Shown here one piece after another: positions 1-32,053 of a stretch of 32,053 nucleotides of DNA. This stretch comes from Gammaproteobacteria bacterium. Lineage in GTDB: Bacteria > Pseudomonadota > Gammaproteobacteria > JACCYU01. Under the pieces are notes generated by a model. The model ran no database searches. It saw nothing but the letters and a program-made list of their open reading frames with translations, and was not told where the DNA came from. Location: NCBI GenBank assembly GCA_013695765.1, contig JACCZW010000134.1, positions 1 through 32,053 on the forward strand. Direction: 5' to 3'. Each line of letters begins with the position of its first letter. The stretch's first letter is position 1. The translations under genes and the position numbers were made by a program.

Positions 1-1
1 C

Positions 2-55
2 CGCCCGTTTTTGCAGTTCCGCAGTGAGCGTATGACATCCGCAGCAAGCCTATGA
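2..55 (+). CDS. 3' tail of an unidentified upstream gene (partial)
   Basis: A reading frame is open from the left edge of the window and ends at TGA 53-55. This stop overlaps the ATG of the lipid kinase at 52-54 in an ATGA arrangement, which is typical of translationally coupled genes. Only about 17 residues are visible (ending MTSAASL), too few to identify a family. The inference that this is a real gene end rests on the overlap alone, so confidence is low. Confidence 0.3.
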   Translation, partial: RPFLQFRSERMTSAASL

Positions 56-966
56 ACACAGATGCGCAGCCGCGCGCGCGCCTCGCCCTGGTGGTGGTGA
101 ATAAAAAAAGCCGTCAGGGGCAGGGTCCAACCGAAGACGCCATCGAGGTGCTGGAGCAAGGCGGCATCCGCCTGCGACGCGAGGACTGCCTGGCGCCGGA
201 CGATCTCGCTACTCTGATTCGGCGTTTGCGCGACGAGGTTGATATGGTGGTGCTGGGCGGTGGTGACGGCACCCTGAACGCCGCCGCGCCCGCGCTGATC
301 GAGACCGGTCTGCCGCTTGGCATACTCCCGCTGGGTACCGCCAACGATCTGGCGCGCACGTTGCACATCCCCCCTGATCTGCGCGCGGCGGCAAAAGTAA
401 TCGTCGATGGCCATGTGCGACGTATCGACCTGGGCGATGTCAACGGCCAGCCTTTTTTCAATGTAGCCAGCATGGGCTTGAGTGTGGGCATGGCTCACGA
501 ACTGACGCACGACGTGAAGCAGCGCTGGGGCAGGCTGGGGTATGCGGTGGCCACAGGCCGCGCACTGTCGCGCATGCGTCCGTTCTCGGCCGAACTTCGT
601 TACGACGGCGAGGTGCACAAGGTGCGCACCTTGCAGATCTCCGTAGGTAACGGTAAATATTATGGCGGTGGCATGGCAGTGAAGGAGGACGCCGTGATCA
701 ACGACGGCCAGCTCGATCTCTACAGCCTGGAATTCGGCCGCCTGTGGAAACTGGCGCTAGTCTATCCGGCCTTTCGCAGTGGCCGGCACGGCATGTGGAA
801 AGAAGTGCGCGCCGTCAGTTGCACGGAGGTGGAGATTCACACCCGCCGCCCGCGCTCAGTCAATACCGACGGCGAGATCACCACGCGCACGCCCGCGCGT
901 TTCACAGTGTCGCGCAAGGCGGTCGCCGTGTTGACACCGGCCACCGCACCCGAAGCTCTGACGTAA
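52..966 (+). CDS. diacylglycerol kinase-family lipid kinase (YegS/DagK-like)
   Basis: A 304-residue cytoplasmic lipid kinase of the DAGK catalytic family, which uses ATP to phosphorylate diacylglycerol, phosphatidylglycerol or related lipids. The nucleotide-binding signature GGGDGTLN lies at about residues 69-76 and the second conserved block, GTANDLA, at about 95-101. The N-terminus (LALVVVNKKS) is the usual first strand of the fold. Length agrees with YegS-type enzymes. The ATG at 52 overlaps the stop of an open upstream frame, so this is probably the second gene of an operon. The ribosome binding site is weak (AAG), which fits translational coupling. The exact lipid substrate cannot be read from the sequence; sphingosine or ceramide kinase homologues share these motifs. 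Confidence 0.9.
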   Translation: MNTDAQPRARLALVVVNKKSRQGQGPTEDAIEVLEQGGIRLRREDCLAPDDLATLIRRLRDEVDMVVLGGGDGTLNAAAPALIETGLPLGILPLGTANDLARTLHIPPDLRAAAKVIVDGHVRRIDLGDVNGQPFFNVASMGLSVGMAHELTHDVKQRWGRLGYAVATGRALSRMRPFSAELRYDGEVHKVRTLQISVGNGKYYGGGMAVKEDAVINDGQLDLYSLEFGRLWKLALVYPAFRSGRHGMWKEVRAVSCTEVEIHTRRPRSVNTDGEITTRTPARFTVSRKAVAVLTPATAPEALT

Positions 967-1153
967 GGGCTCTTTACGACCGGCCGGAAGTTCTGTCGCG
1001 GCATGGGGTGTTCAGATTTGTATGCGATCTCAAGTAACCGATCCCTCGCACTGAAGTGCAAAGACACCAACCGAGAATGCATTAATCATTAGCGTCGTAT
1101 CCTGTCGCATGAGGGCATAAAATCGCCGCGTTCATCCAAAAGTCATCGAACGC

Positions 1154-2325
1154 ATGGAACAACGATTGATCGGCGCGCTGGAGACGGGCGCCACCGTGAT
1201 TACCGCCAACCGGCGGCTGGCGCGGACACTGGCCTTGGACTACGTCGCGCACCGACAAAAGGCAGGCGTTGCAGTGTGAGAGACGCCAGACGTGCTGCCG
1301 TGGAGCGCGTGGCTGATGCGCGCGTTGGATTCCCGGTTCGACAGTCCGGCCAGCAACGAAGCCAGCAATGACGGAATTCCGCCTGCACTGCTGGCGCCTG
1401 AGCAGGAACATGCACTGTGGGAGGCGTTCATCCGCGCGCGCGAGTCGGAGGCGCGCCTGAATGTCCCGCCCCGCTGCCGAACTGGCGCGCGAAGCATTCA
1501 CGCTCTGGCGCGGCTGGGGGCTGCCGCTTGGCGGCGATAGCGCGCATCACAGCGACGATGTCCACGCTTTTCTGCGCTGGGCCGCCGTCTTCCAGGCGCG
1601 TTGCGACGAACTCGGCGCGATCGACGGCGCGCGGCTTTCCGACGCGGTTGCAAACAGTTTCGGCAACGGTCGTCTTGTAGCGCCTGGGCGCCTTATCCTC
1701 GCCGGTTTCGACGAACTTACGCCATAGCAGCAGTCACTTCTGCAATCGTTGCGCGAGGGCGGCCGCGAAGTCGAAGTCATTACGGCGGAGCCTTCGTGGC
1801 AGGCCGTGCGGTGCGCATCGCGGTCGCGGACACCGAGCAGGAAATTCAGCTTGCGGCGCGCTGGGCGCGGGCGCGTATTACGGAAACGGGGCGGCGTGGT
1901 TGTGCCGGAACTTGAGAACCATCGCGCGAGGGTCGCGCGTATCTTCGAAGACACGCTGCACCCGCGGGCAGCGTCGCCGCAGGTGACAGGCGAGTCCCGC
2001 GCGTTCAATATCTCGCTGGGCGCGCCATTGCGGGATTATCCGATGAATATGGTCTGACCGGCTATGTGGATGGCCGGCTGATCAATATCAAGATCGACCG
2101 CACCTTCGTGGACACCGAGGGCGTGCGCTGGATGATCGCTACAAAACCGGCACGCACGAGGGCGGCTACATCGCGAATTTCCTGTACGAAGAGGAGCAAC
2201 GTTATCGCCCGCAGTTCGCGCGTTATGCGGCGCTGGCGCGTGCCCTCGAATCGAGACCGATCGGAGTGGGGCCGTTTTATCCGCTGATTACGGACGGCTG
2301 GCGCAATTGGCCTTCGGACGCGTGA
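1154..2325 (+). pseudogene. decayed AddB/RecB-nuclease-like DNA repair gene (TIGR03623 type)
   Basis: Pieces of one protein are spread over two frames. ATG 1154 opens with VITANRRLARTLALDY, typical of the proteobacterial 'probable DNA repair protein' related to AddB. TGA 1277-1279 interrupts it. The frame continues to about 1460, then shifts to the frame carrying AAELAREAFTLWRGWGLPL. TAG 1725-1727 precedes QQSLLQSL and is explained by CAG to TAG. Further shifts near 1808 and 1890 surround IAVADTEQEIQLAARWARAR and VVVPELENHRARVARIFEDT. After LRDYP (near 2045) the sequence jumps to the C-terminal PD-(D/E)XK nuclease part (DGRLINIKIDRTFVDTEG), so a large middle section is deleted. A one-base loss near 2137 breaks the expected IDYKT motif, and TGA 2323-2325 ends the remnant. 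About 390 codons remain of a family roughly twice that size. It is almost certainly non-functional. Confidence 0.85.
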
Positions 2326-2385
2326 GACAGAACGTCGCCGAGGGATTGGCGACCTACTAACCAGATGAACTTCTGTAGGTCGGCA

Positions 2386-2423
2386 CAAATTCTCCGGGAG
2401 AGAATTTGGACAGGCGGAGCCTG
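2386..2423. repeat. two adjacent hairpins, REP-like intergenic element
   Basis: CAAATTCTC and GAGAATTTG form a perfect 9-bp stem (2386-2394 and 2400-2408, 5-nt loop). It is followed at once by CAGGC GGA GCCTG (2411-2423). No T-tract follows on either strand, so an intrinsic terminator is not well supported. The element lies between the end of the decayed nuclease gene and the convergent stop of the glycosyltransferase gene, a typical place for REP-type palindromes. Confidence 0.5.
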
Positions 2424-2476
2424 CCCGAAGGGAGGAATACAGGGAATTATTTCATCAATCCCTTGCCGACGCGATA

Positions 2477-3148
2477 TCATGCGCAGGGCAATATAAGGTG
2501 CGATTGGTGTAACCGTATGAGGTCGGCCGGCCGGTCCACGTCCCACAGCGTTGCCAGTTCGTGCCAGCATAGCCCTTGCTCGCGTAGCCGTGCGCGAGTC
2601 AGTGCGAGCACGTTTTGTGTCCCCCAGGCGATGTGCTCAAAGATTGCGCGCGCCTGAGTGCCGGCTAACGTCGTGCTGCACATGCCGATCAGTACGTAGC
2701 CGCCGTCTTCGGCAGGTCCCAGCACGACCGGCGCACCGCTAGCCAGCGTATCGAAAGCCCGCGCAAGGTAACGCCCGTCCAAGGCAGGGCAGTCGCAGCC
2801 GATGATGATGGCGTGATCGGTGTACTTCAGCGCTGCGACCAGCGCCAGGTACATGCGTTCGCCGAGGTCTGTGCCCCGCTGAGAGTTCAGTCCTACGCCG
2901 AAGCGCTTGGCGCAAGCGCTGAAGAACGGATGTGTGCAATCCGGCGCGCACCAGAGTTCCACGGGATACAGATTTGCGGTGGTTGCGGTTATCAGCGTGT
3001 GCAGAATCAGGCGGCGATGCAGTCGCGTGCAGGCTTGCGCGGTCAAGCCCGGCATCAGCCGGGTCTTGACTCGACCGGGAACCGGAGCCTTGGCGAAAAC
3101 CAGCAGACGGGTGGTGTGCGAATCAGCCAGCCGGGGTACGGGCGCCAT
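2477..3148 (-). CDS. TIGR04282-family nucleotidyl/glycosyltransferase, arsenosugar-cluster type
   Basis: A 223-residue cytoplasmic enzyme of the DUF2064/TIGR04282 family, a GT-A-like fold often encoded beside arsenosugar genes. The N-terminal block LLVFAKAPVPGRVKTRL (about residues 15-31) is the family signature and resembles nucleotide-sugar binding loops. The acidic block IIIGCDCPALDGRYL near residue 115 and GPAEDGGYVLIG near 143 are the other family landmarks. The ATG at 3148 lies inside the 3' end of the preceding glycosyltransferase gene (26-nt overlap), so the two are probably translationally coupled. It is the last gene of a four-gene minus-strand cluster with TVP38, arsS and the TIGR04283 gene. 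The chemical step is inferred from context; the family name is more certain than the substrate. Confidence 0.88.
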   Translation of the reverse strand: MAPVPRLADSHTTRLLVFAKAPVPGRVKTRLMPGLTAQACTRLHRRLILHTLITATTANLYPVELWCAPDCTHPFFSACAKRFGVGLNSQRGTDLGERMYLALVAALKYTDHAIIIGCDCPALDGRYLARAFDTLASGAPVVLGPAEDGGYVLIGMCSTTLAGTQARAIFEHIAWGTQNVLALTRARLREQGLCWHELATLWDVDRPADLIRLHQSHLILPCA

Positions 3149-3812
3149 AACGTCGCGCGAGACGTGCGGGATCGGCGCCGAAGAAATAACTCAGCCGCAA
3201 CAACCACATTATGCCGATGGTGCGGGTGATGCCTTCGCTTTCCCAGCGGCGGCTGGAGGTCTTGACTTTCCATTTGATGCGCGCCGGCCGGCTAAGCCGA
3301 AGCAGCGCGCGGCTTAGCGCGATATCTTCCATCAGCTCGATGTTCTGGAACCCGCCGATCTTTTCGAACGCCTGGCGGCGCACGAAGATGGCCTGATCGC
3401 CCGTACAAATACCCGTCACGCGCGACCGCAGGTTCATTCCCCGTTCAACCACGCGCAACAGCCATCGGCGACCGGACAGTTTCACATCGAAGCGGCCCCA
3501 GCGTCTGCCCTTGTGCAGCGCGCTGCGAATAGCACGATCCGCGGAGCGGGGCAGCAAGGTGTCGGCGTGCAGAAACACGAACACGTCGCCGCTGGCGACT
3601 GCCGCGCCGGCGTTCATCTGGCAAGCGCGGCCGCGCGGCGAACGAAGCAGTCGATCCACGAACGGCCCGCAGACCTTGAGCGTGTCATCCTGGCTGCCGC
3701 CATCGACCACGATAACCTCGTGACCCCAGGTCCGCAGCGCCTGCAACGTTTGTAAGGTCTGATTGATGCCGTCGGCTTCGTTGAGCGCGGGGATAATGAC
3801 AGACAGGCGCAT
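3123..3812 (-). CDS. TIGR04283-family GT2 glycosyltransferase, arsenosugar-cluster type
   Basis: A 229-residue family 2 glycosyltransferase. The N-terminus MRLSVIIPALNEADG and the block VIVVDGGSQDDT are the nucleotide-sugar binding elements. FLHADTLLP carries the DxD-like metal motif, and ELMEDIALSRALLR is the acceptor-side ED motif. The frame extends upstream to an ATG at 3911, but that adds a low-quality stretch inside arsS. The ATG at 3812 sits 7 nt after the arsS stop and directly before the conserved strand, so it is preferred. No membrane segment is obvious apart from a weakly hydrophobic stretch near the C-terminus. Together with ArsS and the TIGR04282 protein it fits sugar-side steps of arsenosugar formation, which is inference from gene neighbourhood. 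Confidence 0.88.
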   Translation of the reverse strand: MRLSVIIPALNEADGINQTLQTLQALRTWGHEVIVVDGGSQDDTLKVCGPFVDRLLRSPRGRACQMNAGAAVASGDVFVFLHADTLLPRSADRAIRSALHKGRRWGRFDVKLSGRRWLLRVVERGMNLRSRVTGICTGDQAIFVRRQAFEKIGGFQNIELMEDIALSRALLRLSRPARIKWKVKTSSRRWESEGITRTIGIMWLLRLSYFFGADPARLARRYGARTPAG

Positions 3813-3819
3813 GGATCGG

Positions 3820-4797
3820 TTACTGCAACGCGCCGCCGCAGCTGCTGCCCTGACCGGCCGTACAGCCGTAACAATGGTCGGCGACCATGATGGGGTTGCC
3901 TTCGAGGTCATGATTGATCAGGTCCCGCAGATGCGTGCGGGGGTGCTGGCTGTTGCTGGACGACGCGGCGAGCAACGGTATGCCCAGCATCTGATTGAAA
4001 TCGCAGTCGTAGACGTAACCGCGGTAATCCACGCTGATCAGATTACGGCACATCACGCCCATGATATTGTCGTCGCTGTGCGCGCCGCGCAGTAAGATCA
4101 TGTAGTCGTGGAACTGGCCCTTCGACACCAGGGTGCTGCCGAAGCGGGCTATGGGCATGTTGGCAAGCGTAAACAACTGGTTAAACTCAATCCCATGACG
4201 GCTGGCGAGCTCCCGTTGATAATCGGCCTGCAACCCTTCCTGAGCGGGCGGGAGTTGCGGACCTACGGGATTGTATACCAGATTCAATTCGAGATTGGCG
4301 CCCGGCCTGCCGTAGCCCAGCGCATTCAGTTTTTTGAGCGCACGAATGCTGGCTGCATACACACCGTCGCCGCGCTGCTGGTTGACGTTGTCCTCAAGGT
4401 AGCAGGGCAGCGAAGCGGTAATCACCACGCCGTTGTCGGCTAGGAACGCGGGCATGTCCTCAAAGCCCGGTTCTTCGAGGATGGTCAAGTTGCAACGATC
4501 GATCACCCGCATGCCCATGCCACACAGACGCGTGACCATTTCGCGAAAAAACGGATTCAGCTCGGGCGCGCCACCGGTGATGTCCACGGTGGTGATCGTC
4601 GGAACCTTGACGAACTCCAGCACGGTTTCCATCGTCTCGCGCGACATCATCTCCTTGCGTTTGGGGCTTGCGTTGACGTGACAGTGAAAACAGGCCTGAT
4701 TGCACTTGTAGCCGACGTTGATCTGCAAGGTCTCGAGCTTGCCGCGACGGATGGCGGGAAAAGCGGTCTGCTTGAGCCGCGGCATCATCTTGTGCAT
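3820..4797 (-). CDS. arsS: arsenosugar biosynthesis radical SAM protein ArsS (Cys form)
   Basis: A 325-residue radical SAM enzyme. The CxxxCxxC cluster motif is C32, C36, C39 in NVGYKCNQACFHCHVNASP. VDITGGAPELNP is the SAM-contacting GGE-like element. The C-terminal DUF3641 half ends in a second cysteine-rich motif, CYGCTAGQGSSCGGALQ (C309, C312, C320). Family knowledge: ArsS attaches a 5'-deoxyadenosyl group to a methylated arsenical, giving the precursor of arsenosugars; some homologues are selenoproteins. No in-frame TGA is seen here, so this is an all-cysteine version. A strong ribosome binding site (AAGGAG) precedes the ATG at 4797. No ArsM arsenite methyltransferase gene is in the window, so methylated arsenic would have to come from a gene elsewhere or from the environment. 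Confidence 0.93.
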   Translation of the reverse strand: MHKMMPRLKQTAFPAIRRGKLETLQINVGYKCNQACFHCHVNASPKRKEMMSRETMETVLEFVKVPTITTVDITGGAPELNPFFREMVTRLCGMGMRVIDRCNLTILEEPGFEDMPAFLADNGVVITASLPCYLEDNVNQQRGDGVYAASIRALKKLNALGYGRPGANLELNLVYNPVGPQLPPAQEGLQADYQRELASRHGIEFNQLFTLANMPIARFGSTLVSKGQFHDYMILLRGAHSDDNIMGVMCRNLISVDYRGYVYDCDFNQMLGIPLLAASSSNSQHPRTHLRDLINHDLEGNPIMVADHCYGCTAGQGSSCGGALQ

Positions 4798-4906
4798 TTC
4801 TTGCTCCTTAACTTTATCTAGTACTAACGTGGCAGCCAGTAAATAACCGCCACAACTAAAAACTCTTCATTTCCGGGAAATCGATTTGCAACGCTGAGAA
4901 TTCGCG

Positions 4907-5644
4907 TTACCGGGAATGGGCGCGGTAGGCATGCGCGCGCCGCGCCGCGTGTTTGGCTCGCGCCCGTCGATACTTGATGAACACATGCGGCAGGTACGCG
5001 ATGAGCGCGAACAACGTGATAGCGATCAGCGAGTTTCTGATCAGATCCTCTTCCTGGCCACTCAGCGCCTCGCGCCCGACAAAGCCCATGTACGTCAGCG
5101 TGAAGGTGCTCGGAAACAGAAAGATATAGGTAACGATTAGATAATGGCTTAATTTGATGCGTGTGAGTCCGAACGCGTAGTTGAGCAGATTGAATGGCGC
5201 GATCGGCATCAGACGCGAGAACGCGACGAAGCGCCAGCCTTCGTTTTCTACGCCTCGGATCAGGCGCTTGAGACGCCGGCCGGCAGCGCGTTCGACCCAG
5301 TCGGAGGCGACATAACGGGCGATCAGAAACGCCAGCATGGCGCCCAGAGTGGACCCAAGGAGATTGTAAAACGTGCCCCACACCGGCCCGAACACCGCGC
5401 CGCCCGCGAGCGTGAGCACCAGACCGGGCAGAAACAGCGCGGTGACTACGATATAGGCGAGCATGAACAACACGATCGCCCACGGCCCTGCTTGCTCCGC
5501 CCATTGCTGGATGACGGCGACATTGAACTCATCCCGAAAATAAAATGCCGCTACCGCGCCGGCAATAAAAATGCCCGCAAGTACCATCTGTGGCAGGAAC
5601 TTCTTCACTGCGCCTCGCCGGAAGATTCGAATGGGTTTTATCAC
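4907..5644 (-). CDS. TVP38/TMEM64-family (DedA-like) inner-membrane protein
   Basis: A polytopic membrane protein with the VTT/SNARE-associated domain. Hydrophobic segments lie near residues 18-36, 52-75, 80-108 and 160-180, and there is one near the C-terminus before an Arg/His-rich cytoplasmic tail. The family landmarks FLPGLVLTLAGGAVFGPVWG and FSRLMPIAPFNLLNYAFGLT are clear. The frame starts at GTG 5644 (245 aa), but a better ribosome binding site (GAGG) precedes an internal GTG at 5608 (VKKFLPQM), which may be the true start. It is the first gene of the arsenosugar-type cluster, 109 nt upstream of arsS. DedA-like proteins act in lipid scrambling or ion-coupled transport; a role in moving arsenical or lipid intermediates is a guess from context. 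Confidence 0.88.
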   Translation of the reverse strand: MIKPIRIFRRGAVKKFLPQMVLAGIFIAGAVAAFYFRDEFNVAVIQQWAEQAGPWAIVLFMLAYIVVTALFLPGLVLTLAGGAVFGPVWGTFYNLLGSTLGAMLAFLIARYVASDWVERAAGRRLKRLIRGVENEGWRFVAFSRLMPIAPFNLLNYAFGLTRIKLSHYLIVTYIFLFPSTFTLTYMGFVGREALSGQEEDLIRNSLIAITLFALIAYLPHVFIKYRRARAKHAARRAHAYRAHSR

Positions 5645-5689
5645 GGTGCAGGCGCGGGAAGCCTCGTTTACGGGGGGATTTATCCGCTA

Positions 5690-5726
5690 CAGCATAGCAT
5701 TTATGCTGCCCCGATCGAGCCGGGGC
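5690..5726. repeat. tandem hairpins between two minus-strand operons
   Basis: CAGCATA/TATGCTG (5690-5708, 7-bp stem, 5-nt loop) abuts GCCCCG/CGGGGC (5708-5726). The pair sits between the stop of the YqjK-like gene (5741) and the TVP38 start. It may help end transcription of the yqj-like operon, but there is no T-run after it on the minus strand. Confidence 0.45.
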
Positions 5727-5740
5727 AATTGCGCCTGGCA

Positions 5741-6070
5741 CTAATCCGAATCGATCAGACCGACGCCCTTGCGCACTAAATGCAGCAATGCAGAGCTGGC
5801 GAGCGTGCGCGCGACCGACGCCAATGGACTTGGGTGTTCGCGTCTGGACACCTCGCCGGTGTCTCTTGCGCGTCGCGAACGCTGCATCCAGGTGCCGACG
5901 ATAACGCCCGTTGAGAAACTGGACACGAGCGCGGACGGCGACGAGAGACGTCTACGGTAATCCGCGCCCAGGTCATCGTATTTTGCCGCGACCACACGCC
6001 GCTGATGGTTGATCGCGACTTCCTGCGCATCGATTTCACGTTTAAGCCACGTGAGTCTGCGCACGATCAT
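5741..6070 (-). CDS. small basic protein of a YqjD/YqjE-type operon (YqjK-like position)
   Basis: A 109-residue basic protein whose first 40 residues are charged and helical (RRLTWLKREIDAQEVAINHQ), followed by a moderately hydrophobic stretch (SALVSSFSTGVIVGTWMQRS) that could be a short membrane segment. The ATG at 6070 overlaps the end of the holin-like gene by 29 nt, so it belongs to that operon. In Escherichia coli the third gene after yqjD and yqjE (yqjK) encodes a similar small basic protein; the analogy here is positional and compositional, not a confident homology call. No function can be assigned. Confidence 0.65.
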   Translation of the reverse strand: MIVRRLTWLKREIDAQEVAINHQRRVVAAKYDDLGADYRRRLSSPSALVSSFSTGVIVGTWMQRSRRARDTGEVSRREHPSPLASVARTLASSALLHLVRKGVGLIDSD

Positions 6071-6476
6071 GCGACGCCCCCATAGGCTTTCTCAGCAACG
6101 TACGCCGAGTGGCGGTAAACAACAGATTGCGGCTCAGGTGGCGAATCAGAAACGCGCAGGCGCCGGCCGCAACGATATTGGCGATGGCCATGCCGACCAG
6201 CACGCCTTCCCACGGCCAGCCGGCCCGCACGAGGCTGAATGCTATGGCGGCCAGCAAAAACAGCCACACGCTAACCAGCAGCATGGCAGCGATTACCCCG
6301 GCGGCCAGCATGACGATCACGCTTAGTACAGCGAGCCGGCCTTCCAGGACAACCAGCGCCGCCGAACTGTTGATGAAATCGGTGGCAGCGTTCAGCAAGC
6401 CGCCAATGCCGCCGACACGCGGGCCAGGATCCGTACTGTATTGCGTGGCGCCCGCGGCGTGTGTGTTACCCCGCAT
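6042..6476 (-). CDS. phage-holin-superfamily membrane protein (DUF1469/YqjE-like)
   Basis: A 144-residue inner-membrane protein with two long hydrophobic segments at about residues 48-80 (LSVIVMLAAGVIAAMLLVSV and following) and 89-112. Between them is a short loop, RAGWPWEGV, and before them a Gly-rich N-terminus. This two-helix hairpin and its place after a DUF883 gene match the YqjE/DUF1469 family (holin superfamily III), whose members are stress-related membrane proteins rather than phage lysis genes. No phage genes are nearby. The upstream DUF883 gene ends 25 nt before the ATG at 6476, and the downstream small basic gene overlaps the 3' end, so the three are read as one unit. Confidence 0.8.
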   Translation of the reverse strand: MRGNTHAAGATQYSTDPGPRVGGIGGLLNAATDFINSSAALVVLEGRLAVLSVIVMLAAGVIAAMLLVSVWLFLLAAIAFSLVRAGWPWEGVLVGMAIANIVAAGACAFLIRHLSRNLLFTATRRTLLRKPMGASHDRAQTHVA

Positions 6477-6501
6477 GAGCGCGACAGGCCTTGCGCATCG
6501 A

Positions 6502-6780
6502 CTAGCGTCTCAGCAGCGCGGAGAACACCAGCCCCGCGGCGAACGAAATGCCCAGCGATGCGACCGGATGCTCGTACACGTAATGTCGCACATCGGTAAT
6601 GACGTCCGCGGAAATGCGCTGAGCGCGGTCGGCGGTGTCGCGAGCCTGGTCCTGCGCACGGTTCGCGCTGTGCCGCACGCGTTCCTCGATGTTATCCGCG
6701 GTGGCCGCCATTTTGTCGACGGCTTCATGTGCGGCGGCGGCTGCTTTGTCTGTGGTGCGATTGGTGGATTCCTGAATCAT
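6502..6780 (-). CDS. DUF883 family protein (ElaB/YqjD-like ribosome-associated membrane protein)
   Basis: A 92-residue protein with a long charged amphipathic helix (about residues 8-70, rich in Ala, Asp, Arg) followed by the conserved end YVYEHPVASLGISFAAGLVF and a terminal Leu-Leu-Arg-Arg. This is the DUF883 layout, in which the C-terminal helix anchors the protein in the inner membrane and the N-terminal part can bind ribosomes in stationary phase (established for E. coli YqjD and ElaB). A ribosome binding site (GAGGG) lies 7 nt before the ATG at 6780. It is the first gene of a three-gene operon and is divergent from a small lipoprotein gene with a similar amphipathic composition. Confidence 0.87.
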   Translation of the reverse strand: MIQESTNRTTDKAAAAAHEAVDKMAATADNIEERVRHSANRAQDQARDTADRAQRISADVITDVRHYVYEHPVASLGISFAAGLVFSALLRR

Positions 6781-7031
6781 GAGCGTGCCCTCTTCGTGAA
6801 TTCGTGCATAGGGTGATCCGTTGGCGGCATGCGCGCGAAGACACCGGTTACGTGCTTCAGCTTGCTTGGCGGACGTGCATGGGAATAGTATCGAGGTTCC
6901 GCGCGTAAGTCAGCAACCGAACTCCGCCCATTGCCGATAACGCGGCTGTGTACGGAACATTCGTCTGCTGATCGTCATGCTGATGACTGACGTTGCGGTT
7001 ATACAAACAAACTTTAGAGGCGATATACAAA

Positions 7032-7241
7032 ATGACAAAATCGATAATTTCGGCAATGGCGGCACTGGCGCTACTGATTGGCGTCGCGGGCTGCGAACCG
7101 GAAGGCAACGCCGAACAGGCCGGGGAAAACGTCGACGAGGCCATGGACGACGCTGGCGACGCAATGGAAAACGCCAAGGATAAAGCCCAGGACGCGACCG
7201 AACGGGCCGGCGACAAAATCGAGAAAGCAACCGACCAGTAA
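7032..7241 (+). CDS. small lipoprotein with LEA-like amphipathic helix
   Basis: A 69-residue precursor: MTKSIISAMAALALLIGVAG is a lipoprotein signal peptide and C21 is the lipidation site in LIGVAGC. The mature 49 residues are highly charged, with Ala/Asp/Glu/Lys heptad- or undecad-like repeats (AMENAKDKAQDATERAGDKI), like LEA-type or entericidin-like stress peptides. The frame opens at 6993, but the ATG at 7032 puts the signal peptide at the N-terminus and has AGAGG upstream (7016-7020), so it is preferred. The residue after Cys is Glu, which does not suggest Lol avoidance, so outer-membrane sorting is likely. It is divergent from the DUF883 operon across about 250 bp. Function unknown; a desiccation or osmotic stress role is only inferred from composition. 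Confidence 0.75.
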   Translation: MTKSIISAMAALALLIGVAGCEPEGNAEQAGENVDEAMDDAGDAMENAKDKAQDATERAGDKIEKATDQ

Positions 7242-7256
7242 ATCAGACAATACATG

Positions 7257-7288
7257 TATCCACTGCGGCCGGCGGGTTGCAGTGGATA
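7257..7288. repeat. 10-bp-stem hairpin between convergent genes
   Basis: TATCCACTGC and GCAGTGGATA form a perfect 10-bp inverted repeat with a 12-nt loop, 15 nt after the lipoprotein stop and 41 nt before the end of the convergent dehydrogenase gene. It could act as a bidirectional terminator or mRNA 3' stabiliser, but no T-tract follows on either strand. Confidence 0.5.
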
Positions 7289-7328
7289 ACCTAAACGTCC
7301 CGAGCGCGTTATCCCTGGGGCGCAACGC

Positions 7329-8720
<1,392 letters not shown>

Positions 8721-8877
8721 GTCACGTGTTTGTATGCTTGCTGCGATGCTGGGGGCGCGACGTCGAGTGCGAATTGAGCGGTCAATGGCGGCGGCATGAG
8801 ACGGGCGACCAGCTAGGGAGCCTCTGATAAAGTTCTTCAACACACTGACAGTGCGTACTTATCGACTTTTTTACAAG

Positions 8878-9627
8878 TTATGGCAGACTCGCTAAGGCCG
8901 CCAGCGTGCCTTGCCGGGTCAGCGTGACCTTCCCACGCGCGTCGGGCTGACCGAGAAAGGGCAGGGTGTCGCGCACCTGTTTAGGTGTGGCTGGTGTGGG
9001 CGCGATCTGCAGGCGGGCGTCGTATGCCCAACCCGGGCGTAGTTGTGCGTCGCCGTTAAGATTCAGTGCCTCGCCGGTGTTACGCAACTGGGCTGTCGCG
9101 ATGTCGTCCTCCTGCGCCAGGTTGATGTTCACATCGCCCAGCGACAACGCAGAGGGATTCACCAGTCGCGCGTCGCGCCAGACGATCAAACCGTCCGCCG
9201 CCTGTGGGCCGGCATCGTTGAACGCCAGCTTGTCGATGTCTGCCTCGATTGGGCCATCGACCGTGACACCGTAGTTTGACGCGATCGGCGCCAGCAACTG
9301 TTCGGCACCTTCGAGGTGTGCATCGAACACGTGGTAGGCGCTGAGACCACGGGCAATATTCCCATGTGCCTGCAGATCGACGCGGTCGATGCTCACGTCC
9401 GCCTGGATGCGGCCCAACAGCAACGCGTGCGGTCGCAGTTCCCAGTCCACCTGCCCAAGATAGAAGCCGCGTATTCGCAACTGGCTCGCCTGACCCTGCC
9501 AGACCGTGCCTTGCAGGTTGCTTGCCTGAATGTGTGGCGGCAGATATTCGCCAGCCAGGTGCGCGGGCGCGGTTACAATCAGCGATACGATGAAGGCGAC
9601 GATGCCGAGAATGGCCAGTTTGATCAT
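8878..9627 (-). CDS. gspN: type II secretion system protein N
   Basis: A 249-residue bitopic protein of the T2SS. One N-terminal membrane helix (LAILGIVAFIVSLIVTAPAH, about residues 4-23) is followed by a periplasmic beta-rich domain with the GspN landmarks LQGTVWQGQASQLRI and VDWELRPHALLLGRI. It is the last gene of the G-to-N block, 23 nt after gspM. GspN is present in only some T2SS and its role is minor or unclear; it is thought to assist the outer part of the apparatus. Length is normal for the family. The stop at 8878 is followed by a short AT-rich stretch with no clear hairpin plus T-tract. Confidence 0.88.
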   Translation of the reverse strand: MIKLAILGIVAFIVSLIVTAPAHLAGEYLPPHIQASNLQGTVWQGQASQLRIRGFYLGQVDWELRPHALLLGRIQADVSIDRVDLQAHGNIARGLSAYHVFDAHLEGAEQLLAPIASNYGVTVDGPIEADIDKLAFNDAGPQAADGLIVWRDARLVNPSALSLGDVNINLAQEDDIATAQLRNTGEALNLNGDAQLRPGWAYDARLQIAPTPATPKQVRDTLPFLGQPDARGKVTLTRQGTLAALASLP

Positions 9628-9650
9628 TATGGGAATATTTTGGGGGCAGT

Positions 9651-10136
9651 TCAGGACCGTTGCAGACTGAGGCGGGCGTCAACCCGGCCTGGTGTGGTGT
9701 CGGGCGTTATTGTGGCGCGCGTAACGTCAACGTTGTACGTGCCCTTGAGTCTGCCCAGCCAGCGAATCACGGCATCGAAGTCCGCATTTTCCAGCGACAG
9801 GCGCACGCCGCTTTCGCCTTCGGGCTCCATGCGCGTAATCGGATCCCGCACCTTGCCCTGCGTGGCGGTGCTGTCGACGATGGAGAGCAGCGAGCGCGTC
9901 ATGTCCGTCGCGGCGGTGTTCGGATTCGCGATCCGCGCCTGCCGGACCTGTTCGCCGGCCTCGCGCATCCACGCCAGCACCTCCCGCTGCGCGCGCACAT
10001 TGACGATCAGTTGCGCGCGCCGTTCCGCGATCGGCGCCCAGACCAGCATGTACACCAGCGCGATAGCCACGAATGCGCCGCACGCTACCACCATCAGGCG
10101 TTCACGCGGCTGCAAAGCATAAAACCAATCTTTCAT
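9651..10136 (-). CDS. gspM: type II secretion system protein M
   Basis: A 161-residue inner-membrane protein. The start MKDWFYALQPRERLMVVACG is typical of GspM: a short cytoplasmic segment, then one membrane helix (about residues 14-34), then a periplasmic ferredoxin-like domain ending near SLENADFDAVIRWLGRL. GspM binds GspL and forms part of the inner-membrane platform with GspF and GspC. The ATG overlaps the gspL stop by 4 nt (ATGA), so the two partner proteins are translationally coupled. Confidence 0.92.
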   Translation of the reverse strand: MKDWFYALQPRERLMVVACGAFVAIALVYMLVWAPIAERRAQLIVNVRAQREVLAWMREAGEQVRQARIANPNTAATDMTRSLLSIVDSTATQGKVRDPITRMEPEGESGVRLSLENADFDAVIRWLGRLKGTYNVDVTRATITPDTTPGRVDARLSLQRS

Positions 10137-11404
10137 CCGCGTCTCTCCCGGATCACCAGCCGGCCGTTCACCGTGTTGCCGCGCGTCTCGGCGGATAGGA
10201 TGCGGGCGGCCAGGCCCTGCCCTTCTATATTCTGTTTTATCGTCTCCAGCGACTGCAGCTCGCGGGCGCTCAGACTGACATTCAGGGTGTCGTCCAGATA
10301 GTCGAGGTTATCGATGCTCACATCGGGGGCGTCTACAAGCGCGCTGCCACCGGCCTTAAGCAATGGCATTAAGCCGGCCAGTGTATCGGTGTCGCTCGCC
10401 TGACGCAGCGCCTGCAGCTCTTGCTCCATCTGCACGCGCGCGTTAACGATCCGGGTGGCGCCGGGAAACGTTTCCCGATAAACCTGCTCGATATCCGCCT
10501 GCAGGCTGACATCCTGTTCCGCCAGACGCCGGTAATCCAGAGTGGCGTTGACTGCGTGCAGCGCGACCCAGATACCGGCAAGTGCCGCGGCCGCGCGCCA
10601 GGGCTTCAACTGCCTGACCACATCGCTCTTGATGCGATATGGGCCCTGCAGCAGGTTGATGGCGCGTTGTTCGTCGGCGCCGGCCGCCCAGGCATGCAAA
10701 CGCGCATCGTCGTGCAGTTCATAGCTGACGGCAAGAATGTCCGGCAGCCGCGTGGCGCCGGTCTCGCCATCGGTTGCGTACACATCGATAACGGCAGGCG
10801 GCGCGGCGGCCTCTTCCAGCGCGCAGCCCAGCATGAGCTCGAGATTGGCAGGCTCCAGGGTAAACCCGCTGAATGTTCCGGTGCGCAGCAGTGCGCGATC
10901 CTGCTCGATCAGCAGGCTCCAGTGCTGCTCGCCGCTTAGCGGCACGGCCAGTACATCGGGAATTAACGCCTGCGGCATCAGTCCGGCGCGACGCAACTGC
11001 GCCAGCCACAGATCCATGTCGATGCGCGCTACCACCGCCACCGGATGACCGCCATCGAGCTGGCGGCGGCCGGGCGCGAAATGCAGTTGTTCAACGTTAT
11101 CGGCCAGTTCCTCTTCCAAGGCGAACGGCATCGCGCGCACCAGTTGCTCGCGATTGCGCGCCTTGAGGTTGACCGTGGTCAGCAGAATATTCTCGCTGGG
11201 CGCCAGCACCAGGCAGCGCCGGTAATGAGCGGCTGACGCCGCGTCGTCCAGCGTTCCGTACGCGGTTTCGCCCACCGGCTGGCGTTGCGCGCCCAACACC
11301 TGCCATGCCGCGCCGGGCGATTCGTCGATCTCCGCATCTGCTTCGCCGGTTTCCGCGTGCGGTTCGTTCGTGGCGGGCAAAAGCCGTATCAGTATCGTTT
11401 CCAT
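10133..11404 (-). CDS. gspL: type II secretion system protein L
   Basis: A 423-residue protein with a cytoplasmic actin-like domain (about residues 1-250), one membrane helix (AAALAGIWVALHAVNATLD, near 270-290) and a periplasmic ferredoxin-like C-terminal domain (SLSARELQSLETIKQNIEGQ). RAMPFALEEELADNVEQLHF is the family landmark in the cytoplasmic domain. GspL recruits the ATPase GspE to the membrane and pairs with GspM. The longest frame starts at 11476, but that runs into gspK; the ATG at 11404 (METILIRLLP) gives the normal N-terminus and leaves a 31-nt gap after the gspK stop. Confidence 0.93.
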   Translation of the reverse strand: METILIRLLPATNEPHAETGEADAEIDESPGAAWQVLGAQRQPVGETAYGTLDDAASAAHYRRCLVLAPSENILLTTVNLKARNREQLVRAMPFALEEELADNVEQLHFAPGRRQLDGGHPVAVVARIDMDLWLAQLRRAGLMPQALIPDVLAVPLSGEQHWSLLIEQDRALLRTGTFSGFTLEPANLELMLGCALEEAAAPPAVIDVYATDGETGATRLPDILAVSYELHDDARLHAWAAGADEQRAINLLQGPYRIKSDVVRQLKPWRAAAALAGIWVALHAVNATLDYRRLAEQDVSLQADIEQVYRETFPGATRIVNARVQMEQELQALRQASDTDTLAGLMPLLKAGGSALVDAPDVSIDNLDYLDDTLNVSLSARELQSLETIKQNIEGQGLAARILSAETRGNTVNGRLVIRERRG

Positions 11405-11435
11405 GGTGTCGGTCCCCGATGAATATTGTTGTCTG

Positions 11436-12386
11436 CTAGAAGAATCCCTGCTTGCGGCGGAGAACCCTGATTTCATCGCTCTCGCGCACCAGCAGGCTGT
11501 TCAGCTCCGCGCGCCCGTAGCCGATGCTTGTCTCGACCCGGACTTCGAAAAAATTGGTGGTGACGCCGATCGCCTCAGTGTCGCTGCCGGTCGGCAGGGT
11601 AATGCCCGTGACGCGCTGCACCATCTCAGTAAAATTTTCCGACGAGATGAACGGATTCTGCTGTCTGACCTTGACCAGCGTCACCGCGTCTTCCGGTTCC
11701 ATGCCAAACGCCAGGGCCATCAACACTTCCGGTGGCGCGGTGTTCACGTTGATTGTCGTGGGCGCGGGCAGGGCGGTTATAAACGGCTCGATCCGCTGAT
11801 AGACTTTCTCGTTGAAACCCTTGACCAGACGCAACTCGGTAATGCTGGCCATGGGCTGGTTCGCGGTGCGATAAGGAGGCTCAAGACCGCTGTAGAAATC
11901 GTCCTCGGCGCCGGCGAGGTTTACGGGATTGATGCCCTGATCCATCCAGTCGATGATCGGCCACATCAGGCGCGGAGCCAGCCCTAAGCTCAGCAGCAGG
12001 AGGCGAAACTGTAGTTGCGCGCCATTGCCTGCGCCGCCGGGAGTATTGCCCTGCTGCGCCAGGTTGTTGATATTGAAGCGCGCCTGCGCATCCGTGATGC
12101 GGCCGACCATGTAGCCACCCGGCAGATCGATGGGTGGCAGCGGTTGCGCCCATGCCTCGCCGAGCGCATCGATATCCGGTCTGCGGTCGCGCCTCAAAAT
12201 AAGTTTGGCCAATTCTTCGCCGCCCTTGGCGTACTCCCAGGCCTGGGCGCCGTCAACGAGATTGCCGGTGCGCCGAATGTCGAACTGCTGTTGCATGGTG
12301 AATGACACCGCGGTCACGGTCGCGAGCGCCACGATCAAAAGTGCGGTGACCAGCGCGACCCCGCGTTGGCCGCAGGGCACGGTCAT
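11436..12386 (-). CDS. gspK: type II secretion minor pseudopilin GspK
   Basis: A 316-residue minor pseudopilin. The prepilin leader MTVPCGQRG is cleaved after G9, giving VALVTALLIVALATVTAVSF as the N-terminal helix. As usual for GspK, Glu at position +5 is absent (Thr here). The large globular domain carries the helix-hairpin-helix-like region VNVNTAPPEVLMALAFGMEP and the conserved WPIIDWMDQ block. GspK caps the pseudopilus tip with GspI and GspJ. The ATG overlaps the gspJ stop by 4 nt. Confidence 0.94.
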   Translation of the reverse strand: MTVPCGQRGVALVTALLIVALATVTAVSFTMQQQFDIRRTGNLVDGAQAWEYAKGGEELAKLILRRDRRPDIDALGEAWAQPLPPIDLPGGYMVGRITDAQARFNINNLAQQGNTPGGAGNGAQLQFRLLLLSLGLAPRLMWPIIDWMDQGINPVNLAGAEDDFYSGLEPPYRTANQPMASITELRLVKGFNEKVYQRIEPFITALPAPTTINVNTAPPEVLMALAFGMEPEDAVTLVKVRQQNPFISSENFTEMVQRVTGITLPTGSDTEAIGVTTNFFEVRVETSIGYGRAELNSLLVRESDEIRVLRRKQGFF

Positions 12387-13003
12387 TGCGGCAGCAGCAT
12401 GACGCGGCGCATCTCACCCCAGGGCTCAGCGGTCAGGGTCATCTCCAGCGCACGCGGCAGCGCACCCTCGTCAGTCGGGCTTTGGCCCAGCGGCGGCCAC
12501 GAGGTCTGCCACTGGCGCTGTTCGTCCATGTATCTGAACTCCAGGCCCATTACGGACTCCAGCAGATTCGTGCGCAAGGTGGTGTCCTCGTCGGCGCCGT
12601 CCAGCATCGGCCAGGTCAGCCGCAGCAACTGCTCGTTCTCTTCATCGTAGTCATAGGCCACCCGTTGCAACTCGCTGCGCTTCTGGGCGGCGGGATTCGC
12701 CCAGCCGGCGCGCGTGAAGCTGAGCTGTGGCTCATCTTCAACGATCTCGGTGCTTTCCAGCGGCGGACGCTGATCGCCGTATTGATCGCGCACGCGCCGG
12801 TTGACGATCTGGTCGACGTCGCGCTGCAGATAACGCATCGTCATCTGCAATCGCGCCAGCCGGTTAGACTCGGCCCGCGCATGACTGGAAGTGAGCAGCA
12901 CGTTGTTGAGGCCGCTGTAAGCGAGTGCGCTCATCACCGCGAATACCGACACCGCGATCAGCAGCTCGATAAGGGTCATGCCGCTGGCGCGCTTACTCAC
13001 CAC
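12383..13003 (-). CDS. gspJ: type II secretion minor pseudopilin GspJ
   Basis: A 206-residue minor pseudopilin. The leader VVSKRASG is followed by the N-methylation helix MTLIELLIAVSVFAVMSALA with Glu at +5. The central block LQMTMRYLQRDVDQIVNRRV and the end WGEMRRVMLLP are characteristic of GspJ. The start is a GTG at 13003 (a second GTG follows directly), which overlaps the gspI stop by 11 nt. GspJ joins GspI, GspK and GspH in the pseudopilus tip complex. Confidence 0.94.
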   Translation of the reverse strand: MVSKRASGMTLIELLIAVSVFAVMSALAYSGLNNVLLTSSHARAESNRLARLQMTMRYLQRDVDQIVNRRVRDQYGDQRPPLESTEIVEDEPQLSFTRAGWANPAAQKRSELQRVAYDYDEENEQLLRLTWPMLDGADEDTTLRTNLLESVMGLEFRYMDEQRQWQTSWPPLGQSPTDEGALPRALEMTLTAEPWGEMRRVMLLPQ

Positions 13004-13427
13004 TGGCGTTGCCGCCGCTGGTGCTACCGGGCGTGTTGCCGGCCGCGTCGCCGCGTTGGGGCCGCACCACGAAGCCGGTCAATATGCTGATTGGCGAGAT
13101 TTCTTCGTCGTCGTCCAGTCGGACCTCGACGTCGATGCGGCGCATTTCGGGCTCGGGCGTGTTGATCACGCGGGTGGTCCAGAACCATTCGCGACCCGCC
13201 ATCTCGACGTCGCCGCCGCCGCCGCCGGGCGCGGGCCAGTAATCGTCCCGGGTGCGCATCTCCGCCAGACGATTCTCGGCAACCCATTGCGCGAAAGTCT
13301 TGTCGCGGAGATAACTCGCGTTGGCTGCACCCGTGCCGGTAACCCGGATCAGCGCGGCCAGCGCGTACGCGATGATCGCGAGCGCCACCAGCACTTCCAG
13401 CAGCGTAAAGCCGCGTTGCGTGTTCAT
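12993..13427 (-). CDS. gspI: type II secretion minor pseudopilin GspI
   Basis: A 144-residue minor pseudopilin. The leader MNTQRG is cleaved before FTLLEVLVALAIIAYALAAL, which has the conserved Glu at +5. The later block FAQWVAENRLAEMRTRDDYW is the standard GspI signature, and the WFWTTRVINTPEPEMRRIDV strand follows. The C-terminus carries a Gly/Ser/Asn-rich tail (GNTPGSTSGGNASGE) that is longer than in most homologues. GspI nucleates the tip complex. The ATG at 13427 overlaps the gspH stop by 4 nt. Confidence 0.94.
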   Translation of the reverse strand: MNTQRGFTLLEVLVALAIIAYALAALIRVTGTGAANASYLRDKTFAQWVAENRLAEMRTRDDYWPAPGGGGGDVEMAGREWFWTTRVINTPEPEMRRIDVEVRLDDDEEISPISILTGFVVRPQRGDAAGNTPGSTSGGNASGE

Positions 13428-13930
13428 GTAGCCGGCGAGACGAACGCCAGATTGCCCAGAGCGTCGGCTTTCAGGACGACATATGTATCGCTAGAACCGA
13501 TTTGCGCTCGGAACGGGGTTACTTCGCCGCTGGACATGATGAACACCTGCGGGCGCTCCCGCTGGCGATCGATGGCTGACAGTTCCGCGTCCAGTCCCTC
13601 CAGCTCCAGGGATACCGAGAGTCCTTCCGGCAGGGTTCGCGGGCGCAGCTCCGCGTCATCCTCGACAGGCGTCCACTGCTGGTCGTCCATGCGGTAGAAC
13701 GTGTATCCGCTCTGCCAGAACGCTACCCCAAGCTCCTGCGCATCGAACAGCGCTTCTTCTTTCGCCAACTCGATGAGCGCGCGCAACCGCTCGGCTTCAA
13801 GCTCCACCTGCCGCGCCGCGTTATTGCCTAGCGACAGGGTTGCCATGCTTACGACGATGCCGACGATGACCAGCACCACCATAATTTCGAGCAGCGTGAA
13901 TCCTGAGGTGCTGCGCGGCGCCTGGCGCAT
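13424..13930 (-). CDS. gspH: type II secretion minor pseudopilin GspH
   Basis: A 168-residue minor pseudopilin. The leader MRQAPRSTSG is followed by FTLLEIMVVLVIVGIVVSMA with Glu at +5. The conserved helix LEAERLRALIELAKEEALFD and the strand LGVAFWQSGYTFYRMDDQQW identify GspH. GspH links the tip complex to the major pseudopilin GspG. It begins 3 nt after the gspG stop and its own stop overlaps gspI, so G-H-I-J-K are effectively one translational chain. Confidence 0.93.
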   Translation of the reverse strand: MRQAPRSTSGFTLLEIMVVLVIVGIVVSMATLSLGNNAARQVELEAERLRALIELAKEEALFDAQELGVAFWQSGYTFYRMDDQQWTPVEDDAELRPRTLPEGLSVSLELEGLDAELSAIDRQRERPQVFIMSSGEVTPFRAQIGSSDTYVVLKADALGNLAFVSPAT

Positions 13931-13933
13931 GGC

Positions 13934-14380
13934 CTATTCGAGGTTCCAGTTGGTGATGTCGGCGTTGACGCCAGCGCCGTCGATCTGGCCATCCGCGCCC
14001 ATGGAATAAAGGTCGAATTCACCATTCTGGCCGGGGCTTAAGTATTGATACGGATTGCCCCACGGGTCCTTCGGCAGCCGATCCATGTAGCCGCCGGCTT
14101 TCCAGTTGCGTGGCTCGGGCGGCGTCTCCGGCCGCGTTACCAGCGCGTCGATACCCTGCTCCGTTGACGGATAAACATAGTTATCCAGCCGGTAGAGGTT
14201 CAGCGCGCTCTCCAGCGCGCGGATATCCTGCTTGGCCGCCACGATGCGCGCCTCGTCCGGCGCGTCCATAATGTTGGGAACGACGATGGCGGCCAGAATC
14301 GACAGCACCACCACCACCACCATGACCTCGATGAGAGTGAATCCGTTTACCGCCCGGCGGCGGAGATGATTTCTGACCAT
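13934..14380 (-). CDS. gspG: type II secretion major pseudopilin GspG
   Basis: A 148-residue major pseudopilin. The leader MVRNHLRRRAVNG is cleaved before FTLIEVMVVVVVLSILAAIV, with Glu at +5. The globular domain shows the usual blocks LESALNLYRLDNYVYPSTEQ, DRLPKDPWGNPYQYLSPGQN and a calcium-site-like end, FDLYSMGADGQ. The frame is open to 14752, but that part is antisense to the rhombosortase gene; the ATG at 14380 has a GAGGAA ribosome binding site. It is the first gene of the G-to-N block. Because rrtA points the other way upstream, this block should have its own promoter in 14381-14499. Confidence 0.95.
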   Translation of the reverse strand: MVRNHLRRRAVNGFTLIEVMVVVVVLSILAAIVVPNIMDAPDEARIVAAKQDIRALESALNLYRLDNYVYPSTEQGIDALVTRPETPPEPRNWKAGGYMDRLPKDPWGNPYQYLSPGQNGEFDLYSMGADGQIDGAGVNADITNWNLE

Positions 14381-14499
14381 TGCTTCCTCGTGGTTGAAAA
14401 GTAAATCAATAAATGATGGACGCCGATAATTTCCAATCGCGCTTCCGTTAACAATATCGACAGACGCTGACTTCCCCTTCGACGTAAACCAGACCGACC

Positions 14500-15084
14500 G
14501 TGAACGCGAACCCCGTGCACCATTGGTGGTTGCCCTTAAGTCTAGTGACATTATCCGGCCTGTTGCAGTTCGGTATGCCGGCGACCGCACAGTGGCTGCG
14601 ATATGAACCCGCCATGATCCACAGCAGCTTTGAGATCTGGCGGCTGTTTGGCGCGCATTTCGTGCACCTGAGCTGGCGTCATTATCTGCTGAACGCCGTT
14701 GCATTGCTGGCGATTTCGGCGCTGTACGCACCCGCGCCCGGCGTGCTCGCATGGCGGCTTTGCGTCAGCGCCGCCGCGGTGAGTCTCGGTTTGTTGTGGT
14801 TCAACCTGTCGCTGGGCTGGTATGTGGGCATGTCAGGCATCCTGCATGGCCTGCTGGTCGCCGGCAGCGTGCGCGACTGTTTTGCGCGCAACGTTAGCGG
14901 CGCCCTCATGTTGCTGGCGGTGACTGGAAAATTGATCTGGGAGCAGATCAACGGACCCATGCCGGGCAGCGAGGCCGCGGCGGGCGGCCGGGTCATCGTG
15001 GACGCGCATCTTTATGGCGCCCTCGGTGGTGTCGTCGCACTGTGTGTCGAAACCATCTTCGCGCGATGGACGGGACGGCGTTGA
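14500..15084 (+). CDS. rrtA: rhombosortase (GlyGly-CTERM processing rhomboid protease)
   Basis: A 194-residue polytopic intramembrane serine protease. Rhomboid hallmarks are visible: HYLLN (H61-N65, the HxxxN motif), YVGMSGILHG with nucleophile S112, and VDAHLYGALGG with catalytic H170. The short length and lack of extra domains match rhombosortases, which cut the C-terminal GlyGly-CTERM signal of T2SS-exported proteins. It starts at GTG 14500. It is the only plus-strand gene inside the gsp locus, divergent from gspG and convergent with the S8 protease, whose 3' end it overlaps by 73 nt (15012-15084). That protease carries a GlyGly-CTERM-like end and is the obvious substrate. Whether there are other substrates in the genome cannot be seen here. 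Confidence 0.92.
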   Translation: MNANPVHHWWLPLSLVTLSGLLQFGMPATAQWLRYEPAMIHSSFEIWRLFGAHFVHLSWRHYLLNAVALLAISALYAPAPGVLAWRLCVSAAAVSLGLLWFNLSLGWYVGMSGILHGLLVAGSVRDCFARNVSGALMLLAVTGKLIWEQINGPMPGSEAAAGGRVIVDAHLYGALGGVVALCVETIFARWTGRR

Positions 15085-17003
15085 CACAACAAACCGCTAA
15101 GCCCGCCCAGCAGCATGCCGCACAGCATGAAATCCGCGGCGCCACCGCCACCGTCAGCGATGGCGGCGCCATCACCATTGTCAGGGGCGCCGCCACCCTG
15201 CGTGGAGAGGCTTGTGTTCAGCGCATAACGCCCAGTGGTGCTGATGCTGAAGCCTTCCACCGCGACGAAATAGGTGCCCGCGACCAGGCTGTTGTCGAGG
15301 GCGAAATTCAGATTTACACCTGCATCGTTCTCGCCTATCGACGGGACGATATTGTCTTGCTGGGTCAGCAATCGTCCGTTTGCATCGAACAGGTAGCCAT
15401 AGGTATCGGTGCTGCCGGTGGTGGCGACGCGCACGTTACCGGCGGCCGGCAGCGATAGCCGGTACACGTCGAACTGGTAAGCCCCTTTGAGCGCACCGCC
15501 TTGCGCGCTTCCTAGCACCAGCGGCGCCGCCGTCGCGAATGCGGCGCGCAGGCCGTTATCATCAGCCGCCGTCGCGATGTCACCGGTCGCCACGGCGCGC
15601 ACCGCCGCCGCGGCGTCGAGAAAGCCGGCCCCGCAAAGTGGGTCATCGCAGCGCTGACCCGTAACTGTCGCGGGAAACGGGCGCGCGGTGGCGCGCAAGA
15701 TCGCGATCAGTTGTCGCGGTGTCAGGTTGTTGTTGAGAGACAGCATCAGCGAGGCCACACCCGCCACCAGTGGCGCGGAGAAGCTCGTGCCAGAGATCGT
15801 TTCGTAACGGTCTCCGCCGGGAAGCGGCGCCTGCACGCCTCGATTCGCCGCACTCAACAGATCCACACCCGGTGCGATCAGCCCGATTTTCGCGCCGAAA
15901 TTACTGAACGACACCAGCGCGCCTTCGCGCGTCGAGGCGGCGACCGGCAATACGCCCTGACAGCTGGACGGACTGGTGCGCAGCGCGTTGATTGCTTCAT
16001 TGCCGGCCGCGGCCACCACCACCGCACCGGTCGCGATGATGTCGTCCACGGCGGCCTGTTCGGACGCCAGGCAGGTTCCCGGTCCGCCAACGCTCAGGTT
16101 GATGACCCGCGCCGGGTTGGGATTTCGCGGGATGCCTGGTACGGGCAGTCCCGCCGCCCAGCGTGCCGCATCGATGATGTCCGAGGCGTATCCGCCGCAT
16201 CTGCCCAGCGCGCGCACCGGCAGAATGCGCGCGCTCCAGTCAACGCCGGCGATGCCCTGGCCATTGTTGGTTACGGCGCCGATAAGGCTCGCCACGCGCG
16301 TGCCGTGCCAGCCGCTGGGCCGAATCTGCGGCGGGGTATCGGGGCCACAGGCGCCGGCGGTGGCGCCGTCGCCAGGATCGGCCGGATCTGGATCGCGGCC
16401 GTCACCGTCGTTGGCGTTTAAGAAACCGCCCCCGGGATCCTCCGAGACAAAGTCGTAACCGGGTGCGAGCCGCCCGTCAATGTCGATATGTTCGGGTCTG
16501 ATGCCGGAATCGATGACCGCCACGGTCACATCCGTGCCGCCGGTGGTCGTATCCCAGGCCGCGGGCGCATTGATAGCCGCGCGCTCAATAGCCGCTGGTC
16601 GCAGATAATACTGGCCATTGAACCGCGGATCGTTCGGGACGAGAGCCAGGTCATACCGAACATCGGGATCGGCGTATTCGATTTCCGGATGGCGGGACCA
16701 GTCTCGCGCCATGGCGGCGATTGCTCCCGGCGCCATCGGACGATCCATCGTAATCAGATGTGCGCCGCCGGACATTTCGCGCTGGATAGTCATGTTCATG
16801 CCGGTCTGTGCCGCCATGGCCGTAACGCGCCGCGTCGCGGGGACCGTTTTGCCGGTCGAATTGCGAAATTTGACGATCAGGCGCGCCGCGCCTGGCTCTA
16901 TTGATTTACCGCGCAACGTCGCCGCGGTGCCTTGTTGCAATTGCAAGGCGAAGCTTAATGCGGCGATTAGCGCTATCGCACCTGAGGTCACTTGTTTGTC
17001 CAT
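15012..17003 (-). CDS. secreted S8 (subtilisin-type) protease with GlyGly-CTERM signal
   Basis: A 663-residue exoprotease precursor. Order of parts: Sec signal peptide (to about residue 28, ending GTAA), an I9-like prodomain (about 41-117, RLIVKF to YADPDVRY), and the S8 catalytic domain with D165 (AVIDSG), H233 (GWHGTRVASLIG) and S407 (SGTSFSAPLVAG). A PPC-like beta domain (about 505-600) and a Gly/Asp-rich linker follow, then the sorting signal GGGGAADFMLCGMLLGGLSG and a basic QRRPVHRAK patch. An extra 14-residue Ser/Thr/Pro-rich tail follows the basic patch, which is unusual. The frame can be opened at TTG 17033, but the ATG at 17003 has AGGA upstream and gives a clean signal peptide. It lies 26 nt after a prodomain-like lipoprotein gene and presumably leaves through the surrounding T2SS before rhombosortase trimming. 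Confidence 0.93.
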   Translation of the reverse strand: MDKQVTSGAIALIAALSFALQLQQGTAATLRGKSIEPGAARLIVKFRNSTGKTVPATRRVTAMAAQTGMNMTIQREMSGGAHLITMDRPMAPGAIAAMARDWSRHPEIEYADPDVRYDLALVPNDPRFNGQYYLRPAAIERAAINAPAAWDTTTGGTDVTVAVIDSGIRPEHIDIDGRLAPGYDFVSEDPGGGFLNANDGDGRDPDPADPGDGATAGACGPDTPPQIRPSGWHGTRVASLIGAVTNNGQGIAGVDWSARILPVRALGRCGGYASDIIDAARWAAGLPVPGIPRNPNPARVINLSVGGPGTCLASEQAAVDDIIATGAVVVAAAGNEAINALRTSPSSCQGVLPVAASTREGALVSFSNFGAKIGLIAPGVDLLSAANRGVQAPLPGGDRYETISGTSFSAPLVAGVASLMLSLNNNLTPRQLIAILRATARPFPATVTGQRCDDPLCGAGFLDAAAAVRAVATGDIATAADDNGLRAAFATAAPLVLGSAQGGALKGAYQFDVYRLSLPAAGNVRVATTGSTDTYGYLFDANGRLLTQQDNIVPSIGENDAGVNLNFALDNSLVAGTYFVAVEGFSISTTGRYALNTSLSTQGGGAPDNGDGAAIADGGGGAADFMLCGMLLGGLSGLLCQRRPVHRAKMVSTHSATTPPRAP

Positions 17004-17029
17004 AAAATGGTTGTCCTGGTAAATCGAAA

Positions 17030-17410
17030 TCAATAGCTAAGTCTGCGATCGGCTTCCGCGTAGTCCACTTCCGGCCGCCGGTTGAGTTTGCGCAAAATGA
17101 CCGCGCGCTGCCTTTTATTCATCCGTCCGCTGTAAAGGTGCACGCCGCCGGACATCAGCCGTGCATGCCGCAGCTTGACCGGCGCGCCGAGGGGCTGGAT
17201 TAGCTTTAACTTATCCGGCGCGGACCGCGCGGCATCGATGAACTTGACGATTATACGCATCGCGGGCGGCCGCGGATCGGCGGGCCTGGCGTGCGTACAG
17301 GCAAGCCCCAGCACGGCCACGAACAGCAGGCATGAACCGCCGCCCCATGATCTGGCCAGACGGGTCGCGACCGAACCATCCGCGGCGCGGGCATGACGCG
17401 CGCCCTGCAT
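17030..17410 (-). CDS. stand-alone prodomain-like lipoprotein, candidate inhibitor/chaperone of the S8 protease
   Basis: A 126-residue protein: a basic N-terminus, a hydrophobic helix (SCLLFVAVLGLAC) ending in a lipobox with C38, then one domain at about 51-126. That domain parallels the protease's own prodomain next door: RIIVKF matches RLIVKF, LMSGGVHLY matches EMSGGAHLI, and RRPEVDYAEADRRLSY matches RHPEIEYADPDVRYDL. It ends where the prodomain would join the catalytic domain. The ATG at 17410 lies one base after the gspF stop, so it is coupled to the gsp genes, and the protease start follows 26 nt after its stop. Known I9-type prodomains fold and inhibit their cognate subtilase; a membrane-tethered free copy guarding the protease in the periplasm is my inference. 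I do not recognise a named family. Confidence 0.72.
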   Translation of the reverse strand: MQGARHARAADGSVATRLARSWGGGSCLLFVAVLGLACTHARPADPRPPAMRIIVKFIDAARSAPDKLKLIQPLGAPVKLRHARLMSGGVHLYSGRMNKRQRAVILRKLNRRPEVDYAEADRRLSY

Positions 17411-17411
17411 C

Positions 17412-18629
17412 TCATTGCACCAGCTGATTGAGTTCGAAGATCGGCAGCAGGATCGCCAGCACGATAATCAGCACCAGCACGCCCATCACCAGAATCAGCA
17501 CCGGTTCGAACAATGTCATGATCGCGCTTATCGACGTCTGCAACTCGCGCTCCTGGTGCTCCGCGGCGCGTTCCAGCATGTCTTGCAGCCTGCCGCTGGA
17601 CTCGCCGCTCGCGATCAGATGCAAGGTCATTGGCGGGAACAGCCCGGAGGTCTCCAGCGAACTGCTGATCGATGCGCCTTCGCGCACGTTGGCGGCGGCG
17701 TTGAGCACGGCCTGGCGCATGGGAATGTGCGGGATGACCTGTGCGGCGATGCGCAGGGCGTCGAGCACCGGCACGCCGCTGCCGACGAGAATACTCAAGG
17801 TGCGCGCGAAACGGGCGGTGTTGAGGCCGCGGATCAGCCGCGAGATCAGCGGCAGACTGAGCATGAAATGATGCACGCGCTGGCGAAAGTGATCGTTGCG
17901 CATGCTGCGCGTAAACATATACACGCCCAGGCCGATAAGGATGATCGCGTACAGGCCATACGCCTTGGTCGCGTCGCTGACCGCGATCAGCGCACGGGTG
18001 AGAAACGGCAATTCCTGACCCAGATGTTCGAACACCTGCACGACCTGCGGTACTACGTAAGTCAGCAGGCCGCCCGCCACCAGCACGGCGATGGTGGTGA
18101 GGATCAACGGGTAAAACATCGCCATGTTGATGCGCTGCTGCATTTCCTGACGGCTTTCGGCGTAATCGGCTAGACGGTCCAGCACCGCGTCCAGATGCCC
18201 GGATTGCTCGCCGGCGGCCACGGTGGCGCGGTACAGCTCGGGGAAGGCGGCCGGGAATTCGCTTAAGCCCGATTCCAGGGTATGGCCCTCGTTGACTCTG
18301 GCGCGCACAGCCAGAATGATGCGCTTGATGCGCGGCTTGGACGATTGTTTGGCGGTGGTGGCGAGCGACTCCTCAAGCGGTGTGCCGGAACGCACCAGGG
18401 TGGCCAGCTGGCGGGTCATCAGCGCCAGTTCGCTCGCGTTCAGGCCGCCGCCTGAGAAACGTTGCCGCAGATTACCCTGTGTCTTGTCGCTCGCGACCTG
18501 TTTGATATCCAGCGGATTCAGGCCGCGTTCGCGCAGTTCCTGACGCGCCTGGCGGGCGGTATCGCCTTCGATAACGCCCGCCAGTTCGCGCCCCGCGATA
18601 TTCAGTGCCTTGTATTCGAACGCTGGCAT
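17412..18629 (-). CDS. gspF: type II secretion inner-membrane platform protein GspF
   Basis: A 405-residue protein with two T2SSF domains. The N-terminus MPAFEYKALNIAGRELAGVI is diagnostic. Membrane helices lie near residues 170-192 (LILTTIAVLVAGGLLTYVVP), 220-240 and 375-398 (VLILVMGVLVLIIVLAILLP). The repeated motif PLEESLATTAKQSSKPRIKR and its second copy near LDALRIAAQVIPHIPMRQAV mark the two cytoplasmic four-helix domains. GspF is the core of the inner-membrane platform on which GspE drives pseudopilus growth. It is separated from gspE by 143 nt holding an inverted repeat, which is unusual since E and F are normally adjacent. Confidence 0.95.
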   Translation of the reverse strand: MPAFEYKALNIAGRELAGVIEGDTARQARQELRERGLNPLDIKQVASDKTQGNLRQRFSGGGLNASELALMTRQLATLVRSGTPLEESLATTAKQSSKPRIKRIILAVRARVNEGHTLESGLSEFPAAFPELYRATVAAGEQSGHLDAVLDRLADYAESRQEMQQRINMAMFYPLILTTIAVLVAGGLLTYVVPQVVQVFEHLGQELPFLTRALIAVSDATKAYGLYAIILIGLGVYMFTRSMRNDHFRQRVHHFMLSLPLISRLIRGLNTARFARTLSILVGSGVPVLDALRIAAQVIPHIPMRQAVLNAAANVREGASISSSLETSGLFPPMTLHLIASGESSGRLQDMLERAAEHQERELQTSISAIMTLFEPVLILVMGVLVLIIVLAILLPIFELNQLVQ

Positions 18630-18640
18630 GTTTTGGTTAA

Positions 18641-18766
18641 TTGCGCAAAGGCGCCAAGATGCAAAGATAATGCTGAACGCAGTGACCGCGGCAGCAATTC
18701 ATGTTTGATCCAGCCAGGTGAGCCATGAATGATAAGATCCCTTTGCGTCCTTGCGCCTTCGCGCGA
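18641..18766. repeat. inverted-repeat element between gspE and gspF
   Basis: The left arm, 18641-18668 (TTGCGCAAAGGCGCCAAGAT and 8 more bases), matches with few changes the reverse complement of the right arm, 18738-18766 (plus-strand core CTTTGCGTCCTTGCGCCTTC). A shorter inverted pair, ATTCATG/CATGAAT, lies between them. The CGCAAAGRCGCAAAG-like composition resembles dispersed intergenic repeats of proteobacteria. It could fold as a long hairpin in the gsp mRNA and tune levels of the downstream genes, or be an inserted miniature element. Confidence 0.6.
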
Positions 18767-18772
18767 ACAGAC

Positions 18773-20317
18773 TCAGTCTTCGCGCGTCACGCGCAGCACT
18801 TCTTCAAGCGTGGTCAAGCCTTTGAGCACCAGCCGCACGCCGTCGTTACGGATGCTGGGCCCTAAGGTGCGCGCGTGACGCTCCAGCTTTTGCTCCGAAC
18901 TCAGATCGTGGATCATGCTGCGCAGAGTCTCGTCCAGCACCACGGCCTCGTAGATACCGGTACGGCCCGCGTAACCACTAGCGTTGCAGGCCGCGCAGCC
19001 ACGCGGCGAATAGATTGTGGGCTTCTCGTCGCCCGCGAGCTTCATGTGTGCGCGTAATTGTTCGTATTCCGTGGCGGTAGCGGGATGCGCGTGTTTGCAG
19101 GCGGGGCACAGTACGCGCACAAGGCGCTGGGCGATTACGCCGACCAGACTGGACGAGAGAAGAAACGGCTCCACGCCCATGTCGCGCAGGCGGGTCAGCG
19201 CGCCAATCGCGGTGTTGGTGTGCAGCGTCGAGAACACCAGATGCCCCGTAAGACTCGCCTGCACGGCAATCTGAGCGGTTTCCAGATCGCGGATCTCGCC
19301 GACCATGACGATATCCGGGTCCTGTCGCAGAATGGCGCGCAGGCCGCGGGCGAACGTCATTTCGACCTTGACGTTGACCTGCGTCTGGCCGATGCCGTCG
19401 ATGAAGTATTCGATCGGGTCTTCGACGGTCAGGATATTGCGCTGCCGGTCGTTCAGCATGCCAAGTGCCGCGTATAACGTGGTGGTCTTGCCCGAGCCGG
19501 TGGGCCCGGTTACGAGGATAATGCCGTGGGGTTTTTGAATTATTTGCCTGACCTTATCGTGAATCTCCGGTGCCATGCCCAGATGCCCGAGGTCCAGCCG
19601 GCCGGCCTGTTTGTCCAGCAACCGAAGCACCACTCTCTCGCCGTAGCCGGAGGGCAGGGTGGAGACGCGCACATCGACCGCGCGGCCCGCGACCCGCAAC
19701 GAGATGCGGCCGTCCTGCGGCACCCGCTTCTCGGCGATATCCAGCTTCGCCATAACCTTGATGCGGGACACGATCAGGGTGGCCATTTTGCGCGGCGGCT
19801 GGAGGATTTCGCGCAGCATGCCATCGACTCGAAAGCGCACCCACAACGTGGTCTCGAAAGTCTCGATATGGATATCCGAGGCGTTTTCCTTGATCGCCTC
19901 GGTCAGCAGTGCGTTGATCAGCCGGATGATGGGGGCGTCGTCGTTGGCCTCCATCAGGTCTTCGGTCTCGGGCAGCGATTCGGCCAGTTGATTCAAATCG
20001 AGGTTGTCGCCGAGATCCTCCATCATGGCCCGCGCGGCGCCCGAGCCGGCGTCGTAGATCTGCGTCAGCAAGGTATCGAATTCCGTCTCGCTGACCGCCG
20101 TCAAAGCCAGCGGTTTGCCCGTGAAACGCCGTACTTCCGCGATGACCGCGGCGCGCACGCCGGGCTTACGGTACAGGGTCACCCGCCCATTAATTTCATC
20201 GCCGACCAGCACGCCGTGCCGCTTGGAGAAACCGTACGCGGGGCGGCGCACGCCGCCGATCACGGGCGGCGGGGTATTTACAAGATCGGCCAGCGGCTGC
20301 AGATCGGTTTCGGTCAT
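18773..20317 (-). CDS. gspE: type II secretion ATPase GspE
   Basis: A 514-residue hexameric cytoplasmic ATPase of the T2SS. N1E/N2E domains occupy roughly residues 1-130, then comes the secretion ATPase core. Visible motifs are Walker A ([10 protein letters not shown], near 270), Asp box and Walker B ([16 protein letters not shown], near 335), and the His box [16 protein letters not shown]. The zinc-binding tetracysteine CPAC...CAAC lies at about 405-445. All catalytic elements are intact. It docks on the GspL cytoplasmic domain and powers pseudopilin assembly through GspF. Its ATG overlaps the gspD stop by 4 nt. Confidence 0.96.
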
Positions 20318-22359
20318 TGAAATTCTCCTCCGACGTCGGGCGTCATCTCCATCAGACGGTTGTGCTGACGAACGGGTTTGGGAATCTGCGTGATCAGTTC
20401 GTCTAGATCCGGCAGGCGCGCGGCGCTGGCTTTTCCGAAACCGCGGCGCTGATTGACCTCGATCTGGCGCGCGCGCAGATAATCGTATTTGCTGTTGGTG
20501 TAAGCGGTCGCCAGCTTGGGATCCCTCAATATAACCGGATGAATGAACACCATCAGACTGCGTTCAGCCTCGTTGGTGCTGTCGCTGCGAAACAGGTAAC
20601 CCAGCAATGGAATGTCGCCCAGTATCGGCACTTTCTGTTGATTGTCGGTAACGCTGTCCTCGATCAGACCGCCCAGCACCAAGGTCTGCCCATCTTCTAC
20701 CAGCACATTGGTCTTGATCGTGCGTTTGTTGGTAATGAGGTCCGCGGCGTCTTCCAGGTTGGTCTCTGCAATGGACGACGATTCCTGTTCGATGTCCAGC
20801 CGGATGGTGTCGCCCTCGTTGACCTGCGGGGTGATGCGCAAGGTGATGCCGACATCCTGGCGCTCGATGGTCTGGAACGGATCGACGCCGCCGGTCACCT
20901 GTCCGGTATCGACACCGGTGCTGAAATTGCCGGTGATAAATGGCACGTTCTGCGCTACAACTACTTCGGCCTCTTCGTTGTCCAGGGTCACGAGCGTCGG
21001 GGTGGAGAGGATATTCGTGGCCGCGTCGCTCGCCAGCGCCTGGAGAATCAGGCCGAACCGGGTGCCGCCGCTGCGGTCCGCGGCGCCCAGCAACAGGCCA
21101 TTGCCAAAGGACAGCGGGCTACTGATGATCTGCGCCAGGGTGCGTCCCGCACCGCTTAAGCTGGACGCGATCACGGGTGCGCCGCCGTCGACTTCATCGG
21201 GCACCACGGCGAATTGCATGCCCAGCTGGTTTGCGAGCGTTGTCGAAACTTCCGCGATAACCGCCTCGACCAGTACCTGAGCGCGACGTATGTCCAACTG
21301 CCTTATCACGCTTTGAATACTGGCGAATTCGTCTGGAGGTGCTGTGATGACCAGGGCGTTGTTGCGCTCGTCCGCCTGGATATCCAGCTCTTCGTTTTCG
21401 CCACTGCTGGAACTCGTGCTGGTCGTAGTCGTCGTTGCGATGGCCGACTGAGATTCTCCGGCCGCCGCCTGTTCCTGCTGCTGCTCGGCGACCCCCAGCA
21501 GAATCGGTGCTAAGTCTTCGGCCTTGGCGTAGTTCAGAAATACAACCTGCGTGTCGCCGCCGGTTTCCAGCGGCGTATCCAGATGCGCGATCAGACCGCG
21601 CAGGCGCAGGCGCGCCTTTTCCTGCCCGCTTAACAGAATACTATTGGTGCGATCATCCGCCACCAGCAGGGGTTGTCCCGGCAGGGTCCCCCCGGACAGC
21701 TGGGTATCTCTTTGTTGCATCGCGGTGATTACGCGCACGATCTCGCTGGCCGCGGCGTGTTCCAGTCGGATCACTTCTATAGTATCGCTCACCGGATAAT
21801 CCATGCGTTCCACGATTTGCTGGATGCGGTCGATGTTGGCGGCGCGATCGGAAATGACCAGCGTGTTGTTCGCGGTATACGCCGCCAGATGTCCCTGCTG
21901 TGGAACCAGCGGCCGCAGGATGGGTACGAGCTGCGCGGCCGAAATACTGTCGACCGAGATGACGCGCGTGATCAACTCGTCGCCCTGACCGCTGTCAGTA
22001 AGCACCGCGGGACCTTGTTTGGCGGTGATATCCGGTACGATCTTGACGACCTCGCCCACCGGTACGGCGGCGTATCCGTGCACCTGCAGCACCGACAGAA
22101 AGACCTGATAGACCTCGTCCTCGTTCATCGGCTTGGCGGAAATCACCGTGATCTTCGCCTTGACTCTGGGGTCTACGACAAAATTTGTGCCTGTCACCTC
22201 GGCGACCGTCTCGATCAGCGAGCGCAGGTCAGCATCCTTGAGGTTAAGCATAACGCCTTCCTGCGCGCGGACCGTCAACGCGCTGGCCATCATTATCAGC
22301 CCCAGCAGCAATGGGCGCCGCAACCGCCGCATATTTAACAAGCGAGGTGGTCGATTCAC
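20314..22359 (-). CDS. gspD: type II secretion outer-membrane secretin GspD
   Basis: A 681-residue precursor. A Sec signal peptide ([16 protein letters not shown], cut near residue 32) leads to the N0 domain ([20 protein letters not shown]), N1-N3 repeats, and the secretin pore domain ([20 protein letters not shown] through [20 protein letters not shown]). A low-complexity Gln/Ala/Ser/Thr linker (about 293-323, including [14 protein letters not shown]) interrupts the N3 region, as in many GspD. GTG 22359 is chosen as the start because GGGAG lies 5 nt before it; an upstream TTG (22371) and an internal ATG (22332) are weaker. GspD forms the outer-membrane channel through which folded cargo, such as the S8 protease, exits. 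No pilotin gene is seen nearby. Confidence 0.95.
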
Positions 22360-22364
22360 TCGGT

Positions 22365-22369
22365 CTCCC
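22365..22369 (-). promoter_or_regulatory. ribosome binding site deciding the gspD start
   Basis: GGGAG on the minus strand lies 5 nt upstream of GTG 22359. The alternative ATG at 22332 has no purine-rich sequence at the right distance, and the TTG at 22371 lies upstream of this site. Confidence 0.6.
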
Positions 22370-22567
22370 AAAATTGATTCATTCGCCGTGACGTGGATCG
22401 GATCGCTGCCAGCACGGTCTGTGCTATCGAAAGGTCGCCAGCAGCGATGCTCAGGCGTCGTACTCTAAGTTCGCGTCCCCATAAAGTCCAAAAATTGAGG
22501 TGTATAAATTCAGGCCGCCATGCGAGAACATGCCTTTGCATTATTCTCGGTAAGTAAACTTTTCAGG

Positions 22568-23521
22568 TTATCGCAGACTGTGTTCAACCGTTATTTCACT
22601 GCCGTCACGCAGCAGGGTAACGCTTACCTGTTCTGCCTTGACCAAATCCTGCAGGGCCAGCAAGCCCTTGTCCGGGCGATCGATAGCGATCCCGTTGACG
22701 GACGTTACGATATCGCCTTCCTGCAAGCCAATTTGCTCGAATAGCTGCGTGTTGCCCTGCGGGGTCAGCTGGTAACCCAGGAACTGTCCGTTCTCTGTGG
22801 CTGGCGCGGCGCGGATCATGTCGCCGAGTCGGCCGGGATCCTGCAAAATCTGCTGGCGCACCGCGCCCAGATCGACGCCAGACCCGCCGTCAGGCAGATA
22901 ATCGGAGCCGGCTGCCGCACTTGCTGCGTCGGGCATCGGCTGGTCGTAGCCCGCGGCGTAAGCCTGTGCGGCGTCCGTATAGCCTTCGGTGGCGTTTGCC
23001 TTTAGGGCCCCCGCCTTTTTGCCATACAGGTTCAATCGGCTGCGGGGCAGACGCAGCGTTTCCATGCGCTGGTTGTGTTCCAGAATGACCCGATCGACAT
23101 AAACCGCCTTGAGTACGCCGCCACCGACGATGGCGTCGCCCAGCCGGTAGAATTTTTCGTTGCTTCCATCACTGGCGATAATGGCGAGTGCCTGATCGTT
23201 GCCCGTCGCATAAATGCCGCGCAATGCCAGGTTTAGACGCGTGTCCGGAGCATCCACCAGGCGCGGCTGGGCCTCACGCGCCTCGCCGAACAAATGCAGG
23301 TTCGCGATTGCCAGGGCGTAGTCCGGGCGCTCTGTGGCGGTGTCGGGCAAATCGACATTCTGCGTTGCCGCCGGCGCCCAGACCTCGGGCGCGGGCGCGA
23401 ACACGCGCCAGCCCAGATTCGCCAGGCTGTAGGCTATGAGCACGGTCAGCGCCGCGGCTGCCACACCGGGCAGTCCGGCGAGCAGCCACGATGCGCCTCG
23501 TTTGCCATTTATAAGCGCCAT
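22568..23521 (-). CDS. gspC: type II secretion protein GspC (PDZ type)
   Basis: A 317-residue inner-membrane protein: a short cytoplasmic N-terminus, one membrane helix (about residues 14-36), a periplasmic homology region (YALAIANLHLFGEA, LNLALRGIYATGNDQALAII) that contacts the N0 domain of GspD, and a C-terminal PDZ domain (QIGLQEGDIVTSVNGIAIDR). PDZ-type GspC helps cargo recognition. It is the first gene of the gsp locus; the promoter should lie in 23522-23700. A 208-nt gap to the gspD start is larger than other spacings in the locus and holds nothing I recognise. Confidence 0.93.
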   Translation of the reverse strand: MALINGKRGASWLLAGLPGVAAAALTVLIAYSLANLGWRVFAPAPEVWAPAATQNVDLPDTATERPDYALAIANLHLFGEAREAQPRLVDAPDTRLNLALRGIYATGNDQALAIIASDGSNEKFYRLGDAIVGGGVLKAVYVDRVILEHNQRMETLRLPRSRLNLYGKKAGALKANATEGYTDAAQAYAAGYDQPMPDAASAAAGSDYLPDGGSGVDLGAVRQQILQDPGRLGDMIRAAPATENGQFLGYQLTPQGNTQLFEQIGLQEGDIVTSVNGIAIDRPDKGLLALQDLVKAEQVSVTLLRDGSEITVEHSLR

Positions 23522-23659
23522 TTAATACAACGTCATCCGATTTTGTTGTGGATTGTCATCAGTCCCTTTCGACCGCCGAGCCCGACATGCCGCCTGTTCT
23601 CGCGTCCCGTATTTTCAGACTACGCGCGGACAGGGTTGTTATTATCTCCCGTATCGGTG

Positions 23660-23695
23660 CGGCGCCCGGACTCCGCAGAAAAAAAGCGGGCGCCG
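23660..23695. repeat. 9-bp inverted repeat upstream of gspC
   Basis: CGGCGCCCG (23660-23668) and CGGGCGCCG (23687-23695) are exact reverse complements separated by 18 nt that include a run of seven A. It lies about 140 bp upstream of the gspC start. It may be an operator or a structural element; the orientation of the A-run does not give a standard terminator. Confidence 0.45.
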
Positions 23696-23822
23696 GACCA
23701 GACACGCGTGCGCAGTATAACCATGCGTAATCACACCTGCCATTCGCGCCATTGTTGCAGCGGACTTGAATCCGCGCGTCATCGCTGCTTGCCGGTGTTT
23801 AAAGCTCGCCAACCGGCGCAGC

Positions 23823-23851
23823 TTGACACTCTTAAACCCGTCACGTACATT
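23823..23851 (+). promoter_or_regulatory. sigma-70-like promoter upstream of tRNA-Glu
   Basis: TTGACA (23823-23828), a 17-nt spacer and TACATT (23846-23851) give a perfect -35 box and a good -10 box. The only plus-strand gene downstream is tRNA-Glu, which begins about 95 nt after the -10 box, so a 5' leader to be trimmed is implied. Confidence 0.55.
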
Positions 23852-23950
23852 TCTGCGGCATCGGCCTGGGCAGTCGCCGAGCGTAATTAATCATTTATTC
23901 TTGCGCTCATGCCTAAGCGCGCCCGAGTCGCCTGGCAGTAACAAGCTACC

Positions 23951-24026
23951 GTCCCCATCGTCTAGAGGCCTAGGACATCGCCCTTTCACGGCGGCAACAG
24001 GGGTTCGAATCCCCTTGGGGACGCCA
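23951..24026 (+). tRNA. tRNA-Glu (anticodon UUC)
   Basis: A full cloverleaf: acceptor GTCCCCA pairs with TGGGGAC, followed by discriminator G and an encoded CCA (24024-24026). The anticodon loop CTTTCAC has TTC at 23985-23987. The T arm GGGGTTCGAATCCCC is canonical. The T at position 2 of the D-arm region (CGTCTAGAGGCCTAGGACA) is typical of tRNA-Glu. No further tRNA genes follow. Confidence 0.97.
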
Positions 24027-24191
24027 CTTCCCTTAACCCACCCATCCTCCGCCGCTGCACTATCCGCCGATGATCGGTATCAAATGCGCGATTAAGTCCA
24101 CCCGAAAGCCGCCAACGCAAGTCCGTCCCGACCAAGTGTGGGGCCGCAGCGACGATCGGCGTATGCCGATATATGTTGTCAATAAGTTTAT

Positions 24192-24965
24192 TTAGGTGCG
24201 GATACCGACGCCTCGATCCAGCAGCCGCAGGCTGAGCGTGAACAGAACTAGGATGAACCCCAGGATAATCCCAAACGAGACCGTCACGCTGATATCCGAG
24301 TGCCCGATAATGCCGAATCTAAACGCATTGATCATATAAAGTATCGGGTTGACCAGCGATACGGCCTGCCAGAACGGCGGGAGCATGTCGATGGAATAAA
24401 ATATCCCGCCCAGATAAGTCAGCGGCGTCAACACAAAGGTCGGCACGATAGAAATGTCGTCGAAGCTGCGCGCAAAGATACCGTTGATAAATCCCGCCAG
24501 CGCGAACAGGATCGCGGTCAGGAAGACCACACTGACCGTGACAAAAATGTTGTGGATATGCAGATCGGTAAAAAACAGCGACACCAGAAACACCGCCACG
24601 CCTACCGTCATTCCGCGCACCACGCCGCCACCGACAAACCCGAGCAGAATGATGTAATTCGGCGTCGGTGAAATCAGCATCTCCTCGATATGACGCTGAA
24701 ACTTAGCGCCGAAGAAAGACGACACCACATTGGCATATGAGTGCGCGATGATGCCCAGCATAATAAGGCCCGGGACTATGTATTCCATGTAGGTGAAGCC
24801 GTGGATATCGCCGATCTGCGAGCCGATCAATTTGCCGAAGATGACGAAGTAAAGCACTATCGTGATGGTCGGCGGCAGCACGGTCTGAATCCAGATGCGT
24901 ATAAAGCGCAGGAATTCCTTGATGAGGATGGTCTTGAAGGCGATGTATTTCTGGCGAAGATTCAT
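24192..24965 (-). CDS. ABC-2 type transporter permease (YadH/NodJ-like)
   Basis: A 257-residue inner-membrane permease with six predicted helices. It begins with an amphipathic segment (IAFKTILIKEFLRFIRIWIQ). The block EEMLISPTPNYIILLGFVGG and the ABC-2 signature LTPLTYLGGIFYSIDMLPPF are family landmarks, with SLVNPILYMINAFRFGIIGH before the last helix. It lies 25 nt after the ATPase gene and the two form an exporter of the YadGH type. The substrate is unknown; relatives export polysaccharide, nodulation factors or drugs. Confidence 0.92.
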   Translation of the reverse strand: MNLRQKYIAFKTILIKEFLRFIRIWIQTVLPPTITIVLYFVIFGKLIGSQIGDIHGFTYMEYIVPGLIMLGIIAHSYANVVSSFFGAKFQRHIEEMLISPTPNYIILLGFVGGGVVRGMTVGVAVFLVSLFFTDLHIHNIFVTVSVVFLTAILFALAGFINGIFARSFDDISIVPTFVLTPLTYLGGIFYSIDMLPPFWQAVSLVNPILYMINAFRFGIIGHSDISVTVSFGIILGFILVLFTLSLRLLDRGVGIRT

Positions 24966-24990
24966 TATTTTTCGGTTCGGGATAATGTCC

Positions 24991-25914
24991 TCAGGACGCG
25001 CTTTTGGTATTGACCAGCCGCACGAAAAGTTCCTCCAGTCGGTTCGACTTGTTCTTCATGCTCAGCACTTCGATGCCATGTCCTGACAACGACTGGAATA
25101 CCTGATTGAGGTTCTGTTCCTTGGATATCGATACCTCGATGGTCGTGCCGTCCACCTGCTGCGCGTCGTACGCGGGTAGCGGCGGTAGTTGCACTACCGG
25201 ATTGCGCAGGAACAGCACGAAGGTCTCCACGTGCAAAGTATCCAGCAGGCGGCGCATGCTGGTGTTCTCGATCACCCGCCCGCCGTCGATGATGCCGATG
25301 GTGCGGCACAGGCTCTCGGCTTCTTCCAGGTAATGCGTGGTGAGTATGATAGTGGTGCCCTCGCCGTTGATCTGCCGCAGGAACGTCCACATCGAGCGCC
25401 GTGTTTCGATATCTACGCCGGCGGTCGGCTCGTCCAATATCAGCAGCCGCGGGCTGTGCACCAGCGCGCGCGCGATCATGAGCCGCCGTTTCATGCCGCC
25501 GGAAAGCTCGCGTGCGCTGGTGCGCCGCTTCTCCCAGAGCCCTAAGCGCCTGAGGCAGGCTTCGGCCGCGACATACGCGGGACGGCGGTCAATCCCGTAA
25601 TACCCCGCTTGATTAACCACAATCTCGACGATGGGTTCGAACATGTTGAAATTGAATTCCTGCGGCACCAGGCCGAGACTGGCGCGTGCGTCAGCGAACT
25701 GTGTATCGATATCCCTGCCGAAGATAAAAACCTTGCCGCCCGACTTGTTGATCAGGGAGCTGACGATACCGATAGTGGTTGATTTTCCGGCGCCGTTGGG
25801 GCCCAGCAGCGCGAAGAAATCGCCCTCCTGAATCTCCAGATCGATACCCTTGAGCGCGGTCACGCCGCTCTTGTAGGTTTTGGATAAATTGCGGATCGAG
25901 AGTGCGGCGGTCAT
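24991..25914 (-). CDS. ABC transporter ATP-binding protein (YadG-like)
   Basis: A 307-residue ATPase. Visible are Walker A (LGPNGAGKSTT, near residue 39), the Q-loop (VPQEFNFNMFEP), the ABC signature (LSGGMKRRL), Walker B (LLILDEPTAGVD) and the switch His in ILTTHYLEEAE. A C-terminal extension of about 80 residues after the NBD is typical for ABC-2 exporters. The frame opens at 25941, but the ATG at 25914 (MTAALSIRNLSKTYKSG) fits the family start. It is divergent from the aminopeptidase gene, with a 69-bp shared upstream region. Confidence 0.93.
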   Translation of the reverse strand: MTAALSIRNLSKTYKSGVTALKGIDLEIQEGDFFALLGPNGAGKSTTIGIVSSLINKSGGKVFIFGRDIDTQFADARASLGLVPQEFNFNMFEPIVEIVVNQAGYYGIDRRPAYVAAEACLRRLGLWEKRRTSARELSGGMKRRLMIARALVHSPRLLILDEPTAGVDIETRRSMWTFLRQINGEGTTIILTTHYLEEAESLCRTIGIIDGGRVIENTSMRRLLDTLHVETFVLFLRNPVVQLPPLPAYDAQQVDGTTIEVSISKEQNLNQVFQSLSGHGIEVLSMKNKSNRLEELFVRLVNTKSAS

Positions 25915-25983
25915 GGAGACGATAGAACGGTGCGGATGCACTTTGCAAAGCGCGGTAGTTTAACATAGCAGCCGCGGGACGCT

Positions 25984-27384
25984 GTGGCGAAAACCTATTA
26001 CGCCCTCGAATGTTTCACGGCCGCCACGGATGGGTCAGCCGTTCCGATCATCCCGGTCGCGCGGAACGACTATCCCGCCTGGCTCGAGCGCCAGCCAGAA
26101 ACGCGCCGCCGCTGGCTCACGAGCGCCGACTTCTATATCGCTGGCGAAATGCCGGCGCTCGTGCCAGGTGAGCGCGGTACCCTGGAAGCAATCATTGTCG
26201 GGGTCGAATCCGCGGCGGACTTCTGGGCGTTCGGCACTTTGCCCCTGCGCCTGCCGGTCGGCGATTACCGCATCGCCGCCGAAGGGGCGATTGACGAAGC
26301 GAGCGCCGCACTGGGCTGGGGGCTGGGTGCGTACCGTTTTCAGCGCTACAAGTCGGCCGCGCGCGAACTGCCCCGACTGGTGCTGGGTGATGGCATAGAT
26401 CCGGCGGCAATAGAAGCACAGGTGCGCGCCGCTTATCTGGTGCGGGATCTGATCAATACGCCGGCCGCGGACATGATGCCGGCGCAACTGGCGGAAGCGG
26501 CCGCCGGGCTCGCGGAAGAATTCGGCGCGCAGATGCGGGAAATTGTCGGTGACGAGCTTCTGACCGGCGGTTATCCAGCGATCCACGCGGTGGGTCGCGC
26601 CAGCGTCCATACGCCGCGCCTGATCGACGTGCTCTGGGGGCAGCCGGATCATCCGAAAGTCACGCTGGTAGGGAAGGGCGTTTGCTTCGACAGCGGCGGT
26701 CTCGATATCAAGTCGGCAAGCGGCATGCGCATCATGAAAAAAGACATGGGCGGCGCCGCGCACGCGCTGGGTCTGGCGTATCTGGTCATGGCCGTAAAAT
26801 TACCGGTGCGTCTGCGGGTGCTGATTCCCGCGGTGGAAAACGCCATTTCCGGCAATGCGTTCCGGCCGGGCGACGTGCTGGCTACGCGCAAGGGTTTGAG
26901 CGTGGAGGTCGATAACACCGATGCCGAAGGACGCCTGGTACTGTGCGATGCGCTCGCGGAAGCCGCGGCGGAGTCGCCGGCGCTGGTGATCGATTTCACT
27001 ACTTTGACGGGTGCGGCGCGTATCGCGCTGGGTACCGAATTGCCGGGCTTCTTCACGGCGTCGGATGAGGTGGCCGAGGGCGTGATGAATGCAGCCAGCC
27101 GCGCGCACGATCCGGTGTGGCGATTACCGCTGCACGCGCCCTATCGAGCGATGTTGGACAGCGACATCGCCGATCTCGTGAACGCCTCACCGGAGCCATA
27201 CGGTGGCGCGATTATCGCCGCACTGTTCTTGCAGGCGTTTATGCCGGCGTCGATCGATTGGCTGCACTTCGACGTCATGGCGTGGAACCTGCGCGCCAAG
27301 CCGGGACGCCCAAGAGGCGGCGAGGTTATGGGCATGCGCGCCGTGTTCGAATATCTCGGTCAGCGTTTTCCACAACCCGCATGA
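25984..27384 (+). CDS. leucyl aminopeptidase family protein (M17)
   Basis: A 466-residue cytosolic metalloaminopeptidase that releases N-terminal residues from peptides. The two-metal site motifs are complete: VGKGVCFDSGGLDIKSA (K231, D236), MKKDMGGAAH (D254) and NTDAEGRL (D313, E315, R317). The N-terminal macro-like domain is divergent, as in the shorter PepA-like group. The start is GTG 25984. The stop overlaps the dusA ATG (ATGA), so both are co-translated. It is unlike PepA of E. coli in its N-terminal half, so DNA-binding roles of PepA should not be assumed. Confidence 0.92.
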   Translation: MAKTYYALECFTAATDGSAVPIIPVARNDYPAWLERQPETRRRWLTSADFYIAGEMPALVPGERGTLEAIIVGVESAADFWAFGTLPLRLPVGDYRIAAEGAIDEASAALGWGLGAYRFQRYKSAARELPRLVLGDGIDPAAIEAQVRAAYLVRDLINTPAADMMPAQLAEAAAGLAEEFGAQMREIVGDELLTGGYPAIHAVGRASVHTPRLIDVLWGQPDHPKVTLVGKGVCFDSGGLDIKSASGMRIMKKDMGGAAHALGLAYLVMAVKLPVRLRVLIPAVENAISGNAFRPGDVLATRKGLSVEVDNTDAEGRLVLCDALAEAAAESPALVIDFTTLTGAARIALGTELPGFFTASDEVAEGVMNAASRAHDPVWRLPLHAPYRAMLDSDIADLVNASPEPYGGAIIAALFLQAFMPASIDWLHFDVMAWNLRAKPGRPRGGEVMGMRAVFEYLGQRFPQPA

Positions 27385-28397
27385 AGCTGGACCGTACTCT
27401 CTCCATCGCACCGATGATGGCGCGCACCGATCGACATTTTCGCTATCTGGCAAGGCTTATTACGCGCCACGCGTTGCTTTATACGGAAATGATTACAACC
27501 GGGGCGCTGTTGCGCGGGGACGCCGCCCGTCTGCTCGCCCACGACGATACCGAACATCCACTGGCCTTGCAGCTCGGCGGCTGCGATCCGCAGGATCTGG
27601 CGCGTTGTGCGCGCCTCGCCGAAGAGGCTGGCTTCGATGAGGTCAATCTTAACGTCGGCTGCCCTAGCGACCGTGTGCAGGCGGCTCGCTTCGGGGCCTG
27701 CCTGATGGCGGAGCCCGCGCTCGTCGCAGACTGCGTGGCCGCGATGTGCGGGGCGGTCGCGCTGCCCGTTACGGTGAAGACCCGCATCGGCATCGATCGC
27801 CAAGACTCGTTCGAAGTCTTGTCCCGCTTCGTGGCTACGGTGGCTGCGGCCGGTTGCGGCACGTTCATTATTCACGCGCGCAAAGCCTGGCTGCGTGGCT
27901 TGAGTCCTAAAGAGAATCGTGCCTTACCGCCGTTGCGCTATGACGTAGTGCGTCGATTGAAGCAGGAATTCCCCGGGCTTGAGATCATATTGAATGGCGG
28001 TGTCACCTCGCTGGATCAGGCGCACGCGGAACTGATGCATGTGGACGGGGTAATGCTCGGCCGCGAGGCTTACCAGAATCCATTTAGTCTGGCGGAGGTG
28101 GATAGCCGCTTCTACGGAGACAGCGCCGCGGCGCGCACGCGCGACGAGGTGCTGAGTGAATTTATCGCCTATCTCGAGCGGCGGCAGTTAATGTACGGCA
28201 CGCCACTCTCACAAATCGCGCCCCACATGATGGGCATCTTCCACGGCCAGAAGGGTGCGCGACTCTGGCGCGGTTGTCTGAGCATGGTCGGTGCCCGGCG
28301 CGGCGACCTCAGAAACATCGAAGAGGTGCAACGGCAGTTGGCGGCAATCAACAAGGTCACTGCGGAAGATGCGATGGAGTGCTCAAGCCCGCTTTAA
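27381..28397 (+). CDS. dusA: tRNA-dihydrouridine(20/20a) synthase DusA
   Basis: A 338-residue flavoenzyme that reduces U20 and U20a in tRNA D-loops with FMN and NADPH. The N-terminus LSIAPMMARTDRHFRYLARL is the DusA signature. VNLNVGCPSDRVQAARFGAC has the catalytic Cys (C94). FMN-binding blocks VKTRIGIDRQDS, FIIHARKAWLRGLSPKENR and ILNGGVTSLDQA follow. The frame is open upstream, but the ATG at 27381 in the 4-nt overlap with the aminopeptidase stop gives the family start. DusA genes are known phage integration sites, but no phage genes or att repeats are seen at this one. Confidence 0.95.
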   Translation: MKLDRTLSIAPMMARTDRHFRYLARLITRHALLYTEMITTGALLRGDAARLLAHDDTEHPLALQLGGCDPQDLARCARLAEEAGFDEVNLNVGCPSDRVQAARFGACLMAEPALVADCVAAMCGAVALPVTVKTRIGIDRQDSFEVLSRFVATVAAAGCGTFIIHARKAWLRGLSPKENRALPPLRYDVVRRLKQEFPGLEIILNGGVTSLDQAHAELMHVDGVMLGREAYQNPFSLAEVDSRFYGDSAAARTRDEVLSEFIAYLERRQLMYGTPLSQIAPHMMGIFHGQKGARLWRGCLSMVGARRGDLRNIEEVQRQLAAINKVTAEDAMECSSPL

Positions 28398-28480
28398 TGC
28401 CTAAGGTTCCTCTCAGTGCTCAACTTAATCGTTTCGGTTAATCGCTGGCTTAGGGTTCGTGTTGCGCTCTGCCGCTAACC

Positions 28481-29458
28481 TTAAAGCAGATCCTCGACTG
28501 CCTTGCGCTCCTCGCGCAGTTCGCGTTCGGTCGCCTGCATCTTCTTGGTGCTGAATTCATCGATGGCGAGGTCTTGCACGATTGTATAGTGGCCGTTGGC
28601 GCAGGTGACCGGGTAGGAATAAAGAATGCCGGGTGCGATGCCGTAGCTGCCGTCGGACGGGATGCCCATGCTGACCCAGTCGTCTTTCGGCGTACCATGC
28701 ACCCAGGTCTTGATGTGATCGATCGCCGCAGAGGCCGCGGAAGCTGCGGACGACGCGCCGCGCGCCTTGATAATTGCGGCGCCGCGTTGCTGCACGGTTG
28801 GCATGAATTCGTCGCGATACCAGTCCTGCGCCACCAGTTCTTTCGCCGGTTTGCCCTTGACGGTGCAGTGGCTGATGTCCGGGTATTGACTGGCCGAGTG
28901 GTTGCCCCAGACGATCATGTGCCTGATGTGATTGACGTGGGTGGCGGTTTTTTGCGCCAGCTGGCTGAGCGCCCGATTGTGATCCAGCCGCATCATGCAG
29001 GTAAACTGGCGCCGATCGAGGTCCGGCGCGTTGGCCGCGGCGATCAGCGCATTGGTGTTGGCCGGATTGCCGACCACGATGACCTTGACGTCCGGCGAAG
29101 CCTGATCATTGATCGCCTTGCCCTGCGGGCCGAAAATCTTTCCGTTCGCGCTCAGCAGGTCGGCGCGCTCCATACCGGGACCGCGCGGCTTTGATCCCAC
29201 CAGCATCACGTAGTCGGCACCGTCGAAACCTTCGTTGGTGTCCGCCGTGGCAATAATTTCTTCGAGCAGCGGAAACGCGCAATCGCGCAACTCCATTTCG
29301 ACCCCTTGCAGAGCCTTGAGCGCGGGCTCGATCTCGATGAGTTGCAGAATCACCGGCTGGTCCGGGCCCAGCATATCGCCAGCTGCGATACGAAACGCCA
29401 GCGCATAGCCTATGTTGCCGGCCGTGCCGGTAATGGCGACGCGTGCGGGTTTTTTCAT
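28481..29458 (-). CDS. mdh: malate dehydrogenase
   Basis: A 325-residue NAD-dependent enzyme of the TCA cycle (malate to oxaloacetate), of the longer bacterial type found in many beta- and gammaproteobacteria. The Rossmann motif [18 protein letters not shown] is at residues 10-27. [16 protein letters not shown] holds the substrate-binding arginines (R92, R98), and [13 protein letters not shown] holds catalytic H187. A ribosome binding site (AGGTGA) precedes the ATG at 29458. It ends 83 bp from the convergent dusA. Confidence 0.95.
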
Positions 29459-29649
29459 TGGATCACCTCATGCTTTTTAACTTTGTAACGAATGTGCCGT
29501 CGAATGGGAGTAACTCAAGAACGAACCGCTGTGGTTCGCGGGCAAGACCAACTCGCCTGCCAGGCAACATAAACGCTAGGTTACGATCGCGCAACACCTG
29601 TGGCTGCGTTAAGCGGGATGCCGCGGATGATGCGGCTTATCGATACGCA
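29459..29649. other. upstream region of mdh, no gene seen
   Basis: About 190 bases between the mdh start and the terminator-like hairpin at 29650. It holds the mdh ribosome binding site near 29463-29468. No further coding similarity was seen on either strand and no clear promoter boxes were found. Confidence 0.4.
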
Positions 29650-29683
29650 TAAAAAACCGGTGTGCACCAGTGCGCCGCACCGG
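29650..29683 (-). terminator. Rho-independent terminator on the minus strand
   Basis: Read on the minus strand, CCGGTG...CACCGG (29683-29657) with GC-rich inner pairing is followed directly by TTTTTT (29656-29651). It lies just past the end of the catalase remnant and points the right way to have been that gene's terminator. It would also insulate mdh from upstream read-through. Confidence 0.65.
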
Positions 29684-29709
29684 TCTACGTCAACGGCGCG
29701 GAGTAGACG

Positions 29710-29856
29710 CTATGCGGCCTGCATCTCATCCATGCGGATGCCCAGTCTTGACGTGATACTTGCAAAACACGCGTTCGTCTTGATCATTGATCAGGCTGAA
29801 GGTGTGACTGGAAAATTCCCCATGGCGATGATGCCACGGTTAAGTTGTATAGTCAT
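29710..29856 (-). pseudogene. catalase (KatA-type) remnant
   Basis: On the minus strand, HHRHGEFSSHTFSLIND continuing into QDERVFCKYHVKTG matches the heme-catalase core, in which RHMNGYGSHTF and CKFHYKTDQG are the conserved forms. Just upstream in another frame, MTIQLNRGI resembles the preceding LFSDRGIP strand. Downstream, the frame must shift again to read GIRMDEMQAA before TAG 29712-29710. About 45 codons of a roughly 480-codon gene survive, with at least two frameshifts and no start. It is divergent from oxyR, a standard place for a peroxide-defence gene. Matches are from memory of the family and were not aligned by program. Confidence 0.7.
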
Positions 29857-29929
29857 ATTGGCGCGGCCATTTATCAAATAGAATAAACGCCTCCTGTTGA
29901 TCAAAGAACTCAAACAAACGGAGGAGTCA

Positions 29930-30859
29930 ATGACGTTACAGGAGTTGCGCTATCTCGTAGCGTTGGCCGACGAAGGGCACTTCGCCCGGGCGGCGGAACG
30001 CTGTCACGTCGGTCAGCCGACTTTAAGCACACAGCTGAAAAAGCTGGAGGGATTCTTAGGCGTTGCCCTGTTCGAACGCGGCAAGCGGCATGTGATCCCG
30101 ACTCCGCTGGGTGAGGCTATCATCGCGCAGGCGCGCATCGTGCTGGAAGAGGCGGGCAAGCTACGCCAGCTCGCGGACCACGGCCAAGACCCGATGCGGG
30201 GCCCGTTTCGTCTGGGCATCATTCCCACCCTGGGTCCTTATCTATTGCCGCACCTGCTGCCGATGATTCACGCGACTTATCCGGAGCTGCGCCTGTTGCT
30301 GCGCGAGGATCTCACGCGCAATCTGCTGGCGCAGTTGCGCGCGGGTAAACTCGATGCGCTGCTGCTGGCGCTGCCGATAATTCGCGACGCTCTGGAGGTC
30401 GTGCCACTATTCGAGGAGCCGTTCGTGGTGGCCATGCCGGTCGATCACGCGCTCGCGAGACGCCGGCAGATACCGCTGCATGAGCTGCATCAGCACGACG
30501 TATTGCTGCTCGAAGAGGGCCACTGTCTGCGCGAGCAGGCGCTGGATATCTGCGGCACGAACCGCAGCGACACAGGTGAGGAATTCAAGGCGACGAGCCT
30601 GGAAACCTTGCGCCAGATGGTGGCGGCCGGCGCCGGCTGTACGTTATTGCCGGCGCTGGCGGCCTTGCCTGCCGCCGGCCTGCCGATGAAAGCGATGATC
30701 GAAATCCGCCCGTTCGCGGAGCCCGTGCCGACACGTATAATCGGTCTCGCCTGGCGGCGGAGCTTTCCGCGCGTGAAGATTGTTCGTAATCTTCAGCAGA
30801 TCGCGCACGATCACCTGCCGGAAGGCACGCTCAGGATTGATTCAAAGCGCCGCCATTGA
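29930..30859 (+). CDS. oxyR: hydrogen peroxide-responsive regulator OxyR
   Basis: A 309-residue LysR-type transcription factor. The N-terminal winged helix-turn-helix covers residues 1-60 (ELRYLVALADEGHFARAAER). The redox switch cysteines are at C199 and C208 in EEGHCLREQALDIC, the same numbers as in E. coli OxyR. A frame from TTG 29897 exists, but GGAGGAG (29920-29926) and family length favour the ATG at 29930. It activates catalase and peroxiredoxin genes on peroxide oxidation. The gene usually found beside it is here only a remnant, so its targets must be elsewhere. The SDR gene follows 42 nt downstream on the same strand. Confidence 0.95.
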   Translation: MTLQELRYLVALADEGHFARAAERCHVGQPTLSTQLKKLEGFLGVALFERGKRHVIPTPLGEAIIAQARIVLEEAGKLRQLADHGQDPMRGPFRLGIIPTLGPYLLPHLLPMIHATYPELRLLLREDLTRNLLAQLRAGKLDALLLALPIIRDALEVVPLFEEPFVVAMPVDHALARRRQIPLHELHQHDVLLLEEGHCLREQALDICGTNRSDTGEEFKATSLETLRQMVAAGAGCTLLPALAALPAAGLPMKAMIEIRPFAEPVPTRIIGLAWRRSFPRVKIVRNLQQIAHDHLPEGTLRIDSKRRH

Positions 30860-30901
30860 AGTTCCACCCATTATTTCTTTTCTCAATCTCAAGGTGAGTA
30901 T

Positions 30902-31600
30902 ATGCAAACAAGGATCTTAGTTACCGGCGCCAATCGCGGCATCGGGTTGGAGTTTGTCAGGCAATATGCAGATACGGGTGCGCAGGTATACGCATGTTGT
31001 CGCGAACCGGCGCAAGCCGCCGAACTCTCTAAAATGGCGGATGCGTCGGCTGGCGCCGTTAGCGTACATCGGCTGGATGTGACCGATGCCGATCACCGCG
31101 CGTCGCTGGTTGAGGAGTTGGGCGATACCTCGATCGATATGCTGATTAATAACGCCGGCATCTACGGACAACGCAACTCCGTCTTCGGCCAAACCGATGA
31201 AGCGCGCTGGCTGGAGACGTTTGCGGTGAACGTGATCGCGCCCATGCAGCTCTGCGAAGCGCTGGTCGAAAACGTCACGAGCAGCCGTCGCAAGGTAATC
31301 GCCAGCATCAGCAGTCAGATGGGCAGCATCGAGGATAACGGCTCAGGCGGCCACTATGTTTACCGTTCCTCAAAGGCCGCGTTAAACGCGGTCATGAAAA
31401 GCATGGCGGTGGATCTTGGCGGGCGCGGCATTACGGCGGTGATCCTGCATCCCGGCTGGGTGAAGACCGATATGGGCGGGTCGAATGCGTTGATTTCGGC
31501 TGTCGAGAGCGTGAACGGTATGCGCGCAACACTGGACGGGCTAACAGCCAGGGACGCTGGTAAGTTTCTGGGTTTTGACGGTAGTTTGATTACCTGGTGA
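30902..31600 (+). CDS. SDR family oxidoreductase (C-factor-like)
   Basis: A 232-residue short-chain dehydrogenase/reductase. Cofactor motif TGANRGIG is at residues 9-16, NNAG at 83-86, the catalytic Ser in SISSQMGS (near 138), and the YxxxK pair is Y154 and K158 (YRSSK). The short length and LHPGWVKTDMGG block resemble the CsgA/C-factor and sniffer-like group. AAGGTGA lies 5 nt before the ATG. It sits 42 nt after oxyR and could be read with it. Substrate unknown. Confidence 0.92.
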   Translation: MQTRILVTGANRGIGLEFVRQYADTGAQVYACCREPAQAAELSKMADASAGAVSVHRLDVTDADHRASLVEELGDTSIDMLINNAGIYGQRNSVFGQTDEARWLETFAVNVIAPMQLCEALVENVTSSRRKVIASISSQMGSIEDNGSGGHYVYRSSKAALNAVMKSMAVDLGGRGITAVILHPGWVKTDMGGSNALISAVESVNGMRATLDGLTARDAGKFLGFDGSLITW

Positions 31601-31717
31601 CCCATTCAAACCCTATATTTTACGCCGGTCCGCTTTGTCCCATGGTTTCATCGACCGGAGGGGGTTTAGGGATTCCACCACGGGGGATGGGTGTGTAGAG
31701 TCCGCTTTAGCTTCTGA

Positions 31718-31805
31718 AACGGTAAACCCATCGAAAGGCGGGGACACAAAACTACGGGTCTAAGGTTCTGTAAGGTTCAGGACTATGATCGCCGGGTTGC
31801 CAAAG
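31718..31805 (+). ncRNA. cyclic-di-GMP-I (GEMM-I) riboswitch
   Basis: The conserved elements occur in order: GGTAAACC, then a stem closed by a GAAA tetraloop (CCCATC GAAA GGCGGG), then GGGACACAAAACTACGGGTC, TAAGG as the tetraloop receptor side, and at the 3' end CGCCGGGTTGCC. This parallels the Vibrio Vc2 aptamer (GGGCAAACC, GAAA, GGGACGCAAAG, CGGGGTTACC). The usual GACGCAAAG box reads GACACAAAA here. The aptamer ends about 93 nt before the ATG of the secreted FN3-like protein. Near the start, CTCA/TGAG (31875-31886) is a small hairpin next to the GAGGA ribosome binding site, so translational control is possible. Confidence 0.87.
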
Positions 31806-31897
31806 AAACGGCAAGGCATGCAAATGTCTTTCAGAGGTGTAAGAAACAATGCGGTCCTGCGACGCCGGGCCGTCTCACTTACTGAGAGGATAGGGAC

Positions 31898-32053
31898 ATG
31901 TCGACCAATAAATTTGTGCACGCAATAGTAGTGGCCGGTATTTGTGCGGGTCTGATGGGTGCGAGCGGCGCTGCTGAGGCAGCCACGACGCGTGCGGTAA
32001 CCCTCAACTGGGTGCCCAATGCGCAGCCGGTAATCGGTTACGAAGTCCATTAT
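31898..32053 (+). CDS. secreted protein with fibronectin III-like start (truncated by window end)
   Basis: The first 52 codons of a longer gene. A Sec signal peptide runs to about residue 28 (VVAGICAGLMGASGAAEA, cut after AEA). The mature protein begins TRAVTLNWVPNAQPVIGYEV, which has the spacing of a fibronectin type III first strands (VTLNW, then GYEVHY). GAGGA and AGGG precede the ATG. Its long leader carries a c-di-GMP-I riboswitch, so expression should respond to the biofilm/motility second messenger. Whether a sorting signal (PEP-CTERM or GlyGly-CTERM) is present lies beyond the window. Confidence 0.8.
   Translation, partial: MSTNKFVHAIVVAGICAGLMGASGAAEAATTRAVTLNWVPNAQPVIGYEVHY

Follow-up and report, generated by a model that had tools for sequence, protein, structure and literature searches.

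The window analysed here is the whole stretch of 32,053 nucleotides covering positions 1 to 32,053 of contig JACCZW010000134.1 from a Gammaproteobacteria bacterium (genome G000; 3.13 Mb in 164 contigs). Between its malate dehydrogenase gene mdh (28481–29458, minus strand) and oxyR (29930–30859, plus strand) lies a catalase remnant on the minus strand (29741–29836). It comprises about 32 codons (WHHRHGEFSSHTFSLINDQDERVFCKYHVKTG), derived from the central part of the catalase domain, and no start codon precedes it. A terminator-like hairpin with a T-run (29656–29682, minus strand) is located on the side expected for the 3′ end of a lost catalase gene, and the spacer between remnant and oxyR (29837–29929) carries no clear copy of a block at –51 that is conserved in katG-bearing relatives. 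As the sequence-only reading of this DNA had stated, oxyR itself is intact: it encodes 309 amino acids from the ATG at 29930, its redox cysteines C199 and C208 are both invariant in a seven-sequence alignment, and its best NCBIfam match is the OxyR equivalog (295 bits, under the cut-off of 329). Elsewhere in the window (15012–23521, minus strand), type II secretion genes (of the GspC, GspD, GspE and GspF types) adjoin a gene for a subtilase-family protease.

The catalase origin of the minus-strand stretch divergent from oxyR, also proposed by that earlier reading, was borne out by several searches. A six-frame search of the whole genome with the PF00199 profile returned 29741–29839 at 21 bits (E=1.9e-4, under the cut-off), and the same profile scored the corresponding 36-residue peptide at 24.9 bits (cut-off 25; E=1.3e-5) over profile positions 184–212. 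A phmmer search of the PDB with the remnant peptide retrieved 20 catalase sequences of solved structure at E-values of 1 or below (best 5.1e-5), and a profile built from 14 catalases scored the remnant at 30.3 bits. In a frame-tolerant alignment to this 14-catalase profile, the remnant reached 51.5, while 200 dinucleotide-preserving shuffles averaged 14.7 (sd 1.6) with a maximum of 22.5, so that none of the 200 was as good. The profile, phmmer and frame-tolerant results thus identify a true catalase fragment.

This fragment is nevertheless the remnant of a catalase gene and not a catalase, since it covers only positions 184–212 of the 383 in PF00199. Both gene ends are absent, and neither a full-length ORF nor the N-terminal distal-histidine region or the C-terminal heme-ligand tyrosine region was found. 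Instead of the previously described "about 45 codons split by frameshifts", the remnant is a single open frame (29741–29836) within a 37-codon stretch bounded by two stops. In the remainder of the gap (29460–29735) the best frame-tolerant score was 16.2, about that of shuffles, and a look-alike of the C-terminal catalase end noticed there by eye was rejected as its score was at chance level. For a dead gene, it should be noted, 32 codons without a stop represent good preservation, which is a point against a reading of decay. The hairpin, correctly placed by the sequence-only reading, had a z-score of –2.64 (4/200 shuffles as good), and 29440–29960 contained two terminator-like sites vs. 0.6 expected; it could serve some other transcript.

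In a second genome of the same genus (G001), the gene order around the mdh–oxyR gap, mdh included, is kept and OxyR is 94% identical to that of the window. The gap itself has diverged, differs in length and aligns poorly with many gaps, and the catalase piece of the remnant is absent from this syntenic site. The G001 counterpart of the hairpin was not above shuffles (z –0.13). Two minus-strand frames in the G001 gap match the catalase C-terminus weakly but colinearly, with a frame-tolerant score of 21.6 (2/200 shuffles as good) and no match in the locus profile scan; if this weak resemblance is real, the two species may have retained different pieces of one gene. G001 also carries a second oxyR-like gene in two frames with a break near residue 99 (L045:3866-4829; G001:C245), for which the window's genome has no second DNA match.

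The surroundings of oxyR were compared across 80 loci fetched by OxyR alignment, in which upstream counts are lower bounds since some loci end there. An intact divergent catalase close to oxyR was present in at least seven of the 80 (L146, L150, L170, L175, L177, L192 and L194), with the catalase match starting 86–127 nt from oxyR; all seven are alphaproteobacterial and fall elsewhere in the OxyR tree. Two members of the class have a catalase further away (873 nt in G228 and 1884 nt in G127), and katG was found upstream of oxyR in at least 21 of the 80 loci. Downstream of oxyR, the catalase profile used for these loci detected no catalase within up to 4.5 kb in 115 loci (a few places counted twice). 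As to whether the closest relatives keep an intact kat gene at this site, none was found: G001 has no intact catalase there and L130, the locus whose OxyR is closest beyond the genus, has neither catalase nor katG upstream, yet broken catalases do occur in sister lineages. Genome G002 has no close OxyR (best E 2.7e-14).

These broken catalases accompany katG. In L131 (Betaproteobacteria bacterium FW602_bin.15), catalase profile positions 11–91 precede katG and 461–499 follow it; in G042, positions 12–64 precede and 417–475 follow; and in G092, katG comes first, followed by positions 98–499 with a frameshift. A Bradyrhizobiaceae locus (L190) shows a weak match to positions 95–127 before katG (iE=7.4e-4). 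Stretches with katG in or beside a broken monofunctional catalase divergent from oxyR were recorded at L131:3191-5850, L046:2577-5321 and L109:1503-5153. After the katG stop codon, L131 and G092 share similar DNA over about 80 bases, and G042 over about the first 35 (compared by eye), which is compatible with the insertion of a single katG cassette near profile position 91–98 of the catalase. In another family of the class, a catalase gene interrupted by stops and changes of frame (L120; G029:C79:10251-11118) is apparently a separate decaying catalase.

In the OxyR tree (84 sequences), G000 and G001 join L130 (99/94), and these three are sister (94/96) to a group with the L131, G042, G092 and Thiobacillus loci; since its bootstrap was unsettled and its root placed at the midpoint, this tree serves as a guide only. 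The KatG tree places L131 and G042 as sisters (99/98) and G092 with Thiobacillus. Because it splits G092 from the other two, a single event for these three loci rests on the shared DNA after katG and the similar break points. The L190 KatG joins a Flavobacteriales sequence, so that a single origin of all cases of katG over a catalase is not supported for this locus, which may represent a separate case of katG over katA.

The control region was examined for traces of the lost arrangement. An OxyR-type operator was not distinguishable in the gap of either same-genus genome: the best match to an OxyR-site consensus covered 9/16 positions in both, equal to shuffles (means 9.0 and 8.9), and the window's candidate was rejected. 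The katG-bearing relatives have in common the block that lies at –51 relative to the oxyR start. Built from six loci and tested on 11 others with 300 shuffles each, it was matched by 0/300 shuffles in the held-out L131, G042, L136 and L175, by 1/300 in L140, by 9/300 in L146 and L177, and by 51/300 in L139. In G000 the block is worn at best (7/300 shuffles as good), and it is absent from G001 (38/300) and L130 (59/300). A tie between this block and the divergent gene is suggestive only; the pattern fits a shared control region that may have decayed along with the lost partner gene, with a mixed picture at other loci.

Peroxide defence elsewhere in the genome was surveyed as well. Across the whole genome, PF00199 matched two places, i.e., the remnant and an intact catalase of 502 amino acids on contig C107 (E=2.0e-186). 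The latter adjoins a Fur-family gene; this pair recurs in G001, where the catalase is 96% identical to that of C107. The Fur-family gene has no NCBIfam match above cut-off (best PerR, 55.9 bits vs. 200). There were no katG matches in the window's genome, which rules out katG as the replacement there. Nine AhpC/TSA family matches were found, eight of which were typed: one thiol peroxidase over cut-off (178.6 bits vs. 123), one DsbE over cut-off, one protein closest to peroxiredoxins and four resembling thiol-disulfide oxidoreductases (all five under cut-off), and one without a match. With its intact catalase and thiol peroxidase, the genome is equipped against peroxide, and the reduced peroxide exposure suggested by the sequence-only reading is rejected as unsupported; its other suggestion, replacement by another peroxidase, is supported by the C107 catalase and thiol peroxidase as far as sequence goes.

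Taken together, the stretch is very probably a non-coding leftover of a katA-type monofunctional catalase gene once divergent from oxyR, i.e., the residue of an oxyR–katA pair lost through deletion. Although the match is short, chance resemblance can be considered refuted, given a score far past the shuffle maximum. Retention of the stretch for a function, as a small protein or an RNA derived from catalase sequence, is very improbable: the codons are open and the terminator-like hairpin follows, yet in frame there is no ATG, GTG or TTG from the preceding stop up to a GTG two thirds in, and the stretch is not conserved in the poorly aligning G001 region. Most likely, the scrap itself does nothing.

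Arrival by recombination, for instance through copying of part of the C107 catalase, with no whole gene ever present here, would accommodate the lack of an intact divergent catalase in the closest relatives. This is improbable, however, as strand and position agree with the divergent catalases of relatives and sister lineages have broken catalases at the same site. Moreover, the remnant is identical to the C107 catalase at 16/29 residues and to catalases of other genomes at up to 19/29, so that it does not stem from recent copying of the former. Somewhat less improbable, but still unlikely, is that katG first landed within or on top of the catalase, the state seen in L131, G042 and G092, and was later lost as well, leaving just a piece of the catalase's downstream part. 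Sister lineages in which katG lies within or adjacent to a broken catalase lend this some plausibility, but the genome has no katG match, the locus scan found no katG at this site, and the branch of G000, G001 and L130 lies outside the katG-bearing OxyR group.

Under the deletion of an oxyR–katA pair, an ancestor would have carried oxyR divergent from katA. This ancestral katA is inferred from remnants, since all intact divergent catalases set close to oxyR in this sample are from alphaproteobacterial loci and the nearest relatives lack one. katA would then have decayed mainly through large deletions, which in the window's species would have removed about 180 N-terminal residues as well as the portion that followed the remnant. 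The window's branch may thus have deleted katA, and another branch would have received katG over it. Peroxide would now be handled by the C107 catalase beside the Fur-family regulator and by thiol peroxidases, and the C107 catalase probably made the oxyR-adjacent katA dispensable; the order of events at the site is likewise our reconstruction. Of the previously proposed loss of a neighbouring OxyR target, the gene remnant stands, and OxyR control of the lost gene is presumed from the divergent layout in relatives.

A joint reading of these loci, to which we assign an even chance, is that the position divergent from oxyR is a slot for catalase exchange, with katG entering katA in one lineage and katA being deleted in its sister. 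A katG cassette would have landed in the resident katA at about profile positions 91–98 in a lineage with Thiobacillus and other betaproteobacteria among its relatives, and would have taken over the divergent promoter region, with the flanking katA ends eroding unequally (L131, G042 and G092). The sister lineage (the window's genus) would have deleted katA, relying on the Fur-linked catalase elsewhere. On its own, the remnant is an ordinary dead gene resulting from ordinary gene turnover. With its relatives, it forms a small record of catalase swapping at a fixed site by the peroxide sensor, in which intermediate states are still readable; this exchange pattern beside oxyR is the only point of wider interest, and a modest one. 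In a literature search at the level of titles and abstract openings, plus passages of PMC8017148 and PMC8859910, no paper on katG replacing a catalase at oxyR came up.

Regarding known systems, the C107 catalase and its Fur-family neighbour may resemble CatR/PerR–catalase pairs. The remnant itself matches monofunctional heme catalases (PF00199, small-subunit KatA type) in the segment SHTF..IN...ER...K.H.KT, but differs from them in being a dead fragment that lacks most of the domain. According to PMC8859910, katA is clustered with oxyR in Paraburkholderia xenovorans. Compared to divergent oxyR–katA and oxyR–katG pairs, the remnant occupies the same place beside oxyR in the same orientation, whereas here the partner gene has been lost and a scrap remains.
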